Below, one piece after another: positions 1 to 64,000 of a stretch of DNA of 64,000 nucleotides; positions within the stretch are counted from its first letter, which is position 1, and the number at the start of each line of letters is the position of its first letter. Location: positions 62,001 through 126,000 of the forward strand of contig CAMWFQ010000012.1 in assembly GCA_947173495.1 (NCBI GenBank), read 5' to 3'. Position numbers and translations under genes: made by a program. The DNA comes from an uncultured Lachnospiraceae bacterium (GTDB taxonomy: Bacteria; Bacillota; Clostridia; Lachnospirales; Lachnospiraceae). Under the pieces are notes generated by a model. That model did no database searches and was not told the DNA's origin. It was given only the letters and a program-made list of their open reading frames with translations.

Positions 1-143
1 GTCTGATAAAGAAGAGACTTAAACTCCGCCACCTGAGCCTTATATCCTATTGTATTCACATTTGCCAGGTTATTGGCTATTGTATCCACATTAACCTGCT
101 GTGCATTCATTCCTGTTGCTGCTGACCATAAACTCCTGACCAT
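1..143 (-). CDS. flgG: Flagellar basal-body rod protein FlgG (N-terminal part, cut by window edge)
   Basis: Only the first 47 or so codons are present; the gene runs off the left edge. The start ATG at 143 follows a strong AAGGAGG site that overlaps the stop of the upstream flagellar gene. The visible N-terminus reads [16 protein letters not shown], then [16 protein letters not shown]. The [12 protein letters not shown] pattern is the conserved N-terminal rod signature of the FlgF/FlgG/FlgE family. FlgG normally forms the distal rod of the flagellum. Its position just downstream of a second rod-type gene and of an mreB/mbl gene matches the mbl-flhO-flhP order known in Bacillus, so FlhP is an equally good name. 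It is probably co-transcribed with the preceding gene. Confidence 0.88.
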
Positions 144-154
144 AAATTGCCTCC

Positions 155-931
155 TTAAATCTTACCAAGCTGATTTGCTGCAATATCCAGCGTACTGTCA
201 ATCGTAGTAATCATTTTCTGATTACTTTCATACGCACGGGAAATAGTAATCATATTAACCATCTCTGTTACCACAGACATATTGGAAGTTTCCAGATAAC
301 CTGCATAGACTTTTGCCTTTGCATCTGCTTCCTCTGCTCCTTCTATGGGCTGGAAATAATTTTCACCATAATGCTTTAAATAATTATAATCCGCAAAGTC
401 TGTCACCTGAATCGTCGCAACAACGTTCCCATCCTGAATAATCTGCCCACTGGTATTAATATCTGCCTTCAAATGAGGATCCAGTTCAATCGGCGAACCA
501 TTCTCATCCAGGACCGCATCTCCATCCCGCGTAACCAGACGTCCCTCCTCTGTCAGGGCAAAATTACCGTCCCTTGTATACATTGTGGAGGTGTCGCCTG
601 CCTTATTGGTAAATTCCACCACAAAAAAGCCCGAATCCGACAACGCAAGATCATAGGGATTTCCGGTCGATTTGAGAGGCCCCTGTGAAAAGTCCGTGTA
701 GCCCTCGCCGATCTTCACCCCCGGATGATTCCTGCCGATCCTTTTGGACAGATGATATGCTTCCGAGGCGTCCTTGATCTTATATGCAAGTACGGCGTCA
801 AAGGACTGGCTGGTTGCGCCCTCCTTTTTGAAGCCGTTGGTATTTGCATTTGCCAGATTGTTTGTGACCACATCCATTCTGTTCTGTTCATTGATCATAG
901 CCGTATAAGCTGTATACAATCCCTTTACCAT
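155..931 (-). CDS. flhO: Flagellar basal-body rod/hook protein, FlgF/FlhO-like
   Basis: This 258-residue protein starts at ATG 931 ([12 protein letters not shown]). An upstream in-frame TTG would add ten residues encoded by a repeated 5' element, so the ATG behind the GGAGAA site is preferred. It has the N-terminal rod signature [14 protein letters not shown] near residue 25, a central D1-type region with [11 protein letters not shown] and MYTRDGNF, and a C-terminal helix with the [13 protein letters not shown] and [11 protein letters not shown] motifs typical of axial rod proteins. FlgF/FlgG proteins build the rod that crosses the envelope. The gene lies between mbl upstream and flgG downstream and is probably part of a flagellar operon continuing to the left. 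Family membership is clear; FlgF versus FlgG naming is less certain. Confidence 0.9.
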
Positions 932-934
932 AAA

Positions 935-1009
935 AATTCTCCATGCTGCCAACACCTGCAAATTTGGGCGTCAGCACAAATTTGTCTGTGAAAAATTTAT
1001 TTTTCACAG
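935..1009 (-). repeat. Repeated 5'-UTR element, copy A (hairpin plus SD region)
   Basis: Just upstream of the flhO-like start lies a stretch that recurs almost unchanged upstream of the blaI-like gene (11403-11494). It has a perfect 10-bp stem with a 4-nt loop (986-1009, arms CTGTGAAAAA/TTTTTCACAG). This is followed on the minus strand by a segment containing TGCTGACGCCCAAATTTGC and ending in the Shine-Dalgarno region GGAGAATT. The two copies share both the hairpin and the downstream segment, but copy B has an extra short palindrome between them. The origin is unknown; it resembles a short mobile or recombining leader sequence. Confidence 0.75.
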
Positions 1010-1078
1010 TACACCCTTTTTAATTTAAAATGAATATCTGAAAAAGCCGTCTGCACGACCTGTGCTGCAGGGCTTTTG

Positions 1079-2071
1079 TCAGTCACCTTTAAAGCCGCCA
1101 AGGCTTTCTACGTATTTGCCTGTGCCGATGGCGACTGCCGTCATGGGATCTTCGGCTGTCATGGTGTTAATGCCTGTCTTTTCCGCAATCAGATCCTCCA
1201 GACCTCTGAGAAGGCTTCCGCCTCCTGTAAGCACGATTCCTCTGTCCGCGATATCCGCCGCCAGTTCCGGAGGGGTTTTCTCCAGCACGCTGTGAATCGT
1301 CTCGATAATCTGCGCGGTTGCTTCCTTCAGGGCTTCTTCCGTTTCCTCGGAAGATACCTTCACTGTTTTGGGAAGTCCTGTTACAAGATTACGTCCCCTT
1401 ACATCCATATAATCCACTTCGGGACGTTTAAACGCCGAACCGATTTTTATCTTGATATCCTCTGCGGTTCTTTCTCCGATCAGAAGATTGTGCTTCTTAC
1501 GCATATATCTGACGAGCGCTTCGTCAAAATCGTCTCCTGCAATTTTGATGGAGGCGCTGACCACCGTTCCTCCCAGGGAAATTACTGCAATATCAGAGGT
1601 TCCTCCACCGATATCAACGATCATATTCCCACAGGGCTTGGAAATGTCGATTCCTGCACCGATTGCTGCCGCGATAGGCTCCTCGATAATGGAAACCTCT
1701 CTGGCGCCCGACTGGAAGGTTGCATCCTCAACCGCTTTCTTTTCAACCTCTGTGACACCGCTGGGCACACATACAGCAATCCTCGGCTTGCGGAAGGTTT
1801 TCTTGCCCAGAGCTTTCTGAATGAAATATTTCATCATTTGCTCCGTCACCTTATAGTCGGATATCACTCCCTGACGCAGAGGCCGAACCGCTACGATATT
1901 ACCGGGCGTCCTGCCCAACATAAGCCTGGCATCCTCTCCAATTGCCTTGATCTTCTCTGTATCTCTATCAAAAGCTACAACTGAAGGCTCCTTGAGGACA
2001 ACGCCTCTCCCTCTGATGTAAACCAATATACTGGCGGTTCCCAAATCGATTCCGATGTCTGTGTACTGCAT
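1079..2071 (-). CDS. mbl: Actin-like cell-shape protein MreB/Mbl
   Basis: This 330-residue protein has the complete actin-type ATPase fold: phosphate-1 motif DIGIDLGTASILVY at residues 5-18, a connect-1 region with IIEEPIAAAIGAG, phosphate-2 motif IVDIGGGTSD near residue 160, and adenosine motif IVLTGGGSLLRGL near residue 285. MreB-family filaments lie under the membrane and organise the elongation machinery for lateral wall synthesis. The length matches the family (330-345). Placement directly before flgF/flgG-like genes is the Bacillus mbl-flhO-flhP order, which favours the Mbl paralogue, but MreB cannot be excluded from sequence alone. The start ATG at 2071 follows a GGGG-containing leader. 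Confidence 0.93.
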   Translation of the reverse strand: MQYTDIGIDLGTASILVYIRGRGVVLKEPSVVAFDRDTEKIKAIGEDARLMLGRTPGNIVAVRPLRQGVISDYKVTEQMMKYFIQKALGKKTFRKPRIAVCVPSGVTEVEKKAVEDATFQSGAREVSIIEEPIAAAIGAGIDISKPCGNMIVDIGGGTSDIAVISLGGTVVSASIKIAGDDFDEALVRYMRKKHNLLIGERTAEDIKIKIGSAFKRPEVDYMDVRGRNLVTGLPKTVKVSSEETEEALKEATAQIIETIHSVLEKTPPELAADIADRGIVLTGGGSLLRGLEDLIAEKTGINTMTAEDPMTAVAIGTGKYVESLGGFKGD

Positions 2072-2223
2072 ATTTACCCCTTTCTTCTAAAACTATCGCT
2101 GATGTATTCTTTATCATAATTTCTAATTCTCAAAATAAGACACATGTAAAGTTATTATAACCGATAGAAATACATTTTCAAAGGGGTTTCACAAAAAATT
2201 TATAAAAATGGACACAACATCAA

Positions 2224-2241
2224 AAACGGTTCCCTCCGTTT
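2224..2241 (-). terminator. Rho-independent terminator after uvrA
   Basis: On the minus strand the stem AAACGG/CCGTTT has a 6-nt loop and runs into a short T tract, 28-45 nt downstream of the uvrA stop. It separates uvrBA from mbl. The rest of 2072-2268 is AT-rich leader that probably holds the mbl promoter; no clear -35/-10 pair was fixed. Confidence 0.6.
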
Positions 2242-2268
2242 CCTCTGCCGCATCCATGCTTTTATAAT

Positions 2269-5163
2269 TTATCGGTACTTTTCCAGGTTTTCTTTATATT
2301 TTTTCAGCATTTTTTTCACATACCGGCCGGTATAGGAATTTTCGTTCTCACAAACCTCCTCGGGCGTCCCGCAGGCAACGATCTCTCCGCCCCGGTCTCC
2401 CCCTTCCGGTCCCAGATCGATCAGATAATCTGCCGTCTTGATCACGTCCAGATTATGCTCGATCACCACAACGGTATTACCGCTGTCTGCAAGGCGGTGA
2501 AGAATTTCCACCAGCTTGTGCACATCCGCAAAATGCAGACCGGTGGTGGGTTCATCCAGAATGTAAATAGTGTTGCCCGTACTGCGCCTGCTCAGCTCTG
2601 TGGCCAGCTTGATTCTCTGGGCTTCCCCTCCGGAAAGCGTGGTAGAGGGCTGTCCCAGCTTCACATAGGACAATCCCACATCATTCAGGGTTTCGATCTT
2701 CCGACGGATAGATGGCAGATTTTCAAAAAACGGCACCGCCTCCTCCACGGTCATATCCAGCACATCGTAGATACTTTTTCCTTTGTATTTGATGTCCAGC
2801 GTTTCCCGGTTATAGCGTTTGCCTCCGCAGACCTCGCAGGGAACATATACGTCCGGCAAAAAATGCATCTCGATCTTGATAATTCCGTCTCCGCCGCAGG
2901 CCTCGCAGCGGCCGCCCTTCACATTAAAGCTGAAGCGCCCTTTCTTATATCCCTTCGCCTTGGCATCAGGCGTACCCGCAAACAGGTCTCTGATCATATC
3001 AAAGACTCCCGTATAGGTGGCGGGGTTGGAGCGGGGCGTTCTGCCGATAGGAGACTGATCAATATTGATCACCTTGTCCAGCTTCTTTATTCCTGTTATG
3101 TTTTTGTGTTTTCCGGGAATGGTTCTGGCGCGGTTAAGGTCTCTGGCCAGACGCTTATACAGAATCTCATTGACCAGCGAGCTCTTCCCGGAGCCTGATA
3201 CTCCCGTGACACAGGTCATCACGCCAAGCGGAATCTCTGCGGAAATATTCTTGAGATTGTTTTCTCTGGCTCCCGTTATTGTCAGCCAGCCCTTGGGCTG
3301 CCTGCGTGTTTCCGGTACCGGGATCTGCTTTCTTCCACTTAAATATTGCCCTGTGACAGATTCTTCTATCTCCATAATTTCTTCTGCCGTTCCCTGGGCA
3401 ATCACTTCACCGCCATGGGAACCGGCTCCCGGGCCAATATCCACTACATGATCGGCTGCCAGCATGGTATCCTCATCATGCTCCACCACGATCAGCGTAT
3501 TTCCCAGATCCCGGAGGTTCTTCAGGGTATTTAAGAGCTTATCGTTGTCCTTTTGATGAAGTCCGATGCTGGGCTCATCCAGAATATAGCAGACTCCCAC
3601 CAGCCCGGAACCGATCTGGGTTGCCAGACGGATACGCTGGGCTTCCCCGCCGGAGAGAGTGCCTGTCGCTCTCGACAGGGACAGATACTCCAGACCCACA
3701 TCCACCAGAAAGCCCACTCTGGCATTGATCTCCTTGATTACCTGTCTGCCGATCAGAAGCTGCTGATCCGAAAGCTTCATATCTTTAAGGAATTTATAAA
3801 GATCACGGATGGATAAGGCTGTAATCTCATAAATATTCTTATCACTGACAGTAACTGCCAGAGATTCTCTTTTCAGTCTCATGCCATTACATTCTTTGCA
3901 GGGGGTAATGCGCATAAAGGTCTCATATTCCTGCTTCATGATATCGGAAGCCGTCTCCCTGTACTTCCGCTCCATGTTCCTGATCAGCCCCTCAAAGGCC
4001 ACGGGGTAAATCCCTTCCCCCCTCTGTCCTTTGTAATGAACCCTGACCTCCCTGCCCCCTGTTCCGTGGATCAGCATGTGAAAGATATCTTTGGGCAGGT
4101 CCTGTACCGGTGTGTCAAGGCTGAAACCGTATTCGACAGAAAGCGCTTTGAGGAGGGCATTGGTAAAGCTTCCTGCCTCGCTGCTGGACTGCCAGCCCAT
4201 AACCTGAATGGCTCCCTCATTGATGCTCAGCGTCCGGTCAGGTACCATCAGCTCCGGGTCAAATTCCATTTTATATCCCAGGCCAAAGCATACCGGGCAT
4301 GCGCCATAAGGGTTGTTGAAGGAAAAGCTTCTCGGTTCGATCTCACTGATGCTGACCCCGCAGTCAGGGCAGGAAAAGCTCTGGCTGAAATTAATGGCCT
4401 CTCCTCCGATCACATCCACCATCAGCAGGCCTTCCGCCAGTGCCAGAACATTTTCAACCGAATCCGTAAGCCTTCTTTCGATCCCTGGCTTAACCACCAG
4501 TCTGTCCACCACAATCTCGATATTATGCTTTATGTTTTTTTCCAGGCTGATATCTTCCGTTAATTCATACAGATTTCCATCCACACGTACACGGACATAG
4601 CCGCTTCTCCGTGCCCGGTCAAAGACCTTGGCATGCTCTCCTTTTCGCCCCCGGACAACAGGGGCAAGAAGCTGGATCTTTGTTCCTTCTGGCATCGCCA
4701 TGATCTGATCCACCATCTGATCTACCGTCTGCTTCCGAATTTCTCTTCCGCATTCAGGACAATGAGGAATTCCAATCCTGGCGTATAAAAGTCTGAAATA
4801 ATCGTAAATTTCCGTCACAGTTCCTACCGTAGAACGGGGATTTCTGTTGGTGGACTTCTGATCAATGGAAATAGCCGGAGATAGTCCTTCTATCTTCTCC
4901 ACATTCGGCTTCTCCATCTGGCCCAGGAACTGTCTGGCATAAGAAGAGAGAGATTCCATATATCTGCGCTGTCCTTCCGCATAAATGGTATCAAATGCCA
5001 GCGAGGACTTCCCGGAGCCGGAAATACCGGTCAGCACCACCAGTTCATTTCTGGGGATCTCTACATTGAGATTTTTTAAATTATGTTCATTGGCCCCGCG
5101 GATTTTAATGTATTCCCGGGGACGCATTCTGGGCGTCTCTACATGCCTGTCTGAAAGATTCAT
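2269..5163 (-). CDS. uvrA: Excinuclease ABC subunit A (UvrA)
   Basis: UvrA is the damage-recognition ATPase of nucleotide excision repair; with UvrB it scans DNA and loads UvrB at lesions. Two ABC modules are seen, with Walker A motifs [12 protein letters not shown] (near residue 45) and [13 protein letters not shown] (near 640). There are two ABC signatures ([14 protein letters not shown] and [14 protein letters not shown]) and paired CxxC zinc modules ([23 protein letters not shown]). I prefer ATG 5163 (MNLSDRHVE), preceded by AGGAGAAAAGACATTAAG; an in-frame ATG eight codons earlier overlaps uvrB. The resulting 964 residues is slightly longer than the usual ~940-955. It begins two nucleotides after the uvrB stop, so the two genes form one operon under the LexA-box promoter. 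Confidence 0.98.
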
Positions 5164-5164
5164 C

Positions 5165-7180
5165 TTAATGTCTTTTCTCCTCATCATCCAATTCTTTTAG
5201 TTTGATCTTCAATTCTACCATTTTATCCCTGAGTTCTGCTGCAGATTCAAAGTTCAGATCGGCAGCTGCCTTTTTCATCTGCTTCTCCACCTCTGCAATC
5301 AGTTTCTGAAGCTCCTTGCGGTTCATGGACTCAGGATCCTTCTCAAATTTCACTTCCTGTCTGGCGATCACCTTGGAGATGCTGATCAGATCCCGAACCG
5401 CCTTTTTGATAGACTGGGGGGTGATGTTATGCTCCTGGTTGTACTTTTCCTGAATGGCCCGCCGTCTGTTGGTCTCGTCAATGGCCGCCTGCATGGAATC
5501 CGTCATCTGATCCGCATACATGATTACGTGGCCCTCCACATTTCGGGCCGCACGTCCGATGGTCTGGATCAGCGATGTCTCCGAGCGGAGAAATCCCTCC
5601 TTGTCGGCGTCCAGAATCGCGATCAGCGAAATTTCCGGAATATCCAACCCTTCTCTTAAAAGATTGATTCCTACCAGAACATCAAACACATCAAGCCTCA
5701 TATCTCTGATGATCTCCGCCCTCTCGAGAGTATCGATATCCGAGTGGAGGTACTTTACCCGTATTCCCACATCCTTCATATAGTCTGTCAGATCCTCCGC
5801 CATCCGCTTGGTCAGCGTGGTCACCAGGACTTTATTGTGTCTTTCTGTTTCCTTGTTGATCTCTGCGACCAGATCGTCGATCTGTCCCTCCACCGGCCGC
5901 ACGGATATCTCCGGATCCAGAAGGCCGGTAGGCCGGATGATCTGTTCGGTACGAAGAAGTTCGTGATCCCTTTCATAGTTGGAAGGGGTTGCCGACACAA
6001 ACATCATCTGATCAATATGCTGTTCGAACTCCTCGAAGCGCAGGGGACGGTTATCCAACGCAGAGGGCAGTCTGAATCCATAATCCACTAATGTAGTTTT
6101 CCGGGAACGGTCGCCGTTATACATGGCGCCGATCTGCGGAATCGTCATGTGAGACTCGTCCACAATGATCAGAAAGTCATCTCTGAAAAAGTCCATTAAA
6201 GTATAGGGCATGGCTCCTTCCTTCAAACCCGACAAATGCCTGGAATAGTTTTCTATTCCTGAACAAAATCCTGTTTCCCTGAGCATTTCTATATCAAAGT
6301 TGGTCCTCTCGGAAATCCTCTGAGCCTCCAGCAGCTTGTCCTCGCTCTTAAAATAGCGGATTCTCTCTTCCAGCTCAGCCTCGATATCCTTACAGGCTTC
6401 ATTGATCTTTTCCTGCTGGACAACATAGTGTGAGGCCGGGTAGATCATAATATGCTCCAACAGTGCATGTACCTGCCCTGAAAGCGGCTCTGTCTGCGCG
6501 ATCCTGTCTATTTCATCTCCGAAAAATTCTACTCTGATCAGATAATCGCCGCCCTGGGCAGGATATACTTCCACCACATCTCCTCTCACCCGGAAGCATC
6601 CTCTGCCGAGATCCATATCATTTCTTTCATATTGAATATCAATCAGCTCTCTGATCACCTGATCCCGGTCCTTGGTCATACCCGGACGCAGAGACACGCT
6701 CATGCCCTGGAATTCTTCGGGACTTCCCAGGCCGTATATACAGGACACACTGGCGACCACAATGACATCCCTTCTTTCTGACAGAGATGCCGTGGCGGAA
6801 AGACGGAGTTTTTCGATCTCATCGTTTATTGCCGAATCCTTTGCAATATAAGTATCCGAAGAAGGAACATAAGCCTCCGGCTGGTAATAGTCATAATAGG
6901 ACACAAAATACTCCACTGCATTCTCAGGGAAGAACTCCTTGAACTCCCCGTACAATTGTCCGGCGAGGGTCTTATTGTGCGCTATGACCAAAGTGGGCTT
7001 GTTCAGGGCGGCGATCACGTTGGCCATGGTGAAGGTCTTGCCGGAACCTGTAACCCCCAGTAAAGTCTGGAATTGGTTGCCTTCCTTGAAGCCTTTAACC
7101 AAGGCTTCTATGGCTGCGGGCTGGTCGCCGGTGGGTTTGTATTCACTGTGTAATTTAAAGACATTTTGTTTGTTTTGCAC
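5165..7180 (-). CDS. uvrB: Excinuclease ABC subunit B (UvrB)
   Basis: UvrB is the helicase-like subunit that verifies damage and recruits UvrC. The 671-residue protein has Walker A GVTGSGKT near residue 42, the damage-probing beta-hairpin region [14 protein letters not shown] near residue 92, DEAD-like [12 protein letters not shown], motif [11 protein letters not shown], and a C-terminal UVR domain ([20 protein letters not shown]) near residue 635. The length is typical (655-680). It starts at GTG 7180 with GAGGTG as Shine-Dalgarno site. It heads the uvrBA operon and is preceded by a perfect LexA-type palindrome, so SOS induction is expected. Confidence 0.98.
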
Positions 7181-7272
7181 AAATAAGCACCTCGAATTCC
7201 ATATGAACTAAGCAGCACTGCGAGAACTTTTTTATCTTACCATAAATCACTGATTTTGTATAGATGAAAATC

Positions 7273-7284
7273 GAACTTTTGTTC
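7273..7284. promoter_or_regulatory. lexA box: LexA (SOS) operator upstream of uvrBA
   Basis: The sequence GAACTTTTGTTC is a perfect palindrome matching the Gram-positive LexA/DinR core GAAC-N4-GTTC, flanked by the expected C on the left side. It lies about 93 bp upstream of the uvrB start. The 7181-7496 gap also contains the uvrB leader, a TAAGAT -10-like hexamer for uvrB near 7240, and a TATAAT near 7436 pointing right toward the hypothetical gene at 7497. Confidence 0.85.
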
Positions 7285-7496
7285 TTTTTGTTCTTTCTTT
7301 CACAGACGTGTCCATGATATCCGCAATATTCTCTACAAACATATAATTTTTTAAAATATTTCTCTACTGGCTTGCAGGTTTATCACAGCAAAATGAATTT
7401 TTTGTAAAATCTATTTCTTCCGGGAAATGATTGCAGTATAATGAAGCCATCGACAATCGGGATTTTTTTAAACGCGCTAAAGCAGAGGAGGATAGA

Positions 7497-7970
7497 ATGC
7501 CATACACATTTCAATCAGTGAAAGACACGGAAAAATTAACAGATAGCAGTAAGCTGTGTAATTTTATTGAAGGCTTTGCAGATTATGAAAATCAGTTTTC
7601 TCTTATATGTGGTAAAATCAAAGCGCTATTTGGTCAACCAATCTATCAGACAGAAAATTTGGAAAATCTTTTTTTATACTGTATATTAGCGACATCGGAA
7701 GAAGGGAAAGAAGTTTACTTACACATTTATTGTGCAGGATCAGGTCCCGCAGTTGGCGGTATGCAGGATGAAAAATCCAGAAAGGCGGCAAAGGCTTTAG
7801 TAGATTATGTTTGGCAGGCCGATCCGGTTAATTACACACATGAAGCCTACTATTTAGACGGACCTTCTGCTCTTGAATTCGGAATCAGAGATGGCGTTCC
7901 TTATTATAGCGAAACTGAGTTAAATCTTTCGGAAAAAGAATTTAGAGAACTGTATACACGTTTATCGTAG
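7497..7970 (+). CDS. Hypothetical protein, 157 aa
   Basis: I do not recognise a family. The start ATG 7497 (MPYTFQSVKD) is placed by an excellent AGGAGG site five bases upstream; a longer reading frame begins at 7431 but has no such site. The protein is soluble and acidic, with no signal peptide or membrane segment. It has an aromatic-rich central part (LENLFLYCILATSEEGKEVYLHIYC) and a GSGPAVGG turn. A TATAAT at about 7436 is a plausible -10 box. It is the only plus-strand gene between uvrB and the regulator at 25516 and is convergent with the M56 peptidase gene. Its size and its isolation fit an accessory gene such as an orphan immunity or stress protein, but that is speculation. Confidence 0.75.
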   Translation: MPYTFQSVKDTEKLTDSSKLCNFIEGFADYENQFSLICGKIKALFGQPIYQTENLENLFLYCILATSEEGKEVYLHIYCAGSGPAVGGMQDEKSRKAAKALVDYVWQADPVNYTHEAYYLDGPSALEFGIRDGVPYYSETELNLSEKEFRELYTRLS

Positions 7971-8133
7971 CCTTTCATGGGCGCACGCTCCTTTCTGGCG
8001 GCTGCTTTCTCTATATTGTCCATAGGAGTCGCGGCAATCCCTCTTTCCTTAAATAGAGCGGATGCCGCAGACACTATGTTTTCCCGATGTACGCTTCCAG
8101 GCTCTTTCTTCGTCCCATATGTTACTCTCTATT

Positions 8134-11007
8134 CTATAGCTCCACTCCATACCACCGGATCTTGAATCCATCCTGCGTCTTGACCATCGACATGCTCAAA
8201 TATGCCACCGTATTGTCTTCGACCTCCGCCCAGCCCGTAAATTCATAATAGACATACACATGGACACCTATATCAATATTGATGCCGGGAATTCCGCTGC
8301 CTCCGGCATGTGTTTCCCTTATCCGGTCTGCCTGCTCCGGATAATCATACATTTCCACTTTTCCCTCGAAATCCTCCGCCAGAAGCCCTCGCAGGGTCTC
8401 CTCGTTATTTTCAAAATATGCCCTGGCGAAAGTCCGTATGGTCTCTTTTATTTTCACGGCATCCTCACACGGCTCGCCACTGTTAACCGCCTGCATCCCA
8501 TTCTCATCCGGGTCGAGACTGAAGGATTCCCGATTGTCAAAGTACATCCTCCCGCCGTACACACCGCAATGTCCGTACCAGCCGTCATCCCCATACATAC
8601 TCACGCTGTCCGCAAACCGGTATACTTTCTGCGCTTTTCCTCCGGCTCTGGGAATACGTACCAGATAGTCCTCACTTACCGTACCCTTGTCTACACTTTC
8701 CCCATCATTCCGATAATAGTCGCCGATGTGTCTATGCTGTATCAAATAGATATAATCGGCATCATATGTGACCAGCGAGAGCTCAGAGGATGCCCTCTCA
8801 TCTCTGTCGTCTATTCTGTAAAACATATCCTTTTGCTTTGTCTCAAAATCTACGTACCATATTTCCATTGAAATATCCTGATAGTAAATCCCCGATTCCG
8901 TCACCAGCACAGGAAATCCCGGCATATCGCACAGATACTCATATGTTCCGTCTTCATTTTCCAGATAGACACTGATCAGCGACTCATCTTTGTACCGGCT
9001 CACCACCTGTCTGCCGTCTAACAGCTTTTTACATGACGCCACATCGATCATTGCGTGATACATCCCGTTTCCCGCCTCGGTAAGCTGCCAATATTCCTCC
9101 GTATCAACCCCCGCATTCAGACGTGAAAATTCCGTCTCCCTATAATCATTGTATTCTTTATAGAGAAAATCCGGCGACTCGTCGTCCAGCTGGCTTACCG
9201 CGTCGCCCTTTTCGTCCAGCACAAAGCCGATCCGTGTTGACGCCGCGCCAAGCGCCACATACAGGTTCCCTTCATAGACAGATACATTGGTGATCAGATA
9301 ATCCGGAAACTTTAATTCAAATCCTGCCAGTGCATCTACCACTTCATGGGTATCCAGGTCCATCCGGTATACCGTGGCTGTGCTGGTTTTCTCCTCCGGC
9401 GCGCTGCCACTGAAATAGAGATTCTTTCCGTCTACCTCCATCTTTTTGGGTCTTTCACATATATTGGCATAGAGAAGCTGTTCTTCCCCTTGACCGCCTT
9501 TTATATAATAAATGCCATCCTTCTTCGCCAGATATAAATCTCCCTGATAACCTCTTATGACATCATTATAAACATGATTATAGTCAAAATCCGACGTCTC
9601 CTCCCCCGACGGCCTTTCCGCCGTATCACTGTCTTCCACGCTGCCTCCGGTATGCGGACTTTTTTCCGCATTTGATATGGCATCTTCATCCGCCGGACCA
9701 GAGCCTACATTCATACCGCTGCTTTCCTCCCTGTTGTCATTCTCCTGCTCATATCCGCAGGAGACAGCAATTCCTGTTATCAGGACAAGCATAGCGGCAA
9801 TGACAATACTCAGCCTTCCTTTCTTCTTTATGCCGGAATCCAGTATATAGTCGATCCTTGCCTTCATCTGTTTCCGACTGCCGCCAAAACCCGTAGAAAA
9901 TGCGTTCACTCCCTTCCTGCCGCCCGCAAAGGCAAGCATAGCTCTGGCATAGTTCTCACGCTCATCATCGTCTCTGCCTGCAAGAACACTGCCGTCGCAG
10001 GCAAGCTCCATGTCGTAAAAGAATTGTTTTTTCATCAGCCAGATGAAAGGATTAAACCAGTGGATACAGCAGGCTGCTGTCATCAGCATTTTCAGCCAAA
10101 GATCCTTCTGGCGGTAATGACACATCTCATGCGCCATTATCAGTTCCATCTCCGTCTCCTTCCACTTACTCCTGTCCGCAGGAAGCACCAGCTTCGGACG
10201 GATCAGCCCCACCAGACACGGACCTGCAACTGCCGTGCTTTGATATGCTATCAGCTCTGCATGTCCGGTTATCCTTTTTTGCAACATACCGATCTGTCTC
10301 ACCAACTGTGTATCCCTCACCGGGCACAGGCTCCTCCGATACCTGCCTGCTACAAACAGATAACTTCCTGCTAAATAAAGGAAACCGGCGCCCACTCCCG
10401 CAAACCATATGATGATCAAAAGACGCGTATAAAAAAATGCACTGCGCCCTGCCTGTCCTGCATCCGGATCTTCTCTGCTTTCCCCCGCTGCACCTGCCGT
10501 CCGGTTTCGATTCTGTTCCTCCTGCGCGCCAACACGGGCATTTCCTCTGCCATCCGGCGCCATATCGTCCTCTGAACCTGTCCTCTGTGTATCTGACACG
10601 CCGCCTGCTGCCTGCGCATCCCCTGCCGCCATCATACCACTCTCCGGGTTTCCCGGTTCTGCAGGGACGCCCTCCGGCTCCCAACCATTGTTTTGCCGCT
10701 CCGTCGGCTGTACCGTCATCATTTCATCTGTGTAAGCTCCGTCTTCCTGCTTCGCAGGCAGCGCTGTTCCCCGCTCCCAGCCGAAGCCTTCCTGTTCGAA
10801 TCCGGCATGATCAAGCAGTCTGATCTCCATACCCGGTATTGAAAAATTATAGAAGATCAGCATCCGCACTGTTAACAGCATCCAGGCCAGTTTCATCCAC
10901 CCCGCGCCATAACGTCTGCGCAGCCTGTCTGCAAAAATACATAACAGCGTAATCGCTATCGCCGCAGCAATATTGATTTCCAGTATGTCAAAAAAAATTC
11001 CGCTCAT
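8134..11007 (-). CDS. BlaR1-like M56 membrane peptidase with large extracytoplasmic sensor region
   Basis: This 957-residue protein begins with hydrophobic helices (residues 8-25, 38-55), then a long Gly/Glu/Ala-rich low-complexity loop (about 90-185), another helix (about 192-215) and an M56 zincin core. The core has the zinc motif HEMCH near residue 292 and MELACDG downstream. After a helix near 400 comes a roughly 500-residue extracytoplasmic part with repeated YYIKGG, LYFSG and YLIQHR stretches, resembling a beta-propeller (DUF5050-like) rather than a penicillin-binding domain. BlaR1/MecR1 peptidases relay an external signal by causing cleavage of the BlaI repressor. The gene overlaps blaI by ATGA and is clearly co-transcribed. 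The sensed ligand is unknown, and a beta-lactam is not supported. A small acidic domain at the C-terminus ends the protein. Confidence 0.85.
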   Translation of the reverse strand: MSGIFFDILEINIAAAIAITLLCIFADRLRRRYGAGWMKLAWMLLTVRMLIFYNFSIPGMEIRLLDHAGFEQEGFGWERGTALPAKQEDGAYTDEMMTVQPTERQNNGWEPEGVPAEPGNPESGMMAAGDAQAAGGVSDTQRTGSEDDMAPDGRGNARVGAQEEQNRNRTAGAAGESREDPDAGQAGRSAFFYTRLLIIIWFAGVGAGFLYLAGSYLFVAGRYRRSLCPVRDTQLVRQIGMLQKRITGHAELIAYQSTAVAGPCLVGLIRPKLVLPADRSKWKETEMELIMAHEMCHYRQKDLWLKMLMTAACCIHWFNPFIWLMKKQFFYDMELACDGSVLAGRDDDERENYARAMLAFAGGRKGVNAFSTGFGGSRKQMKARIDYILDSGIKKKGRLSIVIAAMLVLITGIAVSCGYEQENDNREESSGMNVGSGPADEDAISNAEKSPHTGGSVEDSDTAERPSGEETSDFDYNHVYNDVIRGYQGDLYLAKKDGIYYIKGGQGEEQLLYANICERPKKMEVDGKNLYFSGSAPEEKTSTATVYRMDLDTHEVVDALAGFELKFPDYLITNVSVYEGNLYVALGAASTRIGFVLDEKGDAVSQLDDESPDFLYKEYNDYRETEFSRLNAGVDTEEYWQLTEAGNGMYHAMIDVASCKKLLDGRQVVSRYKDESLISVYLENEDGTYEYLCDMPGFPVLVTESGIYYQDISMEIWYVDFETKQKDMFYRIDDRDERASSELSLVTYDADYIYLIQHRHIGDYYRNDGESVDKGTVSEDYLVRIPRAGGKAQKVYRFADSVSMYGDDGWYGHCGVYGGRMYFDNRESFSLDPDENGMQAVNSGEPCEDAVKIKETIRTFARAYFENNEETLRGLLAEDFEGKVEMYDYPEQADRIRETHAGGSGIPGINIDIGVHVYVYYEFTGWAEVEDNTVAYLSMSMVKTQDGFKIRWYGVEL

Positions 11008-11399
11008 TTTACCCGATCTCCCCCCTCTCTTTCTCTGCGCTTCTCACTGATATAGTCCTCTAATTCCTTCAGCTCCTTTTCGGAGAGACTGTTGCCATCA
11101 TAGAGCGCGGCGATAAAATTCCTGGCAGAGTTCTGGTAAATGCGTTTCAGAATGCTTCTGCTTTCCGCCTGCATATAGCTTTCCCTGTCGACAAGTGGAT
11201 AATAGACATTGTTTTTTCCTGATTTTTGTATATCAAGAAATCCTTTCTCCTGCAATCTTGACAGAAAAGACAATATCGTCGTGGGCGAAAGCTTTCTGTC
11301 TGCGTCCATGTGCTCCTCTATTTCAGATCTTGTTACGGGCTTGTCCAAATCCCATATAATCATCATGATTTCCAGTTCTGAATCCGGTAATCTTTTCAT
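11004..11399 (-). CDS. blaI: BlaI/MecI-family transcriptional repressor
   Basis: This 131-residue protein starts at ATG 11399 (MKRLPDSELEIMMIIW). It carries the winged-helix domain of the BlaI family (residues 3-75, LSPTTILSFLSRLQEKGFL) and a dimerisation/cleavage C-terminal half. BlaI dimers repress their own operon until the partner M56 peptidase becomes active. It overlaps the downstream peptidase gene by four bases. Two 22-bp direct repeats about 140-190 bp upstream are good operator candidates. An upstream in-frame TTG would add residues from the repeated leader element and is rejected. Family assignment is secure; the regulon is not known. Confidence 0.92.
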   Translation of the reverse strand: MKRLPDSELEIMMIIWDLDKPVTRSEIEEHMDADRKLSPTTILSFLSRLQEKGFLDIQKSGKNNVYYPLVDRESYMQAESRSILKRIYQNSARNFIAALYDGNSLSEKELKELEDYISEKRREREGGDRVK

Positions 11400-11402
11400 A
11401 GC

Positions 11403-11494
11403 AATTCTCCTTGCTGCCAGCACCCGCAAATTTGGGCGTCAGCACAATATTTGCAAAACGAACAAGTTCGTTTGTGAAAAATTTATTTTTCACA
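11403..11494 (-). repeat. Repeated 5'-UTR element, copy B
   Basis: This is the second copy of the leader element found upstream of the flhO-like gene. It contains the same GTGAAAAA/TTTTTCAC hairpin (11473-11494) and the same TGCTGACGCCCAAATTTGC segment ending in AAGGAGAATT just before the blaI start. Copy B has an additional small palindrome (AACGAACAAGTTCGTT, about 11457-11472) between hairpin and segment. Two unrelated genes therefore share almost identical leaders about 10.4 kb apart. Confidence 0.75.
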
Positions 11495-11537
11495 ATATCC
11501 TCCATCCTCAATGTGTAATGCCATTATAAACACTTTC

Positions 11538-11589
11538 ATTCTACATTTGCCGAATATGTTGTTTCATATTCTACACTTGCCGAATATAT
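11538..11589. promoter_or_regulatory. Candidate BlaI operators (two 22-bp direct repeats)
   Basis: ATTCTACATTTGCCGAATAT and ATTCTACACTTGCCGAATAT occur at 11538 and 11568, exactly 30 bp apart, about three helix turns. The second copy is also a dyad, ATATTC-N10-GAATAT, and both contain the TACA half-site of known BlaI/MecI operators. The location upstream of blaI suggests autoregulation. Confidence 0.6.
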
Positions 11590-11633
11590 ATGTCAAGAGT
11601 TCCCCTCTAAATATTTTCTCTTTCATTCCCAAT

Positions 11634-11661
11634 CGAGCAGGGAAGATTTTCTCCCTGCTCG
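11634..11661. terminator. Inverted repeat in the blaI-AKR intergenic region
   Basis: A 10-bp perfect stem (CGAGCAGGGA/TCCCTGCTCG) with an 8-nt loop lies in the 440-bp region between blaI and the aldo/keto reductase gene. A related CGAGCAGG hairpin sits at 28915-28951. There is no clean T tract, so it could be a terminator for leftward transcripts or a dispersed palindrome. Confidence 0.5.
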
Positions 11662-11717
11662 CGCGCGGCTCGCATGCTGCTTCAGCAACAAATTTTCCTA
11701 CGCGGGCCTGCGCATCT

Positions 11718-11751
11718 AAAAAACTCCCCATCGTAAAACAGGGAGTTTTTT
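11718..11751. terminator. Bidirectional rho-independent terminator after the carbohydrate operon
   Basis: AAAAAACTCCC and GGGAGTTTTTT form an 11-bp stem with A and T tracts on either side, giving a terminator in both directions. For leftward transcripts it ends the long minus-strand metabolic operon before the blaI promoter region. Confidence 0.85.
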
Positions 11752-11824
11752 CAACATAGTTTTGGTCTTGGTGCTGTCCTTTTATATTTCCAGGATCTGC
11801 GGCGATTATGAATTCTCCTGCCAT

Positions 11825-11859
11825 CGGAAACAGAATCCTTCTACAGGATTCTGTTTCCG
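11825..11859. promoter_or_regulatory. Perfect 15-bp hairpin with the AKR stop codon in its loop
   Basis: CGGAAACAGAATCCT and AGGATTCTGTTTCCG form a perfect 15-bp stem with a 5-nt loop. The TAG stop of the aldo/keto reductase gene lies inside the loop, so the upstream arm is the end of the coding region. Such a structure could protect the mRNA 3' end or act with the terminator at 11718-11751. Confidence 0.6.
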
Positions 11860-12758
11860 GCAGCCCGGTACAGGTCGTACCATTCTTTTCTGGTCAGCGG
11901 AATTTCTGATCCCCGACAGCCTTCCTGCAGCCGCGCCGCTTTTGTGGTTCCCAGAATTACCTGCATGTTTGCCGGGTGCCTGGTGATCCACGCTACTGCG
12001 ATTGCTACCGGCGGGACATCATACTTCTTCGCAAGATTGTCTATTTCTTCATTCAGCCCGGCATACTGCTGATCGCCCAGAAATGTCCCTTCAAAAAAAC
12101 CTTTCTGAAAAGGGGACCATGCCTGTATCGTAATATCTTTCAGCCTGCAGTATTCCAGCGTTCCACCCGTTCTCTCCTCCGCCTGCGGAATGCCTGTATT
12201 TACTGCCATCCCGCTGTCAATCAGTAACGTATGTGCCAGACTGAACTGCAACTGATTAAACAGAAGCTTTTCTCCAAAATATTTCTCAATCAGCCTGATC
12301 TGTCCGGGATTGTGATTGGACACTCCAAAATAACGAACCTTTCCGCTTTTTTTAAGCATTTCCAATGCGCCGGCAGTTTCCTCAGGATCCGCTAGTGCAT
12401 CCGGACGGTGCAGCAGAAGGATATCCAGATAATCCGTATTCAGTCTGGTCAGAATTCCATCCACTGCACTTATGATATATTCTTTGGAAAAATCATAATA
12501 CCCTTTTCTGATCCCACATTTGCTTTGGAGGATGATCTTGTCCCGTGCAATTCCCGCATCTGCAGCGGCCCTGGCAAAAAGCGCTTCACATTCTCCGCCG
12601 CCGTAAATATCCGCATGGTCAAATACATTGATTCCGGCATCCACCGCAGCGGCAATATGGTGCTCGGCCTCACTCAGGCTTAAGCTGTTCAACCGCATAC
12701 AGCCCATTATGATATTGGACAGCTCTAATGAGGTCCCTTTCATTTTTATATATTTCAT
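11841..12758 (-). CDS. Aldo/keto reductase
   Basis: This 305-residue protein is an NAD(P)H-dependent carbonyl reductase of the AKR superfamily with a TIM-barrel fold. The catalytic tetrad is visible as Asp and Tyr in FDHADIYGGGE (about 45-55), Lys in ILQSKCG (near 82) and His in LLLHRPD (near 118). The C-terminal cofactor region includes AIAVAWITRHPANMQVILGTT. It is closest in style to the YdhF/oxidoreductase branch. It is the last gene of the minus-strand carbohydrate cluster, 31 bp downstream of deoC, and would reduce or oxidise an aldehyde or keto-sugar made by the pathway. The substrate is not determinable from sequence. Confidence 0.93.
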   Translation of the reverse strand: MKYIKMKGTSLELSNIIMGCMRLNSLSLSEAEHHIAAAVDAGINVFDHADIYGGGECEALFARAAADAGIARDKIILQSKCGIRKGYYDFSKEYIISAVDGILTRLNTDYLDILLLHRPDALADPEETAGALEMLKKSGKVRYFGVSNHNPGQIRLIEKYFGEKLLFNQLQFSLAHTLLIDSGMAVNTGIPQAEERTGGTLEYCRLKDITIQAWSPFQKGFFEGTFLGDQQYAGLNEEIDNLAKKYDVPPVAIAVAWITRHPANMQVILGTTKAARLQEGCRGSEIPLTRKEWYDLYRAAGNRIL

Positions 12759-12789
12759 AGTCTTCCTCCTGTCAGAATTTGAAGCGTTC

Positions 12790-13479
12790 TCATACCTGCC
12801 GCCGCATCAGCTCCTCCGTGATCTGTACACTGGCTGTGGAGCCGATTCTGGCAACGCCCAGCCGGATCATTGCAAGGGCTGTCTCCAGGGTACGTATTCC
12901 TCCCGCCGCTTTGATTTTTACCGTATCTCCTGTTATCCTTTTCATCAGCTCTATGTCCTCCAGAGTCGCTCCTCCTGTTCCGAAGCCTGTGGATGTCTTA
13001 ATAAAGTCCGGCCTCACATCAGCCGCGATCCTGCAGAGTTCTTCCTTTTCGCCGCGTGTCAGATAGCAGTTTTCAAAAATCACCTTGGAAATAACATTTT
13101 TTTCGCGGCAGATCTCCGTAACGGACGCCATTTCCTTCTCAATATAGGCATAATTCTTTTCCTTCAACTGTGTAATATTGATTACATAATCTATTTCATC
13201 AGCGCCCTTCTCTATGGCATCCCGGGTCTCAAATATCTTTGTCTCTATCGTGTTCTGCCCTAAGGGGAATCCCACTGCCGCCCCCACATGTACCTTGCTT
13301 CCTGCAAGTTTCTCTTTACAGAAAGTTACAGATGCCGGATTAACAGCCGCCATCGCAAACCCGTATTTCACGCACTCCTCACAAAGCCGCTCAAGGTCCG
13401 CCTCTGTCGCATAAGCCCGCAGCTGGGTATGATCAAAATAACCTGCAAGCTGTGCCGGTGTGATATCGTTTACTGTCAT
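12790..13479 (-). CDS. deoC: Deoxyribose-phosphate aldolase (DeoC family)
   Basis: DeoC cleaves 2-deoxyribose-5-phosphate to glyceraldehyde-3-phosphate and acetaldehyde by a class I Schiff-base mechanism. The 229-residue protein starts at ATG 13479 (MTVNDITPAQLA) behind GGAGGAAAAGAGAG. The Schiff-base lysine lies in DFIKTSTGFGTGGA (near residue 160). Other conserved parts are FDHTQLRAYATE at the N-terminus, VGFPLGQN, and KAAGGIRT near 195. An earlier in-frame start overlapping the upstream gene has no ribosome site. Because the neighbours are a sugar kinase, a lactonase and dehydrogenases, its true substrate may be another phosphorylated deoxy-sugar or sugar acid rather than nucleoside-derived deoxyribose. 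Confidence 0.93.
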   Translation of the reverse strand: MTVNDITPAQLAGYFDHTQLRAYATEADLERLCEECVKYGFAMAAVNPASVTFCKEKLAGSKVHVGAAVGFPLGQNTIETKIFETRDAIEKGADEIDYVINITQLKEKNYAYIEKEMASVTEICREKNVISKVIFENCYLTRGEKEELCRIAADVRPDFIKTSTGFGTGGATLEDIELMKRITGDTVKIKAAGGIRTLETALAMIRLGVARIGSTASVQITEELMRRQV

Positions 13480-13504
13480 TCTCTCTTTTCCTCCTGCCCT
13501 TAAT

Positions 13505-14674
13505 TTATAATGCCAGTCCATAAATTTCTTTTACGTCATTCTTTGTCAGCTTTTTGAAACTCCCCAGTGTATAGCCATCATTACCGGTTGCCTTTGCTGC
13601 CATCCTGTCAAAATTACTCTCGTCAATACCAAGCTCACGGAGCGACGCCGGCAGTCCTATCCTGTGGTAAAAATCCTCCAGATCCTCTATTGCCTCCCAA
13701 CAGATCTCATCCGTTGTTTTTCCTTCCGTCTTAATCCCGAATACTCTCTGACCAAACTGAACAAAGCGCCAGGAATGTTCCCTGTACACATATTTCATCC
13801 ACGCAGGGAAAATTACTGCAAGCCCCGTACCATGGGGAATATCATAAAGCGCGCTCAGTTCATGCTCAATGTTATGGCTTGCCCAGTCGTCCATACGTCC
13901 CTTTCCAAGCAGCCCGCTGTGTGCAACATTGCCTGTCCACATCACCTCAGCCCATGCATCATAATTGGTGACATCTTCCAGTACTACGGGCAGATTTTTC
14001 ATCAACGTCTTCATTGCTCCTTCACATAGTCTGTCCGTCAGATCATTATTGCTGTTCGGCGCAAAATACCGCTCCATTACATGGGCCAGAATATCTGCCC
14101 CTCCTGCCCGGATCTGTTCCTTTGGAAGGGTATAACACAGCTCCGGGTTAAGAATGGCAAAATCAGGAAACAGCAGATCACTGCAACAGGAACGCTTTAA
14201 AAGTCCTTCCTCTCTGGTGATCACGCTGCCATCGCTGCTCTCGCTTCCTGCTGCAGGAATCGTCAGAACGACTCCCATATGCAGTTTTTTCTCAGGCTTT
14301 ACACCCTTTCCATACAAATCCCACACATCACCGTTATAGCAAACGCCAAGGGCAATTGCTTTGCCCGTATCTATGACACTGCCGCCTCCGACTGCAAGTA
14401 CAAAATCAATAGCTTCTCTTTTACAGATCTCTATTCCCTCATAAACAGGATTAAGCCTGGGATTGGGCCGTATACCGCTCAGCTCCGTATACGCTACTCC
14501 GGCATCTTTCAGAGATTTTGTTACCGCATCATAGGTGCCGGTGGCTTTCAGGCTTTTTCCGCCATACACCAGCAAAACTTTTCTGCTGTATTTTGCAGTC
14601 CATATACCAGCCTCTCTGTGGCACCCTCTTCCAAAAATAATTCTTGTAGGATTATACCAGTTAAAATTTTCCAT
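13505..14674 (-). CDS. Iron-containing alcohol dehydrogenase (YqhD/butanol-dehydrogenase-like)
   Basis: This is a group III metal-dependent alcohol dehydrogenase of 389 residues. The N-terminus MENFNWYNPTRIIFGRG is the usual start of this family, so ATG 14674 is chosen; it overlaps the end of the upstream hydrolase gene by 14 bases. The NAD(P) site GGGSVIDTGKAIA is near residue 95. Metal ligands come from GGADILAHVMERY, HNIEHELSALYDIPHGTGLAV and an Asp/His set characteristic of the family. It probably interconverts an aldehyde from the aldolase step with its alcohol, such as acetaldehyde or lactaldehyde. Tight overlap with both neighbours shows operon membership. Confidence 0.93.
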   Translation of the reverse strand: MENFNWYNPTRIIFGRGCHREAGIWTAKYSRKVLLVYGGKSLKATGTYDAVTKSLKDAGVAYTELSGIRPNPRLNPVYEGIEICKREAIDFVLAVGGGSVIDTGKAIALGVCYNGDVWDLYGKGVKPEKKLHMGVVLTIPAAGSESSDGSVITREEGLLKRSCCSDLLFPDFAILNPELCYTLPKEQIRAGGADILAHVMERYFAPNSNNDLTDRLCEGAMKTLMKNLPVVLEDVTNYDAWAEVMWTGNVAHSGLLGKGRMDDWASHNIEHELSALYDIPHGTGLAVIFPAWMKYVYREHSWRFVQFGQRVFGIKTEGKTTDEICWEAIEDLEDFYHRIGLPASLRELGIDESNFDRMAAKATGNDGYTLGSFKKLTKNDVKEIYGLAL

Positions 14675-15626
14675 ATGAATTTTGTCCCTTTCCCGCTTCA
14701 TTTTCCATTAAAAGAAAGAAGGCCTGTCCTTCCGGCGATAATCCCGGTTTATCGAAGGTGGGCGCACCGCATACATTCTCCACGAATCCAAACCGGTTCT
14801 GCGCTCCGGCAGCTGCACTTCTCATCTGCTGTGCTGCCGGGAGATATCCTCTGTCCAGCCAGCCCTCGTTTGTTCCTCTGAAAATGGTATATGCGGTCAT
14901 TTGAGATAAATTTGTTTCCACGAACGTAGAGGCATCGTCTACCACATCATGAAAAAATCCTTCCGCTCTCATCCGCTTCAGCAGTGAGTCCAAAAGCACC
15001 TGTACCATTTCCTGTATGCGCTTTCTGTCACTCTCATACTCTGCAGGCAAAAGACCCATCATCCGTGCCATAGCCGCCAGTGCCCATCCGTTGCCGGTCC
15101 CCCAATGGGCATCCCTGACATAGACCTTTCTTTCATCATCCCACATATGGCACATCAGCTCCGCCTCTCTGTCAAAAAGAGCATTCCAGTAGCCATATAA
15201 ATTGTTCAGCGCCTCCGGTATATGCCCTGCCGCTGCCAGAAAGGGAGGCAGCATATACATGGAATCCACCCAGAACTGTCTGCCTGTATCCAAATGATAA
15301 ACCACGCCTTCTTCATTCCTTGGCGCCCTGAAGAGTGCCCATGCAAGCAGGGCTTCTTTTCCCTCTATCAGACTTTTATCCTGCGTTAGATCACACGCTC
15401 TCAGCAATGCCTCTCCTACACTGCAGGGATCTGTCACTGCATCTGCTGCGCCGATGACAGCCGCTCTTCCATCCTCTGTCCGGCGGTACACTGCCTCATA
15501 CGCCAGTGCGATTACCTCTTCCATTTGTCCGCATTCCAGAAATGCCTGCATAGCCATGCCCTGTTCCCAGGAATGCCTTTGCATACAAAGCAGCGCTGTC
15601 GCCGCCTTTTTCATTCTGCTGTCCAT
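14661..15626 (-). CDS. Glycoside hydrolase family 88/105-type protein
   Basis: This 321-residue cytoplasmic protein (no signal peptide) has the alpha/alpha-barrel signatures of unsaturated rhamnogalacturonyl/glucuronyl hydrolases: ALLCMQRHSWEQGMAMQAFL at the start, QFWVDSMYMLPPFLAAAG (about 120-137, containing the likely catalytic Asp) and WGTGNGWALAAMARMMG (about 178-194). YteR/GH105 enzymes hydrate and release 4,5-unsaturated uronic acids from oligosaccharides made by lyases. Its presence beside an LplB/YtcP-type importer suggests uptake of oligosaccharides cleaved outside the cell. The length is a little short for GH105 (about 370). Function by family, substrate by inference. Confidence 0.82.
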   Translation of the reverse strand: MDSRMKKAATALLCMQRHSWEQGMAMQAFLECGQMEEVIALAYEAVYRRTEDGRAAVIGAADAVTDPCSVGEALLRACDLTQDKSLIEGKEALLAWALFRAPRNEEGVVYHLDTGRQFWVDSMYMLPPFLAAAGHIPEALNNLYGYWNALFDREAELMCHMWDDERKVYVRDAHWGTGNGWALAAMARMMGLLPAEYESDRKRIQEMVQVLLDSLLKRMRAEGFFHDVVDDASTFVETNLSQMTAYTIFRGTNEGWLDRGYLPAAQQMRSAAAGAQNRFGFVENVCGAPTFDKPGLSPEGQAFFLLMENEAGKGQNSYGKF

Positions 15627-15638
15627 TCTGTTCTCTCC

Positions 15639-17180
15639 TTAGTTTGCCGCTTCACCTCTGTACCCGGCCAGTTCTCTGTACATCGGTTTCAATGCCTCAT
15701 AGGTTTCATTAAAAATCTTATAAAGCCTTTCATATACTGTCCGATACTCAGGATTCGGCATCACCCTTTCCTCTGGAGGATTCAGCTTCCGCACCACCTT
15801 AAAATCAGGATATATTCCCACACCTACACCGGCGCAAATGGCAGCTCCCATGCTGGATGCCTCCTCCAAATATCGCGGCACCAGGAGCTCTTTCTGGAAA
15901 ATATCTGCAAGGATCTGCATCCAGACCCTTCCCTTCGCTCCTCCGCCGATCATGATCAGGCTCTCAATGCTCTCTTTTTCCTGCAGAATGTCCAGAATCA
16001 CCTTCAGATTAAATCCCACGCCCTCCAGCACTGCCCGGGCCATATCTGCTTTGGTGGTGGTTACCGAAATACCTGTGAAGCACCCTCTCGCATCCGGATC
16101 CCATCTCGGGGAGCGCTCACCCAGCAGATACGGCAGATAAATAAGCCCCTCCGCCCCCGGCCGCACATTCGCCGCATCTTCATTGATTTTTTCATAGATA
16201 CTGCGTCCGCTGCGCTTTGCCTGTTCTTTCTCTTCCTTATAAAAAGTATCTGCAAACCAACGGTAGGAATATCCCGCTGCCTGCATGGTGCCGCAGGGCG
16301 TATATAACTCCGGATCCAGATGAACCCAGTTAAAGGTTCTCATCTTCTCATCATAGACCGGCTCACGGCTGGCAGAAGAGATCCATGAGGATGATCCCAG
16401 AATATTATAGGCGTTCCCTTCCCCCACTACGCCGGCACCCACACAGGCGCAGCTCCCGTCTCCGCCTCCTGTCACCACTGGTGTCCCCGCAAGAAGCCCT
16501 GTCTCCTCTGCCGCCTCCACCGTAACATAGCCAGCCACATCTGCTGAAGAATGCAGTTCCGGTAAAAGCTTCTCCGGAATATCGAAAGCCTCCAAAAGCT
16601 CTTCAGACCACACTTTCCTTTTCAGATCAAACAGATTAGTGCCGCTGGCATCACTGTAATCCGTGACTAATTTTCCTGTAAGCCTGTAGATAATATAATC
16701 CTTGGCCTGTACTACTCTGCTGCATTTTTTATAAATCTCCGGTTCATTGTCTCTGACCCACAATAGTTTTGCCGCTGTGTAAGACGCGCTGATCCTATGC
16801 CCGGTAATCTGATAGCCCCTTTCTGCCCCTGTCTGATTCTCCATCCAGATTTCCTGGCTCTTCGCCCGGTTATCTGCCCAGATCATCATATGGCGCAGCG
16901 GCTTTCCCTGTCCGTTCAGTAAGAGACATCCCATCATCTGTCCACTGAAAGAAATTACCGCCACATCACGGTTTGAGGCATCCGCCTTCGCGAGCAGCTC
17001 TTTTGTTGATTTACAGACCGCCTGCCACCACTTTTCCGGATCCTGTTCTACTGCTCCGGGAAAGGGATAGCTGGTGGGATATTCGTATAACGTACTGGCG
17101 AGGAGCACACCATCCTCTCTGTACAGAGTCGCTTTATCCCCGCTGGTTCCAAGGTCATGTGCCAAAATATAATGTTTCAT
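15639..17180 (-). CDS. FGGY-family carbohydrate kinase (xylulokinase-like)
   Basis: This 513-residue protein has both FGGY domains. The N-terminal HDLGTSGDKATLY loop (residues 5-18) binds phosphate, ISFSGQMMG is near residue 75, and the C-terminal half contains GLIYLPYLLGERSPRWDPDARGCF (near 345) and the adenosine motif MIGGGAKGRVWMQILADI (near 415). The family phosphorylates ketoses and polyols. ERSPRWD resembles xylulokinases, but the context (lactonase, dehydrogenases, DeoC) leaves the sugar open. It lies 6 bp upstream of nothing but a short spacer to the hydrolase gene and directly follows the SMP-30 gene, so it is an operon member. Confidence 0.9.
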   Translation of the reverse strand: MKHYILAHDLGTSGDKATLYREDGVLLASTLYEYPTSYPFPGAVEQDPEKWWQAVCKSTKELLAKADASNRDVAVISFSGQMMGCLLLNGQGKPLRHMMIWADNRAKSQEIWMENQTGAERGYQITGHRISASYTAAKLLWVRDNEPEIYKKCSRVVQAKDYIIYRLTGKLVTDYSDASGTNLFDLKRKVWSEELLEAFDIPEKLLPELHSSADVAGYVTVEAAEETGLLAGTPVVTGGGDGSCACVGAGVVGEGNAYNILGSSSWISSASREPVYDEKMRTFNWVHLDPELYTPCGTMQAAGYSYRWFADTFYKEEKEQAKRSGRSIYEKINEDAANVRPGAEGLIYLPYLLGERSPRWDPDARGCFTGISVTTTKADMARAVLEGVGFNLKVILDILQEKESIESLIMIGGGAKGRVWMQILADIFQKELLVPRYLEEASSMGAAICAGVGVGIYPDFKVVRKLNPPEERVMPNPEYRTVYERLYKIFNETYEALKPMYRELAGYRGEAAN

Positions 17181-17186
17181 CCTGTC

Positions 17187-18194
17187 TTACCCTTCCTGCT
17201 CTTTCCACGGGAGCGGAAGCTCCACCAGCGTTGCCGGCATCTCGTGCTTCTGATTCACTTTATCGGGTCCTGTCACAAGATCAAAACAGGAGGCAATAAT
17301 TTTTCCGTTCCAGACAATGGGTTCCCCCGGCTGATCCAGACCGCCGTCCACTCCTGTGCAGTCCGGGCTCTGGGCAATACGCGCCACCTTACCATCCGGA
17401 GTTACCATAGCGATTGCATTGGCGGAAAAGTCCGCAATGTAAAGATTTCCCCTTTCATCAAAGAACATCCCATCCGTACTCTGCAGCTGTCCGGCATCCT
17501 GCACAAAAATTCTGTTCTCCTTCAGACTTCCATCCTCATGAAAAGTAATTTTGTACACGGCTCCATCTCCAAAGTTACCTACATAAAGATTTCCCTCCGC
17601 ATCGAAGGCAATGCCATCTGCGCCATACTGGCAATCCGGATTTGATGTAACAAACGTGGCAAAGATATTTTTGTCCTCAAGGGTATTGGTAACATTTACA
17701 TTTTCCTCATCAAGGGCAAACCGGTATACGCAACTGACCAGCTTTCCATCCTCTCTTTTCTCCGGGTGCAGATAGCTCTGCGTCACATACAGATAACCGT
17801 CTCTGATACGTATGCCGTTAGGGTGCTCCATATTTTCTGCAATTACAGTTGTTTTCAGGATATTTCCCTCATCATCCACCGTTAGTTTTAAAATCCTGCC
17901 CTTATACAGCAGATCCGGTCTCTCGCTCCATCCCTGATTATCGCACAGATAAATATTCCAGTCATCATCAAATGCTATTCCCATATTCCGTGCAACTCCG
18001 GTCTGAGGGTGCACCGGTACGTCAAACCACTTTGTGACATTTCCTTCTTTATCAATTTTTACCACACATCCCGAAAGGTCGTCCTGCGCATAATTGGGGC
18101 AGGACAGAATCAGGTTTCCCCCTCTGTCCACAGCCATGCCATCCGGCGTACAGACATAGTCGGGCAGCACACAAAATAATTTACTCTCTACCAT
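17187..18194 (-). CDS. SMP-30/gluconolactonase/LRE-like protein
   Basis: This 335-residue predicted six-bladed beta-propeller carries repeated blade motifs of the form DGMAVDRGGNLIL, MGIAFDDDWNIYL, DGIAFDAEGNLYVGN and DGMFFDERGNLYIAD. The acidic metal-binding residues typical of SMP-30 lactonases are present (NPDCQYGADGIAFD, IADFSANAIAMV). Such enzymes open sugar lactones produced by dehydrogenases. It sits between the Zn-dependent dehydrogenase and the sugar kinase, which fits an oxidation, lactone opening and phosphorylation sequence. No signal peptide is seen. Confidence 0.87.
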   Translation of the reverse strand: MVESKLFCVLPDYVCTPDGMAVDRGGNLILSCPNYAQDDLSGCVVKIDKEGNVTKWFDVPVHPQTGVARNMGIAFDDDWNIYLCDNQGWSERPDLLYKGRILKLTVDDEGNILKTTVIAENMEHPNGIRIRDGYLYVTQSYLHPEKREDGKLVSCVYRFALDEENVNVTNTLEDKNIFATFVTSNPDCQYGADGIAFDAEGNLYVGNFGDGAVYKITFHEDGSLKENRIFVQDAGQLQSTDGMFFDERGNLYIADFSANAIAMVTPDGKVARIAQSPDCTGVDGGLDQPGEPIVWNGKIIASCFDLVTGPDKVNQKHEMPATLVELPLPWKEQEG

Positions 18195-18211
18195 AGATTC
18201 TATCCTCCGTG

Positions 18212-19264
18212 TTATTTATATCGGATCACGATCTTCTTCGTGCCGGGCTTTCTTGCCTCTACCAGCTTGAAGGCGTCCAGAATACGGTCAAAATCAATTA
18301 CATCCGAAATAAAATCCATCGGCTTTAAGGCTCCCTGATTGATCCATGCCATGATCTGGGAATGCGCCTCTCCCTCTTCCTTTTTACTGGGCCACTGCAC
18401 AAACTGCAACGTCCAGTTATAGGGCGCCTCTGACCAGTCAAGCTCCATGCCCAATCTGGGTGAAATTCCATAACAACATATCTTGCCGTTGTACTTAATC
18501 ATCCTCATTGCCTGATTGATCAGACTGTTTAATCCCACTGCATCCACTATATAATCTATCCCTTCCGGGAAAAGCTTTTTCACCTCTGCTTCAATATCGC
18601 ATTTTGTGGAGTTGAATGCATAGTCCGCTCCTGCCTTTTTCGCATCTTCCACCTTTTCATCCAGGACGTCTGCTGTTATGACTGTTCCCATACCGATCAG
18701 CTTTGCAAATTTTGTAAAGCTGAGCCCTACCGGACCTGCCCCGAAAATCAGGACATTTTCATTGGGTTTGAACCCAAATCTCCTGATAGCGCTTAAAACC
18801 TCCCTGAAGGTTATGATCATAACGGCCTCCATGGAATCTACTCTGTCGCCGGGTCTGATCCGCGTCTGGGCAAGGCAGCTTTCTTTCCAGGCGTTTGTTC
18901 CCTCGCCCATACCGGCGGCAATATACGCTGCCGGATCTCCCACCACCGCATATTCAGAATAGGCTCCCCAGCCGGGTGTCAGATTTCCCACATTTTCCTC
19001 CAGAAAAGGGAGAAGTACGATATCGCCCTTTTTCAGGCCGGTTACCCTCGCTCCAACCTCTACTACTTCTCCTACGCCTTCATGTCCCAGTATCGCCGGA
19101 TAAGAATTAAAATTTTTAAAGGTTCCATGGATCAGCTTCAAATCCGTTCCGTTGCATACGCCGCAGCTCTTCATCTTCACCAGAGCCTGACATTCTCCAT
19201 AAGAGGGAACCGGTATTTCTTCTATTGAAAGCTTTCCTTTTCTATCCACTACTAATGTTTTCAT
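18212..19264 (-). CDS. Zinc-binding alcohol/polyol dehydrogenase (MDR family)
   Basis: This 350-residue medium-chain dehydrogenase has the catalytic zinc motif SCGVCNGTDLKL (Cys near 35), GHEGVGEVVEVG near 61, and an NAD(P) Rossmann fold beginning NVLIFGAGPVGLSFTKFAKLIG near 170. The four-cysteine structural zinc loop usual around residue 95 is not visible: this stretch reads LPFLEENVGNLTPGWGAYSEY, as in some sorbitol/glucose dehydrogenase-like branches. It probably oxidises a sugar or polyol to supply the neighbouring lactonase and kinase. It starts at ATG 19264 and follows the binding-protein gene after a 124-bp spacer with a hairpin. Confidence 0.92.
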   Translation of the reverse strand: MKTLVVDRKGKLSIEEIPVPSYGECQALVKMKSCGVCNGTDLKLIHGTFKNFNSYPAILGHEGVGEVVEVGARVTGLKKGDIVLLPFLEENVGNLTPGWGAYSEYAVVGDPAAYIAAGMGEGTNAWKESCLAQTRIRPGDRVDSMEAVMIITFREVLSAIRRFGFKPNENVLIFGAGPVGLSFTKFAKLIGMGTVITADVLDEKVEDAKKAGADYAFNSTKCDIEAEVKKLFPEGIDYIVDAVGLNSLINQAMRMIKYNGKICCYGISPRLGMELDWSEAPYNWTLQFVQWPSKKEEGEAHSQIMAWINQGALKPMDFISDVIDFDRILDAFKLVEARKPGTKKIVIRYK

Positions 19265-19332
19265 TTTGCAGCTCCTCTGCCTGTGAATTTTTCTATTCGC
19301 TTATTGTGTACGGCCCGATCGGACAGGGAAGA

Positions 19333-19365
19333 AATCGGGCAGGGAGAAATCCTCTCCACCCGATT
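19333..19365 (-). terminator. Attenuator-like hairpin between binding-protein and dehydrogenase genes
   Basis: Arms AATCGGG/CCCGATT with an inner GGAGA/TCTCC stem form a stable structure in the 124-bp spacer. Partial termination or processing here would leave the binding-protein mRNA more abundant than the enzyme mRNAs, as is common in ABC sugar operons. Confidence 0.55.
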
Positions 19366-19388
19366 ACCGCCGTATCGTTCTAACCGGC

Positions 19389-20981
19389 CTATTGCAAACC
19401 GGCAACATATTCATCCAACTGACGTTGCAGCTCTTCTCTCACCTTCTCAATGCCTGCAGCCTCCATCATAGACTGGTACTCCTTCAGCCCTTCTTCAGAA
19501 TCCGTATAACCCAGCTCCAGAGGCCACCAGTACTGCTGATGCGTATTCAGACAGGCGGAATATTCTGTCTCCACAGCAGTCGTATCTACCACAAAGGAAC
19601 GGTATTTCTGAGCGCCCTGATCCTCTTTAATATAGGCATTCCATTCATCCTTCAGTTCCCCGTAGTGATCCGGAGTTCCGACAGAATTTTTCAGATATTC
19701 GCTGTTGCGGACTGCCCACATGGAAGAAGTGCTATAGTTATCGGTATCGATCATGGTAATCTCGTCTTTTTCATTCAATTCATAGGAAGTACCTTCAATA
19801 CCATAATAAAACAGGTCAAACACCTCTTCATCCGTTGTCAGAAGATCCCAAAGGGCCAGCGCCCTCTCCGGATTTTTCGATGTATTGGAAATAACCATTG
19901 CGTCCTGTGTAAAGGACAGATTGGAAATATCCGTTGCAAAGTTTGCATAATGAACATCCCACTCCGGATTATTGACCGCGGATGATACATAGTTATCCAC
20001 GTTGTGCATCAGCATCGGCGCGATTCCGTTGTTAAATTTTTTGGAATCCGTATCGGAAAGCGCAGACTTCGGGTAAAATCCCTTTTCATTCCATCGGTTC
20101 ATCATTTCCAGAAATTCAGGCGTTTTCTCATATTCATAATAAGTAATGATCTGAGGATTCTCCTCTGTCGGGTCAATCCAGAAAAAGTCATTCTGGGAAC
20201 CTTTTATGGGATACATACCATTGTAGTACATGAAGCAGTCGTCCACATCCGAACCCATGGAGTAAATGGAAAGTGGCTGCATCTCAGGGTAGTTCTCTTT
20301 GATGATGTCCAGATATTCTTCCACATCTTCAAAGTTCTCGATCTCTTTTGTGAACCCGTAAGGCTCCACCAGATCCTTTCTGTAGATCGGACCGTATGCA
20401 GAGTATGTTCTGTTCAGAGATGGAATACAGTATGTGACGCCCCCGATCTTTGCCTGCTTTTTCGCCGTTTCACTTGCAAGCGCATAGTTTTTGGGCGCAT
20501 ACATGGGCCAAAGCTCATCCAGTTCCATAAACGCTCCTTTCAGCGCCAGCGAGGAGTAATTCAGGAAGCTGGCCGTATAGGCAATGTCAAATTCTTCTCC
20601 CGACGAGAACAAAAGCGGATATTTATTGGGATAATCCGCAAAGCTGATAAAATTGACCTTCAAAGTACAGTTCAGTCTGTCCAGCAGGATTTCATTGAGC
20701 TGATCCCAGATCACCTGCTGCCCTGCCGGCTCTGTTCCCAGATAGTACATGACAATTTCCACCTGTTTGGAAAGGTCCAGCTCTGCTGCCGTAGTTGCCG
20801 CAGCTTCCTCAGTTTCCGCATTTTCCCCTTCGGCCCCGGGCTCACTTTCCTCTGATTCCGCTGTAGTCTCTTCTTTCTCCTCCTTCGGCTTCGCCTTCTG
20901 ATCTGCTGTATTTCCACAGCCTGTTAATGCGCTCATCACCATTGCCACTGCAAGAGCGATAGATAATAGTTTCTTTTTCAT
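19389..20981 (-). CDS. ABC transporter extracellular solute-binding lipoprotein (family 1)
   Basis: This 530-residue protein begins with a lipoprotein signal peptide ending in SALTGCGN (lipobox LTGC, Cys at residue 22). A low-complexity Glu/Ala-rich linker (about 30-65) follows before the ligand-binding lobes. The length is in the range of LplA/YtcQ-type binding proteins. With the two permeases upstream it makes a three-component importer; no ATPase gene is present nearby, so a shared MsmX-like ATPase is likely. Tyr/Trp-rich segments (QYWWPLELGYTD) are typical of oligosaccharide binders. Confidence 0.92.
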   Translation of the reverse strand: MKKKLLSIALAVAMVMSALTGCGNTADQKAKPKEEKEETTAESEESEPGAEGENAETEEAAATTAAELDLSKQVEIVMYYLGTEPAGQQVIWDQLNEILLDRLNCTLKVNFISFADYPNKYPLLFSSGEEFDIAYTASFLNYSSLALKGAFMELDELWPMYAPKNYALASETAKKQAKIGGVTYCIPSLNRTYSAYGPIYRKDLVEPYGFTKEIENFEDVEEYLDIIKENYPEMQPLSIYSMGSDVDDCFMYYNGMYPIKGSQNDFFWIDPTEENPQIITYYEYEKTPEFLEMMNRWNEKGFYPKSALSDTDSKKFNNGIAPMLMHNVDNYVSSAVNNPEWDVHYANFATDISNLSFTQDAMVISNTSKNPERALALWDLLTTDEEVFDLFYYGIEGTSYELNEKDEITMIDTDNYSTSSMWAVRNSEYLKNSVGTPDHYGELKDEWNAYIKEDQGAQKYRSFVVDTTAVETEYSACLNTHQQYWWPLELGYTDSEEGLKEYQSMMEAAGIEKVREELQRQLDEYVAGLQ

Positions 20982-21025
20982 TTTTCTTCCTCTCTTTCTT
21001 TAAAAATTTTATGGAAACCCGGTTA

Positions 21026-21952
21026 TCAGCCTTTTACGGATCCAACCGCGATACCCTTCACAAAATATTTCTGGACAAACGGATAGAGTAAAACAATGGG
21101 CCCTGTTGCCACCACCGCCATGGCAAGCTTTAACGTATTAGTAGGCAGGTTGTCCATCGGCACACCGGACTGTGCTGCAATCCTTGCCAGCGACTGAGCC
21201 TGATTCAGCAGGTCATAAAGCATGTACTGCAGAGGATACTTTTCCTCTGAGTTCAGGTACAGCATTGCGTTATACCAGTCATTCCAGTAATGCAGTGCCA
21301 TAAAAAGGCCAATTGTGGCAAGGCCTGATTTCAATAACGGCATAATAATTTTTATAAAGATTGTAAATTCCGGAGCGCCGTCGATCTTTGCCGATTCAAT
21401 CAGTGCGGAGGGAACCGCCGTAATAAAGCTTCTCATGATCAGCATATTAAATACGCTCAGCATACCGGGCAGAATCAGCGAAAGTATACTGTCCTTCAAA
21501 TGAAGATACTGAATATAGAAAATATAGGTACTCACCATACCGCCATTAAACAGTGTGGTAAAATAAAAGAAAAAGGACAGCACATTGCGGTATTTAAAAT
21601 CCTGTCTGCTCATGACATACGCTGCCATCGTCAGAATAAATAAACCTATACCTGTTCCCACTGCAGTGATAAATACAGATACGCCATAGGCCCGGATAAT
21701 CTTCTCCGGAAACCGGAATACTGTAGAATATGCCTCTAATGTAAATTCTCTTGGCAGGAGACTATAGCCATGCAAAAGTATCTCTTTCTCTGACGAAAAA
21801 GATCCTGATATCATGAAAATAAACGGAAGCAGGCAAATAAGCGCCGTAAGCCCGACAAACGAATAGCCCAATATATTAAAAGTAATCGCCGCCCTCCCTT
21901 TTCTGATACCTGTTCCTTTCATCCTTTCCTTTTTCATGCTTACCGTAGCCAT
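21026..21952 (-). CDS. Carbohydrate ABC permease, YtcP/LplC type
   Basis: This 308-residue membrane protein has six predicted helices, the first at about residues 28-50 (FNILGYSFVGLTALICLLPFIFMISG). The EAA loop ESAKIDGAPEFTIFIKIIMP near residue 195 contacts the ATPase. It pairs with the LplB-type permease 15 bp upstream to form the channel for the sugar bound by the downstream lipoprotein. The ending YFVKGIAVGSVKG is characteristic of YtcP/LplC proteins. Confidence 0.93.
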   Translation of the reverse strand: MATVSMKKERMKGTGIRKGRAAITFNILGYSFVGLTALICLLPFIFMISGSFSSEKEILLHGYSLLPREFTLEAYSTVFRFPEKIIRAYGVSVFITAVGTGIGLFILTMAAYVMSRQDFKYRNVLSFFFYFTTLFNGGMVSTYIFYIQYLHLKDSILSLILPGMLSVFNMLIMRSFITAVPSALIESAKIDGAPEFTIFIKIIMPLLKSGLATIGLFMALHYWNDWYNAMLYLNSEEKYPLQYMLYDLLNQAQSLARIAAQSGVPMDNLPTNTLKLAMAVVATGPIVLLYPFVQKYFVKGIAVGSVKG

Positions 21953-21967
21953 TCTATTTCCCCCTTT

Positions 21968-22894
21968 CTAAAACAGGGCATAATCTTTATCAATCTTTTT
22001 TACGATACCATTCACTGTCATTATGATGATGAAACATAAAACCGACTGATAAAAAGTTGCTGCTGCCGTCATCCCCAGATTGGCGCTGGTGGTGAGCGAC
22101 CGGAACACATAGGTATCGATCACATCCGTGGCATCAAACAGCTGACCATTATTTCCTACGATCTGGTAAAACATCTCAAAATCGCCACGTAAAATACGCC
22201 CCACATTTAAAAGAAGCATGGTAATAACCGTCGCCCGTATCCCCGGGAGTGTGATATAACGGATTCTCTGAAAAATATTGGCTCCGTCAATTTCCGCTGC
22301 CTCGTAGCACTCTGCGTCCACTCCTGTAACAGCCGCTATGTAAACAACGGAATTATAGCCGCACCACTTCCATGAATTGAAGATACAGATAATAATCGGC
22401 CAGACCCATGGAATGGAATATACATTGATCTTTTCTCCTCCCAGCCCTGTAATGATCGTATTGAGCAGTCCTGTTTCATAGTTAAATATGTTATAGACAA
22501 ACGTCCCAACAATAACCCACGAGATAAAATAAGGGAAAAAAATAACCGATTGCGTAATCTTTTTGTACGGGATCACTTTGATCTCCGAAATAATCACTGC
22601 AATGATAATTGCCAGTCCCTGAGATGTGACCAGATTTATCAGGTTATAAAAAATTGTATTCTGGGTTATTTTCCACCCTACACCGGAAGAAAACAAAAAC
22701 CTGAAATTCGCCAGCCCGTTCCAGTCACTTCCAAATACTCCCTTATTATAGCGATATTCCTTAAAGGCAAGCACCAGACCCGACATGGGAAGATAAGAAA
22801 AGACCAGAACGATCAAAACTGCCGGAAGAGCCATCAAAAACAATGCTTTATTTTTTTTCAGTTCTTTTCGGAAATTCTGAAAATGTACTCTCAT
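21968..22894 (-). CDS. Carbohydrate ABC permease, LplB type
   Basis: This 308-residue membrane protein begins with a positively charged N-terminus and a first helix at about residues 16-38 (ALFLMALPAVLIVLVFSYLPM), followed by five more. The EAA motif EAAEIDGANIFQRIRYITLP is near residue 190. LplB-type permeases are the first transmembrane partner of YtcP/LplC proteins. The order LplB, LplC, binding lipoprotein is the usual gene order for this importer class. Confidence 0.93.
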   Translation of the reverse strand: MRVHFQNFRKELKKNKALFLMALPAVLIVLVFSYLPMSGLVLAFKEYRYNKGVFGSDWNGLANFRFLFSSGVGWKITQNTIFYNLINLVTSQGLAIIIAVIISEIKVIPYKKITQSVIFFPYFISWVIVGTFVYNIFNYETGLLNTIITGLGGEKINVYSIPWVWPIIICIFNSWKWCGYNSVVYIAAVTGVDAECYEAAEIDGANIFQRIRYITLPGIRATVITMLLLNVGRILRGDFEMFYQIVGNNGQLFDATDVIDTYVFRSLTTSANLGMTAAATFYQSVLCFIIIMTVNGIVKKIDKDYALF

Positions 22895-22919
22895 TTCATC
22901 CTCCTTATGTATACCTGTG

Positions 22920-23888
22920 TTATACTGATTTTGCTGCTTCTATCACCCATTTGATTCTTTTCGGATCAATATCATTGGGAAGGCTGCAGTCAGGCCCGAG
23001 AATAAATCCCTTTTTGCCTCCCAATGCGATCAGTCTTTTTACCTCCTCTTTGACCTCTTCTTCTGTTCCGGTATACAGGATTCCGCAGGTGCGATTATCA
23101 AATCCTCCCCAGGCAGGCCTCCCGTGGAAAAACTCACGAATTTCGTTTACATCTTTTCCGTCCACATAAGAAGCCCAGCTTACGGCAGCAGAAGGATAAT
23201 CCTGCCAGCTTTCCAGATGATTACGGGTTCCCGCTTCATCCGCGTCCCAACCGCAGCAGTGCAAAACACTGCAGTCGCTGACAGAATTTATGAAATCAAG
23301 CACTCTCCGGTCTGAAGGTTCTACCCATTTTCTGTATTCCTCCAACGAAAAACGGGTCAGTTCCGCATTCTGTACACTGTAAAAAATTCCATCTACTCCG
23401 GCTTCATGGATCAGTGCATCAATCAGTCTGTTCTCATCCTCTGCAATCATGTCGCAGGCACGCATTACCGCCATGGGATCCTTCTTTATACATTCCATCA
23501 TCTTATCCCATCCCACCTGCAGCCGGAATATAGATAATGGGCAAAACAGTGTGTATATGGTGATACACTCTCCGTTCAGTCTCTTTACGATTTCCTTTGC
23601 CCTTTCTACCTGTTCCCGGATAAATGGTCCTTCGGGATCGATATGCTCTATCTCATACAGCGCTGAAGGATCCTGCAGATCATCCAGAGCCTTTGCCGGC
23701 CACCCAAAATACCCATCACTTGAAATTTTCAGGAAATCCACATCTGTATCGCGGTAAAATTTCAGATGTGCTTCTACGATATCTTCTCCCCTCTCCAGTT
23801 CCGGACTGTAATGACGCCAGAAGCATCCCGGGACATGATCGACTTCCTGATTGTGCAGTGCTGCTAAAACTCTTTCTCTCTTATTCAT
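22920..23888 (-). CDS. Uroporphyrinogen decarboxylase/cobalamin-methyltransferase-like protein
   Basis: This 322-residue protein starts at ATG 23888 (MNKRERVLAALHNQEVDHVP) behind GAGAGGTAATT. That N-terminus is standard for the UroD/MtaA/CmuA superfamily (KRERVLAAL..EPDRVP). Candidate zinc ligands are seen as LHCCGWD near residue 228 and GPDCSLP near 300. This matches the methyl-transfer rather than the decarboxylase branch, because the enzyme is not beside heme genes. Members of this branch recur in clostridial sugar operons without known function. It lies between the M20 peptidase and the permease genes. Confidence 0.82.
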   Translation of the reverse strand: MNKRERVLAALHNQEVDHVPGCFWRHYSPELERGEDIVEAHLKFYRDTDVDFLKISSDGYFGWPAKALDDLQDPSALYEIEHIDPEGPFIREQVERAKEIVKRLNGECITIYTLFCPLSIFRLQVGWDKMMECIKKDPMAVMRACDMIAEDENRLIDALIHEAGVDGIFYSVQNAELTRFSLEEYRKWVEPSDRRVLDFINSVSDCSVLHCCGWDADEAGTRNHLESWQDYPSAAVSWASYVDGKDVNEIREFFHGRPAWGGFDNRTCGILYTGTEEEVKEEVKRLIALGGKKGFILGPDCSLPNDIDPKRIKWVIEAAKSV

Positions 23889-23919
23889 AATTACCTCTCT
23901 ACTTTCTCTATATATTCTT

Positions 23920-25296
23920 TTAATTCTCCGGAACTTTTCCATGAAATGTTTCTCCGGGAAGTCCTGTTTCGATCAGCTTTAGTACCGTATACATATAAAT
24001 TTTCCACGCCTGGAACAGGGTATCTATACATTGAGACTCATCCGGCTGATGACATTCCCCATGTCCCTGGGGAAGATTCAAAACAGTCAGATCCTTGGGA
24101 AGCCCCGGCCCAAATCCAACGGCATTGGGAATTTTTCTTGCATAAGTTCCCCCGGACATTACATAGGGTTCCTGTCTCTGTCCCATAACCTCTGCAAACG
24201 TCTGTGTAAGATACTGCGCCCATTCCCCGTTGGGGTCTTCATAATTCGGTTTACTGTCTTCCACACATTCCACCACCAGCCCGTATTCTGCCGCTTTTTC
24301 TTCCAAATCCCGGAGGATATCCTCGCTCTCTGACGTAATAGGATAACGGATATTCATGGTCACCTTCATGCAGCAATTCTCAAGTGCCAGCAGCGTAGGT
24401 GCGCATGTCATAGGGCCGCTTGGTTCATCGCTTCGCGCAATTCCAAGTCGTCTTCCATATCCATCTTCCCCCGCTATCGCCAGAAAACAAAAGGCCTTTT
24501 TGTCTCTCTCAGAAAGTTCCGACTGCTCTGTTACGGTTTTTCCCAGCTTTCCAAATGCATTTATCAGGCCTTCCGGATATGCTGAGTGTCCGCCAATCCC
24601 CTGCTCTTTGTAAACTTTTCCTCCAATCACAGCCATCCCTTCTGAGGGAATTGCATTTGCAGCTTGTCCTCCGGAAAGAGCTGTAATAGAGGATGAGAGC
24701 GGAAGAGACTTAAGAACCGCCTTCAAAAATCCTTTTTCTCCATAGCATACAGGAAACGCACAGTCCGGAACAAATGAATAATCCGGCGCCTTTTCCCGTT
24801 TCAGATATTCCACCACATCTTTCATCCCTGTCTCCTCCTGACATCCGTAAATCAGACGGATCTCAAAACCAGGCTCTATTCCATGTTCTTTCAGATATCG
24901 CAATATATAAAGAGATCCTATATCCGGTCCCTTGTTATCCTGAGTGCCTCTGCCTATCAGATAATTCTTTACCCTTCTACATACAAAAGGCTCGTAAGTC
25001 CATCCCTCTCCCAGGGGAACCACGTCCAGATGTCCCCAGATGCCGAGCTGTCTGCTGCCCGTTCCATAGCTTATACTCATACAATGCCAGTCATGGTTTT
25101 TCCAGGAAAATCCGTATTTTTCCGCCAGTCTTCCCATCTGGCAAATCGCTTCCTTTAATGCTGTTCCATATGGATATCCGCCTTCTCCCTCCGATACCAC
25201 CGTCGGAATCGCCACAAGGCTGGAAATATCTTCAAACATCTCATCTTTATGCGCCTCAAGCCATGCCTCAAGATTTTTTACAATATCCTGCTCCAT
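23920..25296 (-). CDS. M20 family metallopeptidase (Sapep/PepV-like dipeptidase)
   Basis: This 458-residue protein has the zinc-site motifs of M20 enzymes: GIWGHLDVVPLGEGW (about 84-98), GRGTQDNKGPDIGSLYILR (Asp bridging ligand, about 115), CQEETGMKDV (catalytic Glu pair, near 151) and a C-terminal GHGECHQPDE (His ligand). A lid domain lies between. Such enzymes hydrolyse dipeptides or N-acyl amino acids in the cytoplasm. It is the first gene of the sugar-import operon, an odd partner; it may deacylate an amino-acyl or N-acyl substituent. It starts at ATG 25296 behind GGAGGAGC. Confidence 0.9.
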   Translation of the reverse strand: MEQDIVKNLEAWLEAHKDEMFEDISSLVAIPTVVSEGEGGYPYGTALKEAICQMGRLAEKYGFSWKNHDWHCMSISYGTGSRQLGIWGHLDVVPLGEGWTYEPFVCRRVKNYLIGRGTQDNKGPDIGSLYILRYLKEHGIEPGFEIRLIYGCQEETGMKDVVEYLKREKAPDYSFVPDCAFPVCYGEKGFLKAVLKSLPLSSSITALSGGQAANAIPSEGMAVIGGKVYKEQGIGGHSAYPEGLINAFGKLGKTVTEQSELSERDKKAFCFLAIAGEDGYGRRLGIARSDEPSGPMTCAPTLLALENCCMKVTMNIRYPITSESEDILRDLEEKAAEYGLVVECVEDSKPNYEDPNGEWAQYLTQTFAEVMGQRQEPYVMSGGTYARKIPNAVGFGPGLPKDLTVLNLPQGHGECHQPDESQCIDTLFQAWKIYMYTVLKLIETGLPGETFHGKVPEN

Positions 25297-25439
25297 TTTC
25301 GCTGCTCCTCCAAGAACTATTCCACAATTTATCTCTCTCCTGCAGCCTTATTGTATATCCGTTTTTTCTGTGCGTAACTGGACAAAAATTAGATTAGCAG
25401 GATAAATCTATGTTCTTTCCGCATAGCTGCCTTTTATCA

Positions 25440-25468
25440 TTGTCAATAAAATTTCGCTATATTATAAT
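25440..25468 (+). promoter_or_regulatory. Sigma-A-type promoter for the two-component regulator genes
   Basis: TTGTCA (25440-25445) and TATAAT (25463-25468) are separated by exactly 17 bp, with the regulator start 48 bp downstream. The divergent minus-strand operon starts at 25296, so control sites for the AraC-type regulator are expected in the 220-bp gap. Confidence 0.8.
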
Positions 25469-25515
25469 TTTAGAGAAAACTGCGATCTGGCGCAGAAGAA
25501 CAGGAGAGTATATTC

Positions 25516-27066
25516 ATGATTAAACTGCTGATAGTTGACGACGAAGCCAAAACCAGAAATGGACTGCTGAACCATATCGACTGGACCGGTATTGGCATTG
25601 ACATGATCCAGTCCGCTGCAAGCGGTGCAGAGGCTGTCTCTCTCTGCCAGGATTTCCTTCCCGATATTGTTCTTTCCGATATTCGAATGAGAGGGATGAG
25701 CGGCATTGAACTCTGTGAAGAAATCAAAAGGCAGAACCCCAGCTGTAAAATTATATTTATCAGCGGTTATTCTGATAAAGAATATTTAAAGGCTGCTATT
25801 CACCTTAATGCGGTAGATTATGTTGAAAAGCCTGTCAGGCCATCCGCTTTAAAGGAAACTGTCAGAAAAACGGTGGCTGCCATACGTGAAGAACAGATCA
25901 CCCTTAATCTGGATCACGAAAAATATATTTCCCAGCTCAGGCATAACGTGCTGCTGGCCCTGATCTGTCCTTCCACCGCCACAGCATCTGTTTCAGAAAA
26001 TGAAATAAACGCAGTATTAAGGCCGCCTTTCTCCCTGTACCGCGTCTGCATTCTGCATACCTATACACCTGTTTTAAATCTCCGGCGCTTTATGGACTCC
26101 TTTCCCTACCTGGAAGAAAAGCAAATCCGAAATAATAAGCTGTGTATTTATTTCTGTTTCAAGGATAACCGCAATATTATTCTGCTGCTTTCCGGAGAAC
26201 GAAACGATCTGGATATTCAGAGTGCCTATCTCTCCACGCTTGCATCTGCTGTCTGCCGCTATAACAGGGATGATCAGCGCCTTTTCCTTGCAATTGGGAG
26301 CCTCGCCGGAGCCCGGCAGGAAATTTCTGCTTCCTACGCAAATGCTCTCTTCGCCATGCAGTCAGTTATCTATCGGGGCTATCAGTCATACGCCGATTGC
26401 AGTGAATGCTTTCCGCAGACGATAATTCCTTTTGATTCTGCATTATTTGGGGAATTTCAATCCGCCCTTCATCAGCATGATCTTTCCGGAATGGAGCGGG
26501 TCTTGAATAAAACATCCGATTATCTGTACCACACATACCCTATGAACATAGGCTTCGTTCAGCATATTTACTATTCCTTTTATCAGGAAATCCTGTATGA
26601 ATTCGGACAGATTAGTCCTCTCTCCGAATATACTGGGCCTGCTAACGAGATTGGATCACTGGACACCTTACAGGAACTGAATGATTATCTGACATCTCAG
26701 CTTGCCGATGTTTTTCGTAATGCCGAGCAGAAACGGATTTCCCATGCTTCTCTTCAGGCTGTCATTTCCCGTATTCAGAACAGTTATGCAGATCCTGCCC
26801 TGTCCGTCCGCAATCTGGCGGCAAATGTCTATCTGACTCCGACGTATCTCTCTACACTGTTTAAGCAGCAGCTGGGGATCACTATCAGTGAATACCTTAC
26901 GGATGTCCGCATCAGACACGCAAAATCTCTCATTCGCAGTACGCAATATCCGCTGTCACAGGTCGCACGTCTGGTGGGTTATGAGGATGCTAACTATTTT
27001 ACACGAATTTTTAAAAAGACTACCGGAATCACACCTACTGAATACAGAGAGGGCGGCAATGTTTAA
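25516..27066 (+). CDS. Response regulator, YesN-like (CheY receiver plus AraC-type HTH)
   Basis: This 516-residue protein has an N-terminal receiver domain (VDDE at 7-10, phospho-acceptor Asp55 in LSDIRM, Lys near 105 in VEKPVRP). A long central region of about 270 residues and two C-terminal AraC helix-turn-helix motifs follow (NLAANVYLTPTYLSTLFKQQ and VARLVGYEDANYFTRIFKK). YesN-type regulators activate adjacent sugar ABC operons, and the divergent operon here fits. It overlaps the downstream kinase gene by 8 bases, and the kinase is its evident partner. Confidence 0.95.
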   Translation: MIKLLIVDDEAKTRNGLLNHIDWTGIGIDMIQSAASGAEAVSLCQDFLPDIVLSDIRMRGMSGIELCEEIKRQNPSCKIIFISGYSDKEYLKAAIHLNAVDYVEKPVRPSALKETVRKTVAAIREEQITLNLDHEKYISQLRHNVLLALICPSTATASVSENEINAVLRPPFSLYRVCILHTYTPVLNLRRFMDSFPYLEEKQIRNNKLCIYFCFKDNRNIILLLSGERNDLDIQSAYLSTLASAVCRYNRDDQRLFLAIGSLAGARQEISASYANALFAMQSVIYRGYQSYADCSECFPQTIIPFDSALFGEFQSALHQHDLSGMERVLNKTSDYLYHTYPMNIGFVQHIYYSFYQEILYEFGQISPLSEYTGPANEIGSLDTLQELNDYLTSQLADVFRNAEQKRISHASLQAVISRIQNSYADPALSVRNLAANVYLTPTYLSTLFKQQLGITISEYLTDVRIRHAKSLIRSTQYPLSQVARLVGYEDANYFTRIFKKTTGITPTEYREGGNV

Positions 27067-28915
27067 AACGGGGAAGACATACAGAAAAAAATTTTTCAAA
27101 AAATTATATCAGGAATGGGATAAACTGAATATGCGCGTTAAAATGCTTCTGTCATTTTCAATTTCAGTCATTGTCATACTGATTTCAGTCATGCTTACCC
27201 TGTATTATATTTTGATGCATCATTCCACAGAGCAGGTCCTTTATTCAGCCAATCAATCTTACAATCAGGCCTGCTCCTTTTTAGAACAATACTATAATAC
27301 CCTTTTATATGCGTCTGAACTGATTTACTATAATGGTGATCTGCAGAGGATTCTCTCTTCCGATGAGTTCTTTCATGAAACTAACCTGGGAAAGAGGTAT
27401 CGGGAATTCCTGATCCTGGATCAGGTCATGTCCTCTGTGGAAAGAAATGAGCTTATCTGCCAGAGCCTGATCTATATTCCTGACAACATCATCTACAGTG
27501 ATAATATGACGCATTTTGCTCCTCTTTCATCTCTGGAAGTCCGGGAAGATTTTTCGCTTTTTTATTCACCGGAAAACACCTATAAAGCCTGCTTCATGCC
27601 TCCCAGAGATGTTGTTCTTCCAAACAATCCTGTCCCTGTCAGCCAGGTATCCATTCTCCGCCGTATTAATTCTACCGATGGAAATATAACAGAGCTGGCG
27701 GTGGCGGAGATCAGCATGCAGACTCAGTTTATTCTGGATCTGATCAGCAATGCAAATATTACCAGAAACGGAGTTGCTTATCTGGTCAACCAGCAAGGAC
27801 AGACTATTGGTCTCCCTGAGGGTATTACGGATTATCCCGGATATACCTCCTCCTCTGACTGGAACATTACCATTTTCCAGAACGAAGAATGCTATATGAA
27901 AAGCCGGGAGCTCTTTCATTCGCAATGGATGTTTGTTGCCATTATCCCTATCAACGAAATCAATTCCCAGGCCAGACAGACCCGGAACATTTTCCTTGTC
28001 AGCACCCTGCTTGCTATCTTTATTCTTTTTTGGACTGCAAAAATACTTTCCGATTTTTACACACGAAGAATCAGCTATCTGAATGAGCTGATGCACAGCG
28101 TACAGGCCGGAGAACTGAAAGTTCCCGATGAAAATCTGGGACAGGATGAAATTGGTGAACTCTATCAGAGCTTTCATTTCATGGCGGATAAATTATCCGA
28201 ACAGATGAAAAAGCAATATTGGTATGGACAAATGGCAAAAAATGCAGAACTGCGGGCGCTTCAGTCACAGATCAATCCTCATTTTCTGTACAATACTCTG
28301 GATCTGATCAATTGGGAAGCACTTGATCACGACGCACCTGAAATCGCTGATCTGGTTCAGAGTCTTGCCCTGTTTTACCGGCTGACCTTAAATAAGGGGA
28401 AAGAGATTACAACTCTTCAAGAGGAACTACGGCATGTTTTCACTTATGTTAAAATTGAAAACTGCCATTTTGAAAATGCGATCCATCTTAGCATAGATGT
28501 ACCGGAAGAGTTATTACAGTTTTCCTGTCTGCATATTATTATTCAGCCTTTTGTAGAAAATTCTATTATGCATGGAATGGGTCTCTCCTGTACACGTTCA
28601 GAATGCAACATCCTAATACGAGGTTCTCTGATCGACAATACACTCGTTCTGTCTGTTCAGGATGACGGCGTCGGAATGACCGATGAGCAGATTGCTGCTC
28701 TGCTTACGCCTGCCGACATTCACCAGGAGGCACATGGTTACGGTATTCAAAATATTCAGGAACGAATTCGCCTGATTTATGGAAAATCTTATGGGCTTTC
28801 TTTTTCAAAAACTCCAGGAGGCGGAACCACTGTCAAAATTCATATTCCCGCATGGACAATGGAAGAGGCTCGAAAAAAATTGAAAACAGATGATGACTTT
28901 AGTCTCTCTGACTGA
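27059..28915 (+). CDS. Sensor histidine kinase, YesM-like
   Basis: This 618-residue protein starts at ATG 27059 (MFKTGKTYRKKF), inside the end of the regulator gene, with GAGGGCGG as ribosome site. It has a transmembrane helix at about 26-48, an extracytoplasmic sensor region to about 310, a second helix near 315-335 and a HAMP region. The phospho-acceptor motif QSQINPHFLYNTLD is near residue 400 (His_kinase family), and the HATPase has DDGVGM and GYGIQNIQERI. It likely senses the carbohydrate or its binding protein outside the cell and phosphorylates the regulator at Asp55. Confidence 0.95.
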   Translation: MFKTGKTYRKKFFKKLYQEWDKLNMRVKMLLSFSISVIVILISVMLTLYYILMHHSTEQVLYSANQSYNQACSFLEQYYNTLLYASELIYYNGDLQRILSSDEFFHETNLGKRYREFLILDQVMSSVERNELICQSLIYIPDNIIYSDNMTHFAPLSSLEVREDFSLFYSPENTYKACFMPPRDVVLPNNPVPVSQVSILRRINSTDGNITELAVAEISMQTQFILDLISNANITRNGVAYLVNQQGQTIGLPEGITDYPGYTSSSDWNITIFQNEECYMKSRELFHSQWMFVAIIPINEINSQARQTRNIFLVSTLLAIFILFWTAKILSDFYTRRISYLNELMHSVQAGELKVPDENLGQDEIGELYQSFHFMADKLSEQMKKQYWYGQMAKNAELRALQSQINPHFLYNTLDLINWEALDHDAPEIADLVQSLALFYRLTLNKGKEITTLQEELRHVFTYVKIENCHFENAIHLSIDVPEELLQFSCLHIIIQPFVENSIMHGMGLSCTRSECNILIRGSLIDNTLVLSVQDDGVGMTDEQIAALLTPADIHQEAHGYGIQNIQERIRLIYGKSYGLSFSKTPGGGTTVKIHIPAWTMEEARKKLKTDDDFSLSD

Positions 28916-28951
28916 ATCGAGCAGGGGAATGTGCTTTTCTCCTGCTCGATT
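28915..28951. terminator. Terminator between the kinase gene and convergent fumarase gene
   Basis: AATCGAGCAGG and CCTGCTCGATT form an 11-bp stem immediately after the kinase stop, followed on the plus strand by a T-rich tract. The gap between the convergent genes is only 44 bp, so it may serve both directions. Confidence 0.75.
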
Positions 28952-28959
28952 ACTTCGTT

Positions 28960-29511
28960 TTATATTTCTTTATATGCTTCTATAGCTGTCTCATAAAGAT
29001 TATTTCCCCTGGAATCAATCACGACAATTACAGGAAAATCCTTCACCTGAAGCCTTCTTATCGCCTCTGTTCCCAAATCCTCATATGCAATAACTTCTGA
29101 ACTGAGAATTGACTTTGAGAGTAATGCTCCGGCACCTCCCACCGCCGCAAAGTATACCGCTTTGTTGCGGATGATTGCTTCCTTTACGTCCTCTGTTCTT
29201 TTTCCTTTTCCAATCATTCCTTTCAGCCCCAGATCCAGAAGCGTCGGCGTATATTTATCCATTCTGCTGGCGGTCGTGGGGCCTGCCGAACCAATCGGCC
29301 GTCCCTCCCTTGCCGGGGAAGGCCCCATATAATAGATCACATTATTCCGTATATCAAAGGGAAGTTCCCTGCCCTGTTCCAGCGCTTCATACATTCGTTT
29401 GTGTGCCGCATCTCTGGCAGTGTAAATGGTTCCTGTTATGTATACATAATCTCCGCTCTGCAGTTCTTCCGCCACTTTCTCATCATAAGGCACCACTATA
29501 CGTCTTTCCAT
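28960..29511 (-). CDS. Class I fumarate hydratase/tartrate dehydratase, beta subunit
   Basis: This 183-residue protein corresponds to the C-terminal domain of single-chain class I fumarases. Conserved segments are GDYVYITGTIYTARDAAH near residue 20, YYMGPSPAREGRPIGSAGPTTASRMD near 65, MIGKG near 100 and YFAAVGGAGALL near 118. Together with the alpha subunit upstream it forms a [4Fe-4S] hydro-lyase interconverting fumarate and malate (or a related hydroxy acid). The two subunit genes are 20 bp apart. Confidence 0.94.
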   Translation of the reverse strand: MERRIVVPYDEKVAEELQSGDYVYITGTIYTARDAAHKRMYEALEQGRELPFDIRNNVIYYMGPSPAREGRPIGSAGPTTASRMDKYTPTLLDLGLKGMIGKGKRTEDVKEAIIRNKAVYFAAVGGAGALLSKSILSSEVIAYEDLGTEAIRRLQVKDFPVIVVIDSRGNNLYETAIEAYKEI

Positions 29512-29531
29512 ACTGCTATCCTCCTAAATGC

Positions 29532-30374
29532 TTAAAGTATTCTCACACAGTGCCTGTTTACATGACAGCAGATATTTACTGCTACCGGAAGCCCTGCAAT
29601 ATGAGTTGGGTAAGTATTAATATTCACTGCCAGGGCTGTTGTGCTCCCTCCAAGTCCGCCCGGACCGATTCCTGACTTATTAATTCTGTTCAGCAGTTCC
29701 TCTTCCATTTCACGTACATAAGGAATCTCAGAGCCTTCATCTACAGGACGGGTAAGCGCCTTTTTGGCCAGAATAGCACATTTTTCAAAAGTACCGCCAA
29801 TACCTACCCCCACCACCATAGGCGGACAGGCATTCGGGCCCGCATCCTTAACAGCTGTAAGAACTGCGTTTTTGATCCCTTCAATTCCATCTGCAGGCTT
29901 CAGCATAAAAACTCGGCTCATATTTTCACTGCCGAATCCCTTGGGTGCAACCGTAATTTTAACCTGATCCCCTGCTACAATGTCATAGTGGATGACTGCA
30001 GGCGTGTTATCTTTTGTGTTTTCCCTGATAACCGGATCACTGACTACCGATTTACGGAGATACCCTTCCCCATATCCCTGCCTTACACCTTCATTGACCG
30101 CATCTGTAAGAAGTCCGCCCTCTATATGAACCTCCTGGCCAATTTCCATAAAGATAACAGCCATACCTGTATCCTGACAAATTGGAATTCTTTCTTCGGA
30201 CGCTATCTTGAGATTACTTTCAAGCTGGCATAAAATCTGCCTTCCCAGAGAGGATTTCTCGGTATTTCGTGCCTGTGCCAAAACCTGATTCATATCCTTT
30301 GTAAGTACATGATTAGCTTCAATACACATTTCCTTTATATTTCTGGTGATATCCTCTATATTGATAGTTCTCAT
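29532..30374 (-). CDS. Class I fumarate hydratase/tartrate dehydratase, alpha subunit
   Basis: This 280-residue protein starts at ATG 30374 (MRTINIEDITRNIKEM). Cysteines in PICQDTG (near 60), NACPPMVVGVGIGGTFEKC and NICCHVNRHC at the end match the cluster-binding and active-site pattern of class I fumarases. GPGGLGGSTTALAVNI is the typical C-terminal motif. It pairs with the beta subunit immediately downstream. A longer in-frame start six codons upstream is less likely. Confidence 0.94.
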   Translation of the reverse strand: MRTINIEDITRNIKEMCIEANHVLTKDMNQVLAQARNTEKSSLGRQILCQLESNLKIASEERIPICQDTGMAVIFMEIGQEVHIEGGLLTDAVNEGVRQGYGEGYLRKSVVSDPVIRENTKDNTPAVIHYDIVAGDQVKITVAPKGFGSENMSRVFMLKPADGIEGIKNAVLTAVKDAGPNACPPMVVGVGIGGTFEKCAILAKKALTRPVDEGSEIPYVREMEEELLNRINKSGIGPGGLGGSTTALAVNINTYPTHIAGLPVAVNICCHVNRHCVRIL

Positions 30375-30398
30375 ACAACCGCACTCTCCCATACTGTT

Positions 30399-30809
30399 TT
30401 ATTCTGTGATCGTTCTTCTGATCTCCTCAAGTTCTTTTCCTTCCGGATGTCCTGCAATATATTTCAGAATTTCTCCATCCTCTTTATATCTGGGAATCAA
30501 ATGCATATGAAAATGGAATACCGTCTGGCCGGCAACCTCCCCATTATTCTGTACCAGGTTAAAACCATCACAGTTCAGCTTGTCTGTCATGATCCTCATC
30601 ATTTTTTTTGCCAGTTTCATTGCATCTGCTGCCATGTCCTCCGGAAGTTCATACAGATTTCGATAATGATCTTTTGGAAGAATGAGGGCATGTCCCCTGG
30701 TCGCAGGTCCCACATCAAGAATTACTTTAAACTGTTCATTTTCATAAAGGGTATGTGAAGGTATTTCTCCGGCAATTATTTTACAAAAAATGCAATTATT
30801 CTCTCTCAT
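30399..30809 (-). CDS. HIT family protein (Hint-like nucleotide hydrolase)
   Basis: This 136-residue protein has the HIT triad HFHMHLIPR (HxHxHxx) near residue 96, the N-terminal CIFCKIIAGEIPS zinc/HIT start and DVGPATRGHALILPKDHY. Hint proteins cleave nucleoside phosphoramidates or AMP-lysine. It ends 24 bp upstream of the fumarase alpha start and may be co-transcribed with it. Confidence 0.95.
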   Translation of the reverse strand: MRENNCIFCKIIAGEIPSHTLYENEQFKVILDVGPATRGHALILPKDHYRNLYELPEDMAADAMKLAKKMMRIMTDKLNCDGFNLVQNNGEVAGQTVFHFHMHLIPRYKEDGEILKYIAGHPEGKELEEIRRTITE

Positions 30810-30835
30810 CAGCTTCTCCCTTCTATCATTTGGCT

Positions 30836-31843
30836 CTAAAGTGTTTTCCCTGTAAAAACAAATACCTGATCCAATGCTCGAAGAATCTTAAAATCTCCTT
30901 TCATTTTCATGGCACCGCCCATAAAAGCTCTCTGGAACGTCATTCTGGCAAAAATAATATCATCTATTGTTTCCCTGCTCATCTGCATCTCCACATCAGG
31001 ATTCACCGTGTTACCATAATAGTAATTATGCTCTGTTCCATCAATTTCAATAATCAGTGGTTTTCTTTTCCCTGTTATCTGAACTTTATAGACAGCCTTA
31101 AGCCCCGGCTGCGGAACGAAATGTTCTCTGAACTCTCTGATAAATTCCTCTTCCTTATCCTCCTGCTCCCGATCACCCATTAAATCCCGGAATAAACTGG
31201 TAAGCTCCTGAATATCTTCTTTCTGCCGCTTTACATAACTGTCATCAGAAGCGTACTGTGATAACTGCTCTGATTCCTGAGGCGTCAGATCGACATTTTT
31301 GGTAATAGAAATCTTCTGCTTCACAACCTGATTGCTGGCAGGAAGGCATGCCATTTTCTGATTGATGGTACGATACATATTTTCTGCTTTTTTTTCGATA
31401 ATTCTGACATATTCTTCGTTATCTTCAAAGACAGACGGATCTGCTATATAACCGCTGAGACCGCTGCAGGGAAGACCTCCTAAAATTTCCCATGAATTGG
31501 AAAGCGTCAGTTTACCCTGGCTTTCTCCATAAGTTGTGGACATCACTATGGGACACATATAGGTTTTGGAAATCTTCTCCTTATCTCCATAAAGCCAGCA
31601 GGCATCAAGGAACTGATGCATATAACCTCCAATTCCGCACCATTCCACCGTAGTTGCCAATATAATGCCATCTGCTGTTTTAATCGTCTGGGGTAAAGTG
31701 GTTATGCTGTTTTTCAGCTCATAAAGATTAAATCTCTCAACTGTAACATGAAGTTCCTCCAGAACTGTCTGTACTTTATTGATCACATACAATGTGGGAT
31801 CATCCATTAATCCTCTGCCGCCATAATAAATATTAATTTTCAT
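30836..31843 (-). CDS. Flavodoxin-like NAD(P)H oxidoreductase fused to SCP2 domain
   Basis: This 335-residue protein joins two domains. Residues 1-175 are an FMN-reductase/flavodoxin-like fold (MKINIYYGGRGLMDDPT, GIILATTVEWCGIGGYMHQFLDAC, MSTTYGESQG). Residues 225-335 resemble a sterol-carrier-protein-2 domain, which forms a hydrophobic tunnel (KAVYKVQITGKRKPLIIEIDG, GGAMKMKGDFKILRALDQVF). A charged linker connects them. It may reduce a hydrophobic quinone-like or lipid substrate held by the SCP2 part; this is inference. The gene stands alone between the HIT gene and the Tad locus. Confidence 0.75.
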   Translation of the reverse strand: MKINIYYGGRGLMDDPTLYVINKVQTVLEELHVTVERFNLYELKNSITTLPQTIKTADGIILATTVEWCGIGGYMHQFLDACWLYGDKEKISKTYMCPIVMSTTYGESQGKLTLSNSWEILGGLPCSGLSGYIADPSVFEDNEEYVRIIEKKAENMYRTINQKMACLPASNQVVKQKISITKNVDLTPQESEQLSQYASDDSYVKRQKEDIQELTSLFRDLMGDREQEDKEEEFIREFREHFVPQPGLKAVYKVQITGKRKPLIIEIDGTEHNYYYGNTVNPDVEMQMSRETIDDIIFARMTFQRAFMGGAMKMKGDFKILRALDQVFVFTGKTL

Positions 31844-31892
31844 ATTACCACTGCCTTTCGCTCAAACTACTATTAGTATAAAGCGCTTTTCT

Positions 31893-33197
31893 CTATCTGT
31901 AAATAAATTTTAGTTTACCTAACCGAATTTCATCTCCCGGCTCAATTATTTCTGTAGCATTTGGCGTAAGACGCATTCCGTTTCTGAAGGTTCCATTGGT
32001 AGAATTCAGATCTGTTACATAAATGCTCTTCCCCATTCTGGAAAACCTGGCATGCATACGGCTCAGGCTTTGTTCATTAATAGCCATATCCACCGCTCCG
32101 GCCAGCTTTCCCACTGTAAGAGGAAGTTTTTCAAGATCAATATGACATTTGTTTTTTCTGTCCATGCTGTAGAGTTTGTTTTCACAGCTTTCCGCCAATG
32201 GAATGAATACAGTGTTTCCCGCATCTGCTGCCGCAAGAGGCACTTCTCTCTCATAACCGGGCTCATAATAACGAGTCGTTTTCTCCTCTCTATAACCACA
32301 CGCCTTCTTTCCTTTCTCATTTTTCTTCCTATATTCCAGATAAAAAAATCGCAAAGAAAGAGCAAAAATCGTGATCGCCATAATAATCCATGCTATATAA
32401 ATATAAATGGTTTCCTGATAGGAAAGTTGAAACGACTGCCAGATATAGAACAAAACACCAAAGGCCAATATTCCTGCAACCCATATGAAAATCATTCCTT
32501 TAATTGAATTTTCTTTTTCTTCTCTGTCATCCTCCTCCGAAAGCGTCTCAAACTCTTCATTGCTTCCATGACCGGCTTTCCCTTCTTCTTCCTTCAGAAA
32601 TCTATCTCTTTCTTCTGCCATCTCCTGTAGCTTTTCCCTGTTTTCTAAGTCTTTATTATCTTCTTCCTCCTGAAACCAGGTTAAAACTTCATCAAGCACA
32701 AACTGCTCCCTGCTGATCAGTTCTGCTATTTTATATAGCATTTCCACTGCCCCCAGATCCTCTGCATTTACTTTAGAAATGAAAAAATCTATCAGTTGTG
32801 AAAGTCCACCCTCTTCCGGGTCAGGATAATATAAAAAAGTATATTCTCCTGTCTCAATATTCTGGAAAACATACTCCGGCTTAAGCACCAGACAGCTGCT
32901 GTCCAACAGATATTTCTGCAGTGCATCATTTACTACCTTAAGCTGGCTGAAAAACCTTCGGAGTTGTTCTATACTAATATTTTTTCCTCCATAAATACTG
33001 GCTATGCTTTGACGCGAAGTAATCTCATAATACAGCAATGTTTCACCATTAATATATCTCTCCTGGCTGCTCAGTAATCCTTTAATTTTATTTTCAGTTA
33101 CCATTTTTCTTTGATAAATATTTTCACAAAAACTTCCATTATCTTTTAATATAAGATAGTTGTGTCTGTAATCCTTATAATACGTTACATCCAGCAT
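31893..33197 (-). CDS. DUF6382/FHA-domain membrane protein of the Tad locus
   Basis: This 434-residue protein has an N-terminal domain (1-200) resembling the DUF6382 region seen at clostridial Tad loci. A charged linker, two close transmembrane helices (about 233-252 and 262-282) and a C-terminal FHA domain follow (GKLAGAVDMAINEQSLSRMHARF, VTDLNSTNGTFRNGMRL; near 350-430). FHA domains bind phosphothreonine, so it may tie pilus assembly to a Ser/Thr kinase. It is the last gene of the minus-strand Tad cluster and begins 1 bp after the TadE-like gene. Confidence 0.83.
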   Translation of the reverse strand: MLDVTYYKDYRHNYLILKDNGSFCENIYQRKMVTENKIKGLLSSQERYINGETLLYYEITSRQSIASIYGGKNISIEQLRRFFSQLKVVNDALQKYLLDSSCLVLKPEYVFQNIETGEYTFLYYPDPEEGGLSQLIDFFISKVNAEDLGAVEMLYKIAELISREQFVLDEVLTWFQEEEDNKDLENREKLQEMAEERDRFLKEEEGKAGHGSNEEFETLSEEDDREEKENSIKGMIFIWVAGILAFGVLFYIWQSFQLSYQETIYIYIAWIIMAITIFALSLRFFYLEYRKKNEKGKKACGYREEKTTRYYEPGYEREVPLAAADAGNTVFIPLAESCENKLYSMDRKNKCHIDLEKLPLTVGKLAGAVDMAINEQSLSRMHARFSRMGKSIYVTDLNSTNGTFRNGMRLTPNATEIIEPGDEIRLGKLKFIYR

Positions 33198-33198
33198 T

Positions 33199-33621
33199 CT
33201 AGTTTTTTCTCCCTTCTCTGATCACTTCCACAGGATTTAATTTCTGTACTTCTTTTGTAATCGGCAGACCCGACCCTTTCTGTGCGGTCTGCACGAAAAC
33301 ACTTTTTCCATTCTCCTCATAACTTCCTCCCGCTGACGGGAAAAACGGATAATATTTTCTTTTAAGATTCAATCTTTCTTGTACATAGGGTTCCGCCTGC
33401 CACTGACTGCTTCCTGCTTCCCCGTAAATGATCTCTCCATAGTTCTCCTCTGCCTTTGTAAACTCCGCTCCACGCATGGCAAGCAGAAAATTATCCTGCG
33501 AGATTGCGCATCTGCAGTATAAAAACAGTGCCACAAGAATAATCAGCAGATACAAAAACAACACGATGGGCATAATAAATGATGCCTCTACTGTAAAGTA
33601 TCCCTTCCATTTTCTATGCAT
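33199..33621 (-). CDS. TadE-like minor pilin
   Basis: This 140-residue protein has a short positive N-terminus and the TadE signature YFTVEASFIMPIVLFLYLLIILVALF (residues 8-33), a processed type IVb-pilin-like helix with the conserved Glu. The remainder is hydrophilic and presumably outside the membrane. It overlaps the prepilin-peptidase gene by 8 bases, the enzyme likely to process it. No long repeats are present. Confidence 0.85.
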   Translation of the reverse strand: MHRKWKGYFTVEASFIMPIVLFLYLLIILVALFLYCRCAISQDNFLLAMRGAEFTKAEENYGEIIYGEAGSSQWQAEPYVQERLNLKRKYYPFFPSAGGSYEENGKSVFVQTAQKGSGLPITKEVQKLNPVEVIREGRKN

Positions 33622-34027
33622 AATATAATGCTGCCTCCATTCCCAGCAATAAAAACGGGATGAACGGGATTGGTTCTTTCTTTTTCCTTATCAGGCAGAA
33701 TACACCAAAAACCCCCGCCATCATAATTCCAACCCACAAAACCGCCAACGTAAACCAGCCTCCTGTCCATAACCCCAATACCATAATCGCTGCTCCATCC
33801 CCATATCCAATATTCTCCCGGGTACAGAACGCTAACAGGATGAGAAGTATTCCCGGAATCAATCCCCACATAATTTCCTGCCATAAAAACTGTCCTGAAA
33901 AGATCCGGTACAGAATCGATAAACCTGCAGAAAATATCACTTTATAAACAGAAATCTCTTTTCTTCTTATATCCTCTGACGCCAGTACCGCAAGAAACAG
34001 CAGACCGGCACAATATGATAGGTTCAT
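33614..34027 (-). CDS. A24-type prepilin peptidase (TadV/CpaA-like)
   Basis: This 137-residue membrane protein has the two catalytic aspartates of aspartic prepilin peptidases: SEDIRRKEIS (Asp near 19) and NIGYGDGAAI (near 73). Several hydrophobic helices cover the rest. The short length, lacking the N-methyltransferase domain, is normal for TadV. It should cleave the leader of the Flp pilin and the TadE-like proteins encoded nearby. Confidence 0.9.
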   Translation of the reverse strand: MNLSYCAGLLFLAVLASEDIRRKEISVYKVIFSAGLSILYRIFSGQFLWQEIMWGLIPGILLILLAFCTRENIGYGDGAAIMVLGLWTGGWFTLAVLWVGIMMAGVFGVFCLIRKKKEPIPFIPFLLLGMEAALYYA

Positions 34028-34051
34028 AATCCTCCTCTTGTTCCCCGGGTC

Positions 34052-34954
34052 TCATCCCGCACACTTGCTACAGGCACCATAGCCTCCGGCTTCGCTTAAA
34101 GGAATGATATAAATGGTTCTTCTCAGAGACGGACAGTCGGCTTTCCCGTGATAACTCCTCCCTTCTGACGTTATATAAACTATACCCCCCTTTGTCGGTT
34201 TACATCTTGAACAACTACTATATTTTCTTCCGGATTCATTCCTTAAAAAAGTAATCTGCTCATAATCTACCGCTTCTGCCTTCACTCTGAGATAGGTACA
34301 TTGATAAGACCGATGATATCTGCTACCGCTTTTTGTAACATAAACATAACTTTCTTGTATACCGGGTTCCTCTTTTTCGGCACCGCTATAGCCTGTCCAG
34401 GAATGACTGTAAAATCTGTCTTCTATCTTTATTTCTCCTATGGGCAGCCAATAGATAAAAGGTTTTAAGCGGTATTCGACCCGTAGCTCAATCTGTCCGT
34501 TTTGCTCTACGGAAGACTGATCCTGCACAGATATCCCCTGATCTCCTTTCTCTATACAAAGGTATGGATATAATTGATCCGCCAGATATTCTTTTATATA
34601 ACTCTGCGTATCTACCCTTTTTCCGTTTCCATATTTGATTTCATATGCTTCAACTGCTTTTCTGTTTCCTGCCTGGTGCAAAGCTTCCTGCATATCAGAC
34701 TGAAAGCGGACAGCCTCCAGACTTAGAAGAACTGTCATCATAAAGAATAAAAAGACGGGTAGCACCATACTTGCTTCAAGGGCCATACTTCCCTTTGATC
34801 TCACGGAGGAAAGAAAAAATGCTCTCTTATTTAACGCAGTTATTTTTGTTTTACATGCTTTGAGAGAAGGGATTTTTATAATGTTGTTTTTATTGTTTGA
34901 CTCCGTCAAAGAGAGCACTTTTTCTTTCCTCCGTAAAAATCTAAAAATAGCCAT
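34052..34954 (-). CDS. TadE-like pilin with two C-terminal Cys/His modules
   Basis: This 300-residue protein has a positive N-terminal segment and a TadE-type helix (SMALEASMVLPVFLFFMMTVLL, about 57-78). After an extracellular part come two tandem modules of the same pattern: SRYHRSYQCTYL with SSCSRCKP (about 215-258) and RSYHGKADCPSL with GACSKCAG (about 268-299). Each has H-x4/x3-C followed by CxxC, like small metal-binding modules found elsewhere in Firmicutes. Such modules on a pilin-like protein are unusual; they could bind metal or form covalent links at the pilus surface. Confidence 0.78.
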   Translation of the reverse strand: MAIFRFLRRKEKVLSLTESNNKNNIIKIPSLKACKTKITALNKRAFFLSSVRSKGSMALEASMVLPVFLFFMMTVLLSLEAVRFQSDMQEALHQAGNRKAVEAYEIKYGNGKRVDTQSYIKEYLADQLYPYLCIEKGDQGISVQDQSSVEQNGQIELRVEYRLKPFIYWLPIGEIKIEDRFYSHSWTGYSGAEKEEPGIQESYVYVTKSGSRYHRSYQCTYLRVKAEAVDYEQITFLRNESGRKYSSCSRCKPTKGGIVYITSEGRSYHGKADCPSLRRTIYIIPLSEAGGYGACSKCAG

Positions 34955-36329
34955 ATTTTCGCCTTATAAAATAATGATCTCCCCAACCATTGCTGCCCGT
35001 AATTTCAGCCGCTATTCTTTCCATGCACCAGTCCATAGAAAAATTCCTGTTGCCATCGTGAAAACGAATATCCATTTCCATGATGTCCATGGACCGCAAA
35101 TTGATTATTTCCTGATTCGCCAGCAGGATCATTCCTGCAAGATATTGTCCGTAGGACCAGCCATCGCCGCCTGATGTGTGATAAATATTTCCTCCCAGTA
35201 TATGTGCCACCGACATCTGATGTGCCGTTTTTCTAACAGGAATCCGGCCTCCTTCATAAAGCGTTCTCACATCACCAACACTTTCCAAAAATGCACAGGC
35301 ATATAGAATGCTTTCTGCTACCGGCTCTCGGAATGCCGGATTCAATGTGACAACCAGCAGAAGGTCCGCTGCCGCCAATGCCTGAGCCCTCAGATCTCCA
35401 TCCGCCAGCGCTCTTGCCGCATTATCAGAAAACCGCCATCTGAGCAGTCTTGCTGCTGTTTCCCGCATATTTTCCAGATCTGACTCCCGGCCATAAGCAA
35501 GGTATTCCAGCTGGCAGGAAAGCAGGGATTCCTCCCGGGGGTGATTGTAATATCCCATACGGTCAAAGAGATAGGAAAGAAATACATCCTGTTCCTCTCT
35601 GTATCTGCGCTCCTCTCCCCGGATATTTTCTGCCGCCCGATGGGAAATATAATCCTGAAGCGATATCCTGGCCGGACTGATATACTCTGTCTCTATCCTG
35701 GCCAGATAAAGGATATCGCTTCCTGCAAGGCTGTAGACCCAGTCCGCCGGATTGGACAGGGGAACCTCCTCCCAGATTCCCTTTTCATTCTGAATACGGG
35801 GCAGCTCCATCCCTGCCAGATGCTCCATGATCCCGATCCATCCACGCATGGGGTCCTCTCTGTCCAATGACGTGATTTCTTCTATCTGCCAGACTGCCTG
35901 TCTCTCTTCTCCGGAAAGTTCTTTATCCTCCGCATAACAGATGGCCTGATTTCTCATGGATGCCCCCTTGTCGGCCGCCGCTGTCTCAAAAGACAGAATA
36001 ACTGCTTTTTCGATTGTCAGATTTCCCCATGGGGCATTTTTTTCTCCAAGTACCCGGGAAGTATTTTTTTCCGTATAATACCGGATCCGATTTTCCACAT
36101 TAGCCGCAGAGGGCTGATTTTTAAGATAGGAAGCATCCACATAAAGCAGACCATATCTTTCAAAAAGAAAGGTATGAAATTCTGAAAGAATCGCGTTCAT
36201 GCCTGTATCTACAGCACATTCCAGCCTTATTTTTCCCGCATTTCTGATTCCGCTGCCTGTGAGCAGAAGAATAAAGCCTGACAGAATAGATAGAGACAGG
36301 GATAGAAATACCGTCAGATATCCTTTCAT
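34941..36329 (-). CDS. TadG-like Tad pilus protein (putative)
   Basis: This 462-residue protein starts at ATG 36329 (MKGYLTVFLSLSLS), overlapping the pilin stop by one base as TGATG. A longer reading frame in this region conflicts with the Flp pilin gene and is rejected. It has an N-terminal helix (YLTVFLSLSLSILSGFILLLTG, residues 3-24) and a large extracytoplasmic portion rich in charged helices (ILSEFHTFLFERYGLLYVDASYL, NIRGEERRYREEQDVFLSYLF). It matches the DUF5702/TadG-type proteins encoded beside clostridial Flp pilins. Its exact role in the pilus is unknown. Confidence 0.75.
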   Translation of the reverse strand: MKGYLTVFLSLSLSILSGFILLLTGSGIRNAGKIRLECAVDTGMNAILSEFHTFLFERYGLLYVDASYLKNQPSAANVENRIRYYTEKNTSRVLGEKNAPWGNLTIEKAVILSFETAAADKGASMRNQAICYAEDKELSGEERQAVWQIEEITSLDREDPMRGWIGIMEHLAGMELPRIQNEKGIWEEVPLSNPADWVYSLAGSDILYLARIETEYISPARISLQDYISHRAAENIRGEERRYREEQDVFLSYLFDRMGYYNHPREESLLSCQLEYLAYGRESDLENMRETAARLLRWRFSDNAARALADGDLRAQALAAADLLLVVTLNPAFREPVAESILYACAFLESVGDVRTLYEGGRIPVRKTAHQMSVAHILGGNIYHTSGGDGWSYGQYLAGMILLANQEIINLRSMDIMEMDIRFHDGNRNFSMDWCMERIAAEITGSNGWGDHYFIRRKYGYF

Positions 36330-36508
36330 CAGGAAAGAATCGCAGAACTGTCTGCTGCTATTTTTTCGAATACAGTGGCTGCAAGCTCCTGTATTTGTGT
36401 CTTGAATATTAAAACCAATCCAATCAGCACTACAATAATTAAAATCATTTCCACTGTACCCATTCCCCGATTGTCGTCCTTCAGATTTTTTAATTCTTTT
36501 TTTATCAT
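36329..36508 (-). CDS. flp: Flp family type IVb pilin (59 aa)
   Basis: This small gene was found by reading the sequence between TadC and the TadG-like gene. ATG 36508 follows GAGGGATAAAA. The product has an N-terminal leader (MIKKELKNLKDDNRGMG), then TVEMILIIVVLIGLVLIFK, then a short amphipathic tail QIQELAATVFEKIA. G-TVEM is the expected cleavage and conserved Glu+5-type region of Flp1-family pilins. It is only 59 residues, normal for this family. This would be the major subunit of the pilus assembled by the neighbouring ATPase and membrane proteins. Confidence 0.85.
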   Translation of the reverse strand: MIKKELKNLKDDNRGMGTVEMILIIVVLIGLVLIFKTQIQELAATVFEKIAADSSAILS

Positions 36509-36544
36509 TTTTATCCCTCATTTCTGCGCTGCTTTCTGTGCATG

Positions 36545-36583
36545 ACGAGTTTGTGGCAAGCAGCGCGCAGACACAAATCTCGT
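36545..36583. promoter_or_regulatory. Hairpin between tadC and flp
   Basis: ACGAGTTTGTG and CACAAATCTCGT form a nearly perfect long stem with one bulge, ahead of the flp ribosome site. It may shield or process the mRNA so that the pilin message is more abundant than the rest. Confidence 0.5.
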
Positions 36584-36648
36584 TCCATTCCGGTGCGTAT
36601 TGCACCTCTTGAATTTTATAAAGGTTTGCTTTTTGTTTTTAGTTCTCT

Positions 36649-38010
36649 TTAAATGCCCCCAAAATCCATATAAGCCGGAAGTAACACCAGAAACATGACA
36701 ACCAGTAACATCATCATCATCGGCAGAAGCAGCTTTGTCCCCGCCTCCTCCCCGGCCTTTCTGGCCATGCCTCTTCTGTCCTCCTGAGCGCTGTCCGCTT
36801 CTTCTGATAAAAGTACCAGAAGCTGATCATTTCCCTGCTTTAAATGTACGGAAAGCAAAAAGCTTAGTCTCCGATACCGCATCTCTCCACAGCGTCTGCC
36901 CCATTCCCGGTAAACCTGTTCCTCCATCACACCATTCTCCAGCTGAAAACATGCCATTTTCATTTCTTCGCCCAGATAATGTTTCTTCTTTTGAACCGGA
37001 TTGTCTGCATAGTCAGAAGCTATTCTGACAAACGCATTTTTCATGGTAAGGCCGGCTGACAGGTACATACGCAGCTTACTGACAAATCCCGGATAATCCA
37101 TAAGCAGCTGCCGTTCTCTTTTCTTACAGTTTCTTTCCAGATCATTTTCCATTTCTTTTCCCGCAAATAAACATCCGAAGAATGTAAGTATAAGCAGGAA
37201 AAAACTGCTGTTTATTCTGTTCTCCTCCCATATAATTTCATTTCCCAGCAGAGAGCCGGGCAGGAAAATCTGGTTTCTGCTTTTCTGTTCTGCATCTGCT
37301 TTCTCCAGAGCCTTCTCCAACTCCCGAAAAAATGTCTCCTCCTCATTCAGCTCTTCCGGAAGCAGGCGGATTTCGTATGTATAACTGGCACTTTCCTTTC
37401 CATCGTATACTCTGGCCGTCAGTTCAATCCTTTCTCCCTCTTCCGGAAGCTCGGTTAAATTTACATTTCCGTTTCTGTCCACCCTCTCACTGTTTGTGCT
37501 GCTCCATGTGAGGCGGAAGGGATACCCTTCCACAAAGGACATAAGGTTTAAATCTCCTGTCACATGATAAAGATCCTTGTTTTCCTTTTTGATCAGATCC
37601 GGCAGAAGCGTATCCAGCTTATTCAAAAGTGCCTCTTGCTCCTTCTCTGTAAGGCATCGCTCCTCCACCAGAAAGGGGATTTTTCTGCTCCAGTCTTCCG
37701 TACTTGCCCGTAATGTAATCTTATAGTCACCCTCTCCGCTCTCCCGTCTGACCAGCTGCCCGCCTTCCGCGAGCTGCCTATCCATCCCACTGCACAGATG
37801 AAGGACTGCGGCGAATGTTGCTCCGGCCGTTAAAATTACAATGATAGATTTCAGCCGTCTGATTTGAAAACAATCGTACATTTTTTCCGTATTATCCAGT
37901 GGATAGAGCAAAGAAAGCTCTTTCGCCAGTCTGGGATTTTTCTTTTTAAAAACAGCCGGCTTTAATTTTCTGTATATGCTCTCCGCCATCATTGAAAACG
38001 GATTTTGCAA
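36649..38010 (-). CDS. tadC: TadC-like type II/IV secretion membrane protein with a large insertion
   Basis: This 453-residue protein has the usual GspF/TadC C-terminal region (about 285-453: DYPGFVSKLRMYLSAGLTMKNAFVRI, then helix LLLPMMMMLLVVMFLVLLPAY). An N-terminal helix is at about 53-70. Between them is an extracytoplasmic insert of some 170 residues, part of which (YPFRLTWSSTNSERVDRNGNV) looks like an atrophied bacterial Ig-like domain. TadC forms the inner-membrane platform with TadB. The insert is longer than in standard TadC. Confidence 0.83.
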   Translation of the reverse strand: MQNPFSMMAESIYRKLKPAVFKKKNPRLAKELSLLYPLDNTEKMYDCFQIRRLKSIIVILTAGATFAAVLHLCSGMDRQLAEGGQLVRRESGEGDYKITLRASTEDWSRKIPFLVEERCLTEKEQEALLNKLDTLLPDLIKKENKDLYHVTGDLNLMSFVEGYPFRLTWSSTNSERVDRNGNVNLTELPEEGERIELTARVYDGKESASYTYEIRLLPEELNEEETFFRELEKALEKADAEQKSRNQIFLPGSLLGNEIIWEENRINSSFFLLILTFFGCLFAGKEMENDLERNCKKRERQLLMDYPGFVSKLRMYLSAGLTMKNAFVRIASDYADNPVQKKKHYLGEEMKMACFQLENGVMEEQVYREWGRRCGEMRYRRLSFLLSVHLKQGNDQLLVLLSEEADSAQEDRRGMARKAGEEAGTKLLLPMMMMLLVVMFLVLLPAYMDFGGI

Positions 38011-38034
38011 TTAAATTTCCTCCTTTCCAGTATC

Positions 38035-38802
38035 TTAAATTTCTATGGAAATAATTTGGATCGAAAGCCGGTAAGCTCCCAGATAGACGAGAAGACAAAA
38101 GCTCATAACCAGTATTCCCTGAACGGAATGGTAAAGTCCTTTGAAATAATCCGGCGTAGTAAAACTGATATACAACATGATGAAGAACGGCATCACATTC
38201 ATAATTTTCTGTTCCAGCCTCCTTGCGCTCAATAAGACTGTAATCTCCTTTTCGGTTTCGATTCTGCGAATAATGATATCCGCTGTTTTTTCCATGACAG
38301 AAGCCATATTTCCACTGCTTTCCCGGGCAATCTCGTACACCTGCGCAAACTCTCTGATCTCCGTAATTTCAATCCGCTTTCCTATCTGCTTCCACAATCT
38401 GGAAAAAGATATATTATTCTCCCTTCCTGTTTTCAGTTCACAGATCATGCGGCATATGCTGCTGTCTTTTCCATACAGAGCCTTCATATCCTGATAGCTT
38501 GCAATAAAAGCATTCTCTGCAGAAAACCCTGCCTTTTGACCGGTAGAAACCAACAGCATCAGTTCCTTGAACTGTTCCCTTGCAAGTTCTTTCTTTTTAC
38601 GAAGAAGCGTCTTTTTTTCTGTCTGATAATATAAAAATCCTATCCCTGACAGAGGAATCAGTGCCCAGGCAGACTGATAAAAGAAATAATCCAGAATCAG
38701 GACCACCAACAGGCTTTTCATGAGCAACATCCTTTGTTCAACGGATGAAAAGGATAGCAGAGCCTTCTCTTCATTTCTTTTCTTACCCAGATTCCTTTTC
38801 AT
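38035..38802 (-). CDS. tadB: TadB-like type II secretion system F-domain protein
   Basis: This 255-residue protein has two N-terminal helices near 25-55 and the F-domain segment REQFKELMLLVSTGQKAGFSAENAFIAS (about 75-102) followed by FAQVYEIARESSGNMASVMEKTADII. C-terminal helices follow (IMNVMPFFIMLYISFTTPDYF and GILVMSFCLLVYLGAY). It is the platform partner of TadC. It overlaps the cpaF 3' fragment by 20 bases, so in an intact locus it would be translated directly after the ATPase. Confidence 0.88.
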   Translation of the reverse strand: MKRNLGKKRNEEKALLSFSSVEQRMLLMKSLLVVLILDYFFYQSAWALIPLSGIGFLYYQTEKKTLLRKKKELAREQFKELMLLVSTGQKAGFSAENAFIASYQDMKALYGKDSSICRMICELKTGRENNISFSRLWKQIGKRIEITEIREFAQVYEIARESSGNMASVMEKTADIIIRRIETEKEITVLLSARRLEQKIMNVMPFFIMLYISFTTPDYFKGLYHSVQGILVMSFCLLVYLGAYRLSIQIISIEI

Positions 38803-39190
38803 ACCTCATCTCCCCCACCTTTTTCAGCTCCCCCTGAACTTTTTTGTTTTCCAAAACTGACCTTTGTTCAAACCGATATATCGTCTGCATGATAACTTCC
38901 CCCTCTACAAACCCTACAGGTTCCGCTATCTCCAGCACCTTTCGGCTGCCATCTTTCATCCTTCCCAGATGGATCATCAGGCCGAATCCGGATGCGATCT
39001 GCTTGCGGATGGCGGCAAGAGGCATCTCCATTCCCATTAACACCATAGTTTCCAAACGGCTTACCACATCACGGACACTGTTTGCGTGTACAGTGGTCAT
39101 GGCATTATGTCCCACGTTTACGCTTTGCAGCATATCCACTGCCTCCTTGCCGCGTACTTCTCCGACAATCAGACGGTCACCCCTCAGAAT
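38783..39190 (-). pseudogene. tadA: CpaF/TadA pilus ATPase, 3' part, interrupted by prophage insertion
   Basis: The reading frame runs from the left end up to about 39190 and encodes GDRLIVGEVRGKEAVDMLQSV (Walker B/Asp box region), GHNAMTTVHANSVRD (His box) and the C-terminal ATPase domain. The upstream half (N-terminal domain and Walker A) is missing: immediately beyond comes phage DNA. An ATG within the fragment (39139) lacks a good ribosome site. CpaF hexamers power Flp pilus assembly; a fragment without Walker A cannot. The missing 5' part is expected beyond the right edge of the window, on the far side of the prophage. Confidence 0.9.
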
Positions 39191-39200
39191 GAAACAGAGA
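39163..39200. other. att: Prophage-chromosome junction (attachment site end)
   Basis: Similarity to CpaF holds through LRGDRLIVGEVRG and is lost near 39190, so the crossover lies in this stretch. The matching sequence at the other end is outside the window, so the core cannot be delimited. Confidence 0.65.
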
Positions 39201-39205
39201 AAACA

Positions 39206-39230
39206 GAGGAGAGCCGGGCGGGCCCTCCTC
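39206..39230 (-). terminator. Terminator at the end of the phage late operon
   Basis: GAGGAG/CTCCTC arms with a GC-rich inner stem lie 8 bp after the SPOR gene stop, followed on the minus strand by a T-rich tract. It should stop late phage transcription before the cpaF fragment and tadB. Confidence 0.7.
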
Positions 39231-39237
39231 TTTCCCT

Positions 39238-39486
39238 TTACATTGACAGCCGGATCTTTTTGGCCGCCGCCTGCTCAATGAGCTGCTCTGCCTCTGCCCT
39301 GCTGCCACGCTCAGCAGATACCATGATATAGCCGGGCATATCCTTGGCCTGTTCCACCTTAAAATCCTTCATTCCCGCCTCTTCCAGGCGATCCTTCAGC
39401 TTCTTGGCATAATCTCCGCAAGCTGCCGGAAATGTGCCCGCAATCACCCGGATCGGGGCTTCCTTTGTGTTCTTTACCTCTGCCAT
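39238..39486 (-). CDS. SPOR-domain small protein in the phage lysis module
   Basis: This 82-residue protein is essentially one SPOR-like domain: IRVIAGTFPAACGDYAKKLKDRLEEAG, then GYIMVSAERGSRAEAEQLIEQA. SPOR domains bind peptidoglycan strands lacking stem peptides. There is no signal peptide or catalytic domain. It lies 13 bp after the endolysin gene with a good GGAGGG ribosome site, so it is the last gene of the late operon. It may help direct lysis enzymes, or act in the lysogen; both are inference. Confidence 0.7.
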   Translation of the reverse strand: MAEVKNTKEAPIRVIAGTFPAACGDYAKKLKDRLEEAGMKDFKVEQAKDMPGYIMVSAERGSRAEAEQLIEQAAAKKIRLSM

Positions 39487-39499
39487 CGTGTTTCCCTCC

Positions 39500-41140
39500 T
39501 TATGATTTTTTCAAATATTCACTACTGGAAAAGCCTTCTTTGCCATCATAGGCAATATAGAGCCATTTCACACCTTCCACCATGGTATAATAACCATAGT
39601 TCCGCACCGTTGCCCCCTTCGGGATCTCCGTGATGATGTTCTCTTTCTTCAGCACTCCCGGATGAGTTCTCATGTTCAAGTTGGTTGTGGTCTTATAGGC
39701 TCCGGCAATACCCTTTGCAAAACTCTTTGCCCCCACCGGCTTCAGGGAAGCATTGCCCGCTGTTTCACCGTTGGCCACATAGGTATAATATTGGCCCGCC
39801 GCATTGCTTGTGTAGGCATACCCGCAGGAAGCCCCCGGCCATACAATTTTATACCACCCATTGCTCAGAATCTCCAATACCTCCACAGAGGCTCCCTTGG
39901 TCACTCCTCCAATGGATGCGGATGCCGTACTGCTGCCGGTTCTCACATTCATATTGCTTTTGGCCGTTGCGCTGCCTATTCCCTTGCCTACATAGTTTTT
40001 ATTGCCTGCTACCGGTTTCGTGCTCTGAGAGGCTCCTGAGGCCGTTCCTGAGGCTTTTGAGCCCTTACTCAGTGCCATAACTACATGAGAGCTTTCCTTC
40101 AGGTAAATGCCGCCCCTCTTTGCGTATGCACTGGATCCGGTGTGGGCAGCATCCGTGTATGCCTTAAATTTGCCGGTTGCCAGGAGAATGCTTTTCATAT
40201 TACCGGTGTAGCCACTGGCGGCAATGCTCAGGCCTGCCAATATGTAACATGCAAGCACCAGGGAGCTGCAATCAAAATCACCCTTAGCCCCGGCCACCTT
40301 CCGGCCATTGTTCACAATCGCATTAAATCCCTTCCATCTGTTCGGCTGAGAATACCCAAAATTATCATTTTTGCATATCTCCTCCATAATTGTGGCGGCC
40401 CGGTTTGCCAGGCTATCATCCAGGCATTCCAGGTATACATTCCACGGCTTACTGTACCACTCCCGGATGCAGATCTCTTTTGTGGTCTGATCTCCCGGTG
40501 TCCTTCCCTGAATAGTGCCGTTTTCGTCAATACTTGCATGGCCAATCAATACAGCCATCTGATCACTCCTTTCCTCATAGCCCTTTACTGCCGCATATAC
40601 CGCATCCCTCCGGGCCATGTACTTACTGAATACTCTGTCACTTTTCGCTGAAGCATAAAGCGCATCCAACGTCTTTCCACTGGCCGCCTTGATAATCCGG
40701 GCAGAGGCACCGGCCCCGCCCTGGTTCTCAATATCGGCCATGAAAATAATAGCTGCCGGATCTGTTACTCCTAAATTTTTAATATGGGTACAGTATCCGG
40801 TAATATCTTTTAAGGCAAGCGCATCCTGGGCCCGCTTCCCTTCCGTAGTGCTGAGGGCAGCAGATAACCGGCCCGCCTCTTCCTCTGTGGCCTTCCTGGT
40901 GCCCCATGAGGTGCCTTTTGCCGTTATTTCCGCATAAAGGGCCGCCCCTAATATTTCCCGGCTTCTCCCGGCTCCCATGGCCTCACAAATCGCCCTCATA
41001 AGGCTCAGGGCCCTGCTGCCATGCCACTGGACTCTCCCAACCGATAAAGCCCCGTTATCGTTCTTATTTACCGATCCATAACCCCCTTCATGGGAAAAAA
41101 TGATCGGAGCCGCCCTCTCAGCAATTTCCTTCAGATTCAT
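39500..41140 (-). CDS. Phage endolysin: lysozyme-like domain, NlpC/P60-like peptidase, two SH3 domains
   Basis: This 546-residue protein has several modules. Residues 1-175 look like a lysozyme/chitosanase-like glycosidase (IIFSHEGGYGSVNKNDNG, SVGRVQWHGSRAL). Residues about 185-345 resemble an NlpC/P60-type peptidase with GDFDCSSLVLACYILAG (catalytic Cys) and ESSHVVMALS (His). After a Ser/Gly linker come two SH3b-type repeats (SNMNVRTGSSTASASIGGVTKGASVEVL near 385, TNLNMRTHPG near 480). It would cut both glycan and peptide bonds, with the SH3 domains binding the wall. It overlaps the upstream small membrane gene by 23 bases. Confidence 0.87.
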   Translation of the reverse strand: MNLKEIAERAAPIIFSHEGGYGSVNKNDNGALSVGRVQWHGSRALSLMRAICEAMGAGRSREILGAALYAEITAKGTSWGTRKATEEEAGRLSAALSTTEGKRAQDALALKDITGYCTHIKNLGVTDPAAIIFMADIENQGGAGASARIIKAASGKTLDALYASAKSDRVFSKYMARRDAVYAAVKGYEERSDQMAVLIGHASIDENGTIQGRTPGDQTTKEICIREWYSKPWNVYLECLDDSLANRAATIMEEICKNDNFGYSQPNRWKGFNAIVNNGRKVAGAKGDFDCSSLVLACYILAGLSIAASGYTGNMKSILLATGKFKAYTDAAHTGSSAYAKRGGIYLKESSHVVMALSKGSKASGTASGASQSTKPVAGNKNYVGKGIGSATAKSNMNVRTGSSTASASIGGVTKGASVEVLEILSNGWYKIVWPGASCGYAYTSNAAGQYYTYVANGETAGNASLKPVGAKSFAKGIAGAYKTTTNLNMRTHPGVLKKENIITEIPKGATVRNYGYYTMVEGVKWLYIAYDGKEGFSSSEYLKKS

Positions 41141-41429
41141 CCTCTTCCTCCTCTCCCGTTTTGCACAAATCCGGGTATTTCTCCGCTATCTTCCCATATA
41201 CCCACACCCCGATCAGCACCAGGGGGAGAAACGGCCACAGCACCGCCGCCAATAAGGAAATAGCGAAAAAGGAGCAGATGGCGATCAAGCCTTCTCCTGC
41301 TCCTTCCGGGTATTCCATGTATTTCTCTTCCTCACTCAACTCATTCCATGAGCTGCAAAACAGATATAATAAGGCCATGGCCAATATTACAGCCACAGCC
41401 ACATAAACAATAAGCAGCGCCTTCCACAC
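41118..41429 (-). CDS. Phage small membrane protein in lysis module
   Basis: This 103-residue protein has two hydrophobic segments (LLIVYVAVAVILAMALLYLFC at 4-24; IAICSFFAISLLAAVLWPFLPLVLIGVWVYG at about 51-80) and an acidic C-terminus (EEEEDESE). It lies between the holin and the endolysin, so it is a candidate second holin or antiholin. No family was recognised. Confidence 0.7.
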   Translation of the reverse strand: MWKALLIVYVAVAVILAMALLYLFCSSWNELSEEEKYMEYPEGAGEGLIAICSFFAISLLAAVLWPFLPLVLIGVWVYGKIAEKYPDLCKTGEEEEDESEGNC

Positions 41430-41431
41430 TT

Positions 41432-41749
41432 TTATGCCCCCTTACTGTTATTCATAGCAAACACAGCCGCCTCTATCAGGGTTTCAAGCTGAGCATCCGA
41501 AATAGAAATATTTTTAGCTGCAAGAATCTCTTTCAAAAACTCCGTAACAATGGCCTTTTTCTCGGCGCCGGATCCTGCCTCCTTATTCATCTGCTCTGCC
41601 GCCTCCACGGCCTTGGCCACCCACTTCATAACTCCGGTGAGCTTCATTTCCTCTGCCCACGTTTTGAGCAGCGGGATCCCGTACCTCATAATGAGTGTTA
41701 CTGCAATAATCACCACAAGCTCAATAACCTTTAATAAAATATTATCCAT
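41432..41749 (-). CDS. Phage holin (LLH-type)
   Basis: This 105-residue protein has one N-terminal transmembrane helix (VIELVVIIAVTLIMRYGIPLL, about 7-28) and a long helical tail KWVAKAVEAAEQMNKEAGSGAEKKAIVTEFL typical of the LLH holin family. Holins open the membrane so that the endolysin can reach the wall. It starts behind GGAGGC and precedes the lysis genes. Confidence 0.82.
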   Translation of the reverse strand: MDNILLKVIELVVIIAVTLIMRYGIPLLKTWAEEMKLTGVMKWVAKAVEAAEQMNKEAGSGAEKKAIVTEFLKEILAAKNISISDAQLETLIEAAVFAMNNSKGA

Positions 41750-41763
41750 AGAAATATGCCTCC

Positions 41764-42168
41764 TTATCCTTTTGCCGCCTCAGAGGGCCCTTCCTGGCTC
41801 TCTGAGCATGTTTCAGGGCCTCTCATTGCCATATCATGCACAATGCCGCCCTCCGTGTTTTCTTTGGTTGCTTTTGCCGCATAGGCACAGTATGAGATCG
41901 CTTCTCCTACCGTGGCCCCGATCAGGCTGTACAGCGCTGAGAGATCCGCAAAGTGCCACATTGCGGCCATAGAGTAAAGCTGCACCGCCGTACATGATAG
42001 GAAGATATAAGCCAGGGCCACCTTGGAAGCGTTTGGCGGCTTCTTTTTCGGCCAGTATTCCTCCCGCTTCTGTTTCAGCTCTTCCTCCAATAGCTTCCGC
42101 TCTCCCTGGATCTCAATCCTCCTCAGCTTCCGCTCATGCTCCCTGAGCTCTTCCCTGCTTAGCCTCAC
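41764..42168 (-). CDS. Phage membrane protein with helical N-terminus
   Basis: This 134-residue protein starts at GTG 42168, placed by GGGAGG nine bases upstream; an ATG six codons earlier has no ribosome site. Residues 1-45 are a very basic/acidic helix (EELREHERKLRRIEIQGERKLLEEE). Two hydrophobic helices follow (VALAYIFLSCTAVQLYSMAAMW; LYSLIGATVGEAISYCAYAA), then an acidic tail. The position next to the holin suggests a lysis accessory, but no family is recognised. Confidence 0.65.
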   Translation of the reverse strand: MRLSREELREHERKLRRIEIQGERKLLEEELKQKREEYWPKKKPPNASKVALAYIFLSCTAVQLYSMAAMWHFADLSALYSLIGATVGEAISYCAYAAKATKENTEGGIVHDMAMRGPETCSESQEGPSEAAKG

Positions 42169-42622
42169 CCGGCTCACCTCCCACATAAAAATCCTTTTCT
42201 TCCTGGCACTTATGGTAAATCTTCAGAATATACTCATATTCTGCTTCATATACACCGTTGGGATCATTCGTCACCTTCAGCAGCTCCTCATATTTCTCAT
42301 TCTGCTGTATGATATAATTAAATTCACCCTCAGAGTGCCTCTGCCCTCTTTGGCATTCGTTGTAAAAATTGAAAATCTCTGCTTTGATATTGTCGGCGGC
42401 ATCTATCGCCCTTTGTATTGCAAGCTCTTCCTGCCTTTTGGCAATTTCCTCCTGCTCCTTCCTCAGTTCCTTCATTTCTTCCTTCACACTGGCCATCATT
42501 TTGTTGCCGATCCACCCAAAAAGGCTGCTCCATGGATTGATCTTGATCTTGGATACCTCTATGAAGGTGCCCAGGAAGAGAGCCCCGCCTGAAATAGCCG
42601 CCACTATTTCTCCTATGCTCAC
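42134..42622 (-). CDS. Phage protein with N-terminal helix and coiled coil
   Basis: This 162-residue protein has a hydrophobic start (IGEIVAAISGGALFLGTFIEVS) and a coiled coil with repeated EEMKELRKEQEEIAKRQEEL at about 47-66. The C-terminal part is hydrophilic and helical. It resembles small phage proteins found near holins; a XhlA-like role is possible but unproven. It overlaps the next gene. Confidence 0.65.
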   Translation of the reverse strand: MSIGEIVAAISGGALFLGTFIEVSKIKINPWSSLFGWIGNKMMASVKEEMKELRKEQEEIAKRQEELAIQRAIDAADNIKAEIFNFYNECQRGQRHSEGEFNYIIQQNEKYEELLKVTNDPNGVYEAEYEYILKIYHKCQEEKDFYVGGEPGEAKQGRAQGA

Positions 42623-42834
42623 TCCTGCTCCTCTCCTTCCTCTTCATTTTCCGGCCCCTGCACTTTGCAGAAAACGCACCGGGAGCATGGCTCTTGGCTG
42701 TATGGTATGTAATAACTTTTACATTCCCCACAATTTCCATATTCTTTGCACTCCCGGCTGCACTCTTCCAGTGTCCTCCTGCAATATCCCAGGGCCCTAT
42801 GAGAGCACCTGAAATTATTCCGCTTCAGCTTCAT
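42619..42834 (-). CDS. Cysteine-rich small phage protein
   Basis: This 71-residue protein has cysteines arranged as C-x7-C-x6-C-x3-C-x5-CGEC and CSRCVFC, suggesting two zinc ribbons, and an acidic tail. It overlaps both neighbours by a few bases. No function is known. Confidence 0.6.
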   Translation of the reverse strand: MKLKRNNFRCSHRALGYCRRTLEECSRECKEYGNCGECKSYYIPYSQEPCSRCVFCKVQGPENEEEGEEQE

Positions 42835-43027
42835 CCATTTCCTTCAGCATGGCATTGAGCTCATTTTTCCTGGCGGCCATTCTGTCAGATTCAGCGATCT
42901 CCTCAGCGTATTCCTCCACCGTGGCCCGCCCCATTGCGATCTTGGTGCCTATGTAGTCCTTTTCTCTCATAAGCTGATCCAATCCTCTGATCTCTGCCTC
43001 AATCTGTTCTCTTGTCATTGCTTCCAT
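42815..43027 (-). CDS. Small helical phage protein downstream of the DGR reverse transcriptase
   Basis: This 70-residue, strongly charged helical protein (EQIEAEIRGLDQLMREKDYIG, SDRMAARKNELNAML) follows the reverse transcriptase gene by 15 bp and has the ribosome site AAGGAGAAAA. No family is recognised. It may be a DGR accessory or an unrelated phage gene. Confidence 0.6.
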   Translation of the reverse strand: MEAMTREQIEAEIRGLDQLMREKDYIGTKIAMGRATVEEYAEEIAESDRMAARKNELNAMLKEMDEAEAE

Positions 43028-43042
43028 GTTTTTTCTCCTTCC

Positions 43043-44257
43043 TTATACTGTTTTAGGGATATATGGGATGTACTCCCAATTTTCTATAAATAGCCGATTG
43101 AAAAGGGCATCCATATTCCTGATAGTGTGGTATGCGTCCTTTTTCCCGGCAAATCCCCGCCATGATTGATATGCCGCCCTGATCTGCTCATAGCTCATGT
43201 GGCCCTCAGCATTCAGCTTGGCAAATTTCTTCAGCTTCCTTCTTTCCCTTGTTACAGAATCCCGGCATATTCTTTTCACTACCTTCCCGGTATCCGTGAG
43301 CAGGAAATGTGTTTTTAAGAATGTGAAGCCCCTGCTGAGCTTCACAATTTTGGTTTTCTTATCATTGAGCCGTATTCCCAATGATTCATATATTTTTCGC
43401 ACCTCTTCCAGTATCTCCTTCAGGTATTCCTTATCAATGTGAATGATATATGAATCATCCATATACCTGGCATATGGCCGGATCCCTTTTTCGTCCTTCA
43501 CATAATGATCCACTTTATCAGGATAAGAAACGGCGCATATTTGGCAGACTTCACTCCCTAATCCCAGGCCACTGGCATACTCTTCACCGTACTCCATGGC
43601 CGCCTCTTTAAATTGTGCCATTTCCTTCATTTTCTCCTCAGCAAAGGCATCAATAAATTGCTCTGCAAGGTGAATGATCCTCTGATCCGTGAATTTGCTC
43701 CGGATCTGCTCCTTCATTTTGTCATGTGGGATACTTGCAAAATAATCTTTCAGATCTATTTGCAGGATATAGCCCTCATTTCCATATTTTGCATAATGCT
43801 CCTGCAAATGAAGCGTGATCCGGTCAATGGCATGGCTGATTCCCATACCCTTCCTGGATGCTCCGTTGTCATATATCAGACTATTGGAGAGCACCGGCAT
43901 GAGTGCATTTTGTGAGAGGCTCTTCTGAGGCACACGCTCAGAGAAATGCACACTCTGAATATGCCTCAGCTTTCCCCTCTCCACCAAATCAAAGGCAATG
44001 AATCCCTTTCGGACATCCTCGCCATTGATCAGTGCATTATGAGTTTTACAAAGGTTTCTGCTCAGCTCGGATCTGTACCGCTGCACACTGGCTTTCCACC
44101 CCACTCCCTTCCTGGCATCCTTGTATGCCTGGTAAAGTGAGTTATAATCTGCCACCCGTTCAAAATTATCATATTCGGATAGCCTCTCCCTCCGGTGTGC
44201 CTCCCTGGCCTCTCTCCTTCGCTGAGCTCTGCCCGCTCTTCTTTCTTCACTTGTCAT
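43043..44257 (-). CDS. DGR reverse transcriptase
   Basis: This 404-residue reverse transcriptase has motif A ILQIDLKDYFASIPHDKM (Asp168), LGLGSEVCQICA in the motif-4 position (231-242) and the catalytic YMDD box (265-268). Conserved thumb-type segments RLNDKKTKIVKLSRGFTFLKTHFLLT follow. It lacks maturase, endonuclease or helicase domains, so it is not a group II intron enzyme. Its gene lies downstream of the template repeat and is preceded by target and avd-like genes, the standard DGR arrangement. The enzyme should copy the template RNA with errors at adenines and return the cDNA to the variable repeat. The proposed start lacks a good ribosome site, so a few residues of uncertainty remain. 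Confidence 0.94.
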   Translation of the reverse strand: MTSEERRAGRAQRRREAREAHRRERLSEYDNFERVADYNSLYQAYKDARKGVGWKASVQRYRSELSRNLCKTHNALINGEDVRKGFIAFDLVERGKLRHIQSVHFSERVPQKSLSQNALMPVLSNSLIYDNGASRKGMGISHAIDRITLHLQEHYAKYGNEGYILQIDLKDYFASIPHDKMKEQIRSKFTDQRIIHLAEQFIDAFAEEKMKEMAQFKEAAMEYGEEYASGLGLGSEVCQICAVSYPDKVDHYVKDEKGIRPYARYMDDSYIIHIDKEYLKEILEEVRKIYESLGIRLNDKKTKIVKLSRGFTFLKTHFLLTDTGKVVKRICRDSVTRERRKLKKFAKLNAEGHMSYEQIRAAYQSWRGFAGKKDAYHTIRNMDALFNRLFIENWEYIPYIPKTV

Positions 44258-44542
44258 ATAAAATTGTGCCCATCTCCTCCTTGTACGGTATTTGTGCCCC
44301 TAACCGCATAATGGTATGGGTATGAAATGCACCTCTGCACCTTCTTTTCAGCTCCCTTCCGATTTCTGCACCATGCAAGCAGCGTACACCCACCCAAAAC
44401 AAGCAAAAACCACCTCTCTGAGCACATGAGAGGCGGCAAGGTCATTTACACTTTTTTCAAAGTGACGGTCATCCACTCCTTCCTCTACCTGATACAGATT
44501 TCTGCCTTTTACAGCGTACTTTGTCGGATCGTTTGTGGTAGT

Positions 44543-44666
44543 GAATCAGACGGGCACCCGATTAGCGTTGGAGCAACTGTTGTTGTTGGCATTGCCATTG
44601 TTGTTGACATTGCAGGCATTGGTAGAATTGCCCGCACACACAGACAGCAGCCACCAGGTGGCCCGG
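44543..44666 (-). repeat. TR: DGR template repeat (TR)
   Basis: This 124-bp non-coding repeat aligns without gaps to the VR (offset 642 bp). On the minus strand it contains 12 AAT/AAC codons in the VR frame and a TGA where the target has TGC, so it cannot encode the protein. It lies between the avd-like and reverse transcriptase genes and would be transcribed as template RNA. The gap 44258-44698 holds the TR plus flanking RNA; I see no gene there. Confidence 0.95.
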
Positions 44667-44698
44667 TGCGAAAAATACAGCGGATAACCGATATTTCA

Positions 44699-45106
44699 TT
44701 ATTTTCTTTTAACTATTTTCGTGTTGTCCTTCCAGTTTTTCAGCTTCCCCTCTTCCTTCAACATTAAATTCAGGAGCGGATCAAATCGGTTCCAATCCAC
44801 TGGCAGAGTAGTGGCCAGGTAATTTATGAGATCATAAATATCCCGCAAGGTGTCAATGGCCTCCTGGGCCTTTGCCTTCCTCTTCTCCACTAATTCCTCC
44901 GTTGTGCTCCATATTCTGTTAGCTGCCCGGATCTGAGTATAGAGCTTGTGGCACAGCGCACACATTGGCTTTGCAAATATATCCCGCCATCCTTTAGGCA
45001 CTATATTGGTATTCCATACCAACCTTGTGGCCTCTGCTCTTATTTCCTCCGCAAGATCCAACACATCCAATTTTGAGGCGCTCCTGAGCCTTGCCAATAC
45101 ACTCAT
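44699..45106 (-). CDS. avd: Avd-like accessory variability determinant of the DGR
   Basis: This 135-residue, positively charged, all-helical protein resembles the Avd four-helix bundle (LARLRSASKLDVLDLAEEIRAEATRLV; KPMCALCHKLYTQIRAANRIWSTTEELVEKRKA; TLRDIYDLINYLATTLPVDWNRFDPLLNLM). Avd forms a pentamer that binds the reverse transcriptase and template RNA and is required for retrohoming. The size matches known Avd proteins. It starts at ATG 45106 behind GAGGAAAGAGC and lies between the target gene and TR. Confidence 0.85.
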   Translation of the reverse strand: MSVLARLRSASKLDVLDLAEEIRAEATRLVWNTNIVPKGWRDIFAKPMCALCHKLYTQIRAANRIWSTTEELVEKRKAKAQEAIDTLRDIYDLINYLATTLPVDWNRFDPLLNLMLKEEGKLKNWKDNTKIVKRK

Positions 45107-45134
45107 GCTCTTTCCTCACTTTCGCAAATTATAC

Positions 45135-45157
45135 CCCGCCCCTGGGAAGGGGGCGGG
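45135..45157 (-). promoter_or_regulatory. GC-rich hairpin just downstream of the DGR variable repeat
   Basis: CCCGCCCC and GGGGCGGG form a perfect 8-bp stem with a 7-nt loop between the target gene stop and the avd-like gene, 27 bp from the VR end. Known DGRs use a DNA hairpin/cruciform just after VR to mark the homing target; this is the best candidate here, although terminator function is possible. Confidence 0.7.
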
Positions 45158-45169
45158 ATTGATCCATGA

Positions 45170-46129
45170 TTATTCCGTGATTCGGAAGCAGACGGGCACC
45201 CGGAGAGCGTTGGAGCAACTGTTGTAGCTGGCACCGCCATCGCCGCTGACATAGCAGGCATAGGTAGAATGGCCCGCACACACAGACAGCAGCCACCAGG
45301 TGGCCCGGCTTCCTCCGTCACCGGCCCCCTTGATCCGATTCTTCCAACTGTTCGCAAAAATCGGATACTGCACCGCCTGGCCTTCTCCCCATGGCTTTGT
45401 TGCCCAAATCAGTGAGCCAAACACTTCATATTCACACGGGATCCACAGTTTCCCTAAATCCTGCCACCCCCATGAGGTTGAATCATTCAGCTTTCCGGAT
45501 GCAGAATATCTCTGCTCTAAAAGGAACCGCTTGGAGCTGATAACCGCCCGCACCTCTGCCGGGAGCTTTGCCTCTAATCCGGCCAGGAAGCTCTTCACGG
45601 TTGACTTGTTATAGGGATAAGGATCCGCTGAGGTTCCGTTGTTATCGTTTGAAGTGAACCATTGCACAGTATCCGGGTAACAATCTTTTGAGATCCAATC
45701 AATATGCCACCCTACCTCCTGATCACAGCACCGTGTATATGTATTTATACCGGCAATCTGCATTTTGATCAGATAATTCCCCATGTAAATGGGTATATAG
45801 TCCTCTACATGCAGGCCATCAATGTTATGGGCTGCAAGCCTGGTTTTAATCCACCGCCACGGATCAGAAAATCCGGCAATCTCCTCAGCAAATTCCACTG
45901 TAAGATCCCGGCCCTCATAGGTGCGATCTGCTGCCTCTATGGCATAATTGGTATGCTTATTCTCAAAATTGATCTGCTCTGCACCGTATTCATCCCCTTC
46001 CTGGGTGTACGGTGTTACGTCATTATAGCTCTTGGTGCCATCCTCGTTCTGCACCTCTCCAAACTTGCGATCTGCCGCAAGCTCTTTGTTGATCACGTCA
46101 TCCACATAATCTGTTTTTAATACTGACAT
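45170..46129 (-). CDS. DGR variable target protein (receptor-binding, C-type-lectin-like C-terminus)
   Basis: This 319-residue protein ends in a C-type-lectin-like region: LWIPCEYEVFGSLIW, NSWKNRIKGAGDGGSRATWWLLSV. The VR codes for residues about 275-315 (RATWWLLSVCAGHSTYACYV and onward to VPVC). Variable positions are filled by His, Tyr, Tyr, Ser, Gly, Asp, Gly, Ser, Tyr, Asn, Asn and Leu. Such lectin folds present variable side chains on a binding face. The N-terminal part (MSVLKTDYVDDVINKELAADRKF) likely attaches it to the tail. It is preceded by an AGGAGGGC ribosome site. It most likely binds the host surface; which molecule is unknown. Confidence 0.93.
   Translation of the reverse strand: MSVLKTDYVDDVINKELAADRKFGEVQNEDGTKSYNDVTPYTQEGDEYGAEQINFENKHTNYAIEAADRTYEGRDLTVEFAEEIAGFSDPWRWIKTRLAAHNIDGLHVEDYIPIYMGNYLIKMQIAGINTYTRCCDQEVGWHIDWISKDCYPDTVQWFTSNDNNGTSADPYPYNKSTVKSFLAGLEAKLPAEVRAVISSKRFLLEQRYSASGKLNDSTSWGWQDLGKLWIPCEYEVFGSLIWATKPWGEGQAVQYPIFANSWKNRIKGAGDGGSRATWWLLSVCAGHSTYACYVSGDGGASYNSCSNALRVPVCFRITE
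45185..45308 (-). repeat. VR: DGR variable repeat (VR)
   Basis: The 124-bp VR lies at the 3' end of the target gene and matches the TR except at 15 positions. On the minus strand 14 of the changed template bases are adenine; the fifteenth is a T/C difference next to the conserved CGGGTGCCCGTCTG end. That GC-rich end is a likely initiation-of-mutagenic-homing (IMH) element. Confidence 0.95.
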
Positions 46130-46138
46130 AATGCCCTC

Positions 46139-46900
46139 CTATTCGTTAAATAAATGATTGCCGCCCAATCTCCTGGGCAGCGTTCTTTTTCTTTTCGGTT
46201 CCCGTGGATTCCCAAACGGGAAATATTCACGGCCCGCAATTAAAGGCAACCTCCTCTCTCTGATTTCTTTTTCTTCCTCCCGTGGTATCTCCGGATCCTT
46301 CAGCGGGAAATACTGATCGCCCAACCTGAAGGGAAGCCTTCTCAATTCTGTTACCACCTGAGGCTCTTCATATGCTGAAGGGGCTTTGAATGGATAATAT
46401 GCCCCGCCCAACCTTGTGCCCAATCCAAAGGGGAGCCTGAGCCGCTCCGGCTCTTTTGGCCGTGGTATCCTTGGATTCTTTAAGGGATAATAAAAAGCCC
46501 CCAAACGAAAAGGGAGCTTTACTGGCCGTGTGTAGAGGTTCCACATAACCTCATACAGCTTCAGGCAGGCCGATTCTAACCGGTTTAGATCGTCATAGCC
46601 AATAAATGCACCATTCTCCTCATATACCGTTTTTTGGCCTATCTCGCAATTTACAAAGGCATTGATCGCCTCCAAATTATCTGAAAGAGTGTTTATTTCA
46701 TCAGCAAAAGGGTATTCCTCATATTTCCGATCCGGCATTGCCCTCACAAATACCGGCCAAAACTTACGGGCCACGGCCCCCAAAAATTCAATATTATTCT
46801 TGATCCGGTTAAAGTCCACGGTGTTGAAATAATCCCCGGCATAGTTCCCGGCTTCATCCTGCCTGGCCATCCAGTCTGTTTTTGGTGTTATCCATTCCAT
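46139..46900 (-). CDS. Phage tail-associated protein with ~30-residue proline/aromatic repeats
   Basis: This 253-residue protein starts at ATG 46900, two bases after the upstream stop and 10 bases after AGGAGG. The first 130 residues look like a phage tail protein N-terminus (MEWITPKTDW, YFNTVDFNRIKNNIEFLG). Residues about 130-253 are four to five imperfect repeats of the form LPFRLGxxYYPLKxPxxPR, each rich in basic, proline and aromatic residues. It lies between the tail hub and the DGR target, so it may link or display the variable protein. The family was not recognised. Confidence 0.7.
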   Translation of the reverse strand: MEWITPKTDWMARQDEAGNYAGDYFNTVDFNRIKNNIEFLGAVARKFWPVFVRAMPDRKYEEYPFADEINTLSDNLEAINAFVNCEIGQKTVYEENGAFIGYDDLNRLESACLKLYEVMWNLYTRPVKLPFRLGAFYYPLKNPRIPRPKEPERLRLPFGLGTRLGGAYYPFKAPSAYEEPQVVTELRRLPFRLGDQYFPLKDPEIPREEEKEIRERRLPLIAGREYFPFGNPREPKRKRTLPRRLGGNHLFNE

Positions 46901-46901
46901 T

Positions 46902-49142
46902 TCACACATGCCTCCTTGCCACCAGTGTACCGCTCAGGGCCCCGGAATAGTTCAAGCCTACATCTTCAAGCCTTATCATTAAATTCTCTACATACCGGCT
47001 TTCTAGGTATGCAAGATCATTGGTATCCAGGATCGGATCTCCCCGGTACTTCAATTCATACTGATTGCCGCCCTTGTAGTAGGCCCCCACCCATTCCACC
47101 AGGTTCTTAGCGTCCTCTGCTGAGCTTATGAGCGGATTATTCCAGGTTTGAATGCTGCCGCTGTTATTCAGCTTTGTGGTTTCCTGAGAAGTGGTGATGT
47201 TGTACTCATATCCCCGCACCGTGATCACCGTCTTGGTATCCTTGGCCGGGGGCTTTGTGATCCTGACTTTGCACCAGTAAGAGCTACTTTCCACCACCAC
47301 GGCCCCAAAATCCTGAATAGCCTCATTTATCATGCACACCGCTGAGAGGTTATGCACCGCATTACCGAAATTTATTTCAAATTCCCTCACTTCTCCTGCT
47401 GCCAATATGGTTTCTTCCGTTGTGAGATCCTTCAGCTCTGTGCCTCTTGTGTAGATTGTCCGGATCACCCTCAGCTCCTTCACCTTTTCCAGTTTGGTGC
47501 CGTTGGGTGTGGCCGTTAGATCGTCATAGGTGAGCCTATAATCCGTCTGACTTCCAAAAAGAATCTGCTTCAGGTGGATCCGGTTGTGCGGCTTTGCCCT
47601 GGTAAATTCAATTTCTATTTTGTCGGTGTCTATAAAATCATAGTAAACTATGGTTTTTTCCGTGATACTCTTGCTTTTGAACCGCTTCAGGCGCTTCCCA
47701 TCGTTGAATGTGGTGATCGTAAATTCCACCGGCTGAATGCTTCCGAAAAGAAGAGTTAAGTTGTAAAAGGTATAGGCGCTTTCCATGGTGAGGGTGATCA
47801 CCGGGTTCTCCTCAAAATATCCCTCCTCATTGCTTATGGATTCGCTTACATAGCCCACCTCCATGAAATTCTTCCCCCTGGGCATAAAATACTGCTGCCT
47901 GCCTACCTGGGAATAATTCTGCTCAAATGCCGCATATTCAGAATATGGCCGCTCTTTCAGCAGGCACTCAATACTGCCGTACTCTGCCACCTGGTTTGCC
48001 GCCACCTCCTTCTCCGGCTCAAAAGAGGATTTCAGCATGATAATTCCATCCCGGTTTTGCATTACCACGCTTCTCCCGGCATTGGCAATGAGCTGAAGGC
48101 ATTCCTTGTGTTTCACCATAGGCAGCGGATTGTATACTATAACCTTTTTCAGGTATGGATCGATCCAGTACCCCTCCGGGAGCACTCCCGCATCCTCAAA
48201 CACATCCACCGCCAAATCAAAAAGGGAGATACCTTCAGGCCGGTACTCTCCCCTTTTATATTCGTCATTCATATACTCAAAAATATCCACAGCGCCAAAC
48301 TTTGCCAGTTTATCATCGGCACTCCACTCCTGCATGAAGAGGGTGCCACCCTTTACCCACTCAATGCTTCCATTGTTCAGGGTGTAGCCATAATATACGG
48401 CCATTTCCTGGCCGGTTTCCATGTAGTTAATGGCACTGTCATCATTATCCACATTATAGTATTTATCCATGTTTTCTATGGTCACACTAAAGTCAACGCT
48501 TGGCAGGCTCTCCGATATGGGAGAAATGTGGCTCTTCATTTCAGCGCTCACTATCTTCTCATTGTCAAACGTGATTCCGATCCCAAATACAATATTGAGG
48601 ATCCGGAACCTGCCGATCCCGTTTTTCATTTTCCTTGGATAGATTTTCATAAATGTGGTGTTGTTGAAGGTGTCCTCTGTCTTGAATGTGGGTGAATCGT
48701 TCTCATAGTCAAAAATGCCTTCATCCGTTTCCACCGTGAGCTCCACCGGGTAAGCCTCCCCCAATTCCAGGGTGAGGCCCTTTATATCCAATGGATCCAG
48801 TGTATTGAAATGAATGATAACCACCGGCTGCTGCCCCTGGCCGCATAATGCCTCTGTTACCATACCGGCATTATAAAAGCTCTTTCCCGGCCCATTCCTG
48901 GGCAGGAAATACATGGAGCGATCCACCTTTGAAAAATCATTCTCATAGGTTGCATAGGTTTTATTTACCGCCTCTGTGCTCAGCGGCTTAATGAGATCGG
49001 CAAAATATGTATATCCCGCATTCTGCACCTCTGCCGCCGTTTGGGCCGCCTGGTTTATCAGGCCCAGGCTGATCCTCATATATGACTTATTCCGGGCAGC
49101 CTGCTTCATGCCCTCTTTGTACTCTGTGCTTACATACTGCAT
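46902..49142 (-). CDS. Phage tail hub/baseplate protein
   Basis: This 746-residue protein follows the small distal-tail gene and precedes the receptor-binding region, the position of Tal/hub proteins. It contains two related halves: ENDFSKVDRSMYFLPRNGPGKSFYNAGM near residue 65 and EQNYSQVGRQQYFMPRGKNFMEVGYV near 400. Each is followed by beta-rich sequence containing VEFTITTF-like strands. No peptidase motif was found. The function is by position. Confidence 0.78.
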   Translation of the reverse strand: MQYVSTEYKEGMKQAARNKSYMRISLGLINQAAQTAAEVQNAGYTYFADLIKPLSTEAVNKTYATYENDFSKVDRSMYFLPRNGPGKSFYNAGMVTEALCGQGQQPVVIIHFNTLDPLDIKGLTLELGEAYPVELTVETDEGIFDYENDSPTFKTEDTFNNTTFMKIYPRKMKNGIGRFRILNIVFGIGITFDNEKIVSAEMKSHISPISESLPSVDFSVTIENMDKYYNVDNDDSAINYMETGQEMAVYYGYTLNNGSIEWVKGGTLFMQEWSADDKLAKFGAVDIFEYMNDEYKRGEYRPEGISLFDLAVDVFEDAGVLPEGYWIDPYLKKVIVYNPLPMVKHKECLQLIANAGRSVVMQNRDGIIMLKSSFEPEKEVAANQVAEYGSIECLLKERPYSEYAAFEQNYSQVGRQQYFMPRGKNFMEVGYVSESISNEEGYFEENPVITLTMESAYTFYNLTLLFGSIQPVEFTITTFNDGKRLKRFKSKSITEKTIVYYDFIDTDKIEIEFTRAKPHNRIHLKQILFGSQTDYRLTYDDLTATPNGTKLEKVKELRVIRTIYTRGTELKDLTTEETILAAGEVREFEINFGNAVHNLSAVCMINEAIQDFGAVVVESSSYWCKVRITKPPAKDTKTVITVRGYEYNITTSQETTKLNNSGSIQTWNNPLISSAEDAKNLVEWVGAYYKGGNQYELKYRGDPILDTNDLAYLESRYVENLMIRLEDVGLNYSGALSGTLVARRHV

Positions 49143-49152
49143 ACTGTATCAC

Positions 49153-49524
49153 CTACATTTCAATAAAATTCAAAGTAACATCTTTATATACCGGCCTCCC
49201 CTCCTCATAAGTGTAAATTGGTGTGCTTCTGTCACCGGCATACATTTCCAGGCTTCCTCCGGCATTTTGATCCGGTATGAAAAAATTCACGCTCAGCCCA
49301 AACTTTTTCTTTATTGCCTGCCTTATCACCATGTATTCATCCGGCCTGAGTACGAACCACTTACACTCAATTTTATGCACGTCCTCCCGTATGATCTGAG
49401 ATACCATTTTCCCGTTGGCATTTCTCTCACTCTCCGATATATCATAGTCGGATATGGTCATCTGAGAGGGATCGGGGAGAGATACCCCGCCCACAATCAG
49501 AATATTATGATATTTTGCCGCCAT
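49153..49524 (-). CDS. Phage distal tail-type protein (DUF6711-like)
   Basis: This 123-residue protein begins MAAKYHNILIVGGVSLPDPSQMTISDYDIS and has a beta-rich sequence ending YKDVTLNFIEM. It resembles small phage proteins that follow the tape measure in clostridial siphophages. The place between tape measure and hub matches a Dit-type role. The ORF is intact, with GGAGGGGAG before its start. Confidence 0.7.
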   Translation of the reverse strand: MAAKYHNILIVGGVSLPDPSQMTISDYDISESERNANGKMVSQIIREDVHKIECKWFVLRPDEYMVIRQAIKKKFGLSVNFFIPDQNAGGSLEMYAGDRSTPIYTYEEGRPVYKDVTLNFIEM

Positions 49525-49542
49525 GCGTTCTCTCTCCCCTCC

Positions 49543-52500
49543 TTATGCGTTGGCCATCTGATAGCCTTTTCTCCGTCTGTATTTGTCCGTTTGCTCCACC
49601 AGTGTTTTACTGTCAAGCAATACAGTTGTGTGAATGGTCTGCCATTCCTCCCCTGCATCCATTTCTCCGATAATGGCCCGGATATTCATGGAGATAATTT
49701 CTCCAATCCTGGCCGCCACCTTATCCATCCATCCGGTATTGTTTTCCAGTGGCACAACCGCCTCCTGCCCGGCTTCTCCAACCATTGCAATAGTGGCCTG
49801 GTCTACAATGCCGCCCTTTGCAAGTCTTGGTATTGATACATTACCTATTGTGGAGATATTGAAGCCAAATGTTTTCCCGCCTATCTCCGGCACCCAATCC
49901 GGCACATCAAAGCTCAGGTTATTCAGCGCCCGGATCATTCCGTTTATGCCGTTGATCACACCGTTGGCCATCTTCTCAACTCCTCCAATTATGGAATTTA
50001 TCACCCCTTTTATAGAGCTCCAAATCCCATTGAAGATATTTACCACGGTTGTTTTCATGCTCTCCCACATATTGCTCCACGTTGTTTTGATACTGCTCAG
50101 GGCCGTGCTTATGCCGCTCTGAATCGTTCCCATTATCGTGGTGATCGTGCTCTTAATGGCATTGAAAATGGTGTTTACGGTTGTTTTTATGCTTTCCAGT
50201 ATTGTGCTAAACGTGGTCTTGATACTATTCAGCACGGTGCTGATCGTGGTGCTCACAGCATTTATAATTGTGGTGATCGTGCTCTTGATCGCATTGAATA
50301 CGGTTGTAACGGTATTCTTAATGCTTTCCAGTATCGTGCTGAAGGTTGTTTTTATCGCATTCAGTACAGTGCTTATGATCGTGCTTATCGCATTGATCGT
50401 GGTGCTTATTATGCTTTTGATTGCATTCCACACTGTATTTATGAGAGTTTTGATCGCCTCCCAAATGGTCTGAAAAATCGTCTTGATTGTATTCAGCTCC
50501 GCACTGATAACTGAAGAGATAACTCCCAGGGCCGTTGAAATAATGGCCTTGATCGCACTCCACACAGCGCTCACTATATTCTTTATGGCATCCCATATTG
50601 CAGAGAAAAAGGTTTTAATCACTTCCCATGCCCTCTGCCAGTCACCGGTAAACACTCCGGCTATAAAATCGATCAGGCCGCCCAATGCGTCAAAAATATT
50701 TCCGATCACATCAGCAACCACTCCGGCCACCTTCAAGAATATGCTGCCCACTGTATTCAGGGCCGCCGCTATGTACGGGGCCGTGGCAATAAACCACTCT
50801 ATGAATGGCTGAAGCGTCTGCTCCCAAATATCTTTTATTGCATCCGCTATCTTTCCGATCAGTTCCAGGCCCTTATTGATTGCGGGCTGTATGTGTTCAT
50901 CAATTAGCGGCTTCACCTTCGCCTGAAGGCCTTCCAATACCGGTAATATATATGAGTTATAGGCATCCAGTAGTTTCCCGGTTATGCTGCTGAGCCCTGC
51001 TGCCAGTGAGCTGAACATGGGAGCCAAATGTTGATCATACACCTCATTAGCCTTGCTGAAAGTGTCATCCACCACTTGCTTGATATTCCCTAAAAATCCG
51101 CTCCGCACTCCCAACGTGCCATCCAGGGCCGTTTTAAATTTATCCTGGTTATCTATGAAGGGCCTTGTGATAATGTCCTTTATATCCCGGTACAGCTTCG
51201 CACCGATCTCTGCTGCCCCCATGGCCGCATTGGCAAAAATGCCTATAATGTTAGCCGTTACCTGCTGCCCGTTCTCTCCTCCAAATACAGAGAAGATATT
51301 GGCCGCCGCCTGGGCAAAATCCCCCTGAATCTTCACGATCTCTGAGCTTATATCAAACATGCTCACTATATGCCGCTTGATCCGCTCTTTGTTCTGGTCC
51401 AGGTACTTATTCAGGCCGCCTAATAGGTTTGTGGCTATCGTGATCCCTATGCTTGCCGCCGCTCCTGCCTGCTGCCCTAAAGAGTAGGCCCATGTATTCA
51501 GGAAGTTATTGGCTGCCTGCAATACGGCGGGATCCGTCCAAATCTCTTTCAGGCTCTTCTTAATGCCCTCAATAGCCTGCTTCAGAGGTTCCAGGGTTAC
51601 ATCCCCCAGGCCTGCCTTAAATCCCTTCTTAAAAAGCTCAGCAAGCTCCTTCAGCCGGTTCCAAATCTTTTCCAGTACCGGGTTAAGCGTTGCATCCGCT
51701 TCGTCTGCTGCATCCACTATGTTCTCAGAGAGAGCTCCTCCTGAAGCGCCGCCACCGCCGCCTCCGGATCCGCCGCTCCCACTATCCTCTGCCGCCTTCG
51801 TCAGGCTATGAATTTCATCAAAGGAAGCCAGGCCATGAAAAGCCTCCTCCGCTTTCTTCGCTGATTTCCCCGCCTTATCCGTGGCCCCTGAGAGGCTCCC
51901 GGCTGAATCCGTTGCAGAATCTAGGGCCCCTCCCATTTCATTCACTGAGGTTGTGGTTTTTGTGTTCTTTCCGGTGATCTTTGAAATGAAATTGCTGAAG
52001 GCATCGGTTACGGTCAAAATCTTTGCAAGTAGCTGATTGAGCACCCGGATCACCGGTGTTAATACAGCAATAAGGCCCTGCCCAATGGCCGCCTTTAAAG
52101 CATTAAATCTCTCAGTAAGCACCCGCACCTGGTTAGCCCACCCATCTGAAGTGCGGGCAAAATCGCCTTGTGCGTCCTTTGTCACTGATAACAGATAGTT
52201 GTACCTGAGGATCGCCTGCTCCTGCTGTGACATTGCATTATAAGCCTTTGTTATTCCCTGGCTGAGTGCGTATGCCTCCATATTGGCCACGGACATATTG
52301 ATCCCCAACTGCTTCAGCGGTTCGGTTTCTCCTGATATTCCGGCCCGGATCTTCTCAAATGCCGCATCATTTTCCAGGTTATAAAAAGAGGCCATATCTG
52401 CCGCAAGCCCCGCCATTTCCATAGACATTTCAGCCGCCTGGTTTGTGGCTATTCCCATGGATTTCAGCATCGCCCCTAATGTTGAGGTGTACTTCTTTGC

Positions 52501-52854
52501 GCTTGTTTCAGATAGGCCAAATTGTTCAAGTGCATCCCTGGCAAAATGGTTGATTGTTTCAGACATGGCCCCAAACGTGACATCCACCACGTTCTGCACC
52601 TCTGCAAGGGCAGAGCCCAACTCAATGCAGCTCTTTCCAAAACTGATCAGTGCCGTTACAGAAAAAGCAACGGCCACCGCCTTCCCAATCTTGCCAAATG
52701 CACTCTTTATTTTTTCTGTTTGTCTTTCAACTGCACTGGTTGCTTTTTTGGTCTGCTGCTGTACTTTTTGCAGCTCCTCATAGTATGCCCGTGTTTGGGC
52801 CTCAATGATTACTTGCAGCCGTTCCAGCGTCATTCCTTCCACTGTTCTCTTCAC
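49543..52854 (-). CDS. Phage tail tape measure protein
   Basis: This 1103-residue protein starts at GTG 52854 behind AAGGAG; an ATG seven codons later has a poorly spaced site. The N-terminal coiled coil (EELQKVQQQTKKATSAVERQTEKIKSAFGKIGKAVAVAF) is followed by the phage tail tape-measure domain (about 60-240). Further on there is a Gly/Ser linker (about 345-370) and, from about 780 to 980, repeated hydrophobic segments TTFSTILESIKTTVNTIFNAIKSTI. Tape measures set tail length and reach into the membrane at DNA entry. The size predicts a tail of about 165 nm by the usual 0.15 nm per residue rule. Confidence 0.95.
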   Translation of the reverse strand: MKRTVEGMTLERLQVIIEAQTRAYYEELQKVQQQTKKATSAVERQTEKIKSAFGKIGKAVAVAFSVTALISFGKSCIELGSALAEVQNVVDVTFGAMSETINHFARDALEQFGLSETSAKKYTSTLGAMLKSMGIATNQAAEMSMEMAGLAADMASFYNLENDAAFEKIRAGISGETEPLKQLGINMSVANMEAYALSQGITKAYNAMSQQEQAILRYNYLLSVTKDAQGDFARTSDGWANQVRVLTERFNALKAAIGQGLIAVLTPVIRVLNQLLAKILTVTDAFSNFISKITGKNTKTTTSVNEMGGALDSATDSAGSLSGATDKAGKSAKKAEEAFHGLASFDEIHSLTKAAEDSGSGGSGGGGGGASGGALSENIVDAADEADATLNPVLEKIWNRLKELAELFKKGFKAGLGDVTLEPLKQAIEGIKKSLKEIWTDPAVLQAANNFLNTWAYSLGQQAGAAASIGITIATNLLGGLNKYLDQNKERIKRHIVSMFDISSEIVKIQGDFAQAAANIFSVFGGENGQQVTANIIGIFANAAMGAAEIGAKLYRDIKDIITRPFIDNQDKFKTALDGTLGVRSGFLGNIKQVVDDTFSKANEVYDQHLAPMFSSLAAGLSSITGKLLDAYNSYILPVLEGLQAKVKPLIDEHIQPAINKGLELIGKIADAIKDIWEQTLQPFIEWFIATAPYIAAALNTVGSIFLKVAGVVADVIGNIFDALGGLIDFIAGVFTGDWQRAWEVIKTFFSAIWDAIKNIVSAVWSAIKAIISTALGVISSVISAELNTIKTIFQTIWEAIKTLINTVWNAIKSIISTTINAISTIISTVLNAIKTTFSTILESIKNTVTTVFNAIKSTITTIINAVSTTISTVLNSIKTTFSTILESIKTTVNTIFNAIKSTITTIMGTIQSGISTALSSIKTTWSNMWESMKTTVVNIFNGIWSSIKGVINSIIGGVEKMANGVINGINGMIRALNNLSFDVPDWVPEIGGKTFGFNISTIGNVSIPRLAKGGIVDQATIAMVGEAGQEAVVPLENNTGWMDKVAARIGEIISMNIRAIIGEMDAGEEWQTIHTTVLLDSKTLVEQTDKYRRRKGYQMANA

Positions 52855-53266
52855 CTCGCTCCTTGGCCAATCGTTCCCTCATAGCCATGTTGTGCCTGAA
52901 GATAAAGTCATCCATTCTTGCCTTGTGTAACTCCATTTCCGGGCTCAGTTTGCGCTTATCCCCTGCATCTTCCTGCTCGGTGAAATTTGTCTTTTCCTCC
53001 TCATTTCCAAATAATTCCGGGTAATATTCTTTCGGGAGCCGGATCGCCACTTTATTATCCATAAGCCTGCCAACCACATTACCGATCTGAAGGGCCTGGT
53101 TGAAGAGGAGCATGATCTGATCCTTCAGCTCTGCCTCCCGCTTTTTCTGTTCGTGCTCTTTCTTCCTGGCATAGCTTTCCAGGAGATCGCTCACCTCTCC
53201 CAGGCTCAGCTCCCAAAAATATTCAGGGCCATACCCGGCATCCAAAAATGCAGGGTACAGCCCCAT
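52802..53266 (-). CDS. Tail assembly chaperone-like protein (second)
   Basis: This 154-residue protein (MGLYPAFLDAGYGPEYFWELSLGEV) precedes the tape measure, the place of lambda gpGT-type chaperones. Its frame stays open upstream of the ATG, overlapping the end of the previous gene in the -1 frame, but no canonical slippery heptamer was found. Independent start at ATG 53266 behind GAGGCAATA is possible. The C-terminus overlaps the tape measure by 53 bases. Confidence 0.7.
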   Translation of the reverse strand: MGLYPAFLDAGYGPEYFWELSLGEVSDLLESYARKKEHEQKKREAELKDQIMLLFNQALQIGNVVGRLMDNKVAIRLPKEYYPELFGNEEEKTNFTEQEDAGDKRKLSPEMELHKARMDDFIFRHNMAMRERLAKERGEENSGRNDAGTAASNH

Positions 53267-53295
53267 TATTGCCTCTGATACTGTTTCAGACTCTT

Positions 53296-53799
53296 TTACA
53301 TGGTTTCCTGAGCTTCCTGAAGAGCCTCCCCCATCTGATTGCTCAGATTTACAGAGAAAAAACCGCTCACCGTGAAGATCTCCATGTATACTGTCATGTA
53401 AAATGATAACTGAGAGCCGCCCTCCTCAATGTATCTGTTGAAAATATCCATCACCCCGTTTTTGGTGATCCCGTGGTTCCAATCCTTCATAGCCGCATGG
53501 GCCACATCCAACATTACAGAGAGAGCGGGCATACCGCCCTGGCCGGATCCCATTATATTCATTAAGTTTGTTTTATACTTGCTTTCAAGCTCCACAATGG
53601 CAGAGGTTTTCAGCTTCAGCTTGTAGCTCTGCCCTCCTACCTCCCACAGTGCAAAGGGCTTTCTTTTGGGCATTTCAACCACTTTGCTCTCCTCTGCCTC
53701 TCCTGCTGCCTCATTCCTCTCCATGGTTTCCTCTTCCTGGTTTGCCGCCTCTACTGCTGCCGCCATTGCGTTATCATTCTTATTCCCAAATAAATTCAT
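53296..53799 (-). CDS. Tail assembly chaperone-like protein (first)
   Basis: This 167-residue protein has a Glu-rich N-terminus and a core FALWEVGGQSYKLKLKTSAIVELESKY followed by helices. It is located directly after the tail tube gene, as in other siphophages. It probably guides tape measure and tube assembly. Confidence 0.72.
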   Translation of the reverse strand: MNLFGNKNDNAMAAAVEAANQEEETMERNEAAGEAEESKVVEMPKRKPFALWEVGGQSYKLKLKTSAIVELESKYKTNLMNIMGSGQGGMPALSVMLDVAHAAMKDWNHGITKNGVMDIFNRYIEEGGSQLSFYMTVYMEIFTVSGFFSVNLSNQMGEALQEAQETM

Positions 53800-53823
53800 T
53801 TTTCAATCCTCCTATACTCTTTT

Positions 53824-54237
53824 TTATGCCGGATCCGTTGTTACAATCTCACTCTGAAGGGCCATATTGAGATCCCACTCCATTACACCATTCACACCGC
53901 CGCCCGATCTCTTCACAGATACCTGGGCATCGTACTCATACCGGGTGCCATCGGGCAGCTCTTCACAGAATGAAAGTACCTCCTTTGTGGCTCCTGCCTT
54001 CCTCATTACTCTGTATGGGGAATTTTCTGAGGTATTCTCATACTTGAATTTATAAGTAAGATCACCGGCATCTCCTATACCAAATTCATACTGCTTCACC
54101 TTATCGGCCAGGCCGGTATTTTCCACTTTTTCAGGATCATCACCTAACTCAGGGATCTCCTTCAGGCCGGTAAGGTTTGTATAATCCTCAGTAGAGCCCT
54201 TCTTTTTATATCCCAGTGTTGCACCATTCGCTAACAT
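53824..54237 (-). CDS. Major tail tube protein
   Basis: This 137-residue beta-rich protein (MLANGATLGYKKKGS, GDAGDLTYKFKYENTSENSPYRVM) has the length and features of small siphophage tube proteins. It lies between the tail terminator-type gene and the chaperones. It starts behind AGGAGG. Confidence 0.82.
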   Translation of the reverse strand: MLANGATLGYKKKGSTEDYTNLTGLKEIPELGDDPEKVENTGLADKVKQYEFGIGDAGDLTYKFKYENTSENSPYRVMRKAGATKEVLSFCEELPDGTRYEYDAQVSVKRSGGGVNGVMEWDLNMALQSEIVTTDPA

Positions 54238-54258
54238 AGTTCTTTTACCTCCTTGTTT

Positions 54259-54618
54259 TTAATAATTGTTGTATACTCTTTCGGTATCCACATCAATAAT
54301 GCCTTCATACCGCATAACCTTGTGCTTCAGGCCGGACGGATCGGGAACATCACCACATGCAATGCGCTTCAATCCCAGGGCAGATATGGCCGCATCCACC
54401 TTCAGAGCCGCCTCTGAGGTGCTTGCATTGTTCCAAATATCCACCTTATACAGCAAATGGGCCTTGCTTTCCTTATTATCCACCCATTCCACCACAGAAT
54501 TATCCTCCTCAGTGTACTGGATGGCAGGAAGCTGAGCCCAATCCTTTGGGTATGTATCGCTCACATTCGCTGTAATATCCTTGATCGCCTCATATACCTG
54601 ATCTTTCACATTGATCAT
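54259..54618 (-). CDS. Phage tail terminator/minor tail protein
   Basis: This 119-residue protein (MINVKDQVYEAIKDITANVSDTYPKDWAQLP) has the alpha/beta pattern of tail terminator proteins such as lambda gpU-like/SPP1 gp17-like. It overlaps the preceding gene by ATGA and lies just before the tube gene. Confidence 0.72.
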   Translation of the reverse strand: MINVKDQVYEAIKDITANVSDTYPKDWAQLPAIQYTEEDNSVVEWVDNKESKAHLLYKVDIWNNASTSEAALKVDAAISALGLKRIACGDVPDPSGLKHKVMRYEGIIDVDTERVYNNY

Positions 54619-55121
54619 TGATTTCCACCAACCTCTCTCATAGCTGCCTGCAAATCGTTTCCTATTGCCTTTATCACATGCTTTTCCATGGATTTCAGCG
54701 CCGGGTACATGAACGGCTGAGCCGGTTGCCCTTCCGTGGAATGAAAACCGCCCTCTTCATCCTGCCACACCCACCCATCCTGCCGGTATGCCACCGGCAC
54801 ATTGGGAGAGATCCCCGCATGGTTAGCCTCGCCCACCGGCCCGGTGCCAAATTCTACATAGGGAGCATATGCCTTATTGGTGTAAACACAGCCGATAGTT
54901 GCATCCGCATCCTGCTCAACCTTTGTATATATGCTGTTTCTTAGCTCCCCTGAAGATACACCAGGGATCGGATCGCCTTTAGGGTAGTATACCGGGCACA
55001 GCTTCACCGCCACACCTCTCACAACCTCAGCCTGCCGCTTTACAGATTTATACACAATGGGCTCCATGCTCCCCAACTGATTAAATTTTCTCATTAAGCT
55101 CTGCACACCATTTACTGCCAT
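54615..55121 (-). CDS. HK97 gp10-like tail completion protein
   Basis: This 168-residue protein contains the HK97-gp10-type sequence VVRGVAVKLCPVYYPKGDPIPGVSSGELRNSI and YTNKAYAPYVEFGTG. These proteins complete the head-tail interface. It overlaps its neighbours by one to four bases. Confidence 0.85.
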   Translation of the reverse strand: MAVNGVQSLMRKFNQLGSMEPIVYKSVKRQAEVVRGVAVKLCPVYYPKGDPIPGVSSGELRNSIYTKVEQDADATIGCVYTNKAYAPYVEFGTGPVGEANHAGISPNVPVAYRQDGWVWQDEEGGFHSTEGQPAQPFMYPALKSMEKHVIKAIGNDLQAAMREVGGNQ

Positions 55122-55426
55122 TATATTATCCTCTCCAACTCCATCACCTTCGGGCTGTACTCCGGTTTTATGGAAATGATTTTATAATCCGGCTTAGCTT
55201 CCGGTCCCACGAACACACAGATGCCATCGCCTTCCTGCATGGCCTCAGCTCCCCCATATTCCATATTTTTGATATAGGAGAGCCTCTCTCCATACATTTC
55301 AGCCTGCACTTTGCCGCCCGCAGGCCATATGGTTGCCTTGATCTCCACCGCTTCCTCATATTCCACAATGGATCCGCCCTCACGATCCTTCCCCGTTCTC
55401 CTCCTTCTCAGGTGGTAACTCTTCAT
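55121..55426 (-). CDS. Head closure protein
   Basis: This small protein begins at about ATG 55426 (MKSYHLRRRRTGKDREGGSIVEYEE) and contains EIKATIWPAGGKVQAEMYGERLSYI, typical of SPP1 gp16-like head-closure proteins. The frame also extends upstream to 55447 (101-108 residues). It overlaps the connector gene. Confidence 0.75.
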   Translation of the reverse strand: MKSYHLRRRRTGKDREGGSIVEYEEAVEIKATIWPAGGKVQAEMYGERLSYIKNMEYGGAEAMQEGDGICVFVGPEAKPDYKIISIKPEYSPKVMELERII

Positions 55427-55736
55427 CAGGCTCCTTCTCATACGCATGGCCGCCGATCCTCCCTAATCTGTACCGTTTGATCACGGTTTCAATATCTCTT
55501 GGAATCTCCGCAAATGCTGAAGAGATCCCTCCTTCACTCCGGCTTGTTTCCCCCTCCATTCCCAGGCGGTTATAGGCCACAGTGGCCCACTCCCTCACCG
55601 CAGGCTTCAGGGGATAGATCATTTTTTTCCGGTTTGCCAGGGAGAGCACCTTTTCCTCTGCCATTGACAGCAAAAGGGAGAGGAGCTCTTCATCCCCCTC
55701 TCCCGTTATCTTTTTGAGCATTTCCAAATCTGTCAC
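55380..55736 (-). CDS. Head-tail connector protein (gp6/gp15-like)
   Basis: This 118-residue protein (MTDLEMLKKITGEGDEELLSLLLSMAEEKVL) has the helical start of HK97 gp6-like connectors and an acidic tail EELPPEKEENGEGS. It lies in the usual position between capsid and head-closure genes. Confidence 0.8.
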   Translation of the reverse strand: MTDLEMLKKITGEGDEELLSLLLSMAEEKVLSLANRKKMIYPLKPAVREWATVAYNRLGMEGETSRSEGGISSAFAEIPRDIETVIKRYRLGRIGGHAYEKEPDEELPPEKEENGEGS

Positions 55737-55751
55737 AGTACCGCCTCCCGC

Positions 55752-56237
55752 TTAATGGTTCATAATCATGGCCACAAGGGTATCTTTATTCATGTTTGCA
55801 TACCCCTGGATCCCCATTCCTTTGGCAATCTCCCTCAGCTCAGCCACCTTTTTCCCATTCAGCTCTGCAAGCCGTTCATCCCCTGCACCATTCAGAGGAT
55901 CCTCTCCTCCCTGGCCGGTTTTCTCTTCTCCTGCTCCCGCCTGCTTCTCCTCTCCGGCTCCTGCTTTTTCTCCGTCACCGGTTCCTGCTGCCTGCTTCTC
56001 TCCTTTGCCCTCCGTGGCCTTCTCAGCGGCCTCAGGAGCGGCTTTTTCGGGTTCTTTGGTATTTTCCCCCGCCTCACTCTTTTTGAGGCCCTCCTGGGGC
56101 TTATTTGCCGCTTTCCCTTCAAGCTCCTCCCTGGTTGCTGCCACCAAATAGCGATCCGCATCCTTCCGACACGCTTTGACCGCATCCGCATTGTGGCACT
56201 CCTGAATATTTCCGGTTTTTTTATTTAAGATGAACAT
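55752..56237 (-). CDS. Phage protein with low-complexity linker and Rho-N/SAP-like C-terminus
   Basis: This 161-residue protein has an N-terminal part ILNKKTGNIQECHNADAV, an Ala/Glu/Lys/Gly-rich linker and a C-terminal helical motif VAELREIAKGMGIQGYANMNKDTLVAMI like HeH/Rho-N domains. Such proteins follow the capsid gene in many siphophages. The role is uncertain. Confidence 0.7.
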   Translation of the reverse strand: MFILNKKTGNIQECHNADAVKACRKDADRYLVAATREELEGKAANKPQEGLKKSEAGENTKEPEKAAPEAAEKATEGKGEKQAAGTGDGEKAGAGEEKQAGAGEEKTGQGGEDPLNGAGDERLAELNGKKVAELREIAKGMGIQGYANMNKDTLVAMIMNH

Positions 56238-56253
56238 TGTTGGCCCTCCTTCC

Positions 56254-57105
56254 TTAGTTTTTGTTTGCTGTTAATACAGAGATACACTTGGGCTGCAATA
56301 CCTTGGCACCATACACATGCAGGCCCTTCACAGCGTCAGAGAATCTCTTTTCAGGCCGGAATGCCTCAGTTTTAATGATCTGCTCGGCATAGGAGCCTGC
56401 TGCATTGGTTCCGGCAATGATCTTGTACTTGGCCCCCTCAGTGTTCGGCACATTGTTTGAGAGCCAAATCCTGAAGCCTGCCGCCACACCGATCTCCCCG
56501 CCTTCGATCAGGGCTTTATTGTAATCCGTGCCATTCCCCACGAATCTGCTATCTTTCAGCAAAAGCCCGTGATACCATGCAGGAATAACCGCCCATCTCC
56601 CAATCGTTGGCACGTTCTTCTCTGTCAAATCCGTGGAAAGATCCACCAGGTAATCATAGGCATTATCTTTTGCCGGTACAATGGGCGCTGTATCGCTTCC
56701 CAGGTTCTCTCCATTGTTCTCAGCTCCCAAATACAAAAGGTTTGCCAGGAAGAGATCCGTTGTGTCATTCATGGCATATGCTGAGCGCTGCATGGCCCCA
56801 TCCATGAGCTTAGGGTTTACCTGGGCAGCGTCCACATCATCAATGGAAAAGTTGAAATATTTTGCCTGATCAATGGTGAGTGTGTTCTGATCTCCATTCA
56901 GCTCCTCCGGATCGTCAATGTCCTTCCCTTTCGTATAGTCTTTAATGGTGACATCCCCGATCTGATTGATCTTTACGGTATCACCATAGTTTTTGATCTC
57001 CCCCTCATAATCCCGGTTTACCAGGGCGGCATATACATGTGCCTTGTCAAGGTGTGCCAAAAGCCTGGCACTCCAAATTGTGGGGATAAAGTTTGCTACT
57101 GACAT
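56254..57105 (-). CDS. Major capsid protein (P22-like coat)
   Basis: This 283-residue protein starts MSVANFIPTIWSARLLAHLDKAHVYAALVNRDYEGEI and has the coat features GDTVKINQIGDVTIKDY and IDDVDAAQVNPKLMDGAMQRSAYAM. The length suits an HK97-fold coat of this clostridial group. It is preceded by the scaffold gene and a good AGGAGG-type site. Confidence 0.92.
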   Translation of the reverse strand: MSVANFIPTIWSARLLAHLDKAHVYAALVNRDYEGEIKNYGDTVKINQIGDVTIKDYTKGKDIDDPEELNGDQNTLTIDQAKYFNFSIDDVDAAQVNPKLMDGAMQRSAYAMNDTTDLFLANLLYLGAENNGENLGSDTAPIVPAKDNAYDYLVDLSTDLTEKNVPTIGRWAVIPAWYHGLLLKDSRFVGNGTDYNKALIEGGEIGVAAGFRIWLSNNVPNTEGAKYKIIAGTNAAGSYAEQIIKTEAFRPEKRFSDAVKGLHVYGAKVLQPKCISVLTANKN

Positions 57106-57130
57106 TTTTTCTTTCCTCCTTTATTTTCTC

Positions 57131-57904
57131 TTATTTTGTTGCCTGCATGGCCGCCTGCACCGCATCCCAATTCTGATTTATTTCAGCAGGGCTCATGGCC
57201 TTAATCTGCTCCATGGTATATACGGCCTTATCTCCGGCTTTTTTCGGCGGCTTCCCGCCCTTCAGACGATCCTCCACCGCCTTCTCCACCGCTTCCTGAA
57301 ATGTCTTTCCAATGGCCTCTATTGAGGCATTGCATTCCTCAGCACTGGAATAATTCAGCACATCCGCAAGGGATAAAGGGAGCCCTTTCTCTGCAAGCTG
57401 CTCCTTTGCCGTTGCCATGAGCTCTCTCTTGGTGATGGCCGCTTCTCTGTCTGCCATCTCCTTCTCTTTCTTCTCCCGCTCATATTGTGCTTTCTGTTCA
57501 GCATTCATTTTGGCCATTTTCTCTGCCTCGGTCACAGCCTCCTGCACTTTGGTATTGATCTCGGCCTGCATTTTGCTCCTGCTCGTTTCCAGGGCCTTGC
57601 TTACTCTCCGATCAAATTCTGCCTGATTTTTCGGATCCTTTAAAAAATCATCAAAACTGAGGGGATCGCCTGCTCCTGCTGCCCCGCCTGCTCCTTCAGC
57701 GCCTTCCTGGCCGCCTGCTGCCCCTGCTCCCGGTTCTCCACCTGTTCCTCCGGCATTTCCTGAGGCTCCTCCACCTCCGGCCCCACCGGCACCGCCTCCT
57801 GCACCGCCATCCGGCTCTGCAAAAAACTGTAAATTCATGGGCATAACGCAATGCGCCCGGCCAAAAATCCTGCTTACTCCATAATGGTTATTCATATACT
57901 TCAT
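57131..57904 (-). CDS. Phage scaffolding protein
   Basis: This 257-residue protein contains the common internal start MNLQFFAEPDGGAGGGAG, a Gly/Ala-rich stretch (about 30-80) and a coiled-coil region (LETSRSKMQAEINTKVQEAVTEAEKM). The ATG at 57904 has a strong AGGAGG site 11 bases upstream; the internal Met at about 21-23 has none. The scaffold directs capsid assembly and is often cleaved. Confidence 0.83.
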   Translation of the reverse strand: MKYMNNHYGVSRIFGRAHCVMPMNLQFFAEPDGGAGGGAGGAGGGGASGNAGGTGGEPGAGAAGGQEGAEGAGGAAGAGDPLSFDDFLKDPKNQAEFDRRVSKALETSRSKMQAEINTKVQEAVTEAEKMAKMNAEQKAQYEREKKEKEMADREAAITKRELMATAKEQLAEKGLPLSLADVLNYSSAEECNASIEAIGKTFQEAVEKAVEDRLKGGKPPKKAGDKAVYTMEQIKAMSPAEINQNWDAVQAAMQATK

Positions 57905-58115
57905 ACTTTTCTTTTCCTCCTATATGCCCCTGCATTTCCTTTTCAGGCCCCACAGATTCATTATTTTGGTTTTGCCCGCCTCTTATTTTCAGCCCTTGGC
58001 AGCACCGGGCCCGCCTCTCACCCTCGGCACGGGAGATAAATGGATCACCGCCTTCCTGCTATGTCACAACTCCGCTCACGCTCAGATCCTCCTCTCTGAT
58101 TTTTTGTATACAAAA

Positions 58116-58141
58116 AGAGCCCTGCATTTCTGCAAAGCTCT
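58116..58141 (-). terminator. Terminator between the MuF-linked gene and scaffold gene
   Basis: AGAGC/GCTCT arms with an inner TGCA/TGCA stem are followed on the minus strand by five T's. It lies in the 264-bp gap before the scaffold gene, where a separate promoter for head genes may be present. Confidence 0.75.
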
Positions 58142-58168
58142 CTGTATCTCTGTTATTCAATTACTTCC

Positions 58169-58399
58169 TCAATCCCATTGTGCCCCTTCCTCAGGGTACA
58201 GCTCCAAAATATCATAGTATTTTGGTATTTCTGAAGGCTTCCGGCCTTCCTTTATGGCCGTGAGCACCTCGATCTTTTCGTCTAACATTTTATCGCTATC
58301 CGGATCAAAGAATTTTGCCACCAGGCCATCGCTCACTTCAAGCAATAAAGAGAAAATCTTCTCCCGCTTCTCAATATATTCCTGATCGCTCATACTCAA
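58169..58399 (-). CDS. Small acidic phage protein downstream of the MuF gene
   Basis: This 76-residue protein (MSMSDQEYIEKREKIFSLLLEVSDGLVAKFFDPDSDK) overlaps the MuF gene by ATGA. It is soluble and acidic. MuF-toxin genes often have a small gene after them acting as immunity, so this is a candidate, but the protein shows no known immunity motif. Confidence 0.6.
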   Translation of the reverse strand: MSMSDQEYIEKREKIFSLLLEVSDGLVAKFFDPDSDKMLDEKIEVLTAIKEGRKPSEIPKYYDILELYPEEGAQWD

Positions 58400-60441
58400 T
58401 CACCCACTTTCTTCAGCATTTCCTCCACAAGGGCATCCAGGGCTTCCACCAGTTCCGGCTTATCTTCTCTCAGCATATCAATGAGATCCGGCCTGGTCAC
58501 GCTCATGGCCCCATAATTGGCTATTATCTCCGCTTTTCTTGCGTCCATTGATCGGTAATAGGCAGAGCCATGGCCATACAGCACCGCCCCGCTATCCCTG
58601 GCGGCTCCTCCTGATAGGGCATCATATACATCCTGAAGCTGCCCAATGCCGCCGCCCATGGCATCCCTGCTCATGGTGTCTATTTCGTCATTCATAAGAG
58701 TATAGAGCTTTTTCCGCTCCTTCTCATATTGCTTGTATTTCTTTATATCTGCCCACACATTGGGGCCCCCATCGCCATAATACTGCTTTGTGAGCTCCTC
58801 CACCTTTTGCATACATGAAGCCTTTGCCGCCTCCCTGATCTTCCTGCATTCCTCTTTATACTCTTTGAAGAGTGCCCCCGCCTTCTCTCCAATATCCGGC
58901 TTTACCTTTGCAAGTGCTTCATCCAGTACCCTGGCCGCCTGGGATCCTCTGAAATGCCCATGGCCCGCCAAATCCTCTCTCAGATACAGATCGATCAGGT
59001 GCATATTTTCATGCAACGTGGTATTTACTGCACCGGCACCTCCTCCTGCTGCCACCTTCGGGATCGTGAGCTTCACCTCCACCAGTTTCCCGGTACTTGG
59101 CCGGTATGAAGATGTTACAGCATGGCTCTTTGCATGTGATATTTTGAAGGGAATGCCCTGGGAAACAATGCTCTCCATTTTCTTCATGCTGTTATACAGC
59201 TTCACAACCTTGGCATCCGCACCCTTCAGGCCGTTCACATAATCAATGAGGGCCTGGGTATTCTTTGCCTCTGCCTTTTCCGTGAATGCCTCCGGGAAGT
59301 TCTCTATTTTCATTTCCTCGGCTTGCACCTTAATATTACCATCGCCCTGCTTCTTATGCAAGCTCTTTCCCTTTGCTTTTTTCTTCCCTGCTTCCTTTCC
59401 CTCAGCCTTCTCAATGGCCGCTTTGTTCTGTTGATACCATTTTTTATAGTTCGTTGAAGCAGGAACCAACTTATTTTCGCCTGTTTCCGGATCCCTGGCC
59501 CTCCTCTTCAGACCTGGCACCACATCCCCTCCCAGGTGAATTATGGTTGTTGATCTACAAAATGGGTGCATAGGGTTCATATTTACCCCTGGCACAGCAT
59601 CCTTTACCGGGAAAACCTTGCCATCCAACTCCTGGCACTGTTTTGATGTTCTCAGATCCAGTGTGGCCACATACTCATAATATTCAGCGTCACATTCATC
59701 ATAGGCCGCAAGCTGCATCTGCCCTGAAATGAAATTGCTCTCAGTTCTCACAAGCCTCCGGGCCTCAAAGGCTCCCGCTGCATACTTATTGGCGATCTCC
59801 TTGGCCATTTCTCCCTCTGTCTTTCCGGTGAGCATTCCCAGGATCATCTGCTCCTTCAGCTCACTGGCCAGGCCCTTGGTGTTATCCCATATTCTTGCAG
59901 AGTAATTCTTCCCGCTCCACTTGGAATTTAGGAGCATGTTGATCATTTTGGGATCCACCGCCGAAAAGCTGAATTGAAAACCAACCTTTCTCTGCACATT
60001 GTAGATCTCCCGGTAATAAGAGTTTTTTGCAAGGTCTTTATAGTGGGAAGTTGTGATTCTCTTCTCCTGGTTATATATCCCCTGCATCATGCGGTCAATT
60101 TCTGTCTGAAGCTGCTCCAATCTCTCAATGCGGGCCCCGTATGCCTGGCTTTCCAGTTTGGCCAAAAGATCTGCATATCCCGGATCCGTCTTTGCTTTTC
60201 CGGCCAGTGCTTGCTTCAGCGCCGCTATATCGTTTTTATTCTTCAGGGTATTCAGCAGGGCCATGGCCTCCTTATCTGTCAGCCCGTGCCTATCTTTGAA
60301 TTTATCATATATTTCATCAATCCTATAATTGAGCTGTCGGGAAGCCTTTGCATATATGTCTGCCAGTTCCTTTGATACTTCCTCGGCATCCTCCATATAC
60401 TCAAACATATTTTGAGCCTGCCGGTTTTCCCAATATCCCAC
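58396..60441 (-). CDS. Phage MuF minor head protein with C-terminal zincin-like domain
   Basis: This 681-residue protein has a SPP1 gp7/MuF-type N-terminal part (about 1-330). It includes EARRLVRTESNFISGQMQLAAYDECDAEYYEYVATLDLRTSKQCQELDGKVF and NPMHPFCRSTTI. A charged linker follows, then a C-terminal domain (about 430-681) with HENMH (HExxH) inside NTTLHENMHLIDLYL and a further helix ARKAEIIANYGAM that could supply the third ligand. MuF proteins are carried in the phage head; C-terminal toxin-like domains are known on them. It could be a peptidase delivered with the DNA. The activity is inferred. Confidence 0.85.
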   Translation of the reverse strand: MGYWENRQAQNMFEYMEDAEEVSKELADIYAKASRQLNYRIDEIYDKFKDRHGLTDKEAMALLNTLKNKNDIAALKQALAGKAKTDPGYADLLAKLESQAYGARIERLEQLQTEIDRMMQGIYNQEKRITTSHYKDLAKNSYYREIYNVQRKVGFQFSFSAVDPKMINMLLNSKWSGKNYSARIWDNTKGLASELKEQMILGMLTGKTEGEMAKEIANKYAAGAFEARRLVRTESNFISGQMQLAAYDECDAEYYEYVATLDLRTSKQCQELDGKVFPVKDAVPGVNMNPMHPFCRSTTIIHLGGDVVPGLKRRARDPETGENKLVPASTNYKKWYQQNKAAIEKAEGKEAGKKKAKGKSLHKKQGDGNIKVQAEEMKIENFPEAFTEKAEAKNTQALIDYVNGLKGADAKVVKLYNSMKKMESIVSQGIPFKISHAKSHAVTSSYRPSTGKLVEVKLTIPKVAAGGGAGAVNTTLHENMHLIDLYLREDLAGHGHFRGSQAARVLDEALAKVKPDIGEKAGALFKEYKEECRKIREAAKASCMQKVEELTKQYYGDGGPNVWADIKKYKQYEKERKKLYTLMNDEIDTMSRDAMGGGIGQLQDVYDALSGGAARDSGAVLYGHGSAYYRSMDARKAEIIANYGAMSVTRPDLIDMLREDKPELVEALDALVEEMLKKVGD

Positions 60442-60446
60442 TCAGA

Positions 60447-61949
60447 TCACCTCTTGCTTCCTGCTGCCTGCTGCCGCTTCTCCTTTTCCTCTTCAGCGCC
60501 TTCCTTTGGTTCCTCTTCAGAATCCTCTTTCGGTTCGGTTTCTTCCCCCTCTCCCTCTTCCGGCTCCTCTTCATCCCCAAATTCAGGCGGCTCATTGAAT
60601 CCCTGCCCAAAAAGTTCCTGCTGCCGCTTCACCTCTTCATTCTTTTGCTTCTCAACCTCTTCGATCTCATAGTCAGGATCTTCCACAAAAGGCAGGAGCT
60701 TCAGCAATGTTTTTGCAGAAACATTGTCCTTCAGGTTTGCCACAATCTGAGCCAGTTCTAAAAGGTTCTTAGGCAGCGCCCGGCTGAAAGTTGCCATGAT
60801 TGAGCCCGCCTCCATGAGGATCGCCTTCATTCTGAGGAAATTGCAATACAGCCGGATCCTCTTCCTGAGGCCCTTTTTATATTGCCGCTCTTTTACCTTC
60901 GTGATCATTTCCAGGCCCAGGAGCTTATATTCCATTGCCACCCCGCTCACGTTCCCTGCAAAGTTTTCATCCATGAAGTTGGGTACATGGCTGAAATTGT
61001 AAATATCTTCTTTTATGGCCTTCCTGAGCACCTCTGCCCCGTTTTCATCCATCTGCCTGCTCAGGTACTCCGCTTTTGCGTCCTCAGGCAATTCCAGGAG
61101 CTTATTCTCTCTCAGCTTCTTTTGTGCCTCCGTGGTTTCCTCTTCGTCATCCCCCAAAATAGCCCCATACAGCACAAGCACCGCATCAATGAATTGCTCT
61201 TTATCATTGATCCGGTCACTCATTAGCGTGTTGTATGCGTCTATCAAAGGGATCTGCTGCTCAAAATCCCCTATTGCCTCCTTATTGTTCAGATACTCTA
61301 TGATCTGAGGCTCACCAAAATAATGGGCCACCGGCTCCTCCGTCACCTGCTGAGAAACATCTGCCCCGCTATCGTCTATATTCAGCACATAGGTATAATT
61401 GGCCGTGCTCACCGTTGCCACATAGGTATATGTATCTTGCACAGAGTTCTTTTTCTTGTAGTAGTACACCCCGCAGAGTTCATTTTCCTCTATGGTGTCA
61501 TCCACCACTATGAAGGTGGATAATGGAGAGATATTCTTGGAAACGGGGGCGGCCTCTCCCTCTTTCGTGTACACATATTCATAAGCTAACCCATAAATGC
61601 TCATATCTAGGGCATTATCGGCATCCACATCATCCACATTGGCATTGTCAAATGCCGTGAGCAATTTGGAAATGTCCTGATCCCCGCTGTTTGAATATGT
61701 GACCGGGTTCCCCATGAAGTACCCCGTGGCCGTGTCAGAAATATCTTTCGCATGGTTGCATGTTACTTTGCTGTTTGGTGCCTCCTTCTCCCGCTTCCGG
61801 TTCTCGATCTCATGGTGCCCATCATAATACCGCTTATTCTTCAGCAGGCGGGCCACCATGCCCTCATGCTTCTTTACCAACGTGAGAATGATACTTTTAT
61901 TCAAATTGCTTTCGTCAAATTGTTCTGCCGGATATGTAAAACGCTCCAC
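60447..61949 (-). CDS. Phage portal protein (SPP1 gp6-like)
   Basis: This 500-residue protein starts at GTG 61949 (VERFTYPAEQF) behind TTAGGAGGG. An upstream in-frame TTG start would read through that ribosome site. It has portal features: LLKNKRYYDGHHEI, SKVTCNHAKDISDTATGYFMGNPV, ALVLYGAILGDDEEETTEAQ and LGLEMITKVKERQYKKGLRKRIRLYC. The C-terminal 60 residues are strongly acidic (EEEPEEGEGEETEPKED). The portal is the DNA entry ring and docks the terminase. Confidence 0.93.
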   Translation of the reverse strand: MERFTYPAEQFDESNLNKSIILTLVKKHEGMVARLLKNKRYYDGHHEIENRKREKEAPNSKVTCNHAKDISDTATGYFMGNPVTYSNSGDQDISKLLTAFDNANVDDVDADNALDMSIYGLAYEYVYTKEGEAAPVSKNISPLSTFIVVDDTIEENELCGVYYYKKKNSVQDTYTYVATVSTANYTYVLNIDDSGADVSQQVTEEPVAHYFGEPQIIEYLNNKEAIGDFEQQIPLIDAYNTLMSDRINDKEQFIDAVLVLYGAILGDDEEETTEAQKKLRENKLLELPEDAKAEYLSRQMDENGAEVLRKAIKEDIYNFSHVPNFMDENFAGNVSGVAMEYKLLGLEMITKVKERQYKKGLRKRIRLYCNFLRMKAILMEAGSIMATFSRALPKNLLELAQIVANLKDNVSAKTLLKLLPFVEDPDYEIEEVEKQKNEEVKRQQELFGQGFNEPPEFGDEEEPEEGEGEETEPKEDSEEEPKEGAEEEKEKRQQAAGSKR

Positions 61950-61977
61950 TTCAATCCCTCCTAACAAAAAGAGAGCC

Positions 61978-62466
61978 TCACCTGGCCCTCTTTTTCATTC
62001 TATAATATTTTGCCTTACATTTTTCTGAGCAAAACCTATTTCTTCCATTCGGTTTGCTTATATATTTTTTCTTGCAACATTGGCACACAAACTCCTGCTC
62101 CTTTATAGGATTCCTTCTTATTTGCTCCTTGTGCCACTCAATTCCCTCTTTACTCCTATGCCAATTCTTTGCCTCTTCCCTGGCTTTTTTCAAATTATTA
62201 TCTGCTGCCCCTGGGTGCCTCTCATGCCATTTCTTTGCATGATCCGCTTGGTGCTTCCCTTTCCGAACCATTTCAAGGTTTGATATGTCATTATTAGATT
62301 TATCTTCATCCTTATGGTGTATATCATACCCTTTTGGAATAGGCCCATTGTAAAATTCCCATACATATCTATGCATCCGCTTTCTTATTGTGGAATTTAG
62401 ATAATACCCGGTTTTATCATCCCTTGTGAATTTCAGGCCGTTAAAATATTGGTATTTGCTGCTCAT
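61978..62466 (-). CDS. HNH endonuclease (free-standing homing-type)
   Basis: This 162-residue protein has an HNH core GYDIHHKDEDKSNNDISNLEMV (residues 49-70) and two CxxC pairs near the C-terminus (CQCC, CSEKC), a zinc finger-like end. It lies between the small gene and portal gene, where HNH genes frequently insert between terminase and portal genes. It overlaps the upstream gene by ATGA. It could serve packaging or be a selfish homing gene. Confidence 0.85.
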   Translation of the reverse strand: MSSKYQYFNGLKFTRDDKTGYYLNSTIRKRMHRYVWEFYNGPIPKGYDIHHKDEDKSNNDISNLEMVRKGKHQADHAKKWHERHPGAADNNLKKAREEAKNWHRSKEGIEWHKEQIRRNPIKEQEFVCQCCKKKYISKPNGRNRFCSEKCKAKYYRMKKRAR

Positions 62467-62720
62467 TTTGCTTTCCTCTGCTCCGCAATTTTCATAATTT
62501 CGGCCATCACTTCAGTTTTATTGGTTAAATAATTTAGGAACATGAATGATCTCATGCAGTGCATATAATCATCCTGATCCGCTCTTCCTAATGCTATTTT
62601 ATTCAAACTATCAGCCATCTTGTTTAACATGAGGCTCATTGTGCATATGGTTTCATTTTCCGGTTTCTTATTTGTTTCTGTGTTATTCCCTTTCGGTCTA
62701 AATTCAATTACTTTACTCAT
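62463..62720 (-). CDS. Hypothetical phage protein
   Basis: This 85-residue protein (MSKVIEFRPKGNNTETNKKPENETI) is helical in its second half (LNKMADSLNKIALGRADQDDYMHCM). It has a strong AAAGGAGA site before ATG 62720. No family is recognised. Confidence 0.65.
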   Translation of the reverse strand: MSKVIEFRPKGNNTETNKKPENETICTMSLMLNKMADSLNKIALGRADQDDYMHCMRSFMFLNYLTNKTEVMAEIMKIAEQRKAK

Positions 62721-62779
62721 AGTTATCTCCTTTCAAATTGTCCTTGAAAGAATCCCCAAACTATGATAAAGTACCCATA

Positions 62780-62834
62780 GAGGGATTCCCTCAGTTGTTA
62801 GGGTGTTGCAAATGCTTTCTCAGGGCCGCAACAC
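62780..62834. promoter_or_regulatory. Two inverted repeats between the RHH and hypothetical genes
   Basis: GAGGGATTCCCTC (62780-62792) is a short palindrome. GTGTTGC/GCAACAC (62803-62834) is a 7-bp stem around a larger loop that ends two bases from the RHH stop. The short palindrome could be an operator for the RHH protein; the longer could stabilise or terminate transcripts. Confidence 0.45.
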
Positions 62835-62835
62835 T

Positions 62836-63012
62836 CTATTTTTTTATATCCGCTTCTAATTTCCTGATTCCTTTTCTTATTGCCTCAGCTTTTTCAACCT
62901 TTTCCTGATCGCAGTATTTTTTTAGTATTCCTGAGGTTTCTTTGTCTAACCTCACTGTTATTCTTTCAGCTTTAGGGTTTTCTACTGGCGGCCTTCCCGT
63001 TCTAGGGCTCAT
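62836..63012 (-). CDS. Ribbon-helix-helix (CopG-like) DNA-binding protein
   Basis: This 58-residue protein was found by reading the gap after the terminase gene. It starts at ATG 63012 behind GAGGTGATAAA. The sequence MSPRTGRPPVENPKAERITV is followed by RLDKETSGILKKYCDQ and helical KVEKAEAIRKGIRKLEA, an RHH fold with the basic beta strand. Such proteins often regulate phage operons or terminase genes. Confidence 0.85.
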   Translation of the reverse strand: MSPRTGRPPVENPKAERITVRLDKETSGILKKYCDQEKVEKAEAIRKGIRKLEADIKK

Positions 63013-63077
63013 TTTATCACCTCACTTTTTGTCTGCCATAAATTCATTATATTTTATGTCTGCCAAAAAGTCAAGCA

Positions 63078-64000
63078 TTATCTTAAACCTCTTTTTGCCT
63101 TATTTCTTATCTTGGCCTTTTTATTTACCATTTCATCCTCTAGGGCATAGCGACATGCATCGATCGAATGGTTGTCTTTATCAGGGTATGATCCTTTAAA
63201 GTTCCCGTTTTTATCCTTTTCCAGTTCATATGAGGAAAACTCACGGGCCGCATTCGGGCACCTCACCGGATCAATGATTATCTCATCCAAATCGTCTGAG
63301 AGGTAAGCCACACCAAAATCAACCGATCCCGGCCCCTTCTTTGCCGGGTACACTCTCAGGCCCAACTCATTGAAGGAAGATATTGAGCGGGGCTCTTCTG
63401 AATCCGCTGTTATGATTTTATTGTCAGGGTTTAGCTTTTTAATCTCTGCCACGGCCTTCCGGGTTTTAAGGTTCACCTGGTACAGCTCAGCAAAGATATA
63501 AAGCCGCCTCTGCTTCTTATTCAGGTGCATTCTTTCAAATGCAAGCGGATCCGCCGCAAAACCAAAATCCAGGCCTTGCTTAATCTTATCAAAGATCGCT
63601 ATCTCTTCATCCGTGATCTCCCTCAGGATCACATTATCAAATACTTTTCCACCGGTTCCAGTAGCCTCTCCCAGGTACTCATGCCGGTATGCCATTCTTT
63701 TCCGTTTTTTCAGCTCCTCAGCCTCAATGAAAAATTGCTCTCCCAACCAACTCCTGGGCACCGTCAAATATGTGGAATGGCTACACATCGTATCATCCCG
63801 CACCTGAAGCACATCCTGATTTACCCATGAATTGAGGCTTTTTGGCGGGTTCCATGTGTAAAATACCACATACTTATCACCGCCACGCATTAAAGACTGA
63901 TTTATTTTTCTTTCATCTTCATCCCCTTCAAATTCAGCCCGCTCCTCATACCATATGTATTTAAAATAGCCCTTCCTCAGCTTGATTGACTTGGATTTAT
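63078..64000 (-). CDS. Phage terminase large subunit (C-terminal part, cut by window edge)
   Basis: The frame is open to the right edge, beyond the apparent Met at 63890, so the gene is partial with the C-terminal 307 residues shown. It contains the terminase nuclease domain: GLDFGFAADPLAF, IITADSEEPRSISSFNELG and DNHSIDACRYAL, whose acidic residues bind metal. Terminase packages phage DNA; the ATPase half lies outside the window. Confidence 0.92.
   Translation of the reverse strand, partial: KSKSIKLRKGYFKYIWYEERAEFEGDEDERKINQSLMRGGDKYVVFYTWNPPKSLNSWVNQDVLQVRDDTMCSHSTYLTVPRSWLGEQFFIEAEELKKRKRMAYRHEYLGEATGTGGKVFDNVILREITDEEIAIFDKIKQGLDFGFAADPLAFERMHLNKKQRRLYIFAELYQVNLKTRKAVAEIKKLNPDNKIITADSEEPRSISSFNELGLRVYPAKKGPGSVDFGVAYLSDDLDEIIIDPVRCPNAAREFSSYELEKDKNGNFKGSYPDKDNHSIDACRYALEDEMVNKKAKIRNKAKRGLR

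Follow-up and report, generated by a model that had tools for sequence, protein, structure and literature searches.

The window, by which we mean the whole stretch of 64,000 nucleotides analysed here, carries a genuine diversity-generating retroelement (DGR) in an integrated phage genome, and the same prophage was found in named Lachnospiraceae (Clostridia). All parts of the element lie on the minus strand, in the order target gene, avd, template repeat (TR) and reverse transcriptase (RT). Target gene 1 (45170..46129) encodes a tail-block variable protein of 319 amino acids and contains the 124-nt variable repeat 1 (VR1, 45185..45308); it is followed by the gene of a 135-residue accessory protein with a pI of 9.5 (44699..45106), the 124-nt TR (44543..44666) and the RT gene (404 aa, 43043..44257). 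By these coordinates, a 285-nt spacer (44258..44542) separates the TR from the RT start and is presumably part of the TR RNA. The surrounding minus-strand genes are those of a phage: a portal protein (60447..61967), a major head protein (56254..57105), a tape-measure protein (49543..52854) and, from domain matches, a holin (Holin_LLH, 41432..41749) downstream of the DGR and an endolysin-like protein (ELLD and SH3, 39500..41140). The preliminary description of a complete DGR in a Clostridia prophage, with its gene order on a single strand, was confirmed for the intact DGR-type RT, the Avd-family gene, the TR and the VR.

Reverse transcriptase and accessory protein

The RT matched RVT_1 (E = 1.9e-15) and the reverse transcriptase family phrog_1423 (1.1e-81, 276 bits), and its counterpart in Roseburia phage Shimadzu was 52% identical. 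Its best solved-structure match was 8ub7, named 'Reverse transcriptase' (1.6e-11), which we take to be the DGR RT of BPP-1. The YMDD motif at residue 265 and the motif-4 region GSEVCQ align with YMDD and GSLTSQ of BPP-1, with C replacing the S of GxxxSQ, and motif 4 is unlike that of an unrelated RT encoded by this genome, QGSAVSP; a motif 4 of GxxxSQ or of QGxxxSP presumably distinguishes the RT classes. Moreover, relatives of the RT occur in phages with TR/VR pairs. Motif 4, together with the presence of a paired TR and VR, places the enzyme in the DGR class rather than among the defence or group II RTs. The preliminary description had named a YMDD RT and allowed that it might be of another class; motif 4 and the profile and structure matches mark it as DGR-type. 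Five NCBIfam models also matched, all far under their cut-offs (best 83 bits vs. 300). Among the best 25 of 82 matching PADLOC models, which carry no cut-offs, a generic RT scored highest (96 bits) and the best named defence-type RTs reached about 66 bits.

The 135-residue protein was 30% identical to the Avd of Shimadzu, and an iterative profile linked it to the annotated Avd proteins of BalMu-1 and VP58.5 at 1e-33. The iterative search, which covered 2008 ORFs from 18 phage records, reached the Avd of 17 records, including Shimadzu and FP_Brigit; the exception was BPP-1, whose Avd was reached only at E = 0.25 after iteration. A direct profile comparison with the set of BPP-1, VP58.5 and BalMu-1 was not significant (hhalign probability 1.4), and no related protein was found among solved structures. 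The similarity to Shimadzu Avd and the iterative profile bear out the Avd-like gene proposed earlier, and its product is probably an Avd-family accessory protein.

Adenine-restricted variation at two repeats

TR and VR1 aligned over 124 nt without gaps (88% identity) at the positions first proposed for them. The match (E = 3.1e-39 in a genome search) is far above chance, and the TR-VR finder gave such a repeat for 0 of 42 random 400-nt templates from seven phage records. Fourteen of the 15 differences fall at TR adenines and one at a T. Four of the 15 (AAT to CTC, three bases; A121 to C) are interpreted as fixed in the initiation region and not as products of mutagenesis, because they lie at the 3' end and are identical in the two VRs of the window's phage. 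When these were set aside, 11 of 11 differences were at adenines, so that the original figure of 14 in 15 was counted correctly but is slightly inflated. The last 18 positions of VR1 (VR positions 107-124, 45185..45202) form a candidate initiation-of-mutagenic-homing (IMH) region. Read in the VR frame, the TR has TGA at 119-121, and position 121 (44546 in the window) is A in 8 of 8 TRs and C in 14 of 14 VRs. This difference appears to separate IMH from what we presume to be IMH* on the TR side, and would fix the direction as TR to VR; since A121 of the TR occurs in none of the 14 VRs, transfer seems to stop upstream of position 121. The TR does contain the twelve AAY codons from which 15^12 protein variants had been calculated. 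Eleven of them, however, precede the fixed 3' positions, giving 15^11 (about 9 x 10^12); 10 of these 11 are altered in at least one of the window phage's two VRs, and the twelfth is used in the relatives IMS3 and MGG.

Past the window end, at C12:132291-132412 of the contig (window-equivalent 70291-70412), lies another VR (VR2) that draws on the same TR. It is about 25 kb away from the cassette and outside the structural genes: its 207-aa DUF6273 gene belongs to the early block of the prophage and is separated from a DNA methyltransferase gene by one small ORF. VR2 was present in 6 of 8 distinct prophage copies, and the other two records or contigs with the cassette end before the expected place. 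The single-target description was thus right about VR1 but incomplete.

The variation was further assessed by comparing each VR with the TR of its own phage over columns 4-103. In VR1 (8 phages), 85 of 208 adenines were changed vs. 2 of 592 other bases, and in VR2 (6 phages), 78 of 155 vs. 2 of 445; Fisher p-values for these counts assume independent sites, and the sites are non-independent among such closely related phages. The four non-adenine differences, two in VR1s and two in VR2s, are not accounted for by the adenine rule. This was the check proposed at the outset, run on eight distinct copies, and VR1 proved variable at adenines rather than fixed, with the 60 nt upstream of it identical in 7 of the 8 phages. 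In addition, changes private to a TR reappear in that phage's own VRs: IMS3 has a C at TR position 91, a non-adenine mark, which is found in both its VR1 and VR2; MGG shares this TR base and has it in its VR1; and the changes at 22, 25, 70 and 95 in the TR of a metagenomic phage are all present in its VR1. These marks demonstrate directional copying from TR to VR. Outside the VR, pN/pS was 0.09 for target 1 and 0.26 for target 2, compared with 1.96 and 5.25 inside it, and no premature stop was found in target 1 (8 of 8 copies) or target 2 (6 of 6). The rest of both target genes is therefore under purifying selection.

These data compare relatives and bear on variation among them rather than on present activity within a strain; the VR differences might be inherited relics of a DGR that was active in ancestors and is now inert. 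In strain 10-1 and the matching IMG/VR record, the RT frame is interrupted by a premature stop at codon 54, so not every DGR copy need be active. Likewise, the TR of the window phage reads AAT at 104-106 whereas both its VRs keep CTC, indicating that neither VR has been completely rewritten since the TR acquired this change. On the other hand, the RT is intact in the window and its protein is identical in Parablautia intestinalis and IMSAGC_002, and the VR1s of these two relatives differ from that of the window phage at many adenines while the flanking 60 nt upstream are identical, which argues that turnover has been recent relative to ordinary mutation. We consider a decayed element very unlikely.

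It is more improbable still that VR2 is a passive by-product, namely a duplicated DUF6273 domain that has retained TR-like sequence and is no longer a target. A duplication origin is itself likely, since the two targets are 43% identical over 177 aa. However, adenine variation in VR2 equals that in VR1, the VR2 of IMS3 contains the C91 of the TR of that phage, and VR2 has an inverted repeat of its own downstream; the target 2 frame is open and constrained outside the VR, as described above, and a second remote VR is also found in seven other phage records.

The inverted repeats downstream of the two VRs of the window phage are GC-rich, with a stem of 8 bp at VR1 (45135..45157, 27 nt downstream of the repeat) and 7 bp at VR2, and are hairpin or cruciform candidates. 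The same search, with a 7-bp stem limit, found no such repeat downstream of this phage's TR. In BPP-1, such a structure is needed for efficient retrohoming; the published hairpin, with a GC-rich 7-10 bp stem and a 4-nt GRNA loop, is described as 'nearly always found' and is not defining (PMC3240598). The loop is 7 nt long at VR1 and CATT at VR2, and neither agrees with the GRNA consensus. A 5-bp stem with a GAAA loop was seen by eye at VR2 of Dulem34, which was scored as lacking a hairpin under the 7-bp limit.

A DGR with two targets and its known relatives

Taken together, we are confident that the locus is an authentic phage DGR in which one TR serves two targets. Mutagenic retrohoming is the mechanism established for BPP-1. 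By analogy, the TR region would be transcribed to RNA, the RT and its Avd partner would copy this RNA and misincorporate opposite adenines, and the mutated cDNA would be substituted for the 3'-terminal homologous VR of the target genes. One TR supplies both VR1, in the tail-block protein adjoining the cassette, and VR2, in the early-block protein.

The TR-VR finder was run on 18 phage records, with step and flank lengths that varied slightly between runs. This was not a random sample: 17 records came from, or belonged to records of, the best 40 of 99 RT matches, and BPP-1 was included by its accession. Seven of the 18, Shimadzu among them, had a second, remote VR derived from the same TR as the first. 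One VR only was found in the long records MT835543, Pioen, Roos and FP_Brigit, in the controls VP58.5, BalMu-1 and BPP-1, and in four fragments of 15-34 kb that are too short to inform. The scanned span was 50 kb for Lelie, MT835491, Pioen, Roos and FP_Brigit and 41 kb for Shimadzu, so a single VR in one of these records is no proof of absence. Annotated replication, recombination or methyltransferase genes adjoin the second target in Shimadzu, Dulem34, Fontainebleau, nd4 and the window phage. For Lelie and nd12, with mostly hypothetical neighbours, and for MT835491, which is without annotation, the early block was called by position away from structural genes; an SSB-like ORF seen by eye in MT835491 supports the call there.

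The Shimadzu DGR (LR596903), whose record annotates a tail sheath, is similar in gene order, RT, Avd, target 1 (56%, orf22) and target 2 (43%, orf43), and its VR2 lies in orf43, between a methyltransferase and an Erf recombinase. It differs in host and sequence, in its longer tail fibre (431 aa) and in the distance from TR to VR2 (14 kb vs. about 25 kb). Its two targets were reported by reference 18 of PMC11792537, according to the latter. BPP-1 (NC_005357) shares the order target-avd-TR-RT, the TR adenine rule, the 3'-terminal VR, the downstream hairpin and a YMDD RT with similar motif 4, but has one target by the finder, Mtd, no direct Avd similarity and a GAAA hairpin loop. The finder made no connection between the TR and the 'variable region 2' that the BPP-1 record places in bbp36. 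Two DUF6273 targets are also described in PMC10743442 (nd4, nd12) and PMC11792537 (Faecalibacterium phages Lelie/CP11). Like the window phage, nd4, nd12 and Lelie have one VR remote from the TR, at 12-16 kb; unlike it, their VRs lie inside the genes, and a search for a downstream hairpin found none. As portrayed in PMC8008677, the Quimbyvirus DGR resembles the present one by description in having a structural-module target and a remote target adjoining methyltransferases; its phages are inferred to infect Bacteroidetes, its RT is in three overlapping frames and its remote target is on the opposite strand. Gut prophages of four phage species described in PMC12629997 also have another VR away from the RT cassette, in the vicinity of counter-defence genes (a DNA methyltransferase, for example), a likeness at the level of description. 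In these two sources, second targets that are remote and have methyltransferases nearby are already on record, and the present DGR adds another.

Proposed roles of the tail and early targets

The C-terminal part of each target is a DUF6273 domain (1.3e-6 in target 1), for which a C-type lectin fold is predicted from the domain match and models in PMC10743442. AlphaFold2 models were too poor to judge the fold, with a mean pLDDT of 33 for target 1 (8 alignment rows) and 41 for target 2 (6 rows, the first being the protein of the IMG/VR record matching strain 10-1 and not the window's own). The position of target gene 1 between the tail genes and the holin and endolysin genes, and the annotation of its Shimadzu homologue as a tail fibre, uphold the earlier view of a tail protein. 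Its variation would serve to bind receptors and switch host range.

Target 2 would be expressed early and act inside the cell. It may instead be a second virion or receptor-binding protein whose early-block location is incidental, an idea compatible with the DGR mechanism; the authors of PMC10743442 suggest receptor binding for both nd4 and nd12 targets, and both targets here share DUF6273. Against this, the annotated neighbours are replication, recombination or methyltransferase genes, none of eight early targets has a hydrophobic stretch like that of the two controls, and comparable remote targets are interpreted as conflict-related in PMC8008677 and PMC12629997. A virion or receptor-binding role for target 2 has some plausibility, short of an even chance. 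The record that contains a 68% relative of target 2 may be a fragment, and RVT_1 was not matched in it at E 0.01.

We tentatively speculate that many temperate gut-Firmicutes phages use one DGR to diversify both a tail protein and a small, early, internal DUF6273 protein, the latter being a fast-evolving binder of variable host molecules, for instance defence proteins or rival-phage factors, like an adaptive recognition repertoire encoded by the phage. As a DGR the element is ordinary, yet its near-identical prophages, with two targets and one template, provide a clean natural experiment in which the variation of a tail target can be set against that of a possibly internal target under the same mutation supply. 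Furthermore, remote targets of this kind are missed by window-based or cassette-based scans. If the early target does bind intracellular host factors, the question of what non-structural phage DGR targets are for would be answered.

The DGR cassette and its protein affiliations

The diversity-generating retroelement (DGR) claimed in the preliminary description proved genuine. The window's minus strand carries a target gene (target 1; 45170-46129, 319 aa) with a variable repeat near its 3' end (VR1; 45185-45308), an avd-like ORF (44699-45106, 135 aa), an intergenic template repeat (TR; 44543-44666) and a reverse transcriptase (RT) gene (43043-44257, 404 aa). Recomputation by pairwise alignment returned the earlier count: 15 of 124 positions are unlike between TR and VR1, and 14 of these 15 are TR adenines. 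The cassette is surrounded by phage genes (portal, head, tape-measure, holin and endolysin-like). Further along the contig lie a large terminase, a replication initiator and a repressor-like gene, and the contig ends close beyond this last regulator. The prophage is common to named Lachnospiraceae, including Parablautia intestinalis D8-82 and Lachnospiraceae bacterium 10-1. Left of its lysis genes, a 675-aa ORF on the plus strand (26888-28915) matched only PHROGs of unknown function.

The RT matched phrog_1423 (1.1e-81), had 8ub7 as its best solved-structure match and showed 52% identity to the RT of Roseburia phage Shimadzu. Its motif-4 region, GSEVCQ, aligned with GSLTSQ of Bordetella phage BPP-1, the reference DGR; at this motif, an unrelated RT encoded elsewhere in this genome has QGSAVSP. 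This second RT (L084; G000:C5:212140-212760) lies in an open frame of ~780-935 aa and also carries a YSDD motif. RT pieces ~39-52% identical to the window's RT occur in two other species of the genus (G013 and G006; L019, L020, L022, L023), so the genus may hold additional DGR lineages. Moreover, an iterative Avd profile search of 2008 ORFs from 18 phage records converged on 17 ORFs, one per record in 17 records, including the annotated Avd of Shimadzu, FP_Brigit, BalMu-1 and VP58.5; in the same search, BPP-1 Avd did not join the profile (E = 0.25). Direct profile comparison of the Avd-like protein with a BPP-1/VP58.5/BalMu-1 Avd profile gave no significant match.

A second target outside the window

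A whole-genome search with VR1 as query identified three places, namely VR1, the TR and a third copy, VR2, which lies beyond the window, ~25 kb away (contig positions 132291-132412, window-equivalent 70291-70412). VR2 occupies the 3' end of a 207-aa ORF (target 2; L004:10277-10900), which matches the DUF6273 domain (1.8e-22), and it differs from the TR at adenines and at fixed 3' positions identical to those of VR1. Target 2 is separated from a DNA methyltransferase gene by one small ORF. The block also contains a replication initiator, RNase H and an SSB-like ORF (by eye), with the large terminase gene ~6 kb downstream.

A cell-wall hydrolase with a hydrophobic segment (phrog_14642, endolysin; L004:8477-9220) is likewise encoded in this early block near target 2, additional to the late endolysin-like gene at window positions 39500-41140; a cell wall hydrolase (orf40) is annotated in the corresponding early block of Shimadzu. 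Relatives of target 2 were found on two viral contigs (L065:6984-7507 and L066:4096-4561), both of which terminate in or at the stretch equivalent to the VR; a mixture of VR variants would be expected to interrupt assembly in this way.

Variation among prophage copies and transfer from the TR

Eight distinct copies were compared: the window's, those of P. intestinalis, strain 10-1, IMSAGC_002, IMSAGC_003 (IMS3) and the MAGs MGG and RosMAG, and one metagenomic virus contig. IMG/VR 2588253904_000003, whose TR, VR1 and VR2 are identical to those of strain 10-1, was left out of the counts. When each VR was scored against its own phage's TR (alignment columns 4-103), VR1 (n = 8 phages) was changed at 85/208 TR adenines vs. 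2/592 other bases, and VR2 (n = 6) at 78/155 vs. 2/445. At these TR adenines (n = 363), the VRs carried A 200, G 76, T 65 and C 22 times. The VRs are not fixed in relatives and differ almost only at adenines, contrary to the two patterns that the preliminary description had named as refuting its reading. Seven of the eight phages share an identical 60-nt sequence upstream of VR1. VR2 is present in 6/8 copies; the MGG contig and the 15.6-kb metagenomic contig, where VR2 had no match, both stop before the expected place, and VR2 was not found elsewhere in the MGG genome (incomplete MAG, 59%).

Outside the VRs, pN/pS was 0.18 for RT, 0.11 for avd, 0.09 for target 1 and 0.26 for target 2, compared with 1.96 within VR1 and 5.25 within VR2. 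In 7/8 copies, the RT frame runs uninterrupted to its usual end. In strain 10-1 and its IMG/VR twin, the RT carries a premature TGA at codon 54 (L036:10001-11215; same in L007), while avd and both targets of strain 10-1 are open, and this prophage is possibly a natural RT-null copy.

Changes particular to one phage's TR recurred in its VRs. C91 of the IMS3 TR was found in both IMS3 VRs, ~25 kb apart, C91 of the MGG TR in MGG VR1, and the TR changes of the metagenomic phage at positions 22, 25, 70 and 95 all in its own VR1. This is what TR-to-VR transfer predicts, and it points to copying from the TR, not to mutation alone. At the 3' end, position 121 is A in 8/8 TRs and C in 14/14 VRs, which we take to be the counterpart of the IMH/IMH* pair of BPP-1; since A121 would read as a TGA stop in the VR frame, a non-transferred end would protect the target. 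At positions 104-106 (window 44561-44563), three TRs (window's phage, IMS3 and MGG) have AAT, four of the remaining five have CTC and one has CTG. The VRs of IMS3 and MGG show TAT or CGT at this site, which an AAT template would be expected to yield. The window's phage has CTC in both VRs although its own TR has AAT, so that either this TR change is recent or the latest transfers ended before the site; the TR looks recently changed or recombined. Thus, while the count of 15 differences stood, its attribution to mutagenesis probably fails for four (AAT/CTC and A121C), fixed 3' positions shared by VR1 and VR2.

Efficient retrohoming in BPP-1 requires an inverted repeat, rich in GC, immediately downstream of the VR (PMC3240598). 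Inverted repeats (stem of at least 7, loop of 3-8 nt, within ~70 nt downstream) followed 10/17 VRs examined vs. 0/9 TRs. They were present at both VRs of the window's phage, Shimadzu, Fontainebleau and MT835491 (the two in MT835491 having the same sequence), at one VR of Dulem virus 34 and at the BPP-1 VR; with these settings, no hairpin was found at either VR of Lelie, nd4 or nd12 (internal VRs). The hairpin loops of the window's phage do not fit the published GRNA loop consensus.

Error-prone copying of the TR followed by VR replacement is the established mechanism in BPP-1. From anatomy and variation, we infer that a mechanism of this type operates here: RT and Avd would copy TR RNA error-prone, and the mutated cDNA would then replace VR1 or VR2, with the hairpin and the matching 3' end directing this step.

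Remote targets in other phages and putative target roles

A TR-VR finder allowing free variation at template adenines only was applied to the 18 phage records. Two VRs were detected in Shimadzu, Dulem virus 34, the Faecalibacterium phage Lelie, Fontainebleau, MT835491, nd12 and nd4, in each case one near the RT and the other 12-25 kb from the TR. A single VR was detected in MT835543, Pioen, Roos, FP_Brigit, four fragments and the controls VP58.5, BalMu-1 and BPP-1. In the BPP-1 record, bbp36 of the early region contains an annotated 'variable region 2' (L083:33229-33558), which the finder did not link to the TR. Wherever neighbours are annotated, the remote VR lies in an early-type block: directly following DNA polymerase I and one gene ahead of a helicase in Fontainebleau, flanked by a methyltransferase and Erf in Shimadzu, following a methyltransferase in Dulem virus 34 and overlapping a DNA polymerase III subunit gene in nd4; the neighbours in Lelie, nd12 and MT835491 are mostly or wholly without annotation. 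DUF6273 was matched by 6/6 remote targets scanned (all of the seven except that of MT835491), below the curated cut-off for Lelie and Fontainebleau. In addition, none of the eight remote targets, that of the window's phage included, showed a hydrophobic segment like those of two positive controls.

Two-target DGRs are known (~13% of cassettes; PMC10743442). Quimbyvirus has been described with a remote target that lies among methyltransferases and is probably non-structural (PMC8008677), and in four gut prophage species a second VR is reported to be distal and close to counter-defence genes, for example one for a DNA methyltransferase (PMC12629997). The two targets of Shimadzu are already published according to PMC11792537, and the survey in PMC8144416 states that its own method would not detect remote targets. 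Therefore, the window's element belongs to a known type. Searches of an open-access collection yielded no statement that remote DUF6273 targets recur among phages as diverse as these, several of them having paired hairpins.

Receptor binding as a tail protein is the most likely putative role of target 1. Its identity to target 2 is 43% over 177 aa. A second virion protein is the main rival reading of target 2, only slightly less likely than the one favoured here. For target 2, we modestly and tentatively favour an intracellular binder, which would be used early in infection or induction.
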